Source: Apteryx mantelli (Eukaryota > Chordata > Aves > Apterygiformes > Apterygidae). Taken from it: a stretch of 64,000 nucleotides of DNA. Each line of letters opens with the position of its first letter. Within the stretch, counting starts at the first letter, position 1. The notes beneath the pieces are model-generated. The model did not search any database, was not told where the DNA came from, and saw only the letters and a program-made list of their open reading frames with translations. A program made the translations under genes and the position numbers. Of the stretch, positions 1-64,000 are shown piece after piece. The stretch lies in contig NC_089979.1 in NCBI RefSeq assembly GCF_036417845.1, positions 123,351,415 to 123,415,414 on the forward strand, given 5' to 3'.

Positions 1-3000
1 CTTTCATCAAGCTTCAGTTTGTAGCCAAAGTGGCACCTTGGACAGAGAAGCGATGAAAAGCACAAAACTAAACTTAATGAGCATATCAAAGTAATAAAGT
101 GTAGCAGTGTGGGGATAAAAAGGAAATGGCCTTTGTTTAGTTGAATATGAAATTTAATGTTTTGTTGCCAAGAAAGTGAAATACTGTGTGTTTAAGCAGA
201 TTTTTTTTTTTTAAGTGGTTTTGGCTTTAACTGCTTCCTAGCCCAACTATTAGTAAAATTGAATGTGTTGTCCCTTTTTTACTTGTCTTCAGCTTTGTGT
301 AGCACTGCTTTCTGGCAGCATCACTTCTGTTTCCTCATTGGAGTATCAATGTACAAGTACAGCTTTATGTAATGGGAATCTTGGATCTCTGGGATTTACT
401 GTGGGGAAGGAGAATCTTTTTACTGAATGTTACTTAAAGCAGGATGCAAAATCTTGAATTTGTGTTGATCTATTTGATGTTATTCTGGTCTGCAATTCTA
501 TGTCAAGAATTGTGCATCAGAAATGTTTTACCTTAAGTTTATGTATAAAAGCTGAGGGTTAATTTGATTGTCTGACAGTTAGGAGTAAAGAAAAAGCAAA
601 AGGATTTTCTATCCCAGAATTCTGGGGGGAAGCGAAGGATGATGAGGACTCTTTTTGGATGTGCATGAGGCTCCATTTTACGTATTCTTTCAGCAGAGCT
701 TTAAAAAGTGATTTTCTGAATTGTAATATTCCCTTTTGTTTGAAACTAAGAAGCACTGCTTTTTCTTACGCTTTAGAGATATCCACAGACAACATGAAAG
801 TTAAATGTGCTTAAATATCTTGGGGTTCATCATTTCAAATGCCATGTGTGTATATATTCTTATTGAGAAGTAAAAAATGCATACATGCTTTATACATGTG
901 CCTGGCAGTACTTGTACTAATTACATTACTGTGCTGTACATCACCCATCAAGCCCGATATAGCTAATGGACTTTAATTTTCTCACAAATGTTCTCCTCCT
1001 CCTCTGGAGGAGAAAAGCTTCTATACATACCAAAGGCATTACAACAAAAGTTTTGAGTTTTGAGAAGTCTTAAAGTTGACATCACATGAAATTAGAATTA
1101 ATTTGCTAATGAGATTTGTAATACATACTCTGGAGTTTTAGATAAGCAGTGTTTTAAGGTTTTGTGGGTTTTTTGTTTGTTTTGTTTTTTTGAAACTCAT
1201 GCTGAAGAGTAACTAGAAAGCAAAATCATACTTCTGCTGTTTCCCAGTATAATTTGATATATTCAAAGCACATTGGCTTTTCAGGTGTTTAACTACCTAA
1301 AATCTTCAAAATAAATAATAGAATAAAAAGGATGCAAATATCTGATTTGTAGCTGTCAAAATTTTAAAGGGTATGTGTAACATGGTGAAAATTATGAATT
1401 AAAAAAAAAGGGGGGGGAGGAGAAGAGGTAGATGGACCCTCAAGTCCTAGTGTGGTCTCTTGTCCAAAGACACAACCAGCTATTCATCACTTCTTATGAT
1501 GAATATTTTTTCCTAATGTCAAGTGACAGAGGTTCCTGTTCTTAACTATGGTTACATATTCCTGCTCTAATTTACATATCCTCCACAATTTAAACCCAAT
1601 ACTTTTTGTCCGCTTGGAGTAAGATACCATTCATACATGTTTGAGGGCTGCTATGCATTCTCTAGATTTTATTACTTATACTAAACTAACAATTCTTTCG
1701 ATGTCTCTTTTGTCTAGGCTTTCTGTAATTTATTTACTTTGCTTATTTTAAAAAGAGTTTTCCTAAATCAGTATGGTATTTCAACTGAGGCTTAACTGGT
1801 AAGAAAGAGAAAAGGAGGAAGTCCTTACGTCATGTATACAATGGTTCTGTTTTCACTTTGTCATCTATTTCCATAATACCATGATACTGATTCTAATTTG
1901 GCTTATGAATCTTTTGATAACTGGCCCTCCTGTGAAATAGGGCACATCTGGCTAGGCAGCTGTCTTGTACCCTTGTAGGTGACTAGTCCTATTCATAGAC
2001 TACACAGTTCATGCATTGCTTGATTGTTTTGGACTGTTTGTCAATAGCACTCTTCACAGAGCAGACTTCTCTGCTGTCATCTGCAAACTTTACTACTCTC
2101 TATTCATTTATCTGAGTTATTAATGAAAATGGTACTGAACCCTTGAAATCCCATTAATGGATCATTCTGGCTTCCTAGTGAATGATGACAACTTCTCTCT
2201 AGGAGCAGTAACTTGTTATGATACTTGTTATGATATGTGTCAGAGATCCACCTACCTGATCTTGGCATTTTGAAATGCATGGATGTTTGCTAAGGAGAAG
2301 GTAGTAGAGAATTTTGTTCACAGAGGAGATCAAAATTAACTGATTCAATGACAGAAAACTAAGATGACTGCTGTGTGTGCATATGTGACCAAAGGTACTA
2401 ACTTAATATCAAGTCAACTTGTTTTATGCTATACTGACAATACTTCTTTCTGTGTGGGCTCTGAAGATAATTACTGGAAGACTTTAGGAGTAAAAATAAA
2501 ATTCCAGCTGTCATTTTGCCCTAGGAAGTTACCTTAACAGCACTGAACTTTGGTTTACTTTAGGCATTTGGAAATAAGGAAAAAAAAAAAAATCACACAA
2601 TACACAGCCGTGATAAGGGGCTTGTTGGATGTATACGTCAAGCTTGTCTATATCATTTAGCATGGATGGTTTTGAACAATAAAGTTGCATAGATACTAGC
2701 ATTGATATAAGTGTGTTTTCAGTTTAGATTGCTGAAATGTACCTTATGCAAAGTTTTAAACATGACAAAATCATAGATGTCTCCTACCTAAGTTGCAGCT
2801 GCTTTTGTTAGGAACTGGAAGATGTATTTTGCAGAAGATGCTGAACTTTCCCAATGTAACAAGCTGTAATCCTTATTACTACCTATGTAAAACAAACTAG
2901 TATAAAAGAGAACTTGGCCGGAGGTTGGCTATTCTGAGAAACTGGGAAAGCTGTTAAGTACAACTCCTCTTTAAAAAAGAATAGCAAGTTTTGTGTTGTC

Positions 3001-4853
3001 TTACCTTTTCTGCTTGCACAAATGAATTGAAGCTGCCTCTTCAAAAAGGTAAAATAACAGGATGAATCATACAGAAAATGTTGGCAAAAGTAATAGCAAT
3101 TTCAGTAGCATAACATGCCTGTGCAGCAGCTCTTAATAAAGTCTCCCTGTTTATTTGTAGATGACAAATTTAAGAAACCTGAATAAGTACTTTAGTGGGG
3201 GTAGGGGAGGAATTGTAATTCATCTGTGGTGGAAGAGCTTGAATTCTTAACTACTTCGGTGGAACTTTTATTTAAAAGAGAATATTCTCAAAAGAAAAAA
3301 ATAATCTTGGTGTATGAATAAAAAACAGCACTTTTTTCTGATGTCTGCTTAAAATCACCTATAATCAGATGCATCTAGATTGAATAAAATTAAGGACCTA
3401 GAAAACACTGAGTGAACAGGTTAAAATGATAAAACTTTTTTTAACTCAACTTCTGTACACTTAACTAGACCTTAAATGTCAGTTGTGGTCTTATTTGTCA
3501 TGTTTTTTTGTTTTGTTTTAAATGTCTTTTCATTCGATTGAGTGAAATCCTCTGTGCTACTTACAGTATAGTCTTCTTTCTGCTAGCTTCCAGGCTATTA
3601 ATCAAAGCTGAACCTAAATCCAAACTCTAAATTGAAGACTTCATGCAGTAATTTTGGGAATATGTTGGGTAAACTTGAAATCAGTCCATCAGATTAAGTA
3701 TGTGGTTATATCTGTAGTCTTTCTAATGTAGCCATAATATTGTCTAGGAGATCATGGTCAACTCCCTTTACAGGGAAAACTATATCATTAAGTGTAACAG
3801 TGAAAATGACTGTCCTTGAAGTCCCCTCCCCCACTGCATGTAGTCAAAAACAAGCGTTTATACTTTCCCTGTATAGGAGAGACTTGGAAAAAAATGTTCT
3901 TTTTCACATGAAACTGGTCAGGTAATTCTCATAAAACTGTTTTTAGCCTTAATTTTATAACCTGAGAATGATTTCCTAGAATTTACTAATGTCAGTCTTA
4001 ACAGATATGTGCCCATCTCCTCCCCACCCCCCCCCCCAAATTAGAGTGGCAAAACCTTGCCTAATGTCCAAATTCAGCTTGATTACTCTGTAAACTATAA
4101 AATGGCATATGAAGTTCTCCAGCTCCAGGACATATGCTTAGAAATGGAAAGTCTTCAAGAAGAGTCTTTGGCAGTAGTTGAGCTAACTGTTTACACTGCT
4201 GATGCTGTAAGGTTCATTAGTTATCCAAACCCCCTTTGGAGGGGAGAGGATAGGTGGGATTAGGGGTGGGATGAATGGATCTGGATTGTAGGTTTACCAT
4301 TGTGTATGTACCCAGAACACACAAATTTGGGTCAGAATGTAAGACAATGGCTTACTGCTTGCCGGATCTTTTTAAAGCTTCTTTAAAGTTGTAGAAGAGA
4401 AGAGAATCATAGAAACTAACCCTTACAGGGGTGAGGAAACAATTTGTGTTACTTGGCCTGGCATTCCATGCCATTTGATATGAGAGTTTTAAATAGTATT
4501 CTTCTGATTGTACAATGAGCTTATTGTGACGAGAACTCCATTTTAGAAAGATTTTTATTACCATTTCTGTTGCAGGCAAAAGACTAAAATTGTGTGAAGT
4601 GCTTAACTACTTCTTAAGATATCTTTTAATCATGTATAAGAACCTTTCTTGCGTTTGTAACTACTTAGAAATACAACTTGAAGAAGAGGTATGCATTTTG
4701 AATAAATAAATGAGTTGGGCAAAGCCCAACATATTTCGTGACTTTAATGAGCTCAGTCACCCTGTTAGTACACTGCTCCCTTCTTGTCCTAAGTGGGTTT
4801 TGATGTGTAACTTTGATTAAAGATTGAGTGATATTCAACTTCTGTCTCTCCAG
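1..4853 (+). other. DYNC1LI1 intron 1 (3' part)
   Basis: AT-rich non-coding sequence before exon 2. I see no CpG island and no exon 1-like sequence here. It contains an ancient CR1-like relic (about 1480-2260), an A9-G7 composite run (1401-1418), a C11 run (4027-4037) and short T runs. The rest shows nothing I can name. Confidence 0.7.
1480..2260 (-). mobile_element. Ancient CR1/L3-like LINE relic, antisense
   Basis: On the plus strand it follows, with heavy decay, the antisense order of old amniote CR1-type ORF2 ends as I remember them. There is a region like 'frame end, sequencing of the flank, actaaac' near 1660-1700, then 'aactgaggctta' near 1785, then the segment 'gtcatctgcaaactttact' with 'gttattaatgaaaatg' (2077-2135), then 'ctctctaggagcagtaact' near 2195. 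The order of blocks is the evidence; no frame survives. Boundaries are approximate. Confidence 0.55.
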
Positions 4854-4970
4854 GTGAAGATGGAGCAGGTAAAACTAGCTTAATAGGAAAAATTCAAGGA
4901 ATAGAAGAATACAAAAAAGGAAGAGGAATGGAATATTTGTATTTAAATGTGCATGATGAAGATCGAGATG
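4854..4970 (+). CDS. DYNC1LI1: DYNC1LI1 exon 2 (P-loop)
   Basis: 117 nt between a ctctccag acceptor and a gtaagt donor. It starts with two bases of a Gly codon and encodes [16 protein letters not shown], the nucleotide-binding-like P-loop, then [22 protein letters not shown]. It ends on the first base of an Asp codon. Confidence 0.95.
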
Positions 4971-7900
4971 GTAAGTTTGTAGTTGTAGTAATATTTTAAA
5001 CCAGTTTGAAAGTAATGGTTCAGTAGTGCGATATTTGGAATGAAAGTGGGATGTCTTACTTTCTAGATTACTTGCAGGAATCCAGCTTAGGCCATGAATG
5101 ATTTGTATCATTAGGAGGTTCTTAGGTTTTTCAATCTAATTAGCCTTTAGTAGATATCATGAATAACCACTGAAGTGGTAGAGGAGGCGAGGAGTCAGTG
5201 AAAAGGTTGAAAAGACCAGAAAAACAATCTTAGCTGCACCATTCTGAATTGAGGCTTGGCAGAAGTACATTTGTCAAGCGTAGAGGAAAACATGCCTAGG
5301 CTCTTATTTGGCATCTCAATTATTGTAGTAAGTATTTATCTCTGTGGACACACAGAGAAACCTTTGTCTTGGTGGCAGCAGAGAGAATGTGCAAGATTAC
5401 ATATAAGGTACTGATGGGTAGGAAAATGTGTACAGTGATAAAGGAGATATAAAGGGCACGGGAGAGGTGAAACAATTTGAAGGGGAAAGGAGAAGCTGTG
5501 ATTTTTGCTGGCTTGAATTGGCTCATAGCTACAAGGCTAAAGATGTTTAAGATCCAGACTCAAAATACATGCGCTGATGGAGTGTATAATCAATGCTTGT
5601 ATAAGGTGGACAGGGGAAGAGTATAACCAGGCACTGTAGAGGTACAATGAATTATCTAGAGGCGATGCTTAGAGGGAACAGGGTGTGAATAAGGACATAC
5701 TGGGATCTGGGGGGGGGGGGGGGGGGGGGGAATGGGATTTCTCGTCCACATTAAAAGAACAAATATAGGTAAAAGGAGAACCAGAAGAAGATAGGCCCTC
5801 TTTCTTCCTGAAATCATCTGCTTTCCTGACTTCCATGTCTGACTGTTGGTCTCGAAGATGACTTGACAGGGTTAATGGGATTGGGATTTTTGGTTTAAAT
5901 GTGTTCCTCAGAACTCTTGTAGTAAGTTTAAAAAAATAATAATAATCTGAAGGAAAACTGAAACTATATTGAGCGCTCTAACTTTGAATCTCCAGCTTTT
6001 CATTCACAATGGAATGTCTGAGTATGAGTACAGTGTTTTGGGGGAAGAAACAGTGGAGCAGTCTAGCCGTGTGGTGGTTGTGTGTTTTGTTTTTTTTTTT
6101 TTTTTTTTTTTTTCCAGATTGGAAGGACTAGCCATGGATAACTTTTTTGCCTGATAACTTTCCATCTAAATCATTAAAATTTGCAATAAAAATATGCAAT
6201 TCTACTTGAGTTTTCTGAAGGGCCAAGATGCCCTCTGTCCTTTAAGGGGAATATAGGCATATCATGTTGGAGTTTTGCAGAGGAGATGGCCGTCCTTGAG
6301 GGCTGAGTAGCCCTAGGACTGAGAAGGGATGGCTGAATTTGCCCAATATTCCCCTGCACCTTCCCCCCAGTTGCGTTTTGAAGGGGGGGGGGAAATCTCC
6401 TTCTCTAAAATGAAGAAGATAAATTTTGGAAATGTTGAATGTTATGTTTGGGCTTTCGCTTTCAGCTAATGTGTTTAAGATCTTCAGTTACCAGCCATTA
6501 ATCTGAGTTCTTTAAATTTCAGGGCTTGGGAGAGGAGGGGGGTTTCCACAAGCTGCAGCTTGCTGTTTTGCTATCTGTTCATTTAACTGATACAACGTAT
6601 CTTCTTTGTTAGACATGTAAAATACAAGAAACAAAGATTTAATATCTGTTATGTAACGGACAATTTCAAGTAAGACTCTTCAGTTCTTCTCCTTTTGTTG
6701 TAGATCAAACAAGATGTAATGTATGGATCTTGGATGGTGACCTGTATCACAAAGGTCTTCTTAAATTTGCAATGGAGGCAAGCTCTCTAAAGGACACTCT
6801 GGTTATGCTGGTAGTAGACATGTCTAGGCCTTGGACTGCACTGGATTCTTTACAAAAATGGGCAAGTGTTGTAAGAGAGCATATTGACAAGTTAAAAATT
6901 CCTCCCGAAGAAATGAAAGAAATGGAACAAAAGTGTGAGTATTCTGCAAATATGTAGGAACCCATTGAAATCAAATATGCTTAATGCTTTCTGCACCATT
7001 TAACCTCTCCATTGCAGTCTGTTTCATGCTTTGGAAATGTGATTTAAAACTGGGAGTTGGAGATATCCCAGTCAACTTTCAGATAGGTCTCAAGTACTTA
7101 TATGAACTTAATAATGTGATAGCTCCGGGTTAATTTTGGACAGCCATTTTTTTTCCCTGGGGGTACTGATCTCAGTCGTAACATGAATCTTTTCCATTTG
7201 CCTCCCCTTGAGTTACTTCAAGAAAGAGTGTTTGGGAAAGCTATGTTTCAAGATCAAATAGCATGATTTAACTATGTTTATAAGTCTGAAGTTGCTCTTG
7301 AACTGGGACATTTTTAAGCAACTGACTGCCAGATTGCTGAATAACTTTGTCAGAAATGCAAGTTGTAGCTGTGATTAAAATAGCCCACATGGTATTAGTT
7401 GTAGATACTCTGGAATTGTATTTTTTTTTCTTTTGTTTTTTTGTGGTCGTTCTTTTAAGACAGATCCTTGTAAGGGGAGTCTCATCCTTGAGGATCTTAT
7501 CTTCCACTACAATAACTTGTTTAGGAGAGCAACAGCTTTGGGGTGTGGGTGTGTGTGTGGCTTTTTTGTGTGTGTGTTTGTTTGTTTGTTTTCCCCCCAT
7601 ATATTAAAACACACACCCACACCCAAAACCAGTTTCACGATATGATTTTACTGGATGGAAGTACCAAGGAAGCAATATCTTTGTTATCAAGTAATGTTTA
7701 GCTGTTTGTTTAGCTCCTTTGCTGACTGACTGAACAGAATAGTGAGATTCTAGAAAATCCAGAAAACTCAAGTGATGAATTGAGACAAGAGTAACAGCTA
7801 CTCAAAGGTTCTATCTGCCATCTTGAGTTCTTTTATCATCTAACCTAATTCCTGCAGATACTGATGGTCTGTGTGCAGGGTATAATAGAAGCCCTTGATA

Positions 7901-8668
7901 CAATCCAGATATGAGTTGGCAAAAGTTTTGTTTTGGCCCTCCTATGGTGTGGCTTCATGCATGGCTAGGCTACCAGCAGCTTGCGACTGCCAAAAGGAGA
8001 GAGAAATCTTGCTTGCCTGACTTCTGGCTGCATGGTCCTGCTCTGTCCTTTTGTCAGCTTCAGTGCTCGTGAGAGGGTCCTGTAAGTTGACTGAACTCAC
8101 TAACAGGATTGAAATCTACTGAGGGTTTGTGGATGTGGTTTTCTGGGGGTGTTTTTCTGGGTTTATCTTCCAGTTCTAGCAACTTAACTCCACTCAGAGA
8201 CAGACCCTGTGAGGACTGAGACTGGCACAGGGGAAGTCTTATGGGATAAACAGCAGCTGTTTCTGGGGGTGGGATCTTTCTTCCTGTTTTTGAATTCAGC
8301 TGTGTCTCATGGCCTGGTCACTTCCATTATACCTCTAGGAAGACTTGAGATTGATGTAGTATATTACAGCTCAAAGACTCTGGAATACAATCTTCCTCCT
8401 TTTTCCTGCTTTCCCTACTTGTAGGAAAAACTATTATGTTATAGACACTCAATGGGAATATTGGGACTCTGTTGGAGGACTTCCAGCACTGGAGTATCAT
8501 GATTTTTATTTTAGTTTGTGACTCTCCCAGAACAGACAGGGTGCTCTGGGGGAAAGCCTCCCTTGTGTGGCTGGCATATCTCAATGAGAGCTCTGCATTT
8601 AAAATAATATCAATTTAGGAGGCTTGCAGAGGGTTGATGAACTGACTGTTGAAGTAGAGATGCTAATC

Positions 8669-8704
<36 letters not shown>

Positions 8705-11700
8705 TGTTATTGTAAACTCTGAAATCTGTATAGAAGTTGAATAATCTTGGCCTAATAAGCCTTTTTCTCCAGGTTGTTGAAATGGATCTTTCCCTGTTGA
8801 TTCAACTAATGCTTTTCTAGGTGGGAACTCACAGGGCTCCAATCAGTTCAGAGAAGGTAGGGATGGATTAACATAAATCAGGGAAAAAGCAGTGAGAATG
8901 TACTAGAGAAATTGGCCACTAGTGTGCACAATTCAGCTAAATTGTTTTGCTGCCTGAGTTTTTAGCTGAATCAGGCTGTGCTACTCATGGAAAAGTAATC
9001 AGTGGTGTTTTCAGATCAAATGTTGATTCTGCTGTGTGAAACAGGACGTGATAGGAAAGGTATAGGCATTTGATGCCTAATGCTGCATCCTTGACTGCAG
9101 CAGTAGTAAATGACCATGTAATTAGAGGCTTGGGTGTATGCACTGGAACCTAACAAGAGAGTTACAAGTATAACTTTATCTTTTGTTTCTAATTCTTGTT
9201 ATATTTTAACTTATCCTTCCTGCTAAATTTTAAAGTAGTATCTGATCTATTGTGAAAACATACCCAATATTTAATATGGTATTAACTAATAGTATGTTTA
9301 TATGCTAATATAATAGAGGTGTTTGCTCTCTTACCACTGCAAAACAGATGTCCTACTGCTACTGAAAGCTGTTAAATAACTAACACTTGTTTATTCTATT
9401 TTTCTTGCTTATTACTACTGTAGATTCACTGTACAGAGAGAAAGAGAAGTGTGGACATAGGATTTCTAGGTCATAGTGGTGTAAGGTAGCAGCCAAGCAA
9501 TATATGTGAAGCTTACTTCTGTTTATTCTAACAACCTGTTCCATTAATTATGCCAAGAAGAATACAAGGAAATTGACTTTCTTCAGGAGATGTATCGAGT
9601 AATAGTAGTTGATAGCAACTGCCTAGTGGTTCCACAATGATTAAAATACAATTGGGTTAACGTCCTTATACTGACACTCTTTTCCTCTGATCATGTTCTT
9701 GTACCTGCTGATAAAGAAGATCTTGGATTTACTAGCTCTCTCCTGTGCTGCATAAAACAAACAGGCAGCACTCAAGGCATGTTCAATTCTTTCCAACATA
9801 AAGAAGCAGAAGTACAATACAATAAACAGTACTAGAGATTAATGGCAGTGGAAATCGTTGTTGAAATAATACAGTAGCTGCTCTTTTAATACAACTTTTT
9901 TTTACTTTCAGTGGTAAGAGATTTCCAGGAATATATAGAACCAGGCGAGGATTTTCCAGCTTCTCCACAGAGAAGAAATACTTCATTACAGGAAGACAAA
10001 GATGACAGTGTGATTTTACCCCTGGGTGCTGATACACTAACATGTAACTTAGGCATTCCAGTAGTAGTAGTTTGTACAAAGGTTTGTTTCATGTTTTAGG
10101 TTTTTTTGCATATTTTGTTTAAGGAACTCTGTCAGTTGTGGATTTGGGGTTGGAAGCATGTGGTTCTCAAGTCATTCTGAATACCTAGCGTAAGAATCCT
10201 TAAGTGTTCAGTGTTGAAGGTTGCCTGTCTTCTGAAAGTCCCGACTGTGTGTTAATTTGGGAGTAGTTTTTCCTGCAGTCATACCAGTTTGCAGGGAATT
10301 GAGGAATACCTCAGACCTAGTTTTGCTCACAGAAGTGAGCTAGTCAGTAACTAACTAGAATACACCTTAGTCTGCTAAATCTTCCTTTCACACAAACAGT
10401 GTTTTGGGTTTTACTTTTTTAATATTTCTGATCTTTCTCTGAAGATGACTATATTTGAGGGTTCTGGTTAGTAAAGTGTTTTTCTACTAACTTTCCTTAA
10501 TTCTTAGGATGCTTCTGTGACCTGTTTTGATTTCTGTAGATATGTGAGAGTATTCTCAGTCTAAAGAAAAAGTGGTGTAGTTCTCTTGTGATCTTTCTTT
10601 CTGGCTCTTCAGTTCCCATGGGCATTAAGCATACTGCATCTGCAGCCTCTGCTGGCCCACAGTGAAAGAATAAGCTCCTTGACACAGGTGCTGTTTCTTC
10701 ACTGCAAGGCTAACCCTCTCATTTGCTACACTCAAGCACTTCTGTTCTCTCTTGCTGGCTATCTATCCCTCTCACCCCATGCTGTGCACCTCCCCCCCAC
10801 ACACACACTTTTTTTTTTTTTTCTGCTTCTGCATTTCTTGCTTTTGGCTTTCTTTGCAAAGGGCTAGCTAGTCACTGGCCAAAAAGACTGTTCTATAATA
10901 CCCCAGTATGCAGAAGCATCATGCAGAGAATGCTGTTCTCATTCAATAGGTCAATCTTCAACAGAGACTTTGGGTTATCACATAGAGTTGGGGGGGGGGG
11001 CAGGGGAGGGAGGCAGAGGGGAAGTAAATGTGAAATCACAATCAATTTAATTCCCAATTTAATGCTGACCACAGTATATGCATGTCAAGCTGTTTATTAG
11101 TTTAAAAGAATTACTTGTTCAGTTATCCTTATAAACTATCTCAGCAGATTTTTGTTCTGCCCTCCCCCTCCCCCCAGTTGTGAACTGGAGGTGTAGCAGC
11201 ACTGCTACTTCAGTGATAACTGAAAGCTAATTTTGTGTTTGACTTGACAGTGTGATGCCATCAGTGTTCTGGAAAAAGAGCATGACTACAGGGATGAACA
11301 CTTCGACTTCATTCAGTCACATATCCGACGGTTTTGCTTACAATGTATCCTTTAACACTTCATAAGGATAATAATGACTCCATTAAATCTTTGCATTAGT
11401 TATGACCAGCTTAAAAGGGTATTTGTGTCTGTACCAAAGAAGTACACTAAATTCCTTCACTGTAGCAGGAAGTCTGGTTCAGTTACTCTCTGTAGACAAT
11501 GTTGAATGTAACTTTTCCTTTTTTCCTGTTGAGTGCTGTTAACTCTTTGATGGAGATGCAAGAGTCTGACATGTGCCCTTACAATCAATTTATTTACTTG
11601 CCTTCATTTCCATATTAACAGGCAGTTCCCAAATCAGCAAGCCTTAGATGACAAGTTTCCTGAAATAGTAACAGCAAGACAATTCACTTAACTATGATCG

Positions 11701-14700
11701 TACTTCAGATAAACATAAGGCATATTATTTTTTTCATCCTGAATATTCAGTCTCTCTTCAGTAATTCTACAAGATAATGCGATGAGGGAAGGAAGTACAA
11801 ATTGCTGTGGCAAAGATCCACTGGCTTTTCTTTGCTTGGGTAGAGACAGCATGCATAAGCTGTCACTGTGCTATTGTTCTTAAATTTCATTGTTCAAGAA
11901 AGTGCATAATATACTGTTTAACTAGACAAGCTAAGATCTAGAGTTTAGATGCCCATAGTATGTCTACATTGTGCCACCATCATTCATGCTGTGGTAAAGC
12001 GAAGCTTAAATACCATCGTAAAGATAGTAATTGACAGATGAAAAATTAGTTCAAGAACCTGAGACCTCAGTTTAATTCTGAGATGGCACTTCCTTCAGAA
12101 AGCTTTGAAGTCCTCATTTTTCAAAATGGAATGATGGGTGATTATAATGAGGTTTGCCAGACAGAGGAAGAATAGGAAAGATTAATAGGAATTGGTCACT
12201 GTAACTGTGTAGCCAATACACAAATTGGAGTTCTATTCAAATCGTTGCTGAATGTGAATCATACCCTATTAGATAACTTTTCTCTTTCTGAATTTGAATT
12301 GCATATGTAGAAATAGGTTATTGGTTTTGGCATGTTCTAATCTCAGGTAAAAATTATTTTAAACCTCCCTGGCTGCTTAGTCCTGTGTATAAGCAGTATT
12401 ATTTTGATATTGACCCATGTCAAGAATATCAAGCACTCTCTTCATCTTTTAGTAACTTAAAAACTGATACACAGCACAACCGGTTTACCTTCATTTGATT
12501 GTAAAGGAGGTCGCTGTATAATGTATGAGCTTGCTCCTCTAATTTAAATACCCAGGAGAGGAAGAGAGAGGCTGTTTGGCATTTTTGAGGCTACTAGTGT
12601 TAATGCTGGAGTATCTGTGTGACTTCTCTATCGAGTCCTGCAAGATGGGATATGATAAGAGATAGGAATACTGCATGAAAACTCTCAGATGGTAAAAGCA
12701 GAAGACAGTTTTGAAGACATCATAGTGAAACTAGTGGTATCGTGGGCTTTGAAAGTGAGAGGAGCCTATAGAAGCAACAGATAAAGTTGGCCTAAAATAA
12801 ACCCTGGAAAAAATTTAAACTACGGAATAGTTTGTTTCAAAATTAAATTCTAGAAGTTGTTTGACCTAATTGAATTTGTATTCTTCTTTTAAATTCTCTA
12901 AAGTTGATATCCTTTAAAATAAACAAAGAAAAAAAAAGGGGGGGGGGAATTCTACTATCTCTTACTAACCACAAAACTGAATTTTCTTTAACAAGTTTAT
13001 TCAGATGGGGCAGCACTTATTTACACTTCAGTAAAGGAAAACAAAAACATTGATTTAGTATATAAATACATAGTCCAGAAATTATATGGATTTCCTTTCA
13101 ATGTTCCAGCTGTTGTTGTGGAAAAAGATGCAGTATTTATGTAAGTTATCTGCATTACTATGTATATATGACTGCACAGTGTATTTGTCCAAGACTCTAA
13201 AAAGCATAGAGGCCATTTTTTGTTTACACTTTTTAAAGTTCAATGTAACATTCTCATGAGGAACAGACTGGGGGTTTGGTGAGTGCCAGTGGATCAAGAC
13301 TGCAAATTGTCACTACCACAAAGAGAAATGTTAAACCAGGAGACATTTCTCCTCTGTATTACAGGGAGCAAACCCCAATCTCTAACTAGTTGCACTAGCC
13401 AAAAAACAGCTTGCATGGAAGAAGGGGAGTTATTTCAGCTTTCCTGGCTTTCAGCTCTGTGCAAATCAGGATTGCCCACAAGGATAACCTGAAGTACCAA
13501 CAGAATTTAAAGCCAAATGATTCTTTATCTAGTCCTGCAGGTTGGGATAATGACAAGAAGATAGGAATATTGCATGAGAACTTTCAGACACTAAAAGTGG
13601 AAGACAGTTTTGAAGATATCATAACAAAGCCACCAGTCAGGAAGGTAAATTGAGATGTTTTAAAACAAAAGTAATTTTGCTAATATTTTGCCATTCAGCA
13701 TTTTTTATTTACCTGTCAGTTTTTGGAGTGCTGCTTGTCTTTGCTTCCGGTTTATCACAAGACCACTTTGTGTGTGTTTTGCTTATTTTGTCTTTATTTT
13801 GTTTTCCAATTTCTTCTTAAATTAACAGAAAATCATTGGGTGTATTTGTGTTCTGTATAGCTTTTCTTCAGCTTACACAGTGTCTTCTTCTGGCACTATT
13901 ACAATGTTCAAGACTACAAATATACTTGTTTTTCTCTTAATGCCTACTCAGTATTGAAAAGTCCAAGTGTCATTTAACTGTTGGTCATGGTTGATTTAGT
14001 ATTTTTAAGAACACTTCATTATGCTCTGAATTATGAATAACTTCATGATTTTTTTTCCTTATGGAAACACAAAGCTTGAGACAGTGTAAAACCAAAAGTA
14101 GGCATGTTAAAACAGGTTCTAAATACATTCAGCACATTCTTCTCTTTCAGACTGTTCAAAGACTTTGACAGAACTACATGAAAACATATGTGGGATTGTT
14201 GAATAAAATGACAGCAGCAATGAACCCCTGTGTGGAGAAGTTTTTGAAGGAAAATATCTCTGTGGCTTTTTAGAACTAAGCTAAGAATTTGGGACTGATT
14301 GTAATTTCCAAGTTGAGAAAACCAATACTGTGTCCTTTCTGTAGTTTTTTTAGGGAGACATAAAGACATACAGTAGTATATGAAATTCTAAGGTGCCAAG
14401 GAAAATACAACTAACACTTTTTTACATGCTTATAAGCTTCAGGCCTGGATTATAAATTTTGATATTGATATTTCCACACTTATCGTGGCAAGGCTTGTTT
14501 GTTTGTTTTGTAGTGGGCTTATTTGGAAGAGTGTTTGTGATCTGATACACAGAACTGGGATCTAAGATGTCTCTGTACAGTTCATGTACCAGTATAATGA
14601 TGCAGGTGAAGAATCACTTTTGCCATAGTTACCCATAAAATAATACCTACCAAGCTTAGGCTAGGATAAGCTCAGAGACATGTAAGCATGCTGCAATGGA

Positions 14701-17700
14701 GTGTGCGTCTATGAAGAGAGACTTAAATGTATATCAAATGCTTTAAATGCCTGTAAAATAAGTATTTCCTACAGGTCCTGAGACCCTTTGAATATGCCTT
14801 GTAACCACTCCCTTCATTCCTTTTTTACTGCATATGTAATGGGTCTTTCCACAAGGACATCTAGAACCTTATGCCAGCCAGGTAGAAGGACTTAATGATC
14901 ATTCTATTTAATTTCTAATTAATTAGACTTAAATGGAGTCCTAATGTAGCAGTCTTAAAAATAAATACAGAAGATGCATAAAATACTATTTTGACTGCAG
15001 ACCGCACTTGCTTAATTATTGAATGCCTTGGTCATATTCATCAAGAGATATAAAAGGCAAATACTTTTTTAAATCAAAATGATGTTAATATTTTTGTATT
15101 GCAGTTTGTTCATGAAAAAGAAATTGTAGCAGAAGATGACCAAGTGTTTCTTATGAAGCAGCAGGTAATTTTCTGTCCATAAAAACAAGCAGCCAGTGTT
15201 TCACTTAACAAGTCCTGTTAAAGAATATAAAAACCGAATTTGTACTATCTATCTGTTTATTTATCTATTTATTTTTGCAGTCGCAGTTGGCGAAACAACC
15301 ACCTACCGCTGCAGGAAGGCCAGTGGTTAGTAATAAGAATTTTAAATCCCATCACATGAAAATGATTCATTTTCATATGTTTAGGGGGTTGGTTTTTTAA
15401 CCACTACCAAATATTCTTTGATGTAAAGAGTGTTGTGGGGTTTTTTGTTTTGTTTTGTTTTTTAACTAGTGATTAAAGTCTGCATCTTATACTGCTCTGA
15501 AATGATGATACTTCTTCCCAGCTAGGCATGACTGCTTATACTTATACTGGCAGCAATGGCTAAATGTCATGGTTTACTTCCTGTGCATTAGAGTGAATCT
15601 AAGCAACTAGCTGACTACTCCTTCTGTCCTAGATGTGTGTCAGGGAGCAAATTGTATGTCGGCTGAATTCCCCGGTCAGTTGTATGTCCTGAACCTGGCA
15701 CTGCTGCTCAAAGAATATTAGACTCCAGCATAAAATTGAGCTCAAATGAAAACTATGGCATCAGCTACACTTAAATAATGTATTTAAAATATAAATAACT
15801 AAAAAGTAACACAAGTTTAATGGGGAGCATGTGATCTTATAAAGGTGGCTCTTACTTTTTAGATGATCTGCAATTTTGCAGAAACATGACTTGTTATCTG
15901 TGAAGTAGTAAGTAATGCTTTTCTCACAGTTTGCCTTTAATCCTTCCCACAATGCTGGTGGTACGTGTTTTCTTTCCAAGACACTTGATGTAGTTCCTCT
16001 GATCCAGTCAGTGCAGTTTTCATTACGATCAGAGGCACTACTGAGCAACAGAAGGTATTTTCAAGTTTCTCGCAGAGATGAAATGAAAAGCTTCAGCAGT
16101 GCTTTAGCTGTTGGGCTGAAGTTAACATTTGTAATAATGTTGGGCAGGTGTGGGAAAAATCCATATACAATCAGTAAAATCAATCTTGCATCATTTCAAT
16201 TGCATGGGATGCTACATTATCATAAAAACCAGATTGAGCCGTGAGAAACAAAATAATGCTTCATTTCATGTGGTCTTAGATAGCATGATTTTAATTCTGT
16301 AAAAGTTTGACTACTTCAGCTTTGACTTTTTTTTTGTTTTTTTCCTTTTGCATAGGATGCCTCACCAAGAGTTCCTGGAGGGTCTCCTAGAACACCAAAT
16401 AGATCCGTAACATCAAACGTTGCCAGTGTTACACCTATCCCTACTGGGTCCAAAAAAATTGATCCCAATATGAAAGGTACCTTTTCTTGTAAGGGGGCAA
16501 ATACAATTGGGAAGTAAAATAGCTCCTTTTGCCTGCTTGCTTTAATATGCTTGTTTAGATTGACTGATACACAAGGTCAGTATTTATTTAGAAAATGTGT
16601 TGTGTGTATTTTTTTTTATCCCCCCCCCCCCCCCCCCTTATAGCTGGAGCTACCAGTGAAGGCGTCCTGGCTAACTTCTTCAATAGTCTGCTGAGTAAGA
16701 AAACTGGTTCCCCTGGTGGCCCTGGTGGTGTTGGTGGCAGTCCTGGAGGAGGTGGCACTGGAGGTGCTGGCAGCAATTTACCACCATCAGCAAAAAAGTC
16801 TGGTATGATTAGTGGTAAAAGATCAGCTCATAACCTAAACTGAGTGTGATGCATCATTTCTGTTAATACAGGTTATCAGGAGTTTGAATATATTTAATTG
16901 GGTGTCTTATTGGATACGTTTTTTTCTTTTTTTTTTTCTTTTTTTCTTCACAATATTGTTAGTATTGCCTTTCTTGTGGCTCTCGGAGGATCAAAGAAAA
17001 CCTTTTATATGGCTGTTTAAGTCTGAGTTGTGTCCATATAACTTCCTTTTTTTCTTTTTTCTTGCCTCACCATCCCTATTAATGGCTTACAGTAGAAGCC
17101 ATGTTTTTATTAGTCAGATACACTGGGACTTGAAGTTGATTTTTTTTAATTGTATTTTTTAGCAATACTGTCAGTGTTAAAAGATTATTTTTTTAATTTG
17201 TTAGTGATCTAGCTCTTATTGGATAAAAGTTTTGATTTGATTGACTTTGACAGCATGTAAAACTACTTACATATTTTCCATTGATAGCTTTTTTTTATAT
17301 GATGTCACTAGTATTTAGTATTCATCTGAAATGTATAATAATGACTGCTTTAAAACTAATTGCAAGCCTATTCTGGTGCTTCTCATTATTTCATAGCAAA
17401 CGTTTCTGCTTTAAGAACATATATACTGAACTTATATACTGACACTCTCCTACCACCCTCAAGAGCAGTGCTGCATTTAAGTAGGAGTGCTTGTGATTCA
17501 TTTGTACTTGATGTTAGTGTTTACTTTTAAAGGAAAAACCACTTGGTTTCCCACTAACATTTTGTGTAGACTAACACTTGAATAGGCTTTTTTCCATATG
17601 TACACCTCCCTTTTCTATATGCAAAGCTCAGTTGGCAGAACAAAGTGCGCGAGTACTTCCTAATCTGCTGCAGGCAAAGTCAGCAGGGCTAGTCTGAACA

Positions 17701-19227
17701 ACTTGTGGAGATTGAATCAGCTGCATTCATTTGAACAATGTGAGATGGAGAGAGCACCCACTGAAATATCTTGTGGGGAGTGGCCTGCAGTTGGTTTGGG
17801 TGATGCCAGTGAAATGAAGGTAGCACTCTGGAGAGTGGATGTGTCCAGGGCCGTGGTAGAAATTTCAAGAACAGAATTAAAATATTAAGGAGGAAAATGT
17901 CTTCAGAAGTCTCCCTACTCTGCAACAATAATTAGAGAATGGCCAGTTTAATGTGGCAGAGGACTAGCCTTTCAAGGAATTGTTATAAATCAAAAAAGTT
18001 TGTCTTAGATGTGGGCTCTACACCTTCCTCACCACTTACTGTCTTGTACTTAGTGTTATCTATAAAAGTCACTTATCTGAAAATTGGCTGTTAAAACAAT
18101 GGTTTGGAGTTTGAGAATTATTTTCCTCATGGCAATTATGGGAAATTTCTCTGCTTATAAGCTGTAATCTTAACTGGTTTGCTTCTGATATGATGTTAGC
18201 TTTCTTTAAATAATTTGAAGAACAGCACAGTACACCCAGCAAAAACTAGCTGTGTGGGTGGTTTCCGTTAAGTTTGTATCTTCAGAAAGGCTGTGTTGAA
18301 CCTTGCTAAAGTTACCTAGGTGTCAAAATTTTCCTTTACAGCCTGAAAAAAACATGCATACTTGTAATGGCATATACTTTGAAGTCCTACACTGTCCTTT
18401 TCCATATAGTCTTCTCCACTGCTGTGACAGAACATGTGTTTGTAGAAGAGGATAGAAACCTAGACTGGGGAATAAGAGTTAAAAGTAGCCTGGTGGAAAA
18501 AACTGTGTTTAAACTTGGATCAGGTCCCAGTGTGATTGCATAAATGCTTGTGCCATTCCAAGTTGGTGAGGAAGTAAATGGGTGAGCAGAGAAAGGGATT
18601 TGCTGCCTATGTGTGTGCACATGCACATGGGTAGTGATGTCAGCTTTATGCTGACCAACTATATGTGAAACTGATTTTCAAGGTTAGTGTGTGATGAAAC
18701 ACCTGACTTAAGTTCAGAATTACTTTAAAATACTTCTACACAGTTTTCTGTATCAGCTGTATTCTTAACTGCTAACCTTTACTAGCTTTTCTGTATGAAG
18801 AACCACTATAAGGCATAAAAATGTACTGACAATTAATATGTAATTAGGGAAATTGCTTTGAGAAATCTGAAACATGCCAGAATGTGTTTTGATATCTCTT
18901 CCCTTTTTCTTGCTATTGATTTTTAGTATGTCTTCACTCTGCATACAGAGTATGAAATAACAATGTTTAGAATTTGTCTAAAGCAAAAACATAGTTTTTT
19001 CTCTTTTTGTTTTTTGTTCATTTCTAAAGGTGCTTCTTGAGGAAATAAAGATACTAGAGGCTTTCCCAAAACTGTTTCATAAGCATGACTAAACTATATG
19101 CTTGTCTTTTGTAGGCCAGAAGCCAGTTTTAACAGATGTTCAGGCAGAATTGGACAGAATTTCACGAAAACCCGAAATGGTCTCTCCTGCAACACCTACA
19201 TCTCCTGCAGAAGGTGAAGCATCTTGA
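4854..19227 (+). CDS. DYNC1LI1: Cytoplasmic dynein 1 light intermediate chain 1, exons 2-12 (5' partial)
   Basis: Dynein light intermediate chain: a Ras-like G-domain packs on the dynein heavy chain tail, and a flexible C-terminal tail binds activating adaptors (BICD, Hook, Spindly and similar families), coupling the motor to cargo. Eleven coding exons join in frame with GT-AG borders: 4854-4970, 6704-6934, 9912-10081, 11251-11344, 13005-13140, 13533-13644, 15105-15164, 15281-15325, 16356-16476, 16644-16802 and 19115-19227. They give 451 complete codons plus stop, against 523 aa for the human protein as I recall it, so about 70 N-terminal residues (exon 1) lie before the window. Visible landmarks are the P-loop GEDGAGKT, a TKCD motif resembling G4, SP/TP sites in exon 10, adaptor helix 1 ([14 protein letters not shown]) in exon 11 and helix 2 (VQAELDRI) in exon 12. 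The end GEAS-stop matches human. LIC1 rather than LIC2 is chosen from the near-identity recalled along its length and from the CMTM6/7 neighbours. Confidence 0.96.
5709..5730 (+). repeat. Poly(G) run, 22 nt
   Basis: Uninterrupted G homopolymer in intron 2; prone to length change, G-quadruplex formation and sequencing error. Confidence 0.95.
6090..6113 (+). repeat. Poly(T) run, 24 nt
   Basis: T homopolymer followed directly by ccag, so it resembles a strong splice acceptor, but no known DYNC1LI1 coding sequence follows it. Confidence 0.95.
6704..6934 (+). CDS. DYNC1LI1: DYNC1LI1 exon 3 (G-domain core)
   Basis: 231 nt between a ttgttgtag acceptor and a gtgagt donor. It encodes the G-domain core, including [18 protein letters not shown], the strand [12 protein letters not shown] and the helix [13 protein letters not shown]. 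The borders are phase 1 at both ends, so this exon could be skipped without a frameshift. Confidence 0.95.
7541..7624. repeat. GT/AC inverted repeat (16-bp arms)
   Basis: The left arm GGGTGTGGGTGTGTGT (7541-7556) is the exact reverse complement of the right arm (7609-7624). A 52-base spacer of GT, TTTG and C runs separates them. A transcript could form a long hairpin. Confidence 0.9.
8672..8700 (+). repeat. Poly(A) run, 29 nt
   Basis: A homopolymer in intron 3. No retrocopy or SINE body is recognisable upstream of it. Confidence 0.95.
9912..10081 (+). CDS. DYNC1LI1: DYNC1LI1 exon 4
   Basis: 170 nt between tttactttcag and gtttgt. It encodes [20 protein letters not shown], then an acidic stretch and the strand [10 protein letters not shown]. 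With the next exon it forms TKCD, at the place of the NKxD base-recognition motif of GTPases. The donor (AAG|gtttgt) is weaker than its neighbours. Confidence 0.95.
10082..11250 (+). other. DYNC1LI1 intron 4
   Basis: Non-coding. It contains a pyrimidine-rich ACAC/T run (10788-10822), a G-rich run (10989-11020) and C runs before the exon 5 acceptor region. No other feature is seen. Confidence 0.7.
11251..11344 (+). CDS. DYNC1LI1: DYNC1LI1 exon 5
   Basis: 94 nt after gacttgacag. It encodes [20 protein letters not shown] and [11 protein letters not shown] and ends on the first base of a Tyr codon. The donor is gtatcc, which is weak beyond the GT. Confidence 0.94.
11345..13004 (+). other. DYNC1LI1 intron 5
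   Basis: Non-coding except for the decayed exon 7 copy at 12636-12745. An A-then-G composite run lies at about 12930-12948. The remainder is AT-rich and unremarkable. Confidence 0.75.
12636..12745 (+). pseudogene. Decayed duplicate of DYNC1LI1 exon 7 inside intron 5
   Basis: This stretch aligns with exon 7 (13533-13644) over nearly its whole length. By hand count, about 77 of the first 91 exon bases match, including a 20-base run (GAAGACAGTTTTGAAGA and its flank are shared with one change). Two single-base deletions break the reading frame, near 12653 and 12660. The acceptor AG is kept (tcgag against tctag) with a similar pyrimidine-rich flank, but the donor is gone. No trace of exon 6 or exon 8 lies beside it, so it is a local genomic duplication and not a retrocopy. 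It lies upstream of exon 6, out of order, and would be out of phase if spliced in. Confidence 0.88.
13005..13140 (+). CDS. DYNC1LI1: DYNC1LI1 exon 6
   Basis: 136 nt between atttattcag and gtaagt. It encodes [20 protein letters not shown], then a helix and strand ending [12 protein letters not shown]. This is the C-terminal part of the G-domain, with TSVKEN at the place of the small-GTPase G5 SAK-like motif (my comparison). Confidence 0.95.
13533..13644 (+). CDS. DYNC1LI1: DYNC1LI1 exon 7
   Basis: 112 nt between ttctttatctag and gtaaat. It encodes [18 protein letters not shown] and then [15 protein letters not shown], close to human LIC1. This is the exon that has a decayed second copy about 0.9 kb upstream. 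Confidence 0.95.
13645..15104 (+). other. DYNC1LI1 intron 7
   Basis: AT-rich intron sequence; I see no exon, repeat array or transposon in it. Introns 6 (13141-13532) and 8 (15165-15280) are short and likewise empty. Confidence 0.65.
15105..15164 (+). CDS. DYNC1LI1: DYNC1LI1 exon 8
   Basis: 60 nt between ttttgtattgcag and gtaatt, encoding [20 protein letters not shown]. Both borders are phase 0. It marks the end of the folded domain before the disordered tail. Confidence 0.94.
15281..15325 (+). CDS. DYNC1LI1: DYNC1LI1 exon 9 (45-nt microexon)
   Basis: Only 45 nt: [15 protein letters not shown], between atttttgcag and gttagt. Both borders are phase 0, so skipping it would remove 15 residues in frame. 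It matches the human [15 protein letters not shown] segment. Confidence 0.93.
15326..16355 (+). other. DYNC1LI1 intron 9
   Basis: Non-coding. It contains a short (GTTTT)n run near 15438-15462 and a long pyrimidine tract before exon 10. An open stretch at 15915-16244 shows no family resemblance. Confidence 0.65.
16356..16476 (+). CDS. DYNC1LI1: DYNC1LI1 exon 10 (SP/TP-rich tail)
   Basis: 121 nt between ttgcatag and gtacct, encoding [17 protein letters not shown] and on to SKKIDPNMK. The proline-directed SP and TP sites lie in the region known in human LIC1 to be phosphorylated in mitosis; I infer the same use here. Confidence 0.94.
16620..16637 (+). repeat. Poly(C) run, 18 nt, in the exon 11 polypyrimidine tract
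   Basis: 18 consecutive C, preceded by a T8 tract and followed by ttatag and exon 11 (16644). It therefore makes up most of the splice-acceptor pyrimidine tract. Confidence 0.95.
16644..16802 (+). CDS. DYNC1LI1: DYNC1LI1 exon 11 (adaptor-binding helix 1)
   Basis: 159 nt between an acceptor preceded by 18 C (16620-16637, then cttatag) and donor G|gtatga. It encodes [20 protein letters not shown], the amphipathic effector helix whose paired Phe residues contact dynein adaptors in human LIC1, followed by a Gly/Pro-rich linker. The donor is weak; reading through it adds 13 codons to a stop at 16843. Confidence 0.95.
16803..19114 (+). other. DYNC1LI1 intron 11
   Basis: T-rich intron. The frame from exon 11 stays open for 13 further codons (stop at 16841-16843). 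Nothing else with coding or repeat character is seen. Confidence 0.65.
19115..19227 (+). CDS. DYNC1LI1: DYNC1LI1 exon 12 (C-terminus and stop)
   Basis: 113 nt after cttttgtag. It encodes [19 protein letters not shown] and ends SPAEGEAS, with TGA at 19225-19227. The VQAELDRI helix corresponds to the second short effector helix of human LIC1. Confidence 0.95.
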
Positions 19228-20065
19228 AGACACCAAATAAAACCAATTACTCAGTTTTCTGGGATGAATTCAAGCTTGCCTCTGCCTCTTCCTTCAGTGA
19301 CTGGAACTAAGGAGCTGAAACTTTTTTTTTTTTTTTCCTCAGAGAACACAAACAGTTGATGTCTGTTTTCATATATGTTGCCCAGCTTTACAAAAAGGAA
19401 CTGTACAGATGGAAAACAGTATCCACCATGTAGGACTACTGTTCACAGTGCAACAATAGTAAATTAACTTCTTTCTGGGTTTTGTTGGAAAGTCAGTGTA
19501 ATTCTGTAAACTTGCAAATGTGTTCACTTTAAAGTTAGAGGTTGCTTAGATTGGGAAAACTGATACACACCACAGGCACTTAATTTATATTGATCTCCTG
19601 ACCTGTTAGTCAAATTTAATACCATCTTAAATAGATTAACCTCTAAAGGCGAGAATTACTATGAGTTTTATGGAAGAGAAAATGATAAATTGCACAAAAC
19701 TGTAACAACAACAATAATAAACTCCAAATATATTTGAACACTTCATTTGGAATATGGCTGCAACTCTGTTTCATCTCCCCTGAGATTTTATACTGCAAAA
19801 ACCCATCCAAAAATTTCATTCCAGATGCAAGACCTGAAATTAATGGCCAGCTTGATTTTTTTTTTCTTTGATTAATTTCAGACACTGAATAAAAGATGTA
19901 TAAATAAAAAGCAGAGGTTAAATGTACAGATTATCAGTATCCAGATTTGTCTATGTATATATGGCTCAGCCTTAATGTCCACCTTTTTGTTTCCCACACT
20001 AGTTATGGTTTAAAATTGGTCATCAAAACTGTAATCGGTTAATAAAGTATTCTCTGCATTCAAAT
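19228..20065 (+). other. DYNC1LI1: DYNC1LI1 3' UTR (likely extent)
   Basis: Untranslated tail after the TGA. Poly(A) hexamers AATAAA occur at 19236-19241 (too close to the stop to be the main site), 19888-19893, 19903-19908 and 20041-20046. The last gives a roughly 0.8-kb UTR and is my preferred end. Another at 21411-21416 could serve a longer form. Ends are inferred from hexamers only. Confidence 0.55.
20041..20046 (+). promoter_or_regulatory. Candidate DYNC1LI1 poly(A) signal
   Basis: AATAAA about 815 bases after the DYNC1LI1 stop, followed within 30-60 bases by TG/T-rich sequence. It is the last of a cluster of hexamers. Confidence 0.5.
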
Positions 20066-23000
20066 TTAAATAACTTTCATTGAAGGCCTTGTGTTCTTCT
20101 TTGGTTACTGTTAAACTAAGAATGCAGTCTATAAAGTCTTGAAATATCGTTTTATCTCTCAGTGTATAATATTATTGGCCCACGTTTAAACTTTCTTAAA
20201 ACATCATTTCTGGAAGGAATTGGATGCAAGTCTGCTGTCTTTGTTCACTGGAGTAAAACTAGCTTATTGGATGCATAGGGTTTCCACTGTAATGTGTTTT
20301 AAAAGCTTATTAGCTACACTGAGAATCCTGCTGATGACTCTTCAGTATATTGTATGATAGCTACTTGCCTAGGATTAGGGCTGTACTCATTACTTAAAAC
20401 TTCCAGGACACAAATATCAAGCATCGCTTTACTGTTCTATGTCAAGCTTATGGCTTCTACTGATAGCCACACACTAGTAAGTGTAAAAAGCATATATTGC
20501 TCAAAAGATTGCTCTGAGACTTCTTTAATTTCAGCTTTTTTTGGTTTTTGTTTTTAAATCAACAAGAGTAACAGTTGGACCTCCTCTTCTTCAGGGCTTT
20601 TCAGAAGTCTGAAATAGTTGGAGAAATTAACTTCTTTAACGGAGACATGGTGGTACTCTGCTCCTCAAATTACCGCATTCTTTACAAATTGAGTTAACTA
20701 GTGGTTCTAGTGAATCACCTCTCTTCCTTCAAAATACATAAATTTCCTTGAGAACAACATACATTATATATATATATATATAGGTTTACTTTTCAAGGAG
20801 ATTTAGTGTATTTGTTGAAATTAACTCGGATTGAATGGTGGACTGACAAATTTGAGTAGAGATTATCTTAACTATGGATCGGTTGTTCAAACTAGAGTAC
20901 CTAAAATGTTGCTTCTGGCAGTGATTCAGTAAAGGTATCATATGGAGAAATGCATGACCTGCTGATAAACAGCTGTATAGAATAAATATGTCTTGGGGCA
21001 GTTGGGGGGAAAGGTTAAGTTTCTAATAATGGATGCGTGGCATGCATCAGTTATGCAGTTTATGTATGTAAACTTCTTGAAACACAACTTTAAATGCGCT
21101 TGAGAGAACCTGTCCGGCTCATAGTATCACCACTACACTTTCTACAATTGGAGGATTTATGTTAGTAGAGTGGAACTTCAGACAGTAACACTGTAAAATA
21201 CTTTTGTACAGTTCAGGTTTTAGAAAGAAAACTTTAGCTGCTTAAATCTTTAATTTAGTTCATTTGAGCATCTGTCAAAGCACAAGACCTTTGAAGCTGG
21301 AAAACTAAACATGTAATACATTAGGAGCTACTGCATTAGGTGGGCTGTTTTTGCGGAGGACAGGACAGGGGAAAACCTTACTAATGACTCTTTAGAATTT
21401 CACTTCATAAAATAAAGATCTTGAAACAAAACATCACTTCTGCATCTTTACAGCTTCTAAATATGTTTCTTCCCCAAAACTCTGCTAGCTGTTTGTTTTT
21501 TAAGGATTCTTACAGAAAGGTATATCCCTACTATGTCTTTTTATACTACAAGGTTAAAGTTCCTATGTTTGTAGCCCCCTTTGCTCCTTAATGTTCAAAT
21601 TTTCTTAAAGCTGCTGTTCCTATCTCTTCAGCCTTTTCATGCCATTTGAAAAAAAAGACCTTAAGGTACCTTTATCACATAAGGAAAACATTTAAGAATG
21701 TGTTTCTGTATAACTTGTTTGGTTTTGCTGCTTGTTTCCTTCTGATGAGACCAAGATTAGTTGGCTGGTTACTTTGTCCTCCTGGGTTGAAATTCCTGTG
21801 ACTACCACCTTGACAGAGTAGACTATTAAAGTGGGATGTACCAGAACTATTACACAAAATGAGTCTCTGTTAAAGGCCATTTTCACAAAATGTAGGGTCA
21901 GTAGATCCTCCCAACCTTTTCCTTTCTTCACCATCAAGTGGGGCCAAAAATAACTGGATAAAACAATGAAGCTAACTTGGAAAAGCAAACAACAAACACT
22001 ATAAAATAAATTAACCAAATAAATTCCCTTGCACTTTCAGGGCTAGTTCTTTGTAGATGAAGAACTGATTAGCTACTAAATAAATGCTTGAGGAAAAATT
22101 TTTTTAACCTCCTCCTCCTCTTTCTCTCCTGCACTCTCCCACATCAGTTCTTTATCTGTACTGGTTATAATAAAGCTGTTCTGAAGATCTTAGGCTTGAA
22201 AATTTGGGGTGAAAGGCCACTTTATTTCCAGACAGCTACTTCATATTTTTCAGCTGAAATGTGTCTCTCTCTGTAATGTACATATGCATTTTGGACCATA
22301 CGGGCTAGCTACCATACTATACTAACCTTAAATTTAGACTGAGATGTCTGAAATGTGAGTACCAGCCTGTTGGGCTGCTTGTGTCTCATGGTGAGCAAAC
22401 AATTTGCAGCAGGACACCTGCAGCTTCAAGAAGTGTTGCTTGTAGAACACCTCAGAGCTTTATGCTTCTCTCTGTGCCACACCATGTTTGTCAGACAAAT
22501 GGAGAAAAACAGTGTTAAGAGTTAGTCTAACCCTGCATATGGAAAATGCAAAAACTTGAATTTATTTCCTCTTGTGCCATAAAGGATACTCAGAAATAGC
22601 TGTTAAAAATGCTAACTTATATCTTCAGCTGTTTAAAAATCACACATTCTAACATGTTAGTATGATGATCAGTGTTTGTGAAATTCAGTTGCAATACTGA
22701 GCCCAAAAATAGAGACTCAAGAGCTGAAGAAGCTTCAGCAGATGCAACACATAGAAGTCTTTTGTGAGCTCTTCATGGCAGTACTCAGTATATTCCATTT
22801 GGTATCTAGTCATCTTACGTTTATTTCATTTAATGCTTGCAATATGCTGGCATATGCATCATGCTAAAGTCATGATCAAAAGGCGTCGTGATGCCTGTGT
22901 GGGAATATCAGAACCCTGAACAGGGAGAGAGCCTTGCCTCTGACTGGCTGACTATAGTGGAATTCCCCAAACTGTTCCGTGGCTATAAACCTCAACACCC

Positions 23001-25639
23001 ATGGAGGAAACTGAGGCCTTCTCCTTCAGCAGTTTGGGCTTTTAAGTTACTTTCCCATTCCTCTACTTCCTTTTCCCCACCCTCCTAGAAGAAAATGCAA
23101 AAACCTACAACTGCATTTGTGAACATGATAAAGTCAAGTCAGTGGAGCTGCTGATTTTGATTGTGAGGGATTTAGGCCATAGTTTAGTGTAGACAATACT
23201 GTAATATAGCACAAAGCTAGTTCCAAAGAGCCACAGGGGCTTCGCTTTATGAAGTGCACAGTGATGCAACCCTGGCCTGCATCCACCATATTCCTGTGGC
23301 TGACGTTTGCTCAGCTGCTTCAAGGAGCTCCAGTCATGCTTTGTTGCAAGTTATTTCCACAAGGCAAAGAGTGATAACAGTGTCATACAGTTACACTGTA
23401 ATCTCCTTAATGAGGTGGCTTTCTCAAATTACTGGGTGTTGCTTTTTGGTCACTGTATGGTGGGTATCTTTGGAGAAGATTTAATGAGGAAGAAAACTAG
23501 GTCATTCATCACTAATCTGCTTCCAACAATCTCCCACTCTTTGGTTGAATGGAGATATTACAGTAGTTTAGGATTTAACTTGAGGGCTGCTTCTCAGCCA
23601 CAATGTCCTGCCTTTAGCTCCTGTTCTGCCTTTCCATCAGAGGATGTGAAAGTAAGAAAGTAAGACTTTTTGTTCTAAAAACTCTTTCAGCTGTAGCACA
23701 TAAACAGAAGGAAATGAATAGATGTACATCTGGAATGGGATTTCCATTACATCATGGCCAGCTAATTGCAGTTATTTCCATAAAACAGACTTGTTAATGC
23801 ATCGTAACTATTGTTTTGATTTGCATTCCCTCTTTAAAGGAGAGTGAGATACTGTATTTGAAAGATGGCTCTGAGAAAAGGGTAAAGAACACCTGCAGTT
23901 TTTTGTGCACGTAGCAGCATCTGTATCTTTTAACATAATCCCTTGATATTTTTAAGCAATCAGGTCCTATGTTGTTGCTTTTATTCCTTGGCTGTTACTT
24001 AGTCTTATACGGTTACTGCAGTTTTTTTGTTGTTCTACTTTTCATGCATCTCCTTTTAAATAAATAAATAAAGTGGCCTAAATAAGTTAGGATTTAAACA
24101 GCAAGCTAGCCTTTACAATTCATGCATCTTTGATATATATCTTCTGGAGAAGGTCTGAACAGGAAAAACAACTCTTAAAGACAGCAATAACTAAAAAAGG
24201 TTGCAATATATTTTATCTTTTGAAGGCTTCTATTGCATTTCTATGATTCCTTGAAAAGCAGTCTCTTCTCAAGACAATTGCTCTCAATATTAATATCTGT
24301 GTTCATTAACTAGCAATGCTGCATTAAGACATGGGTAAAGATTCAAATGGGAACAACTGCAAATATCCACAGATGCTACTGAACACCTTAAAAGGAGAAT
24401 TTTCAATTGCTTCTATCTTTATAAGCCCTGTCTCCCTCAGGCCACCGTATAGTCTAGTCACATATGAGGCTTTGGCATTATTAAGCCAGTTTTGAGATAC
24501 TAGCAAGGAAGAAAACAAAACAAAAAGGGAAATTCCTTCAGAATATGTTTTATGAAGAGAGATGCTGGCCTCTCTAATGGAATCTTATAAAGCACTAATG
24601 TGAAAACTAACAATAAAGGTGGGGGGACTCTTAAGTGGTAACAGTAAATGTTACAGCATACACCTATCTGATCAGTCCTACATTTGGTTGATGCTGCCAA
24701 CAGAGCTGGTGTTAGACTCATCCCAACCCCAAGCAGAAGCTACGGCACACCCATAGTGATACCTCACTTATTTTAGTGGAAACTCCCATGCCTTGGGAAT
24801 TACAGGACTTGCCCTGCTCATTTGCCTCTGAAGCCAATTCCTGCAGTCAGGCATTGTTTAGGGCACAAACAAGTCTGTACTACTCTGCCTCTCAGGCTGC
24901 CTGGCTACCCGATAATGTTTCTCTAACTTATATTTTCTCACCAGGATAGATTATGCTTATGGCCTGTTGGTGAACATTCAACATGGAACATGACTAGACT
25001 GTTTTTTTTTCTGGCCCATACCCTCAGGGGAGTTAAAAATAATGCTCTGGCTCTTGGGTCCTTGTAACACATCTTTTCCCTTAATTGTGCACGTTCTGGA
25101 AAATGCATCTTTGTTCCATTTCTTAAACACATAAACTTCACATAACCAAAGAACACATCAAACTAAGGTTTAGAAAGAAAATTGACACATTTTCTATCTG
25201 CAGATTGTACCTAACTGAATTTAAGTAAGTATATCTTGACTAGGAAGGACCACAAAACTTCTGCAAATACTATGTTAATAACACAAAAGTGACTGTAATA
25301 CACCTTCACTTATATATAATGGACTTGGTATACTCCTTCCATGTAGATGCCAAAAGTTGTAGCTTCTTTTAAAAGATGGTCTGGGCAAAGGTATGGGAGT
25401 ATATTAGTAAAGAATCTGTGGGGATACTGGTTTTATCTTGTTATTAACAGAGAACGCAAACACTGAAAGCTATGATTAAAAAAAATTTTCTGATATCATA
25501 ATCTCAGGTGACAGCAGGAAAACAAATCATCTTTTTAACTCTTAACAAGCAGCGCTGGTCTGATGTACTTCACAGAGCTGTGAACAGCCCCAAGCCCGCG
25601 ATACCGCTGCACACCCGCAGGCACCATGCACATCTCTAG
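20066..25639. other. Intergenic region between DYNC1LI1 and CMTM6
   Basis: AT-rich, with no supported gene. It contains (TA)9 at 20765-20782 and a spare AATAAA at 21411-21416. Open frames here are short and show no known family. Distal DYNC1LI1 3' UTR or CMTM6 upstream control elements could lie in it, but no motif shows this. Confidence 0.6.
20765..20782. repeat. (TA)9 microsatellite
   Basis: Nine perfect TA units. Confidence 0.9.
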
Positions 25640-25669
25640 GCATTGAGGCGCACGCACGCACGCACCCTC

Positions 25670-25709
25670 CACGGCACGGCACGGCACGGCACGGCACGGC
25701 ACGGCACGG
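25670..25709 (+). repeat. (CACGG)8 pentanucleotide tandem repeat
   Basis: Eight perfect 5-bp units, preceded by a short (CGCA)n run at about 25650-25664. It sits about 235 bases upstream of the CMTM6 start codon in the CpG island. Confidence 0.95.
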
Positions 25710-25942
25710 GCCCCCCCAGCCCGCGCCGCCCCCGCCTGGCGCCCACCGGCCCCGCCCGCGGCGGGGGAGCGGGCGGCGATGGCGCCCGCCGGGACCTTTC
25801 CCCGTCGCGCTCGCCGCAGGAAGCGCCTTTGTCCTGCCGGGCCAGGCGGGGCCGCCGCCGCCGCCTTCCCCTTCGCCTTCCGCTGCCGCCGCCCTTTTGC
25901 TTTCGCTTTCCCACAGCTCGGGAGCCCGGCAGCAGCGCGGCC

Positions 25943-26065
25943 ATGGAGAACGGGGCCGTCTACCAGGAGACCACCGAGCCGCAGGGCAAGCCGCCCCGCC
26001 GCCCCTGCGGCTGCACCCTGCGGCACCTGCACGGCCGGCGGCGGGCGGCCAAGGCGCTCCAGGCG
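25943..26065 (+). CDS. CMTM6: CMTM6 exon 1
   Basis: 41 codons: [18 protein letters not shown], then Arg/Cys-rich sequence to AKALQA, with donor GCG|gtgagt. G at -3 and +4 supports this ATG. The cytosolic part differs from human after residue 7. Confidence 0.93.
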
Positions 26066-29000
26066 GTGAGTCCCCCCGTAGGACTCGGCGCAGGAGCAAT
26101 AATAGCTAAATCGGTAAAACGTCGCCCCCCGCACACCCCTTTCGTGGAGGTGTGAGGCGAGCGGCGTCCGGTGCCGCTGGAGCAGCGCGGCGGGGGGTGG
26201 CCGCGCTGCCCCTCCCCCCGCCCCGCGCGCTGCACGTGTCGGTTGAGCCCCCTCGCGGGGAGGGGGGAGGGGAGGAAACCCCGCGCCCGGTAACGGCCCG
26301 AAGCGGGCGGCGGTGGCGCCACACGGAGGGCAGTTACCCATCCCAGAGGCGAGCCCTTTCCCCCCCCTGGCTCCGCACTTGTGACTCTCCGTTCCCGTTG
26401 CGGCTGACTCCGTGGCTTGCATGTTTTACAGGTATCCTTGTTTGCCTTTAAAAGTGCGGTTCTGGTACAGAAACGAGGCTGTTGGCTGGTCTCCTTCAGG
26501 ACAAAACCTCTCCCTTAAAAGTAAAATTTCAGACTCGCCGAGAAAGTGCAGGCTCGTAGGGATGTGTTCAGTATTCACAGTATTCAAAGGAATTATTTCC
26601 ATTGATCAGAAAAAGAATTCACTTGATCAGAAAGCCTAACTTTAATTTAAACCTAGAGGAGGGAAAAGCCTGTATTTGCTGTGGTTTACTAAGTTTCACA
26701 CAGGTAAAACTAATCTGGAAAACTGACACTGATTTAGAATACCATCATTTCAACAGATTCCAATTGCTTTGTGATGGAGACACAGTATGTTTAGTTTCTT
26801 TGTCATTTCTAGCTGCAAGAGCGTGTGCTAAGATCTGACAGTTGTGCGTGTTGTGTGACCGAGATTACAGACTGCCATCCAGTGTGGTTCTGCTGCTTGG
26901 TACCAGTATAATCTAAAATTAAACTGGACAGAATCGTCGGGGAAAACTTAGTATTTTCTTCCGAGGGCCACGCTGGATGAAAGTAGGAGGTGGAGACCTT
27001 TGACTGAACGTCAGCATAGGACTACAAAATTGGGAAGGACTTAACCGGGTCCTCAGACCCAAACCTACCCCCCCCGCCACCCCGACAGCCCGTTGGTAAG
27101 CGCAGCAGGCTGTGCTAATCCATGCTAAAATTGGTGAGTGTGTTTGCCCCCTGCCTTGTGGTAGAAAACTGCGCCAGAAACTCGCTGTGTCGATGGTGAT
27201 CTGTTGAGTAATGCGTGAGACATTGCAATGCGTTGTTTCATGTTGGGCAGCCCTGCGCCCCCCAGGGAGTGCAAGGACCATGCGCTGGTTGCTTTTCGCT
27301 ATGTGCAACATCGCTCTTAAGTGCGGTCAGCTCCTGGGCGCCCGTTTCGAACAGTGCTGGCGCGGGGTCACGGATAATGATGTGAGGAGCATCAACCCAC
27401 GGTGGGATGGGGCAGCTGACTACAAATGCGTGTCAGTGTACATTTTCCAACCAGCCAAGTGGCTTTTTTAGTCAGATGTCTCATGCTCATAGGAATCATA
27501 GGTGATTTCCAACCCTTTCTCGTTGCTCCACCATTGCAGAAAAGAGAATGTTTCAGTTTTTTAAACTTTGTTTTGCACATAGTCAAGAAAATCAACCAAA
27601 AACTGCAGAACTGAGTGCTGGTAAAGGTAACACTAATACTGCCAAAAATAATGTTTCCTAAGAGTGTTTAAATCACACCCAAGAATGCTTCAAGCAAATA
27701 TAGGGCATAACCTTTTTACTTTATCTACTACAGATTGTTAAAATAAGATTTGTTCAATATTGCTCCCAAACAAATATTTCATTTATGTAAGTAGTTTCAC
27801 TATCTAAAATATACCATTGCATAGGCAAATTTACTGATGTACTGAAGTCTTCAGTTGCTTACCTGAACAGAGGCATCGTTTAAAAAGCTCTTCTAGGTAG
27901 GAAAAAGGAGTATTATTATGGCCTGTCCTTAATAATGGGTAGCTGCTTGATATGCTCCTGAAAAATTAGCACTTTGTGGCCTGAACCTGTCCTTCAACAT
28001 GAGGAAAAGAAAAGGGACTTACAGTTGCTCACCCTTGTAATTTCCAAAAGGATTTTTTCTCTTTTTGATTCTATTTACCAAAATGCACAGATCTTTTGAG
28101 TTCTTCATCAAAGCACCTTAAACAAACCTCGGAAATTCCTGAAGGTAAAGCCTCAGTATCTCCAATAAGAGGAATGCTCCCGTTTTAGGAAAGAATTGAT
28201 TTTTGGAATTGTCAGTGATTGTGATAGTTGTTACCATGTATTAGCCTTGTGATTAAAATAGTGATTATTAGATATTATTAGGACTGTACACTAATAATCA
28301 CTTGTGCAGACACTTGTACTAAACAGGCTATTGCACTCAGAAAATCATCGGTGTCTTTATTATAGAAGTGATCAAATATTTTTTAAAATACTTTGAAACC
28401 ACCTGCAGAAACTGTTTTCCAGACCTTAAAAATGCTTTTTTTCTTCTGATTAGTAATTGCATGTATTGTAATCTTAGCCTGTCTTTTCAAAACTTTTTTG
28501 TGCGAGTATAACAAAAATATAACTGCCAAAAGGATGCTGAGAGGTATGTTTATTGCATGGGACTGTAGATTTGTCTATATAGATAGAATTTTTTTAAGAC
28601 CATGATTGGTTCAAATTCTGCACGAAGTTAGATGAAATAGTGCATATTGTGCGAAGATTTGGGTACAAATTAACACTTTATCTAAAGTAGCGGTGCTTGT
28701 TATCTAGAATTGTTTTACTTAAAAAAAAAAAAAAAAGCCCTAACTGGAAAGGAAAATTATAGTTTAACCTTAAACATTTGCCCTTTTTCTGAGCTGCTTG
28801 CTCTCTACAGTAGCCCTGATCATGGAGACTTAGAGAATCAGTACGTGCACAATTCTGAACTAGAAGATTTCATGACGGGAATATCACTGCTGAGCATTTT
28901 AACAGCAGTGGTTAACCTGTTGCAGGCTTGTTGAAAAGTTTGTTCATTTGCTTTATTTTTATATCATTCCTTCATAGCCTTTCACTTACTAAATCTGCTT

Positions 29001-32000
29001 TAGAAACTTGACGTTTGTGCAGAAACTCTTCCAACAGTAATAATGTCAGTATCAATGCGTAGCTCCTTGCTGTTGAGGGACAGAGCAAGATACTTGATTT
29101 CTGGCGTACCCATGGACAGGTGGGGCTAATAATTCCAAAAAATGATAAAAACCCCTTGCAGCTTCAGCGATGCTCTTCCCTTTACAGCACACAAGGCTGG
29201 CAAAGGGTGCACTTGCATGGCAAGGTGTGGATGTACCCGCCGAAAGCGGCGAGCATGGGGCCGCTCTCTGTGTCCGTTCGCACCCCCGGGCCCACCCCCG
29301 CAGCTCTGGGCTGCGTGCTGCCCCAGCTGCTGCCTAACCTTGTCCCCCCGCCAGCGCTGGGACGGCATCTGCAGCCACGTGGGAGGGAGCGGCGGCGGCT
29401 GCCTACTCTGGTCTTCGAGGGTTACCGTCGTCTTCATCATGCAAGAGCCTCCACCGTGAAGGTTTGGCTCTCAGGAAAATGAGGAGCTGAGAGCAGCCTC
29501 TCTTTGCTCATTATTGATAGTTCAAAAGCAGTAGCGATGGCCTCTGCGCATGCTGCTAGGTGGAATCGCTGTGGAGGAGGTAATTATAAAAATCGAGCAG
29601 AGGAAGCTTCTGCTACTTCGTGTAAGTCCCTAGAAGTCTGTATGGACCCCAGGACCAATGCTGACGTATGAAGCTGGATCTCCTGGCAGGAAAGTTCTTG
29701 AGAAAGTGAATAAAATACGTGGAATCTCCTGGCTGTGTTTAAGAAGGCCAGTGTATTTATACTGTGTCTAACAGTGGGATGTTATTAAAATGCAAATGAG
29801 TAATATCGGAGAGACAGTAATCTGGCTAATACTAGAAAAAACTTCTTACTATGTTACATAGCTGTACATATATAAACTGAAGTTAGAAACTACTCTTAAC
29901 AGGAACTAAAACGATGCTTTTTTTGTGGTAGGACAAGAGAGTAATCCCTTTAATGTTCTTTATTGTGATACCAAGGAGCAAATTAAGAAACCCAACCAGA
30001 ACTCTGGCAGCTTGTGAACATGCTGTTGATGTCCAATGTGGGACTGCACTTGATAAATCGCATTTATTTGATACTGAACCCTTAATAAGTGTTCTTTGAG
30101 TATGATTTTTTTTTCACTTAGTTGTACACTCAGCTGAGAGGCTTTTCGCAGTCATTTAGATCATATTATGGTTATCTGTGCTTCTAATTCTGTTAAGCGC
30201 ATATTTCTAAAAAAGCCCTTATTTCTTTTCTTTTCTGTTCTGTTTTGTCTCTGGTTAAAGTTATGACATTCAGTTTTCAGTGCTGATAAAAGGAGCTATA
30301 ATTATATATATAACGTATGTTCTAAATGACCTTGTGCCAAATGTGAAATCAAAAATAATTGGACACAGCTATAATCAAATATTTTGAAATTAAGAAAACT
30401 CCTCACTTAAAAATTGGAAGTTCAGAGTTGAAAATATTCCTTGGACATCCATTATAATGACTGAACTAGGTGTGAGGGTTCCTGAGAAATGGCTTACCAG
30501 CAGCTCCATGAGAAAAGGGAAGTATGCTGAGGCCTGACTGTAATATTTGTTTCTCAACTCGTGTGCTCTTTCCCCTTCTGAGCTCCTGTTTACTTTTATA
30601 TGGTTGCATATTCAAAACCTGATGTTTTGAAGAGCCCTTCTGAAGTTTGGCTTAGTGGGGGAACTTACAGTTCCCACGTGCTGAATTGCTTTTCTTATTT
30701 ATACTGTCAGAAAGCTGAAACCAAAGGCTTGTCATTTTCCAAGCGCAAGACCCAGATAAAGCATCTGCAGTTCCTTGTACGTGCCGGTAACTGGGAAATG
30801 ACAATTCTGAATTCTAGAGTTTGATTTCTTTTTTTTTTTTTAAGAAGCACTGTTGACCTTTTTATTGCATATGTATGCTTATTTAAAATAGGATCATTGT
30901 CCTTATGTCATTCTTGATTTTATGACCAAGTCTGATTCTCACTAATTGTTTTGTTTTGTTTTAATTTGGTAAACTCTTTACTACAAGGATCTATAGCCCG
31001 TGTCAACTTTATAGGATGAAGGAAATGAGCAAAGTGACCAAAATGAGAGAACATTTAAATAAAGCACAGCTTTCATGTACCATAAAATAGTAGAAAAAGC
31101 AACAGCAGATCTATAGTGACTATTCAGAAATTCACTTATATCCTTTCTTCTGAAAATACTGTTGCGGGAATGTGAACATAAGCTTCTGCATAGATTAAAC
31201 ACTGTCCAACATAGTTTAAACATAAAAACTTCCTTATGCCATGGTTCCTAGAAATGCAGCCGAGCTGCTTTTGTTACTGAGTCATAAGCACACAAGCAAT
31301 TAGCTGTATCTACTTTCTCTGAAGTTTATCAAGGGAGGTAACATCAGCAGGGTAACAACTTTCAGGGAGGTAGTTGATTAGATCAGTATCTGCTGGGATT
31401 TTTGTTGTTATTGTTGGAATTTTTTTTTTTTATGCATTTAAGATTAAATACAGGTGTAAGTAGTAAGAAGCAGCATTTTTGCTGCTTCTGCCTGGACTGC
31501 CCTCTCTCCCTGCTGTCTACCCACTCTGTTTCCACCTGGCAGTTGCAAAACCACTGACCAGGGATCTTCACCAGCCAGGCAACAAGCCTGGGTTCGGTGG
31601 TGCATGCTCAGCTTACCCAAATGTAGTTTATTGATTAACAGCAAGTGTAAATTGTGTTGCCATGTAATTTTTATGCCTGTAATAAAATAGCACAGAATTG
31701 TACAGGGATCTTTTTAGACTGAGGATTTTTCTTACAGCTGTCTTCATTAATGTTGTTATCAGAGATGTCTCTTTGCTGAAGATATTAATGACTTGATCTA
31801 ACTCAGGTATGTTATTTGTTTGCAGCTTTTCTCTCTTCTGGCAGTTATTTGTGAAGAAATTGTGGAGAATTGTATCAAGTGTGGTGGACTTTACTTCTTT
31901 GAATTCACAAGCTGCAGTGCACTTCTTTTGAGCCTCCTGATACTGTGTGTGTATTGTACTACTGCATATGAAACATTTGGGAAAGCTGAAGTAGACAGAG

Positions 32001-35000
32001 TGGTAAGGAAAAAAATATATTTTTTTAAGCTTAAAAACAAAGGTTTTTTTAAACAAACCATTTGATGTAAGTGCTTAAAGACTACTGTAGAATAAAAAGA
32101 CTGCGGAAAGAATATTTTTTCTTCAGTGTTTAAAGGGTAAAGTGAAGTTCCTTATATTATAGTTAATAAATAACTATAATATAAACTATATATTATATCT
32201 ATTTATTATATTACACAATAATATAATAAATAACCCCCCTCGACTTTAAGGGTACATCTTATATTATAAACTTTTTCAAATTTGTCGTGTTGAGATATGA
32301 GGTGTTTAAGCTGGGGCATGGAATCAGGAAAGTAACTGGTCTCTGCTGGAAACAGCAGACATGTTTTTCCCTGCTAGGGCACACGTTTTCTTTGGTATGG
32401 TTAAGTTTCCTATAGTCTCTTTAGAGCAGAAGGAACCATTAGGAACAAGAGATTTATCCTGCTGCATTACACAGACCATAACATCTTACAGTTTAATTCT
32501 GGTGTCTGCATTTCTGGGGCTGGGCCTTTCTTGCAATAAGTTGTTTCCTTTGCTATGGCAGATTTCATATAACATCATGTTATGAAAGAGCCTTTTTTCC
32601 CTTCTGTATGACAAAAGAAACAAAAGAACGCTAATTTTAAAAATACTCATTTCTCCTCCTATCCCAGGAAGAGGATTTTTTCCTCCCTTTCCAAGATTGT
32701 ACAGGGGGGAGGGTAGGAGCAGAGGGAGAACCAGAGTTCAGGTTTCGTAAAATGTGAGACAAACGAAAACGTTGCTTTTGTTAAATTCTTATATTTCAGT
32801 GGAAACAGATTTTTCACTAAAAAAGCAAACTATTGCTACAAAAGCCCAATGGAATTTTGAACCTGAAGTGAACTGATGTGACATTTTAATTTTTCTTGCC
32901 AAGAGGCATAATATAAATAATGCCGAGTCAGTTATGATATTAATGTTTTAATTCCTGATGTTAGTGATGTGGGCAAAGACATATGAGAAGCACTCATCCC
33001 TTTCTATGTTCCCTGCCCATAAAGGTGTGGGAGCTAATAGCCCATCACAATATTTTAGAAACTTTCTGAGGGAATCTCTGACTCAGGATCTCCTGTGTAG
33101 CTCGTTGGATTATTGATACCCATTTTTCTAGTGTATTTTTGAACCCCTTTGTATTTTTGATTACTGCTGTGTTCTGTGGCAGTGAATTCACAATGTAACT
33201 ATGCACTGTGGGTACTGGTATTTGCTTGCCATTTGATGATTTCACTAGACAGTCTTTGTTATGGAGTGAGACAGTGAATTTTTCTTCTGTACTCATCTTC
33301 TCCATGGCTTAAACGATTTTATAGATATCTATCGTGTTCCCATCTACAGTTATTTCAAGTTGAAGAATCATAGTATAGTAATCTCTCCTCATACAAAAGC
33401 TGTGTTGTATGTATGTGTGGTCCTCTGTTGCTCTTCTGCATACTGGATTTTCCTTCATTTTTAACATAAAATAGACAATATGAAGCTTCACTTGTGCTTT
33501 CTCCGTAAATGCCTTACAAGATCTTTGTCTTGGCCTTTCAAGTCTCCATACGTTTTAGTGTCATGAGCTGGTGCTAATTAGACCACTGTGATCTTGTTGG
33601 TATGAATCAAACCTCTTATCTACTACTATGGTAAGATTTTAGGACTTGTGTGAAAGTCTTTCACACAAACTAACACTACACACTACTACATACTACTACT
33701 AACACATAATCACCATTTTATATATATAAAAATATACTATATATGTGTGCATGTGTGTATATATACACACATATATATGCACATATATACATACATACAT
33801 ATAAAAGCATATAAGCGAGAGAGAGAACAGAGTATACTACCAGCATGATAGCTGGAACTTGCCTGTTTACAATATCTATTTTTCTAGTACATGTAACCTA
33901 CCTCCTTTTTGATACTAATCATACTCATTACAGTTAATGCTTTTATATTTCCAAAGATACAGTGGTGGCACTAAGCTGATCTGTACAGCTAGTGAGAATA
34001 TTACAGAATCACAGAATCACAGAATCGCTGAGGTTGGAAGGGACCTCTGGAGATCATCTAGTCCAACCCCCCTGCTCAAGCAGGGTCACCTAGAGCACGT
34101 TGCACAGGATTGCATCCAGGCAGGTTTTGAATATCTCCAGAGAAGGAGACTCCACAACCTCTCTGGGCAACCTGGTTCAGTGCGCTGTCACCCTCACAGT
34201 AAAGAAGCTTTTCCTCATGTTCAGATGGAACTTCCCATGGTTCAGTTTGTGCTCGTTGCCTCGTGTCCTGTTGCTGGGCACCACTGAAAAGAGTCTGGTC
34301 CCATCCACTCGACACTCTCCCTTCAGATACTTGTACACATTGATAAGATCTCCTCTCAGCCTTCTCTTCTCCAGGCTAAACAGGCCCAGCTCTCTCAGCC
34401 TTTCCTCATAAGAGAGATGTTCCAGTCCCCTAATCATCTTTGTAGCCCTTCGCTGGACTTGCTCCAGTAGTGCCACATCCCTCTTGTACTGGGGAGCCCA
34501 GAACTGGACGCAGTACTCTAGATGTGGCCTCACCAGGGCTGAGTAGAGGGGGAGAATCACCTCCCTCGACCTGCTGGCAACACTCTTCCTGATGCACCCC
34601 AGGATACCATTGGCCTTCTTGGCCACAAGGCCACATTGCTGCCTCATGGTTAACTTGGTGTCCACCAGCACTCCCAGGTCCTTCTCAGCAGAGCTGCTTT
34701 CCAGCAGGTCAACCCCCAACCTGTACTGGTGCAGGGGGTTATTCCTCCCTAGGTGCAGGACCCTGCACTTGCCTTTGTTGAACTTCATGAGGTTCCTCTC
34801 CGCCCACCTCTCCAGCCTGTCCAGGTCTCTCTGAATGGCAGCACAGTCCTCTGGTGTATCCGCCACTCCTCCCAGTTTTGTATCATCAGCAAACTTGCTG
34901 AGGGTGCACTCTGTCCCTTCATGCAGGTCATTGATGAAGAAGTTGACCAAGACTGGACCCAGTCCTGACCGCTGGGGGACACCGCTAGCTACAGGCCTCC

Positions 35001-38000
35001 AACTAGACTCTGCACTGCTGATCACAACCCTCTGAGCTCTGCCATTCAGCCAGTTCTCAATCCACCTCACTGTCCACTCATCCAGCCCACACTTCCTGAG
35101 CTTGTCTATGAGGATGTTCTGGGAGACAGTGTCAAAAGCCTTGCTGAAGTCAAGGTAGACAACATCCACTGCTCTCCCCTCATCTACCCAGCCAGTCATT
35201 CCATCATAGAAGGCTATCAGATTGGTTAAGCATGATTTCCCCTTGGTGAAGCCATGCTGACTACTCCTGATCACCTTCTTTTCCTCCACATGCTTGGAGA
35301 TGGCCTCCAGGATGAGCTGCTCCATCACCTTTCCAGGGATGCAGGTGAGGCTGATTGGCCTGTAGTTGCCTGGGTCCTCCTTCTTGCCCTTTTTGAAGAC
35401 GGGGGTGACATTGGCTTTCTTCCAGTCTTCAGGCACCTCTCCTGTTCTCCATGACCTTTCAAAGATGATGGAGAGTGGCTTAGCAATGACATCCGCCAGC
35501 TCCCTCAGCACTCGTGGGTGCATCCCATCAGGTCCCATGGATTTGTGGGTGTCAAGTTTGCTTAAATGATCTCTAACCCACTCCTCCTCCACCAAGGGAA
35601 AGTCTTCCTTTCTGCAGACCTTCTCTCTTGCCTCCAGGGTCTGCGGTTCCTGAGGGCTGGCCTGAGCAGTAAAGACTGAAGCAAAGAAGGCATTCAGTAA
35701 CTCCGCCTTCTCTGCATCCTTCGTCACCAAGGCACCCACTCCATTCAGCAAAGGGCCCACATTTTCCCTAGTCTTCCTCTTGCTGCTGATGTATTTGAAG
35801 AAGCCCTTCTTGTTGTCCTTGACATCTCTAGCCAGATTTAATTCCAAACGGGCCTTAGCCTTCCTCGTCGCATCCCTGCATACTCTGACAACGTTCCTAT
35901 ATTCCTCCCAAGTGGCCTGTCCCCCTTTCCAATTTCTGTATACTTCCTTCTTCTGGTTGAGTTTTGCCAGGAGCTCCTTGCTCATCCACACAGGTCTCCT
36001 GCCCCCTTTGCTTGACTTCCTACTCATAGGGATGCACCGCTCTTGAGCCTGGAGGAGGTGATGTTTGAATATTAACCAGCTCTCTTGAACACCCCTTCCT
36101 TCTAGGACCCTAACCCATGGGATTCCTCCAAGTAGGTCGCTGAAGAGGCCAAAGTTTGCTCTCCTGAAGTCCAGGGTTGTGATCCTACTTAGTACCCTGC
36201 TGCCTCCTCGCAGGATCCTGAACTCCACCATCTCATGGTCACTGCAGCCAAGGCTGCCCCCGACCTTCACATCTTCCACCAGTCCTTCTTTGTTTGTTAG
36301 TACGAGGTCCAGCAGCACACCTCTCCTTGTTGGCTCCTCCACCACCTGTGTCAAGAAGTTGTCACCAATGCTCTTCAGGAACCTCCAGGACTGTTTGAGC
36401 CTAGCTGTGTTGTCTTTCCAGCAGATACCAGGGTGGTTGAAGTCCCCCATGAGAACCAGGGCCTGGGATCATGAGGCTACTTCCAGCTGTCTGTAGAAGA
36501 CCTCATCCACTTCCTCTTCTTGATCAGGTGGCCTGTAGTAAACACCCACAACAGTGTCACCCATGCTAGCCTGCCCTTTAATCCTTACCCATAAGCTCTC
36601 GACTCGCTCTTCATCCACCCCTAGGCACAGCTCAATACTTTCCAGTTGCTCTCTCACATAAAGAGCAACTCCACCACCTCGCTTTCCTGGCCTGTCTTTC
36701 CTAAAAAGCACGTAGCCATCCATGACAGCACTCCAGTCATGCGAGCTATCCCACCATGTCTCTGTAATGGCAATGAGATCATGGCCCTGCGACCGCACAC
36801 AGATCTCTAGTTCTTCCTGTTTATTCCCCATGCTGCGTGCATTGGTGTACAGGCATTTCAGGGAGGTGATCGAGCATGCAGGTTTCCCAGGAGGGGTACA
36901 AGAGGATCCTCCATAGCCACATCCCATGCGCACTTCCCTGGCTGCATTCACCTGCTGGAGGCATCCCGACTTGAGCTGTCTTTTGCCAACTACCCTGGCA
37001 CTATAACTCTCCCCTTCCCCCGTCTTTCCTAGTTTAAAGCCCTCCTTACCAGGTTGGCCAACCTGTTGGCAAAGACCCGCGTGCCCTGCTTCGTGAGGTG
37101 GATCCCATCTCTCCCCAGCAGTTGTCGATCTTCAAACAGGGTCCCATGGTCGTAGAAACCAAAACCCTGTTGCCAACACCAGCGGCGCAGCCAGTCGTTA
37201 ACTTGGAAAGTCTGTCTCCTCCTCTCATCCATCCCCCTCGCTGGCAGGATTGAGGAGAAGATGACGTGGGCTCCCAGACCCTTGACCACCATCCCCAGAG
37301 CTCTGAAATCCTGCTTGATGGTCTCCAGTTTGCCCTTGGTGTCATTAGCACCCACATGGAAGAGCAGTAGTGGGTAATAGTCCGAAGCATGGACAAGCCT
37401 TGGCAGTCTTTCCATGACATCTCTCACATGAGCCCCCGGCAGGCCACAAACCTCTCTAGACATGAGGTCAGGTCGGCAGATAGATGCCTCCGTCCCCTGC
37501 AGCAGGGAGTCCCCCACAACAGTCACCCGCTGCTTCTCCCGGGCGTTCCGGCAGGGCACAGGGTCTGTTGTCCCAGTTACTTCCCTTGCAGCCATGCCCA
37601 TCTCCTCCTCATCCTGGAGGGCGCTAAACCTGTTCTTCAGCTGCAAGTCTTTGGGAGGAGTAGGAGCCTTTCTCCTCCCACGAGCAGTGACCAGTTTCCA
37701 GCCTTCTTCTGTGATGTTATGATGTACCGTTTCACACGGCACAGAGCCCTCCGGCAACTCCACTGCTGTGGGGGGTTGGGACTCCCGAAGCTGCACAGTC
37801 TCCGAGAATACCCTGTCTATCTCTTGCTCCGCTTCTCGGATGCTGCGCAGCCTACTGACCTCCTCCCGTAACTCCCTTACCTGATGACACAACTCGTCAA
37901 CAGCAGCACACCTCCTGCAGGAGAGCTGGCTGCCAGCCCAGGCCTCCCGGAGAGGCCCCCAGCACTCCCTGCAGCCTGAGACCTGTAGAGCCGCATCTAC

Positions 38001-39605
38001 TGTCAGAGGGTCGGTCTGGGCCGCAGCCTCTGACACAGCAACTCCAACAGCCACTGGGGAACGCGCTGTGCGGCGTGTCACAACCATACTTGAGGAAGCG
38101 TACACCACAGGGAACAGAAACGAAGGTCCCTTCGTGCGCCCTTCTGCGCGAACTGCTGCGCAAACTGCTGTGTCTGTTCGCTGCCTCTGTTGCGCAAACT
38201 GCTGCCTCTGTTTGCTGCACTTGTGAGTCTTGTGAGTGTCCCTTCCTGTTCATCTTCAGAGCAAACAGCAGGGTTTTTCACAGATAAGGGAGTGCAGTAA
38301 GAGATTTGAACGAGCACAGTTACTTACAAGTTTCTGTTTTCCCAAACGCTTTGCATCTAGAGGGATGCTAGGACAATAGACCTGAGCCTGAATTTGATTG
38401 TGAAAGAAGTTAGATGGAATGAACAAAATATTTAAAGAAGGCAAACAAAGGGGAGTATGTAATACAGACTCTTTCAAATGGTTGATATGTTCAGTGTTGT
38501 TTGGTATGTAATTGTAAAAAAATATTTTCTGAAGCTGCTGTTAGCATCAAAGTTTCCAAGTGCAAATTCACTGGCAGATTAACTTGGCTGCTGTTATGAT
38601 GTTTGTTCTTTGTCAGGTAGTATATCTACAATTCTTTGACACCCTCTTTTTATACTTGCAGAATTTTGGGGCCGTGATAGGCATAGGTGGCATTTTTCTG
38701 TTAGCTTCAGTAGTGCTTGCTGCAACCAGTTCTGGATCTGATTTAGAAACAGCTGCATGTGTAAGTATAAAAATTGCATCATTTACTGTGTATTTTTTTC
38801 TGGAGCTGGAAAAATGAAAAACTCTATCATGATTTAAGACTTAATAGCATATAATTGCTTTGGGGCAAATCAGCTATATAAAACTTATTTAAAAGTATAA
38901 ATGCATGTGTTAACAGCTTCTTGCAAGCAAGGAAGTAAAAACCAACCTCCTCATCACTATCTTGGCACACCTAATACTGAAATTTGTCACTAATAAAATG
39001 TCCTTCCCTTCCTACTTGGTGACCCAGTAAGGACTTGCTTTGGCCCTGCGGATCATATCTCCCTTCACCTCCCATATGTTAGTCTTCTTCAGTTAGTCCC
39101 TTTAATCTGTAGGTATCTCTTGGATAAATTTTGTGCTATATCACTGATTCCATACCTCTTTAATAACTATTTTTTGCAATTAAACTAATATTTCTAATGT
39201 TAATGGCTGTTCAGGCTATATTGTAAGATTCACACTTGATTGAAAAAATTAGAACTCTAAAAACTCTTGCATAAATGTGCTGCAGTTGTGATTTCTGATC
39301 TGTTTCTAACTTAAATGGAACCATTGATTTAAGGACGACTGGAAACTTAATAAATGGAAGTTATTAACTTACATAGAAAGTTCAGCAAATTTCCCCAGCC
39401 AGTGTTCGAATACCATTAATGTTTATAGATTTTAAATCACATGTTTCTTTCACTTTCACAGACATTTGGATTTCTTGCAAGTGGTGCATTTTTTGCTGAA
39501 GTGATTATGAATTATTTGGATAGCCGGAAACAAGACACCCAAAGTCGTTCTGAAAATCCTGCCAACACTCAGACTGCCACAGAAAGTCAGCCACTGAATA
39601 AATAA
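25943..39605 (+). CDS. CMTM6: CKLF-like MARVEL transmembrane protein 6
   Basis: Four-pass MARVEL protein of the plasma membrane and recycling endosomes. The human orthologue binds PD-L1 and protects it from lysosomal degradation; that role in birds is inference. Four coding exons (25943-26065, 31826-32002, 38662-38760, 39462-39605), all phase 0 with GT-AG borders, give 180 aa against 183 in human. Residues 1-7 (MENGAVY) match human, then an Arg/Pro/Cys-rich cytosolic stretch follows. Approximate membrane segments are TM1 40-54, TM2 69-88 (after the family signature CGGLYFFEF at 60-68), TM3 102-121 and TM4 134-150. A polar Ser/Thr/Asn tail follows. The start has a strong context (gccATGG). Intron 2 is swollen to 6.7 kb by a CR1 insertion in antisense. 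Downstream it faces CMTM7 tail to tail. Confidence 0.95.
26066..31825 (+). other. CMTM6 intron 1
   Basis: The first about 350 bases belong to the CpG island. Two further GC- and CpG-enriched patches lie at about 27040-27420 and 29200-29460 in otherwise AT-rich sequence. An A16 run is at 28721-28736. No additional exon is supported. Confidence 0.65.
29200..29460. promoter_or_regulatory. Intronic GC/CpG-rich island in CMTM6 intron 1
   Basis: A 260-base block rich in G, C and CpG, including gccgaaagcggcgagc, gcagccacgtggga (an E-box CACGTG) and a GGCGGCGGC run, with sharp edges against AT-rich flanks. It is a candidate enhancer or alternative promoter; function is inferred from composition alone. 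Confidence 0.4.
31826..32002 (+). CDS. CMTM6: CMTM6 exon 2 (TM1-TM2)
   Basis: 59 codons between tttgcag and gtaagg: [16 protein letters not shown], then [20 protein letters not shown] and ILCVYC. It closely follows the human LLAFICEEVV...CGGLYFFEF pattern, which identifies the gene. Confidence 0.96.
32152..32184. repeat. Perfect AT-rich hairpin (14-bp stem, 5-nt loop)
   Basis: TTATATTATAGTTA (32152-32165), loop ATAAA, then its exact reverse complement (32171-32184). More AT palindromic sequence continues to 32232. Confidence 0.9.
33090..33450 (-). mobile_element. Ancient CR1/L3-like LINE relic, antisense
   Basis: The plus strand follows the antisense order of the conserved end of old amniote CR1/L3 ORF2 as I remember it. 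Blocks are 'gtatttttgaaccc', 'ctgtggcagtgaattcaca', 'ctatgcactgtg', 'gagacagtgaat', 'cttctccat', 'gattttatagatatctatc', 'gtgttccc' and 'aatctctcctcatac'. No open frame is left. It shares orientation with the young CR1 that begins about 550 bases further on. Confidence 0.7.
33718..33805. repeat. Mixed (TA)n/(TG)n/(CATA)n simple repeat
   Basis: Low-complexity alternating purine-pyrimidine sequence with TATA, TGTG, CACA and CATA units. Confidence 0.85.
34090..36951 (-). pseudogene. CR1 ORF2 (endonuclease-reverse transcriptase), two nonsense codons
   Basis: 954-codon frame encoding an AP-type endonuclease then a reverse transcriptase. Endonuclease blocks are TNARS, ITETWWD, GDFNHP (residues 169-174) and SDH (237-239). 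RT blocks are LDFSKAFD (about 600-607) and the catalytic FADD (687-690). Two in-frame stops break it: TGA at 36469-36471 (codon 161, where a CGA Arg codon would be a CpG-deamination source) and TGA at 34177-34179, which removes the last 28 residues before the family's usual TAG at 34090-34092. The family SGVPQGS motif reads SGVPQRS here, with further changes beside it. Between the stops the frame is open for about 770 codons. Family identity is certain; activity is not expected. Confidence 0.92.
37029..38108 (-). CDS. CR1 ORF1 protein, intact (CxxC motifs, coiled coil, SGNH esterase)
   Basis: 359-aa open frame, the first ORF of the CR1 element. Residues 46-67 carry two CxxC pairs (GCREC, SCRRC), a zinc-binding-like arrangement, followed by a charged heptad-like stretch at about 71-105, probably a coiled coil. 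The C-terminal half is an SGNH/GDSL-type esterase: GDS at 199-201, GAND at 253-256 and DGIH at 334-337 supply the Ser, Gly/Asn and Asp-His blocks. CR1 ORF1 proteins are known to carry such an esterase; its role in retrotransposition is poorly understood. No stop or frameshift is seen. The start could be the Met at residue 1 or residue 8. Expression here is unlikely to serve the host. Confidence 0.88.
   Translation of the reverse strand: MVYASSSMVVTRRTARSPVAVGVAVSEAAAQTDPLTVDAALQVSGCRECWGPLREAWAGSQLSCRRCAAVDELCHQVRELREEVSRLRSIREAEQEIDRVFSETVQLRESQPPTAVELPEGSVPCETVHHNITEEGWKLVTARGRRKAPTPPKDLQLKNRFSALQDEEEMGMAAREVTGTTDPVPCRNAREKQRVTVVGDSLLQGTEASICRPDLMSREVCGLPGAHVRDVMERLPRLVHASDYYPLLLFHVGANDTKGKLETIKQDFRALGMVVKGLGAHVIFSSILPARGMDERRRQTFQVNDWLRRWCWQQGFGFYDHGTLFEDRQLLGRDGIHLTKQGTRVFANRLANLVRRALN
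38662..38760 (+). CDS. CMTM6: CMTM6 exon 3 (TM3)
   Basis: 33 codons between tatacttgcag and gtaagt: [20 protein letters not shown], then [13 protein letters not shown]. It aligns with human ...GCVFLLASIIF.... Confidence 0.94.
38761..39461 (+). other. CMTM6 intron 3
   Basis: 701 bases of AT-rich intron sequence; no exon or repeat recognised. Confidence 0.75.
39462..39605 (+). CDS. CMTM6: CMTM6 exon 4 (TM4 and tail)
   Basis: 47 codons and a TAA after cactttcacag: [20 protein letters not shown], then a polar tail ending ESQPLNK. The final Asn-Lys-stop codons themselves spell overlapping AATAAA hexamers. Confidence 0.95.
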   Translation, partial: TFGFLASGAFFAEVIMNYLDSRKQDTQSRSENPANTQTATESQPLNK

Positions 39606-39606
39606 A
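39597..39606 (+). promoter_or_regulatory. Overlapping AATAAATAAA across the CMTM6 stop codon
   Basis: Two overlapping AATAAA hexamers (39597-39602, 39601-39606) include the stop codon TAA at 39603-39605. This is probably a by-product of the Asn-Lys-stop codons. Confidence 0.4.
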
Positions 39607-39965
39607 GCTACACTTTGCGATTTTTTTTTTAATTGAGCAAACTAAAATGAGGTTTCAGTGCACTGTAAATAACTTCTTCTGTCTCTTCCTTCTAATCAAT
39701 TTTGTAAGCATTGCTCATCACAAGTTTTTATAGATCCTTAGGTCTAGCAATGGCATCTTGGCATCATGTTCTATTTAATTTTGGAGGTAACTGCTGCAGC
39801 TTAATAACTGCCCAGGTGGCATATACTAAAAAATTTTGTGTCTAATTAGAATAACTTAAGGACAATAGTGTCCTTATTTGTGTGCTGATTTGATTTTGGT
39901 AGGAATGATTAATAAAGGGTAATTTATGGTGCATAAATTCTGAGTTATGTCCTAAAGATATTTTT

Positions 39966-39993
39966 TATATATATATTATATATATATATATAT
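39966..39993. repeat. (TA)n microsatellite in the CMTM6 3' region
   Basis: TA-repeat with one interruption, within the likely 3' UTR. Confidence 0.85.
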
Positions 39994-40313
39994 GGACCAG
40001 ATACTTCTGTTACTATTTGTAAATTAGTACAGCTGAGTTCATTTTTTTTACCTACTGGTCAAACTGTGAATGTAAAAGGGATACCTAATTGCAGCCTTAC
40101 AGAAATGCGTATCCTTACATAAGGGTTTTTGTTTTGTTTTGTTTTTACTACTCTGTACAATTCTGTTTGTGGAGCTCAGTTTAATGAAATGATTAGTGTA
40201 GGTTTTTTTGTGGGGGATAGTGTAATGCTACATTAAAGAGACAGTTCTGCATCCCATGGTTGTCAATGTTTAAAATTGTATGCCAGAATCTCCTTTCAGA
40301 TTGTTTCAAAAGC

Positions 40314-40319
40314 AATAAA
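40314..40319 (+). promoter_or_regulatory. Candidate CMTM6 poly(A) signal
   Basis: AATAAA about 710 bases after the stop, in a context similar to a used 3' end. Another is at 39911-39916. Confidence 0.4.
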
Positions 40320-40340
40320 AGCTGCAGGAGAAGCTTGAAA

Positions 40341-43300
40341 AGCTAGCTCTGAGAGGAAACGGTTGAAGGACAAATATTTTCAAGAATTAACCTAAAAAGT
40401 AGCAATTTGAAATATCAGTGGGAAAAACATAACAGCACATTAGCACTACCCTGCTGAATATCACTTTCAGGGTTAAGGCTGGCTGCAGTTAATGGTGAGT
40501 TTTGCCAGAGCGAGTTTTGCCAGAACAGTTATGGACTCCACCATTTTCTTTGCCTAAAATATGCCACTGGTTTGAGTCTTCTTGCTAGGTCAGTTGGTGA
40601 GCAGATGAAGAAATAAGCACTTGTGTCATTGACTTGTCTGAAAAGCAGCAGGCCACAGGACTGCAAGAGCAACTACTGATGCAACATACCAAACACGTGA
40701 CAGAGTTCAGACCAGATATTGATGGCCAATAGAAGAAGTGAAGTGGTGAAAAGACATTCTTCAGAAGTCTGAGGGAGAAACAAAACTGCTAGACATCGTT
40801 TAGAGGAAAGCAGAGAAGTAGGGCAATTGCCGTAAAGCAAAGGATGTTCCAAAATACCGACGCAAATGAGAAAAATCTGATTATGCAAAAACAGTTCTTG
40901 TCTGAGTTCTCATGACATTTGCCCTGTCTTCCAGGCATTAACTCCATTTCATCAATACCCTAGTCTGACAGATTTACAGTCCTGTAAGCTGTTGTGGCAG
41001 CACTGAGACTAAGCCCTCCAGAAATTGGCTGAGCGTGCTATATTTGGAACAGGATGAGGAAGCTGTTGTAGGACAAAGCACTGTAAAGGAAGGTCAGAGT
41101 CTTTTTTCAGTACTGCTGCTTTCTGATGAACGTGATGATGTTTGTGACGTTTTCTCTTTATGCTCTGAGACTTTAATCCTAACACTACACTTTGCTTGGG
41201 GATTTGAGTTTGACAGTTTGAGAGAAACATCAAGTTTAAGCTGTAGCTTGGTTTCAGAGCCATCCATAAAATATTTACTTTCCTTCAAGGAATTTCCTGC
41301 TTTGTGAAGAAGAAAGCTCTTCTTTGGACTGATGTTTTCTCATATTTATTAGTGTCCATTTGCACTAAAACCTGATCGCAGTCTAGGTGTACAGAGCTTG
41401 CTGTAGCTGTCTCTGAAAATTGTAGGTAGATAAGACATATGTTTTGTTTACAAGCAGTGTTGCTGGTGATATGAACTTTCCAAAATGAAAAATCTCTGTT
41501 ACGGTTATAATTTCTTACTTTGTGTCCATATCTGAGATTAACATTTTCAGTTTTTTTTCTGCTTATTGCCCAGGATACTACTGGACTTGTGTTCATATCA
41601 AAATGGCTGTAGGCTCTAGGTCTTGATATGTAATTAAAAGCTATGAATATAATGTAACAATAAGACTGTGCTGCTGATATTTATTAAGCAACGCAGCACG
41701 AAGGCAGGACTTCTACCCTGAGTTAACTTTTCCTTTAAACTTTAATTTTTCTCATCTTGAAAATACATGGAGAGTTATGGTTCTCTGTAATTTTCCTATA
41801 GACTTCGCCCTGCCCAAGTGCTGTTTTCAGTTTCCATTCCTGAATCATTGGTATTGAAAAGGATCTGTAAAGTCATCTCTCTGCATTGGCCTCCCTGTCT
41901 ATGTGATATCTACCACTGATGCTTTACAAGTGAAGAAACTGAAATGCAGGACTAGTTATTTTAGGAAAAGGTGCCACAAGAAGTTGGTGTTAGGAGAAGT
42001 GACTATCACTGAGTTTTCCTGCCTCCTGTGTTCTGCGTGCTGGGCCTTTTGCAATGAAAATACTGCCAGCCTTTGCAGAATGGCATCATGGATTCTCCTG
42101 TTACAGACATGGTGGCATCCTTGGCTCGTTTCAGGTTGTTCCTTAGGGTGGTTTTTTTAATGTGTTGTCCATTTTAGTTTTAACTGTTCCAAGTAGTTAG
42201 TTTCCCATTCTCTGACCAACTGATGCAAGTATAGATGTAATGATCAAATTCAGTCTGTAACCAAAAGAGATGCAAACGCTGCCATCAGCTAATGAAAGGG
42301 ACTTGGATAGTCTTTTGGAAACTGTTTAGTTCTGCTTCCCCATATGCAGGAGGAGTTTGCTAAAAGGAGTCCTGCTGTTCTTTAAAAAAAATAATAAAAT
42401 ACAGTGCTGCATCCCAGACACTGTCTAGCTGGCGCTAATCTGTCACGCAGCAGTTAAATGCTATTAGCAGACCAGCCCCATGTTGGTTATAGGTATAAGG
42501 TAATTGCTAACTAGTTTCTATCAAAGCAGCTGTTGGCTAACAAAGCAGTTTCTGTATGGTGGCACTGTTAATACCAGGCTTGTGAGCGTGAGGATTTTCA
42601 TTTAGAAACTGGTGAGGAGCAGGTGTCCTGGTACGTATGCTGTTCTCTGCTTCCAGGAGGCAGCTCCCTTAACCTGCTTTATCAGCTTCCTAAGATGAAA
42701 GGGCAGGTGTGTGCCCCCCACAGCTCCTCTGCCCTCACGCTAGGTCCAGCAAGTGCAATGGCTGAGCAGGGTTGTCTCCCACCACTAGAAATGCCCCTTT
42801 TGTGCTTCGGATGTCAGATTCAGGCTTTGAATGTCTGTCTTTTAATTAAACTGATCCTGGAGGATGGAGTTGGAGCTGGATTAAACATCTGGTTTTGCAG
42901 GAGCTCTGTGCGCATGGCTAGACATTTCTTGCCCCTCCCGTGCTCTGTCAGCAAAGAAGTCCGCGTGTTTCCTAACCTGCTTTTGATGAAATCAGCCTGC
43001 TTTATTTAAACCAGCTATTTAATTTGCTTAAGTTATCTTGGCTGGTTTTTACTGAAGTGGATTAGGGTTTGTTCAGGAGAGTGTGGGGAGCTCTGGCAGA
43101 GGGCAGTAATGAACAACCGTCTCTTAAATTTCCCCTTCTGTTTGCAAGTAAACATCTATGCACAATCTTAACCAGTAGTAAAACCCATGGCAGGAAGCAA
43201 TTTGGTACAGTCAGTCTCCCTATGGATTGCCTTCTCCCTTCTTCACCATGGTGGTTGGCAGTGGTGGTGTGCGCCTGTGCAGACACCCTAAAAGGCTTTA

Positions 43301-46300
43301 AGTCTTTTCCAGCTGAGCCTTTCCAAAAATATTTGAAGACTGCACTGACTTTCAGGCTTTTCAGACTTCAGATTTACAGTGCCGTGAGAACCAGCACACA
43401 GGCTTCTCCAGGACGTGTAAGTGGCTGGGCTGTGAGTTTCTGCTCTGAAAAATCTGCGTGTGCATTGTGTAGATCATGAATACTCTTTGGTTTTCTACAT
43501 TTAGCTCACATTAAAATCACGATAGTAGCAGTATCCTTTGGATTTTAAATATGTAAATGAATTGTGCCTCACTGTTTGTTCTCTGTTCTTAAAAATAGCA
43601 AGGGTTGTAGTCTTGTTACAATTCAATTCTACCATTGCACCCTCCGACTCAAAAATGCAGTGAATTATCTCACACAGTTCTCAGAGCTCTGCACAAGATG
43701 TTTTTGCATAATAGCCATGATGGCAATCTTGGTTCTGTTCAAATTTGTGCAATAAAAATACCAAGCGTTCTACATTGAAAGGAAATACTTTGTGCAATTT
43801 TTGAAAAGTTGTGTAAAACTGTAATAACAAATCAAGATGCTGGTAGTGCCTTTAAGATGGAAATTCATCTTTGTTCATTGCTGTAAACAGATAGCAGATA
43901 TCTAGATAGCACTGAACAGCATAAAATTTAATGTCACTTTCATACCTGTGAGACTTTTAAGTGACTTTTAATGATTATTGAATCAGAGTGATAATACAAT
44001 GTTTATATATTATAAAATAAAAATTTTATATAGTTCTGTAGCCAATGTTGCCTTGAATTTTCAGTAAAAGCATTCTGAAATACTTAAATATTTTTTCATT
44101 CTAAACCTGTGGTCTTTTTAATGTATTATGCTTTTCTGGTCTTATGAACTTTCTAAAATATTTTGTAATCATTTTTTAAATAAAATATTAGTAGATAACT
44201 CAGAGTGTTTCTCATTTTTGCTGCTGCTAATAATTTGGTGTCACTATATAGTTCTCCCAGAGCAAGACGCAGGAAATAACATCATTCTGTGTTCCTGGTT
44301 TGGAGGAAAGAGCTTGCATTGTGTTTCGCCTGTTAACTGGGGAACAGAGTCCAACTTGCAGATCTGCAAAGCTGGATTTTCCCACTGGAAGTTTCCATGA
44401 GGAAAGGTCCAGTAAGGTCAGTATTGCTGCGTACCACAGGGTTCAACCTAACTAACTAGTTCATAATAGACTTTATGCCTACCATGGTCTATAGTTACTG
44501 TGACAAGAGTAATTCAAGTGCTGTTTTCCTATTGTCTGGGTTATTAGAATTGAAAAAATAAATAAAATGGCAGACTTTAACTTAGAGGAAGGAGCACAAA
44601 TCAGAAAAAGGTGTCAAGAGGAAATAACTTCTGGTGTAGAAAAATGCAGATGACTGAGTTACTTGGTTGAGGGGGAGCCACTGGGTCCTTTAAAAATATT
44701 TGTTCACCGCGGCGGAGGGAAGGAAATAAACCCATGTGCTCTGGCTGGGTAGCTTTTTTGTCTCATAATCCTGCAGGTTGCTTATTACTTGCTGATCTTC
44801 TGACTGGTTGGTCCCATATCTAATGGTTTTGTAAGCCAGAGAATGATGACACTTTTTTCATTGTCTGCACTGAAATTGGAATGACACAGTTTTTACTTTT
44901 ATTATTTGCATCATAACATTAAAGGTGAAATTCTCTCTTTAATGAAGTTGCCAGAGATAAGTGTAATTATAAGGACTGATGAGGAAAAAAGGCCTCTAAT
45001 GTTTTAAATTAAAAAAAAAACTGGTTATAAGCAAAGAAGGTAAAATATTGTAATAGAAGGGTATATCCGTGGTGGATTTACAGAGCATGAGAAAATAACT
45101 CAGCAGTCCTAAGAAAGGTGATACTTAATAATTTGGAGCATGATCACATAGCAGCATAGTTTCGGTCCTGTTATTGCTAGAATGGTGACAACTCCTTTCG
45201 TAGCAGGGTAATCCAAATTAACTTCTGTATCAAAGTAACAGAATAGTGTAGCGGGGCAAAACATAGGCTTGTAATCTGCTGCTTTCCTTTGTGTGAGCAC
45301 AGGCAGCACCTGGTGCTGCTGTCTGTGCATGTTCAGTTCCACGCACAGGCGGGTTTCTTTGCTTTAGGGTGGGCTTTCTCTCTAGAGGGAGGAGCACTAC
45401 CAGCCACTTGCTTTATCGTACAGCCCCCTTCATGCTGTAGTGCAGGGACCAAGCAAGGAGAACTCCTGGGCTGTTTTGTTTTTGACTTCTCTTTGAATGC
45501 AGCATAGCTGGTCTTGGCCTGCTAAAGGAAACCACAAGGAAGGCCAGTGTTCGCAGGTGACACTGGTAAAGCTGTGGAAAAGCTGCAGTAGAGAAGTTTG
45601 CCCACAAGAGGGCAAAGATGATCCTGTAATTGAAAAGATTCTGCCTCGAAGCCTTCTCCCTCTTCCACCTGTATGCTCACTGCAGTTGGAGCCCCATTGC
45701 TCTCTTCTTTTCTGTAGCTGTAAATTGCACTGTGTATTTTAGTGATCTTGTTTCCAATCACATTGGAAACATGCTCATTTCTCAAAACGTAGCCTGTAGA
45801 AGTTTTGATACCATAATCAGATTGATATTGTCTCAAGGAGGTATTTTGCCTTTCCAGACCGCTTAGGTAAAGGTTTTTGCTTTTTCTCATTTTATTTTGT
45901 AACTAGGCAAAAGATGTTTTTTTAATTCCTTTTTATTACAAAGCCAAACTTCAGCTGCCTGATGACATCTGCATTTATAAGCCTGTATTGCAGCGCTGAA
46001 GATTTTGTGGTCTGTACCAGGCTGTGGTTTTCAACCAATGGTCTGTGGCTCATGGGTAGGAGGGGAGGGAGAAGAAAGGAATGGGAAGTACCTTTGCACT
46101 TCTTGGACTCTGTGGAAGTTAAATGAGAGAAGCCTACTGGCAAAAATGCAAATGATACACGCTGGGAAAAAATCAGTGTCCACAAACAAAAATGTTGGCA
46201 AACACTGCTGTAACGAATGCCAGACAGGGCTTCTTGCACACCAGAGAAACTTGCTTTGACCAGCCAGCATGTCCTGATCACTCACTCACTCTGTTTCTTA

Positions 46301-49300
46301 TGACCTATTATCTTTTGGCTGAATATTAGAACAGGACTGGGAAAATAAACAGACGTGGCTGTTTTGAAGTTGGCAAGTCCTGGGGTGAGAGTCAGGACTT
46401 CAGAAGGAGGTGACAGCAGAAGCACATTTTTCTGCAGCATGACTCATGTGCAGCCTAATGAGGACAGCACACAGCAAATATCCAGTCAGGCATCTGTTGT
46501 TAGATGGCTAGATGTGCTGCATGAAAGCATGTAGTAGTCTGCACTGTCTGGCAAGTGCTTCAGAACGCCCTTTTTAACCCTCACTTGTGTAAAAGTCACT
46601 TATCTAAGTCATAATATTATAAGGCATAAGCGTGCCTAACTAGGAAATAGGCACATCTCCACATGTGTAACAGTGGAAGAGCTGATAGCTGGAATTTGTG
46701 GGCAGTTATTCCTCATTGGTTTTATATATGTGTGTGCGTGTGTATTTCTTACTCTGCTTACACTGGCAGTTTTTATTATCATACACCCTACTAAGAGAAT
46801 GGTCAGGTGAAATGGTGCTCAAAATAACCCAGGTGTGCCTGTCTTCACTGCAACCCTCCTTTGCACCAGTTGTTGCTCTTCCCAAAGCCCCAGTGTAGAG
46901 GCTGGTCTGGAAACCCTGCTCGCGCTGAGCAGGAGGGAAGGAAAAAGCAGTTGCTTCAGCTCCACTAACAGCTCTGTTGCCCCTGCACGCTGCAAAGTGA
47001 GCAGATGGAGCTGCCACCCAGTTGAGAGCAACAGGACATTCTTAGAAGGGAGGACAGAATCTCACTGCTTCTACTCTGATTGCCAGCACAACACCCATTT
47101 TCACTCTCCCACGTCTGTTTGCTCTGTTTCAAAGGCTGAAAAGCCATTAGCTGTTGATGCTCATGTTAAAGCCCTGCTTCCCATTTCCACCCCTCTAATC
47201 TATATTAAATGTCACTATCAATCAGTGCACTTTATAGCAACAAGAGCTAAAGCTCTGAATGCTGGGGTCTCAAAAGAGCCAGGATAAAGTGGCTATGGAG
47301 GTCTATCCAAGGGGGTACAACACAACACTAAAAACAACCGTCTAGTTAATGCAAGTCTGGTTGTTTTCTGACTCATAGGCCTCTTGCTAAGAAGGGTTTG
47401 CTTTTATGAATGAATGAAATGTTTTCCTTGACTTGATATGGGTTTTTAATTGTAAACTCTTGTTTTTGGCAACTGTGCTTCTCATTCGAGGGTAACAAGG
47501 ACATAATTATTCAGTTCTCATGCACCACAAACTGCTGAGCATGAGGTATTAATGGAGTGCTTTGCTGCCACCATAGCTTAATAGCCACAGCTGCAGCATT
47601 GTGCTCATGTTTGGCTGGGGTTCATGAAAAAGGGGTATGCAGATCATTAAGTTTTATGTTAAGAGCGATTTACTGATGTAGAAATAACAGTAGACTGTGC
47701 TAGATGGACAAAGCACTTCTGATTTAGAAGGAGCTATTGTACCAGCAGAGCCGTGCTTCATAGCTGTGGCAGGGAGGCCACCAGCACCGCTCCACCTCGT
47801 ACAACTCCCCCAGCCACCTCAAGAAAAGCAAGTTGTGCTAGTGTAACTGTGTGTGCCGGCAGAGCTGTACTGAGAGTTAAAAAAAACAAACAAAAACCCC
47901 CCCACTACCATCGCAGCTAAGCCAGAGTAAGTACTAAAAGGAAGCTTCAAACTGATGCTTTTGGCTAGCTGCAGGCTTTGAGGTGATATGTAACTCCTAG
48001 TCTGGTCTTCCCATCCACCCAGCTATCTCATTGGCTCTGTTATTACTAAAAGGCAGGTGCTGGAGTTAGAGCTACATTTTGCTCTAGCTTCACATGGGAA
48101 AACCAAAAGGATATCTACTCAGCGCTACCCTGAGCTACACCAGCTGGGAGGCCAAGCGCCCCAGGTAGCTGATGGGGGATGAGGCTCATCTGGAGCGTGA
48201 ATCAGAGCAGAAGCCTACCTCGTGTGCGCTGAATCACTTCTGCTGTGATTCACTCTCTGCTCTTCTCTTTCTTTGCTGAATACACAAGGGAGACTGGTCG
48301 GGTATTAGGGCTAGTCCCATGCAAATATCCTTCAAGACAGAGAGTGCTTTTCCCTGAGAGAATGGCATTTACTCCATTTGGGCTGTAAAACCATGTGCAG
48401 GATGAGCACTGTCTCCAATTTCCTAGTCTACCCTTGTGTGCCTGAGGGTTAGGTGCCTCTAAGTCTACAAGTTTTCCAAGGTTTCTAGAGCCCTGCCACA
48501 ATTCTTCCTGTGCCAAGAGGACTGCTTGTCTGGTATTGCTCTTCCTTCACAACTGCAATCATGCAAGGAAAAAGCAAATATTTCAGACATACTTAATTTA
48601 GAAATGACTCTGTGTTAGTGGTTTGCTGGTATTTTCTCCATCAGGGAGAAATGTCCCACCAGTCTGCTACTAACTAGGCCTCCCACGTCCTCTACACACC
48701 AGCTCTACTTCAAAAGCTGAGGTATTCTTGTTGTCTTTCTGGTAGCCCCTTAATCAGCCACAGAAACATGCAGGTGTTTCCTCCACCACCCTGCCCTTAG
48801 TTTTGTACACACACACGCACATGGTGGCTAGTGGAGGACAGTGTTATCAATGCCTGAATCTCACAGGAACCCTCACCAAGCTCAGATAAGCCTCACACGC
48901 AGGGATAAATCACGGAGCAGTAGGTTTGTTCCCTTTCTTCTTCTGCACTATTCCCCCTTTTCCCCAGGTGCTTCGTCTGCCGCACAGCTGTCTAACTTTG
49001 CATGGTCTACAGCACTTCTCTCTGGAGTCACAGGCAACAGTGACTCAGGAGGTGATGTACATGGCAGTGCCTCTCTGTGTGAGCATAGGGCCAAAATCAT
49101 TTTATGGGCAGCCAGAGTAGATCTGTGGGCTTCATTGCACTGGAGGTCAGCACTGGGAGAGCCCTGCCTTACTGCATTACTTCATACTGCAGCCTCCCAT
49201 CCCCTTTCGCACATAAGAGTTGCCTCCATAGGCACCATAGGCTAGGCAAGACGCAGCCTCGTGGCTGAATTTCCTGTTATATTGAGGAGGGTAGGACTGC

Positions 49301-52300
49301 TGCTCTTTTACTAATGCTTTAGGTTGCAGTTTATTCGTTTCAAATGGTTGCTTGTGCATTGCTGTTATTCTGGGTCTGTAAACATCTAAAGAGCAGCGTA
49401 AGAGATAACAGCATCACATTTGTGTGGACTTCTGCAACACTGGGCATTTTATCAAAAATGAAATGTAGCTAGTTAGTTCTAGGGCTAGAGTAATTTAACT
49501 CAGTTCAAGCTAGGATCCACAAAAAAAAAAAATTAAATTGAAATCATTTTATCTACTTCCTAATTCTTCTGCTTCAAAAGCTCTGGCCTTCAATGCTAGC
49601 TATTGCACTGAAAGACCTACTGTACTCAAACACAGGTCTCACCTGAGAGCAGGTTTGCACTTACCCAGTGAGAAACTGCTTTTGAAAATATTTATCTTAG
49701 GCTCCTTTCCACAAAGCTGTAGTTCAGCAATATGCAACAAACAAGTGCTGCTGGAAGTCGTATGTTCAGGAAGCGATAAGAAAAGACTAACGCGACTAAC
49801 AGCATTGCTCTGAGCTCCTCGCTCAGGAGATGCTGGGTAGGGCTGCTACTCTGCGCAGTGGCCCTTTGGTTTGGGCTTCTTCACCTGAGCTTTCTCTAAC
49901 TAGTCCTGCCCTCCTTACCCCTGCAAATGGCAAGGTCCCTCTCAGCCTCTCCCTATCATACCACTGTTCTTCCCAGCATATAACAACCAGCCAAAGCAAG
50001 CAACACTTCTGTTCTGCACTGTTATCCCTGCCATGACTTTGGCTACACAACACTGGCTTTTTAAATTCAAGCTTTCACAGCATTAAGTCAGAACAATGCC
50101 AAAGATTTGGGCGCCTAACTTCTGCACCTATGTAAAACTGAAAGCCTGCCTTGGCAGCCACCTCACCCTTGAGGCAGGAAACTCCATGGTGCTACAACCT
50201 TTTTTTTTCCTTTTCTTTTTTTTTTTTTTTTTAAACTTTCAAGTTTCCTACCTGCTTGAAGTGCTGCTGCTGGGCATGGCCAGGCAGCTTCAGTTTCACC
50301 GTCAGAGCAGCTTTGACAGAAGTTTGGCAAAAGACAAAAAGCAGACAGCCCTTTGCCAACAGCTCCAGGCAGAAGGGTTGGTCCTGGCAGGTGATGAGAG
50401 CTTGTTTGATGGCTTTATAAATTGGGAAGTCATTAATATCCAAAGCTGATGGATGCTGGGTCCAGAGACAGGCAGGATAGAAACAAACTCTGGAATAGTC
50501 AGTTGTGGGTAACCAGTGACCTCTAGAAAGGTCAGACTTGGGAAGGAGCAGCCAACAGCACTTTTTGCTCTTCCTGTGTAAGCTGCCATTAGCTGGAAAA
50601 ATAATTATGCTTCTCTGTGAGAGGAAGAGACAACAAGCACCAGAGTGACTTTCTGACCTGCAGCCATGTAGCATGGTTAAACAAGCCAGGGGCCCAGGGA
50701 CAGAAACCAAGGGCTGCCTGTTCCCAGCAGGATGACCTAACAACGGTGCAGCCCTGGGCTTTTGCAGAGCAGCGTAAGGTAGCCAAGGGCACAGAGCCTG
50801 CACCTGCACTCCAGTCTGAACGCCGAAAAAGCCTTAAACAGGGGAGTTGCACAGAGCCCTTGCTCAAGAATACCGCAGGGCTTTGTGGCGGGGGCACGCT
50901 TGTGACACAGGGGCTGAAATCAGTGCAGGCAGAAGGAGCAGGATGTGGGCCTCCCACAGACCTTTCTCTCCATCCTACACAGCAAGTAGCACGTCCTGGG
51001 CTCCAGTGCAGGGGTCTAAGACCTAGGATCAGACTCAGTAGGGCCCAGCAATACCCAGCTCCAGCTTTCCTTGGATTTCAGGCCAAACTCAGTCTAAGAG
51101 CAGGTCTGTCACCTCTCACATCTATACTGACGGCTGGCCTAGGCTGTTCTCCAGCACACAGCCTCTTAAGCTCAGCAGCAGTGTTTTGCTCTGTGCTGTC
51201 CCTAAGAACAACAGAGCCATGAAAAATCTCAGTTTAAACAAGGCTGAACATGTGGCAACTAAACGCCATTTTCCTTAGCTTCTGGGTCAAGTGTATTGCA
51301 TCATCCCTCAGCTTTAGCAGAACATGAACATCTGAAAGAGACTTGGAGTATGAAATAAAAGCAGTCACGTGTATAGTGGGTGGGCAGAGAAGAACGACTT
51401 TTTTTCCACTCCAGGCAGGTCTGCCCCTGAAGTCCTGACACAGCCACAAACTGTTGATACCTGCCAGCATTTGCATTAGTGCGTAAGGGGCTCACATTAG
51501 TTCCTCCCCCATAAGTTTTTTCCTAATGTTTGCACCTGCTCTTTCTTGTGCTGTGCACCTTTTTGTCCTAATAAGCTCCTAGTCCTCTTCCCTGGAGCAT
51601 CAGCCAACCCCCAGCCCACTTAATTAACACCATGAAACTAATTCATCATTGCCCTCATGCCCTGCCATCCCCTCCCTACCCCACATAGTGATTTGTTCCC
51701 TAAGCCTTTTTAGGAGGGAAGAACCCAATCCTCTGTATTTCACATAGTGCAAAATGCAGCCATTTCAGAGCAAAAGAAAAATTGTGCAAGCTGTCACATA
51801 ACCTGCAGCGTCTTCATCCAGCACTGTGGTCCTCAAGCTTGTCAGAGCCACCCTTCCTCTTTTCTGTAATAGTTTCATTTCCCCTTCTCACCTTCCCAGT
51901 TTCTACCTGCACAAAAGCATTACCCACTCTCTGCCTTGTCTCAAACTCCCACAGCTCAAACATCATCTTCCCTTGCAGTATGAAACAGTTTGTACTACCC
52001 ATTTTCTTCCCCCAAAATTTGTATTTTAAGTTTCAGCAAAAACTGAACCCCAAACTCCACCTGTGCTGGCTTAAAGAAAATACTACACTTACCTCGGGGT
52101 TGAAGAGGATGGACAACGTTTGGGTGGCATAGTCAGAGACCAGCACATCCACGCACACAGGGGAAGGGGAAGACAGTTTTTTCTGTGGCTCCTATCTCTT
52201 TTGTCCTCCAGTTACAGGACATATTATGCCCCTCCCCAGATAGAAAACCACTGCTTTAGTACAGGAAGAAAAAAAATGAGCAAGACAACAATCTTATTCT

Positions 52301-54599
52301 CAAAGCAGTTACATCATCCAAATAGCAAACATAGTTTATTTTTAAGAGACACCTGGAATTCCATATTTGACAAAGTCACAGACAGATGGAGCTTTCAGAA
52401 CGAGACTGACACTAAAGAAAACTCAAAACACTTTTGCTGGCATAACTACATGAGTGAGGTGCCACAGTCCGCATCAGACAGGGCTGTCATTCAGATACCC
52501 CTTGGTAAAGCTGGTGATACCAGCAAAATTGTGCTTTTCCTGGTAGACATGTTTCACAAGGAGGATTTGGGGGAATTGAGAAACCTATGCCAGCAGAAAT
52601 GTCACTTTGCCAGCCTGAAAAAATCCTGCATTAAGAGCATCTGGTGGGTCTTTGGACCCAGCACTGTCATAATAGCAAGAGCTGCAGACATACCTTAGCC
52701 CTGCATCTTTGGCACAAAACCAAAAGGGGACCTTGTAACCTACTTCTCTTGATCCACTATGTACAAGTGCACTTGCATCAAAACATATTCTTTGGGTGAT
52801 CACAGAGTGTCATCCAGGAATTATTTGGTTGCTGGACTGCATGAAATTCCCCTAAGGGTTTTTTTTCCCCACACAGAGGCAAATGGCAGAGTGGGAACAG
52901 CCTTTTCTTCACCCAAAGCTCAGCCTCCAGCTCAAATCCCTAGCAGATGCTTCTCCCCACAGAAACCCCAGCTGGGAGGGCTCAGTAGCATGCAAGCTGT
53001 GTGTGGCAGACACTTGTTTTGCACATGGTTGGCACGATCGGGGAAAGCTTGTGAAGGTGCCTAATATCTATCTGAGCGCTTCTCTCAGGAGGTGAAGGAG
53101 ATACCAAGAGAAATATAGCATTTCTGTTTCCTCTGGGGGAATAGAAGAGTGAAAAGAAGAGGTTGTATCCCTACGTATCTACCATGCCAATCCAGTTTTC
53201 TACAACAGGATCATTAAATTGTTGACCAGTATTTATGCAGTTTCAGACAAATAGAAAAATGCACAGCAGGCCAGAAAATGCTGCTTACCTCCACAGTGGA
53301 CCTGGTAGCCTGTATAAATCTTATTTTTTGCAGAAACCTGCTGAACTGTCACGGCCAGACAGAACAGACTAACTTAGTACTAAAACTTCTACTTCACAGC
53401 TAGATACAAAACGGAACTGCACTAAGGAGGAGAGGCCTGTGCTTCCCTTTTGCCCTTCAAAGAGTTTCCAGCTCACCAGAAATGGATTGCAAAAGGACAG
53501 AGAGAGGCAGCTGCTAAGAAGCTAGCAGAATCGTCTCAGCCTCAAAGTGGCATAGAAACAGCAGAGCAATAGCGCAACAATATCAGGTTGGGTTAAACTG
53601 AACTGTTTTGCCTGGTCAGGCTCTGAAATCCTCAATAGAGTCTCTGAAAACATGGATCCCAGCAGAGACGGAGGAAGGGACAAACTTCATGCAAGACAGA
53701 GAAAGCAGTACACTGTTCTACACACAAGGGACTCCATAAGCACTGTCAGACTCCAAAAATAATAATTTCCAGGAATTTTACAGAAATTTCCTACAGAACA
53801 GGTCTTACAGACATCCATTTTACCAGTGAGTATTTGTGAAAAGGAAAGAAAAAGAGCCCACAAACCATTACACAAATATTCTTGGATACATATTTTCCTG
53901 TATTTGGCAGAGACAAGTTTTAAGAATAATCTTTGATAATAAATGATAAAAATTCATGAAGAAAAACCTGCTTTCATCATGTATAAATCCTACCGTACTG
54001 TTGGGGCTAGGAGGGATCATTTGCAGTGATTTATCCAAGTTGCAGTTCATAATTTTTGATGCTGGCTGAGCTGATAATAAAAATAATCCATGGTTGTGAT
54101 AGGAAGAGGTAACAAAGACTTGGCTTAACTTATCCAGGCACAAATTGGTTTGTCACAGTTCCTTTGTTAAAGGAATCATCCTTGGAAGTTAAGAACCAGG
54201 TAGGAATTTGCAGGACTTCCCTTCTGTAAACAGATGGAGGAAATCAGAAGTAATTTTTCCATCCCTCTGGAAGGAGAACTGAACAGCTCTCCAAACGAGT
54301 TTTAAATGCACTTATTGCAAATAGCTGGATATGACCCCACCCCAGCTTGTGAGACAGAAGTAGTCCTTCTCTATAGAGCTCAGAAAAAGCAGGTTCTCCA
54401 TTATAAACTTTTGGGGGGCAAGGAGGGGACAAAAAACCTTTGGTTCCCAACATTGTTTTGTATAGGCATTCAAGTAGATCTTCAAAGCTACCACTTGTCC
54501 AGGTTAGTACAAAGTACCCACGCTCTCTCCTCAGTGGTGGATTCTCCTCTTTGGTATCCTATTTAGTAAGGCACAGACGTTTTGCTGAGATGAAAGGAG
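40341..54599. other. Intergenic region between CMTM6 and CMTM7 3' ends
   Basis: No gene is supported. AATAAA at 43751-43756 could end a long CMTM6 3' UTR. TTTATT at 52335-52340 (AATAAA on the minus strand) could end a long CMTM7 3' UTR. GC content rises at about 47-53 kb and gives open stretches (for example 50617-51222 and 52120-52698), which show no family motifs. A T-rich run is at 50200-50232. The rest appears unique and featureless. Confidence 0.6.
50200..50232 (+). repeat. T-rich homopolymer stretch
   Basis: Nearly uninterrupted T with a few C; on the minus strand it is an A-rich tail-like sequence, but no retroelement body is recognised beside it. Confidence 0.85.
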
Positions 54600-54613
54600 T
54601 CATACAGCTGCAT
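54600..54613 (-). CDS. CMTM7: CMTM7 exon 5 coding part (DAAV-stop)
   Basis: 14 coding bases after acceptor ccttttcaaag. The split Asp codon from exon 4 is completed, then Ala-Ala-Val and TGA (54600-54602). The DAAV ending is the human CMTM7 C-terminus, and phase and acceptor both fit. Confidence 0.85.
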
Positions 54614-57600
54614 CTTTGAAAAGGAAGCCAGTGTCACTTGGGTTGCCACAAACAAATTCATCTACTAGATTAAAGAACACACAGGAAACCTTCTCTTGGT
54701 GGGGGCTGGGGGAGGGAGAAGAAAGGGCAACAATACATTCACTGCTTACTAGAAGCAAGTTATTTTGCTCCATTTGTTAGTTGTTAACAGCTGTCAGTAG
54801 TTGTGATACATCTGCATTGACTGACAGTACAGAATTATTGCTTTGTGAGTAACTTTGAGTAACAAGGAACAGATGTTAACAAATCCTTCCACAGATAGAC
54901 ACTGCCAGAGGAAAATATAAATATTCGTTTTGGGAAGCACCTGGCAGGTACTAAGCATAATACTTACCTGTTGACTGAGTGATGCATGAAACTTTGTAGG
55001 ATGACCATATGCTTAAAACACAAAGGATCGTAGCTAGGAATCCAAAAGTCTGTGTAAAAAAAAGAAAAACACAAAAAAACAAAAAACCCCAGATATTTAC
55101 AGAATGTTAGATGATGCATATTCCATTAACACCTCCAAAAAGTCCTCCAGCCAACAGAGGCAGAGCACATCTTCCAGTAAATCAGCCCAAGACCACAGAA
55201 GGTTTTAGCTCAGGAGAAATGATCTTGAACAGGGCTCTATTCAGGAGCAAGTAGGTATCAAATGCAGAGAACTGGGGTGAGGTGTTTTCAGTAACTTCTA
55301 GCCACTACAAAAGCGATTTGTCAAAAGTGACTTGTCTTAATTCTTCCTTCAAATACATTAGTCTCTATGTGTTAAAGCTAGAGCCTTTGGTTTCAGCTCA
55401 TTGATGAGGCAAATACCCACTTCCGTGGTCTGGAGTTACACAACAGCCCCTTTTGTTGGCATTATGTTACAGAACATGCACTGAAATGAGTTAGAAGGTA
55501 GTTCACCCACTAAGACACAGGCAAGGCAAGTCTAAGAAAATAAAATGACAACAATAGATTTATGATGCTCTATTTAATACATATTTCAATTTAAAAAAAT
55601 GTCAAGACTAAAACACAGTCTTACCGCTCCAGCCACGAGTCCAGTCAAATTGTAACTCTTGGATGCTGCTACAATCGATGCAATGAGAAGCAGAATTGTA
55701 CCGATTAAATAATGAAGAAACTCCTATAAAGACAAGAGTAGCCTGCTTTAGAAGAAAAGCTTATCAGGAAAGCATTTCAATATGCATTAGAATCAAAACA
55801 ACTTGGCAGAGGTCACTCAGAAACCCAAAGGAAAAAAACATCAGTCAGAAGAAAAAAGTACAACTGTAAAACAAGCAAAGAGAAAAAACAATTTCTGAGT
55901 GAGTTCTGTGCTATACATGACTCTGTTTGAAAGGGAGGGCCAATCTTCAGGTCCACTGATTTCACTAGAATTACATCTCCTTACTGGGTATGGACCCAAT
56001 CCTTTCAATCCAACATGGCACATTATTGACGGCGAAACTTTTATATTTACATAAGAGGAAAACAAAATGCCTCTACATCTGATAATCTTAGAAAGCAAGC
56101 AGTGAATCTACTGTTGGATTTACTAACACCTTACTTCAACCAAGACAGGAGAGAACCACAAAAGACACAACTCCACAAACACTCATAACCAATATCAAAG
56201 TTTCAGAAAATCTGCCTTAAGTCAGTAAGCGTGCCTGCAGGCCAGTTATGCAGCAAAACATGATGCCACAGGTTATTCAGATGAGAATGCTGAGGCACAA
56301 TATTCAACCTCTTCTCTAGTCTGAGGAGTATTGGTCCAGGAGTCAATTTGGTCTCATTATAAGCAGGAGTTATCTGTGGATTTAGATTTTGAATCCCCAC
56401 AAAGCTTATAGTGAACAATACTGGTGTTTCATTCTGCAAAATGAGCACAGGTTGTTCCCTTTGTGTGATGGGGGGCAGAGGAAGGATGTCTGCTTACTGC
56501 ATTTGCCTTGCACTAGGAGTATGAGCCAAACAAATGCCAGGTGTAAGAGAGAGGAGAGATTCCTTCTTAAATCAATGGAAAGAGAATATAGTCTCAAAAG
56601 AAAATTGCTGAAGGAAATTCCAGAAGGGAAATGGTCTATTGTACCATATGGCAGCTTCCTTCTGCTAGCTCAGGTGTTAAAACAGCTGAAGAGGATCCTT
56701 CTCATAAAGTATGTTCTCAAATTGCAACTTGCTTTCCTCTTTTGTAACCTTGTTAGAATAAACTTTTAGTATTTCCATAAGGAGGCTTTCTGGCTAGTCC
56801 ACGATGTAACAGGCAAATTAGGTATGTCATTGTCTCCCTAGAGACACCAAATAAAGCAGTGTACACAGGCCACTACTTTTGAGGAACCCAAGGAATAGGC
56901 CAAGGTGCAGAAGAATTGATAAAGCCTAAAATATGTGGAGGAGCAACCCCTGGCAGAATCAGGACAGTGCCACTCTGAAGAAATACTTCCCAGCTTGAGA
57001 AGGATGTCAGCTCTGAGCAACCTTCTGAACCACTGCAATTTTACTGGCTGCAAATCACACCTCCGATTGCAAGGTAGAGATCCTGCCAGGGAGCTCAGCC
57101 AAACACTAGTCATAGTTTTACAGTCTCTTATGGGACTTCCTAGTCTGTTCTAAAGACACTTAAATATTCAACCGAAAAGGAGGTGGGTCGTAAAAGAGTA
57201 ATACACAGTCACGCCCCATAAAACTATCTCAAGTTGAGTAGCCACAAACTTTAGCACCTTAAACATACTAGTGACTCTAGAACATTTGATGAACAAACAC
57301 CACAACAAAAACCAAAAGCATTTCAGCAGCATATGCAGAGGTCAAAATGGCATGTTAGTCCTGTTACAGCAATGCACACTTCAAATGTAGTTTCCGTTAA
57401 AAGCTATCCAACCACTTCTTGAATTTAAGAATTCTGTCTACATCTCTCTGGTTGTCTTTCCCCAATCCTTTAATCTCTTATCAGTGGGACTAACATGTCA
57501 CTATGCATAAGAGACATATGTTCTAAGAGGCTGTTAAAATCTGTGATCCCACGTAAAGATGAAGGACTCTTCTGTTAGCTGACCTGACCCAAAGTTACTG

Positions 57601-58551
57601 ACAAGGTTCAGGTTTCATCTTCTGTGCATCATGTTAGTTCTCTGCAAGGATATGAGAGGTGGATGTGCTGGGGAAATGGAGGAATGAGGCAGGAACATCC
57701 TGCAGGATACCCTAGGAATGGACAGGCTATAGCAATAAGGCCTATTTCTTGCTATTGTTTAAGTTACCAATGACCATACCCAAAAAGGGTCACATTTGAC
57801 TTAGCACATGTAGGCTTTATTTTGGGACAGGATGTAGTTCATGAATTCTAATCTAATGATTAGGAACTCTAACAACCACTTAGCTGCTCTAATTCACCCC
57901 ATTACTCTGGGATTGGACCTGTCCAGTCACCTACACCTGAGAAAGCACCACTAGGCTGATCCAAAAGATGAACCCCCTCCATGAAGTGAAGAAGCACTCA
58001 AGCATAGCTTTCAAGAGGAGTATGTGTTTAAGCACTTTTCTGAGTTAGGGCCCATCTGCTGAAGGCTTGACTATCAGTAACCTCTTTTCAATTGTCTCAG
58101 AGTAACACTATTGCCTTCCCTGGAGTAAATCTGGATTTGTATCTATGTAAGGGAAAGCAGGATCACATTCAAATCATCCAAAATACTTAAAATTACAGCA
58201 CCTGCTGAACTGAATACTAACAACAAAAGCAACCAAAGGATTTGTATGCAAGGCAAAATAAAAAAAAAAAATTGAAAGAGAGCAGATCAGTGTGTGACAG
58301 CATAAAAAAATGGACTAAGTAATCTAGAGATCAACCCACAAGAGATGCAAGGAATCCAGCCCATCTAACTGACTTACCGCAAGTGGCCAGCTAATGCAAG
58401 TGAGCAGCCTGTAGATTCTGAAAATGTGGACAATGTAGAAGAACAAAATCATAACCAAGTCGCACATGGTGACAATCTGAAAGTAGCTGTACGCACTGTA
58501 TTCAGTCCACTGAGAATTATTTACACTGATGAATCCAACTAGCAGTGAGAT
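54600..58551 (-). CDS. CMTM7: CKLF-like MARVEL transmembrane protein 7, exons 2-5 (5' partial)
   Basis: Four-pass MARVEL protein; human CMTM7 promotes internalisation of surface receptors such as EGFR and takes part in B-cell receptor signalling. Bird function is inferred. Minus-strand exons join in frame with GT-AG borders: 58378-58551, 55625-55723, 54968-55049 and 54600-54613, giving 122 codons plus stop. Human CMTM7 is 175 aa as I recall, so about 50 N-terminal residues (exon 1) are missing; no match or CpG island for them is seen up to 64000. Hallmarks are [20 protein letters not shown] and TCISWPLA (exon 2), [20 protein letters not shown] (exon 3), [10 protein letters not shown]...SCITQST (exon 4) and DAAV-stop (exon 5). 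The gene converges on CMTM6, as in other amniotes. Confidence 0.94.
54968..55049 (-). CDS. CMTM7: CMTM7 exon 4 (TM4)
   Basis: 82 nt between tttttacacag and gtaagt: [20 protein letters not shown] then SCITQST, ending on the first base of an Asp codon. Confidence 0.94.
55625..55723 (-). CDS. CMTM7: CMTM7 exon 3 (TM3)
   Basis: 33 codons between gtctttatag and gtaaga: [20 protein letters not shown], then [13 protein letters not shown], nearly the human sequence. Confidence 0.95.
55724..58377 (-). other. CMTM7 intron 2
   Basis: 2.65 kb of intron. At about 57990-58170 two short blocks look like old reptile/bird interspersed repeats. Introns 3 (55050-55624) and 4 (54614-54967) are short and show nothing. 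Confidence 0.65.
57990..58170. mobile_element. Possible old interspersed-repeat relics
   Basis: The blocks 'tatgtgtttaagcacttttc' with 'tgagttagggccc' (58021-58053) and 'ggagtaaatctggattt' with 'tatctatgtaag' (58121-58150) resemble short repeats I remember as frequent in turtle and bird genomes. The family name is not recalled with confidence. Confidence 0.3.
58378..58551 (-). CDS. CMTM7: CMTM7 exon 2 (TM1-TM2)
   Basis: 58 codons between tatctttcag and gtaagt. It encodes [15 protein letters not shown], then [20 protein letters not shown], then a TM2 region and [10 protein letters not shown]. It closely follows human CMTM7 rather than CMTM3, 5, 6 or 8. Confidence 0.95.
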
Positions 58552-61500
58552 CTGAAAGATAAAATGCACATTAAAAATGTTTAGAATGGTGCTCAGAGGG
58601 CTGTAGAGATTTTAAACACAACAAAATAGCATTTAGAAACTGAAGACAAACAGGTTTAAAGCAAATTGGATGGTCCCAACAAAATGGAGGACAAAGTAAA
58701 AAGTATGATAATTTTAGAAAACTGCCCTTCAATGCACTAAAATAACCATTAAGAGGGGAGTGAGGAAAAAGCCAACTGCTAGAAGGAAAGCAGCAGTCTC
58801 AGATAACCTGAAATCCAACCTGAAGAAGTCTCTATGTATAATAAATGAGGTCTCAAACAGAGAAGAGCCATTAAAAATCTGGAGTTGCATCAGTGATCTA
58901 AATCCTACAGACTTTCAACAGGATATGGATTGCTCAATGCAGTCAAAAACCACTGAAAGCTGTAAAAAGGAAGGGGCCTGCAAACACATGTGCCTTTACT
59001 TCCATTTAGTGAGATTTCTCACCTGCAAAATTGGAGGACCTGACTGCAACTGAGCTAACGATGTCACCCTTCCTTTTCTACCACCTACAGAAGGGCAGAC
59101 TGTAAGGTAGTATCATAGGAAAGAATATAAACATTTGATGAACTGATTAATTCATCCCATCCCCTGCCACAACAGTTGTAAAGCTTTCATATGTTAACAG
59201 TGTCACATGAAGTCGTGATGCATTATTGCACAACTTCTGTCAGTAGTAGGCTCACACAGGACAAAAGCTCTTTCTCCCCTCCCCCCCTTTTAATCTAAAG
59301 CTACTTATTTATTTTACTGATCTTCATGCTTTTACGAACCTGGCTAACCTGTGTGATAAAAATAAATCTGGCCAGGATACACCTAAACATTTTCTTATTA
59401 CAGACTTTGGCAATGTGTGCTTTTCGCCACTACCATTTTTAGTTCATCCAAAGTCTGCCAGGAGCAGTAATGATTCACAGTTTAAGTGTTCATCCAAGAT
59501 ATTCAAAAAATTTCTGAGGAAGCCTGCACTTTAAGACTGCACTTTCCTTTCTTGCACAAACATCTAACAAACTGCATTCATTATCATAATAATTTAAGCA
59601 AGATTAAAAGAAAGAAAAACCCAAACAACATAGCCTAGGTTCTCACCTGTCACAGTTTTGAGTGAGTTTCACCAGCTAAGTTCCAAGTGGACAGGCAAAA
59701 CATAAACACCCTCTGGTGCAACCAAAACCTCTATACACACAAGGATCGTCACAATACGTTGCCATCTTGGCCAAACTCCATCCGAGCAGCTGCATCAATG
59801 TTGTGACAATGAACCACCTCAAAAAGGTGGCTCCGAAGGAAAAAGTCAGTGCTCTGGGATCCTCTTCCACTCAAAGTGGCTAAATTATTGTTAGATCTGG
59901 CTGAGCTCCACTATTTTTACTGTGGTAGTCAAAGTAGTTGGTATTAGCATTGTAAGTGATGCTCAGTCCAAGCCAGTGACAGGCCTCTGTGTAAATGTAA
60001 GCTTACTCCTCCTCCCACCTTTGAAACAGGTGTATGGTAGAGAAGACAGGACTTTGAGATGCAGGGCCAGATCACGCTCAGTACTTCTCAAGAATGGAGG
60101 CTACACGTGCCTTTGAAAACACAATAAATTGCTCTGTTCCTGTCTCCCCAAAAGAAAAGAGCTATGTTCCTGCCCTCTGGTTTAAGAGTGAAACACCTTT
60201 AGCAGCATCCTGCATGTTTGCTGCTTCTGTCTGTACTGTGCCTGTTCTCTGGCTCTCAATCCAGGGGTCATAGCCTAGCCCCTGGGTAAACTTAGATGTA
60301 GGAAATCTCACATCTTGTGCATGGCAGAGCTTGCTGAGATGCTAGATTTCTTAAAAGACAAGAAAGCAATACTCTCTGCAATTCAGAATTTAAATACTTC
60401 CGGCCCAGTTCTTCAAATGTGAGATCATTTTAATGAAGTTTTATCTAATCTATGTCTACATACACCAGGTCTACATTAAGAGTTTCACAGAAGGACATGG
60501 CCTTGTCTTCTTCTCCTTCCCACCCTGATCCCACTGCCTGTCAGGTACTGACTCCTGCACTCACCTGAGCTGAGCCACCTTGGAGTATTATGCCAGCAGA
60601 AAATCAAACTACTGAAAAAGCAAATAGCTTTCTCCTGACTCAGGCACTCACCCAGGGCAGGTGAGCAAGGCAATGCGAGGGAGAAGGGAGGGTTTCAGTA
60701 CAGGGGAGAGGAGAGGACTGAGCTGGCAGGATAATAGCAGCCAGTAACCAGACTGGCTCAGGCTGCCGCAGACTGTCCATCTCGATTTCTTGAATCCTAA
60801 CATTAGTCAAGCAAAGAAACATCTGAGCAAGCTGTTCAATAACCTGTGCAGTAAGAGGGAGAACAGCAGGGCATTTACCCAGTAATCTAGGAGAACACCT
60901 GAAGTCCTAAGTGCCAATATTTTCACAAGAAACACTAATGAAATTTAATTCTACAGTAAGACTCAACAAGGACTCACAGCAAACTTTGGATAAAGGTGGG
61001 ATGAGGACAACACTTCTCTAACCATCAAAGGCTAAAAGGGGTCTCCCTTATTCAGGTGCCTTCACAGTAACCTGTTCGCAGTTTCAGCTGCACTGTATAA
61101 ATTGAGAAGGAAGAGCTAATTTACAGAATTGTTAAATCTGCCTATTGGCTCATTTCACACTTGAATTGTTAACTCTGACAATTTTTTTAATGTGTACAAA
61201 GGATAAGAAAGCCTGGGGCCTTGAAGTACAACCACCATCCAAATAATAAGAAGCACTAGTAAAACACAACAAAATAAAAAAACCCACCTTACTTAGTTTA
61301 ATCATTATTTTACCAGATCTAGTCCTTTACCTTCATGGAAGCACAATAGTATTTTTTTTTTCTGTTTGGCAGGAGGCATACAAGTTTTAGAACAAACAGA
61401 AAGAAAAACGTGAGCAAGCCAAGGATAAGATCAGAAAATTCATCTGAGGTGCTATAATCCTTAGAACTAAGAAGATACAACGTACAAGTCAGTGAAGAAT

Positions 61501-64000
61501 CTGCTACCACTCCTAAAAGCAGAGTAGAAACTTGAATTTGAACAAGCATGCTTTCCATGGTAGGTGCGCTTCCCAATTAAAACAATTAGAAAAACAGTTA
61601 GCAAAGATTCTCTTTTCTTTGATTTCCAATGTGCCTAAGCATTCCACATAGGTAGGAAGAAATCACTGCATGGCAACTGATATCTCTTTCAAAAACTTCA
61701 TTTTTTAGCACAAATTTCACATGAGAAGAGATTTACATGCAATTTCTAAAGAGGGTTCTCTGATCAGAGGCACATAATGTCATTTCACAAGACAGACACA
61801 AAGGGGACCAGACCAACAACTTTACATAAAGCTATACCCTGTTTGCCACAATATATTGTCTGCATGGCTAGCAGGTACAGTCAGAGTTTAAAACTCACTG
61901 TTTGAAAAAGAACACTAGCAAAAGCAGCATATGGAAACCCTTCCAAAGTAATGCCACACAGTATTATTTTTTCTTTAAATGTGCCAAATATCAAAGTTGC
62001 TTCATCAGATATCAGTTTATCATGATATAGCAGGTGATGAGTATATCTTATTTTTTCCACGGCTTGTTTCCAGAAAACTTGATGAAATCATTAATATTTA
62101 ACAGTCTGGGATACAATTCAGCATATACTTCAGAAGTCAGTTTGTGGTACAGAGATATGGATGTATATATAGAGAGAAATGAATGGTAAAAAAGTAATAA
62201 AATGATCAAATGTTACGATTGTTCTTTATGCATCTGTGCTCAGGGAAGCAGGTTAATAGATCTTAGAAATAAAAACTAGAGTCACAAAAATTCAGGGCAC
62301 TGACATTTCCATTTCAGTATAGTATTTCGCAAATTATGAAAGCAGCAGACTTGTGACCCATACTCAACAAGGCAGTCAGAGCAGAAGTACAGGTCAAATA
62401 ATGGTAGTTCTCATTAGAAGATTTCAGTATGCTCCATCAAATGCAACCAGGCTTCAGAGCTGCATTACACAAGTTGTAGGGGAGACATTGTAAGATAATA
62501 CTGTTTAAATGCCTTCTGATTTCTGAACCAACACAAAGAAAATATGCATCAACCAACTCCAAGGAGGGATTTTTTGGTTTAAATAAAGCTCCATATTTTC
62601 TCTGTTTTACAGAAGTTGATTCAATTAAACTAATCCACTTGTTAACTTTCCATTGGACCAGACATTTTAAGTGCGTCACGAAGAGTGGTTAGAAACACTG
62701 GGATATTTCAGGAACTATCTCCCAGTGAAGCCAACACAAGCTGAAGGCAGGCAGCAATTGCCAGGAGACACTCAGCACCTTAACAAACAGATCAGACACT
62801 ATGGAAGAAAGATGACAGAAGTCCCCATTCTCTTCTTTATTTTGTGCTGGAGACAAGGCAAACATCTCTGCAACATGCCTGTGGCAAATGAGGGCTCTTC
62901 AATAGCACTGATATAAGCTCCTAAGCCTAAACTCCATTCTGGTTTGAGCAGAGCTCTACCAAAAATGAAATGTAATTTTCTCTTTCCTGATACAGTCTTC
63001 CTTTGAAAGCCAATCCACGGCCCCTAAAAAAGGGTGAACAAGCACAGATCTCTGAAGTTCCTCATAGGTTAACGGGAAGCAGGATACAGGCTGAGAAATC
63101 TCACACCTCACAACAAAGGGAAGGCCAGGGATTATGCTGCTGTTGCTGTCTTTAAGCGACCTCTCCTGAGGGCAAGGCTGAAGATCCTGCTGCTGTGGTT
63201 TCTCCCCTGTGTTGTGACTCCACTCCCTAGACATGACAGGCACAGACCAGGCCAAACAGCCACATCTAGGCTGGCAGGTGGGAGAGGGGCGGCAGCACCA
63301 CCCTGAGTGTCCCAGCCATGTGGGGAATGTGAGGTGTGATCCAGTTATGTGTCTCATGCTCACAACAAGAGATGACACCGATCTGTTAAGAACGGCATGC
63401 TCTCATTTTGTACTTCTCAGGCTGGAAAGGAGAGGGAAGGACTAGACAAGAGCAATAAATTCTCCTTCCCTGCACTTCAGAATGCTACTTGGAGTGTTCC
63501 CTGGAAACACTTTGTAGAAGATCCACTTGTTTTCCTCTCAATTTCTTCTTGTCCATGTCAAGAAACGAGCATCTAAAGTCTGTTGTTCCACTGCATAAAA
63601 ACAAAAACAAACAAACAAAACCCCAGGAAGATCTCTACCAACATTTCAAGTCAGTTATTCTTCCACTGTGGGAAAACTCAATATCATCTAAAAGAAAGGA
63701 AAGGAATCATGCCTTTTAATATTACAAGGAGATTATATACAGGAGAAAAACCCACCTCCCAGTTATTCCCAGGGCCAACGCACACCGGAAAAAAAGCCCT
63801 TGGTGTTAGGCCCAGATGCCATTGAATGCCTGGACTCAGATGGTTTGAATTCCACCTACCTCCCTGCACTTGCTCTTGGCTGGCTGTAGTCCAGCAGAAG
63901 CAATAACAGAAAAAGCTAGGCTCCAAACACCAGAGCTTCCCAGGACTGGACTGGGCATGATGCTGGGACCCAGAGCAGCCCAGCAACACAGCCCTCAGCA
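58552..64000 (-). other. CMTM7 intron 1 (3' part)
   Basis: Non-coding sequence upstream of CMTM7 exon 2. No CpG island and no exon 1-like sequence are seen, so the first exon should lie beyond the window. An open hydrophobic segment at 61331-61512 (minus strand) with splice-like borders is treated as a finding. An AAAC-type simple run lies near 63598-63621. Confidence 0.6.
61331..61512 (-). other. Unexplained open segment with two hydrophobic stretches and splice-like ends
   Basis: Minus strand: a ctctgcttttag acceptor-like border, 182 open bases and an ATGAAG|gtaaag donor-like border. The frame reads a first hydrophobic region with SSLTCTLYLL, then SKDYSTSDEFSDLILGLLTF and FFLFVLKLVCLLPNRKKK. 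I do not recognise the product. The T-rich composition alone can create hydrophobic frames, so this may be chance. Confidence 0.2.

Follow-up and report, generated by a model that had tools for sequence, protein, structure and literature searches.

Sequences that resemble an exon of the same gene are common within introns. The passage of Ivanov and Pervouchine (2022; PMC9013439) that bears on this subject counts 4,027 exon-like targets within the introns of human genes once annotated exons and repeats are removed, and according to the corresponding passage of the Exonize paper (PMC12343006), partial, inter-boundary and intronic matches occur in significantly more genes than full-exon duplications do. 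For mutually exclusive exons, the relevant part of a third paper (PMC6071210) names spliceosome incompatibility (U2/U12) as a mechanism. The copy described here, which lies in an intron of a dynein light intermediate chain gene, is most likely one more of the common intronic exon duplicates, in this case truncated, out of order and located in an intron with minor-class signals. It shares with the unannotated duplicates treated in the first two passages the presence of exon-like sequence in an intron of the same gene, and differs from them, as they are described there, in its truncation, in its displacement past a whole exon and in its U12-signal intron. We put the probability at about 85% that this copy is an inert, decayed relic of a short, local duplication at the DNA level. 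The copy alone matters little because intronic exon relics are common; it is nevertheless a clean, small example in which the likely causes of failure are legible, namely incomplete copying, the wrong intron class, the wrong phase and then decay.

Joined exons 4-7 of the host gene match a solved structure of cytoplasmic dynein 1 light intermediate chain 2 (E = 1.5e-82) as well as the Pfam family DLIC (E = 5e-103), and the latter match bears out the placement of the gene in the dynein light intermediate chain family by the original prediction. The name DYNC1LI1, given by that prediction, is putative with respect to the paralogue DYNC1LI2. All features discussed below are on the + strand. Exon 5 occupies 11251-11344 and is followed by intron 5 (11345-13004), exon 6 (13005-13140, 136 nt, then the U2-type donor GTAAGT) and the true exon 7, the source of the copy (13533-13644, 112 nt, encoding 37 protein letters). 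Further exons near 4853 and 6724 were placed from motif matches and are consistent with the exon numbering of the original prediction if one more exon lies upstream and none has been missed between. A literature search found no paper on DYNC1LI1 together with 'exon duplication', and an exact 28-base pattern gave 0 matches in collections of prokaryote and viral contigs, as expected from their makeup.

The copy is found at 12620-12724, in intron 5 and upstream of exon 6, on the same strand as exon 7 and at an offset of 897-899 from it, so that the original prediction was right to call it out of order. It corresponds to 13518-13623 over about 105 bp, of which some 15 nt derive from the end of intron 6 and the remainder from the first 91 nt of exon 7; the acceptor side was thus copied in part, as had been claimed. 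Within the exon part (12636-12724 against 13533-13623), 77 of the 91 columns are identical, and the differences consist of 12 substitutions, 10 of them transitions, and two 1-base deletions. This reproduces exactly the hand count behind the earlier figure of about 85% identity. The pairwise alignment named in the original prediction, 12550-12800 with 13450-13700, gives a local score of 123, compared with a best score of 35 and a mean of 18.9 among 2,000 dinucleotide-preserving shuffles, and the blastn E value for the copy and exon 7 is ~1e-23. Across the window, that is, the whole 64-kb stretch of DNA analysed, the copy and exon 7 form the only non-self duplicated pair at E<=1e-4 with the low-complexity filter (dust) on, and no further exon 7 copies were found at that threshold. 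A 44-nt, 73% match at 21173-21215 (E = 0.15) was inspected and judged to be chance. Being significantly similar to an exon of the same gene and lying inside an intron, the copy is an intronic, degenerate exon duplicate; spanning 91 of the 112 nt of exon 7, it falls short of a full-exon duplication.

The similarity breaks off abruptly at both ends, about 15 nt before the exon start and 21 nt short of the exon end. On the 3' side, the terminal 21 nt of the true exon (13624-13644) match 12725-12745 at only 8 of 21 positions, so the recognisable similarity ends at about 12724 and not at 12745 as first proposed. A match this poor (8 or fewer) has P = 4e-7 if the tail had decayed like the rest of the copy, and 12% of 5,000 random 21-mers from the window score as well. 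Beyond the exon 7 tail, 6 of 25 positions match, and in the 20 bases to the left of 12620 only 3-4 match at offsets of 896-899. Because the similarity stops 21 nt before the exon end, the exon 7 donor was probably never copied, rather than copied and lost. The earlier statement that the copy has no donor holds for exon 7's own donor, but a good U2-type GT site lies 30 nt past the end of similarity.

These limits also bear on the size of the unit that was duplicated. Duplication of exons 6 and 7 in tandem as one unit, followed by decay of the first exon 6, would fit the order of copy, exon 6 and exon 7 and the offset of ~897, but it should have left an exon 6 relic of equal age and about as visible as the copy itself, barring later deletion. 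Against the part of intron 5 that precedes the copy, exon 6 scores 16, where shuffles average 15.0 (P = 0.37), the comparison with intron 6 gives P = 0.67, and no such relic appears among the listed matches of an exon 6-exon 7 query; this decayed 6-7-6-7 arrangement was accordingly rejected, and we regard it as highly improbable. The broader search set exons 5, 6 and 7, intron 6 and flanking sequence against parts of intron 5 or intron 7 in 16 local comparisons (8 region pairs, with the exon or intron piece tried in either orientation and 300 shuffles run for every comparison), exon 6 being taken as 13006-13142. Its lowest P was 0.32, and in these comparisons the sequence before the copy showed no remnant of exon 6 or intron 6, and that after it no trace of intron 7. 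With no relics and sharp ends, it therefore seems that a piece of ~105 bp was inserted, not a whole exon or a two-exon unit. A processed copy derived from spliced mRNA was rejected because part of intron 6, ~15 nt, is included; in addition, no trace of exon 6, the neighbouring exon considered, adjoins the copy. That the copy is an assembly artefact or a misjoined haplotype is extremely improbable, as a divergence of ~14% with indels would be far above that of an allelic duplicate, and no observation was found in favour of this reading.

The preferred reading of an inert local duplicate would begin with the copying of this ~105 bp piece, made up of the 3'-terminal ~15 nt of intron 6 and the 91 nt with which exon 7 opens, to a site ~0.9 kb upstream in the same orientation, most likely by repair synthesis off a nearby template. 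As the piece would have lacked the exon 7 donor and the last 21 nt, it was probably an incomplete exon from the outset. Its later drift would comprise the two frameshifting deletions and ~13.5% substitutions, shared between copy and exon. As a short inserted copy with sharp ends, here ~0.9 kb from its source, it resembles the templated insertions from local template switching reportedly described for MMBIR in cancer cells (PMC8421209). Unlike in that system, the mechanism is here deduced from the product and the junctions as first formed are no longer readable; no clear shared bases were seen by eye at either end, and both ends have drifted.

The intron in which the piece landed carries the sequence elements of a minor-class intron. 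The U12 consensus has RTATCCTTY at the 5' site and a TTCCTTRAC-like branch site near the 3' end. Intron 5 starts with GTATCCTTT, which has 0 mismatches to this 5' consensus, and has the branch site TTCTTTAAC, with 1 mismatch to the consensus and with its branch A 13 nt before exon 6. A branch match with <=1 mismatch at 8-21 nt occurs at only 15 of the 4,553 + strand AG sites in the window. The 5' sites of introns 4, 6 and 7 show 3, 4 and 5 mismatches to the U12 consensus, and the best matches to the U12 branch at the 3' ends of introns 4 and 6 carry 3 and 5 mismatches. With both elements present, intron 5 looks like a minor-class (U12-type) intron. DYNC1LI1 occurs in none of the 12 papers listed, out of 267, that match on minor-intron terms, and neither DYNC nor dynein occurs in the main texts of two minor-intron papers. 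A newt transcriptome paper reportedly matches DYNC1LI1 together with U12.

The class of the host intron would make the copy even less usable, because intron 5 seems to be one of the rare introns that a different splicing machine removes. The copied acceptor AG (12634-12635, context CTCTATCGAG) is assigned to the major class because introns 6 and 7, which flank exon 7, begin with major-class donors; its best preceding U12 branch match has 4 mismatches. It should not pair with the donor of exon 5, since the acceptor is U2-like and that donor is U12-type. The site is also weak. On a scoring matrix it has -0.56, compared with 10.77, 3.75, 2.76 and 2.62 for the acceptors of exons 4, 5, 6 and 7, the last of which, the acceptor of exon 7 itself, is thus also modest; among the 570 AG sites between 11400 and 20000, 39% do at least as well. 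The suggestion that the copy could act as a decoy acceptor is thus not supported, the site being both weak and U2-like within a U12-looking intron. The arrangement does bear a likeness to mutually exclusive exons with mixed U2/U12 sites as treated in the passage cited above (PMC6071210), in that an exon is duplicated in a gene with a U12-type intron and the site types would decide which joins are possible. The copy departs from the exons of that passage in lacking an open frame, a copied donor and any sign of use, and in lying inside a U12-type intron rather than bordering one.

Two cryptic donors lie downstream of the copy (12754/12755 and 12906/12907). The first is the U2-type site mentioned above, a donor-like GTGAGA at 12755-12760 (AAA/GTGAGA, cut after 12754), which scores 6.8 against 4.84 and 6.36 for the donors of exons 4 and 6; 2.7% of the 514 GT sites in 11400-20000 score at least as well. 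The second is a perfect U12-type 5' splice-site-like sequence, ATATCCTTT, at 12907-12915 in intron 5. Such a site is present in 2.4% of 500 shuffles of the intron 5 interior and in 0.85% of 2,000 shuffles of 12756-12990, but it was found post hoc and is possibly due to chance. The strength of the 12754 donor relative to those of exons 4 and 6, the modest score of exon 7's own acceptor, the perfect U12-like site at 12907 and a mild excess of synonymous changes, discussed below, are the observations that count against inertness. A one-mismatch U12-type 5' match lies at 12878 on the same strand, 29 nt before the perfect site. Tandem U12-type 5' sites can, according to a passage of a review (PMC8329584), activate a U2-type acceptor upstream of them; the 12878/12907 pair bears a weak likeness to the arrangement in that passage, given the spacing of 29 nt and the mismatch.

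Inclusion of the copy leads to an early stop in all six modelled splice routes, one of which is out of linear order, and the open frame expected of an alternative exon is therefore missing. Joined to exon 5, the copy is in the wrong phase and a stop arises at the 7th codon when counting starts with the last base of exon 5; joined to exon 4, it has a stop as its 10th codon. By matrix and consensus scores, the splice sites give a mixed picture: a weak U2-like acceptor follows a U12-type donor and the copy's own donor is absent, but the two cryptic donors lie downstream and an exon 4-copy-exon 6 route via 12907 is consistent in site type. The view of the original prediction that this is a failed duplicate agrees with these results, as the decayed, partial exon 7 copy offers no open reading in any of the six routes.

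The same stops could in principle serve a function, with low-level splicing of a live poison exon or decoy adding a stop and so lowering the output of the dynein light intermediate chain. A conceivable route would run from exon 4 (U2 donor) to 12636 and then from the U12-type site at 12907 to exon 6, excluding exon 5. For this, the site types are compatible, the acceptor at 12635 being U2-like and the 12907 site a perfect U12-like match, the stop falls at the 10th codon of the copy, and compromised U12 splicing typically activates nearby cryptic U2-type sites according to the passage of the review already cited (PMC8329584). A passage of another paper (PMC8034651) points the opposite way, as inhibition of minor-spliceosome components left cryptic exon use there wholly unaffected. 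The acceptor is moreover matched or bettered by more than a third of local AG sites, and perfect U12-like 5' sites number 5 on the + strand of the window, counting that of exon 5, and 2 on the opposite strand. Low-level use of this kind is thus decidedly improbable. The specific version, in which a cryptic exon at 12636-12906, matching exon 5 in its site types (a U2 acceptor and a U12 donor), would replace exon 5 between exons 4 and 6, always with a stop, and would act as a poison exon dependent on minor-spliceosome activity, is slightly more improbable again.

The substitutions in the copy invite a different question, namely whether it was once in use. Taken singly, 7 of the 12 are synonymous with respect to exon 7, which has P = 0.0098 under a single-branch model with changes random on the exon 7 code. 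Both deletions fall within columns 1-26 of the exon alignment, and past them the remainder of the copy is open in the frame of exon 7 (24 protein letters). These features would suit an originally full-length duplicate that was used as an alternative exon before it fell out of use and had its 3' end replaced or lost, and a partly constrained copy is modelled with a fit no worse than that of a neutral copy (P of 7 or more synonymous changes 0.34-0.55 at omega 0.5 and 0.72-0.96 at omega 0.2). However, a neutral copy beside a constrained exon (half the opportunity) yields the same synonymous count with P = 0.085-0.149. Neutral decay is not rejected under this two-branch null, and constraint on the copy, which the simpler null suggests, need not be invoked. 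The unrecognisable 3' end and donor, the phase misfit after exon 5 with its stop at the 7th codon and the U12-like appearance of the host intron likewise stand against former service as an alternative exon, which is improbable overall. Judged from the sequence, the copy may still have passed through a period of use.

Under the preferred reading of inert decay, the age of the copy can be estimated roughly. A rate of 2e-9 per site per year, with a quarter of it for the exon, would make the copy ~59 My old (28-94 My by count error), and over rates of 1.2-3e-9 its age would range over 19-157 My; these figures serve as a guide only. An age of tens of millions of years, with a wide error, is thus the rough conclusion, and if related genomes carry the copy, it would become a datable marker of local duplication in the gene. 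At the Val of KVED, the true exon has GTG and the copy has GCA (Ala). Mammalian DYNC1LI1 presumably has Ala at this position, and the Ala codon of the copy may preserve the older state.
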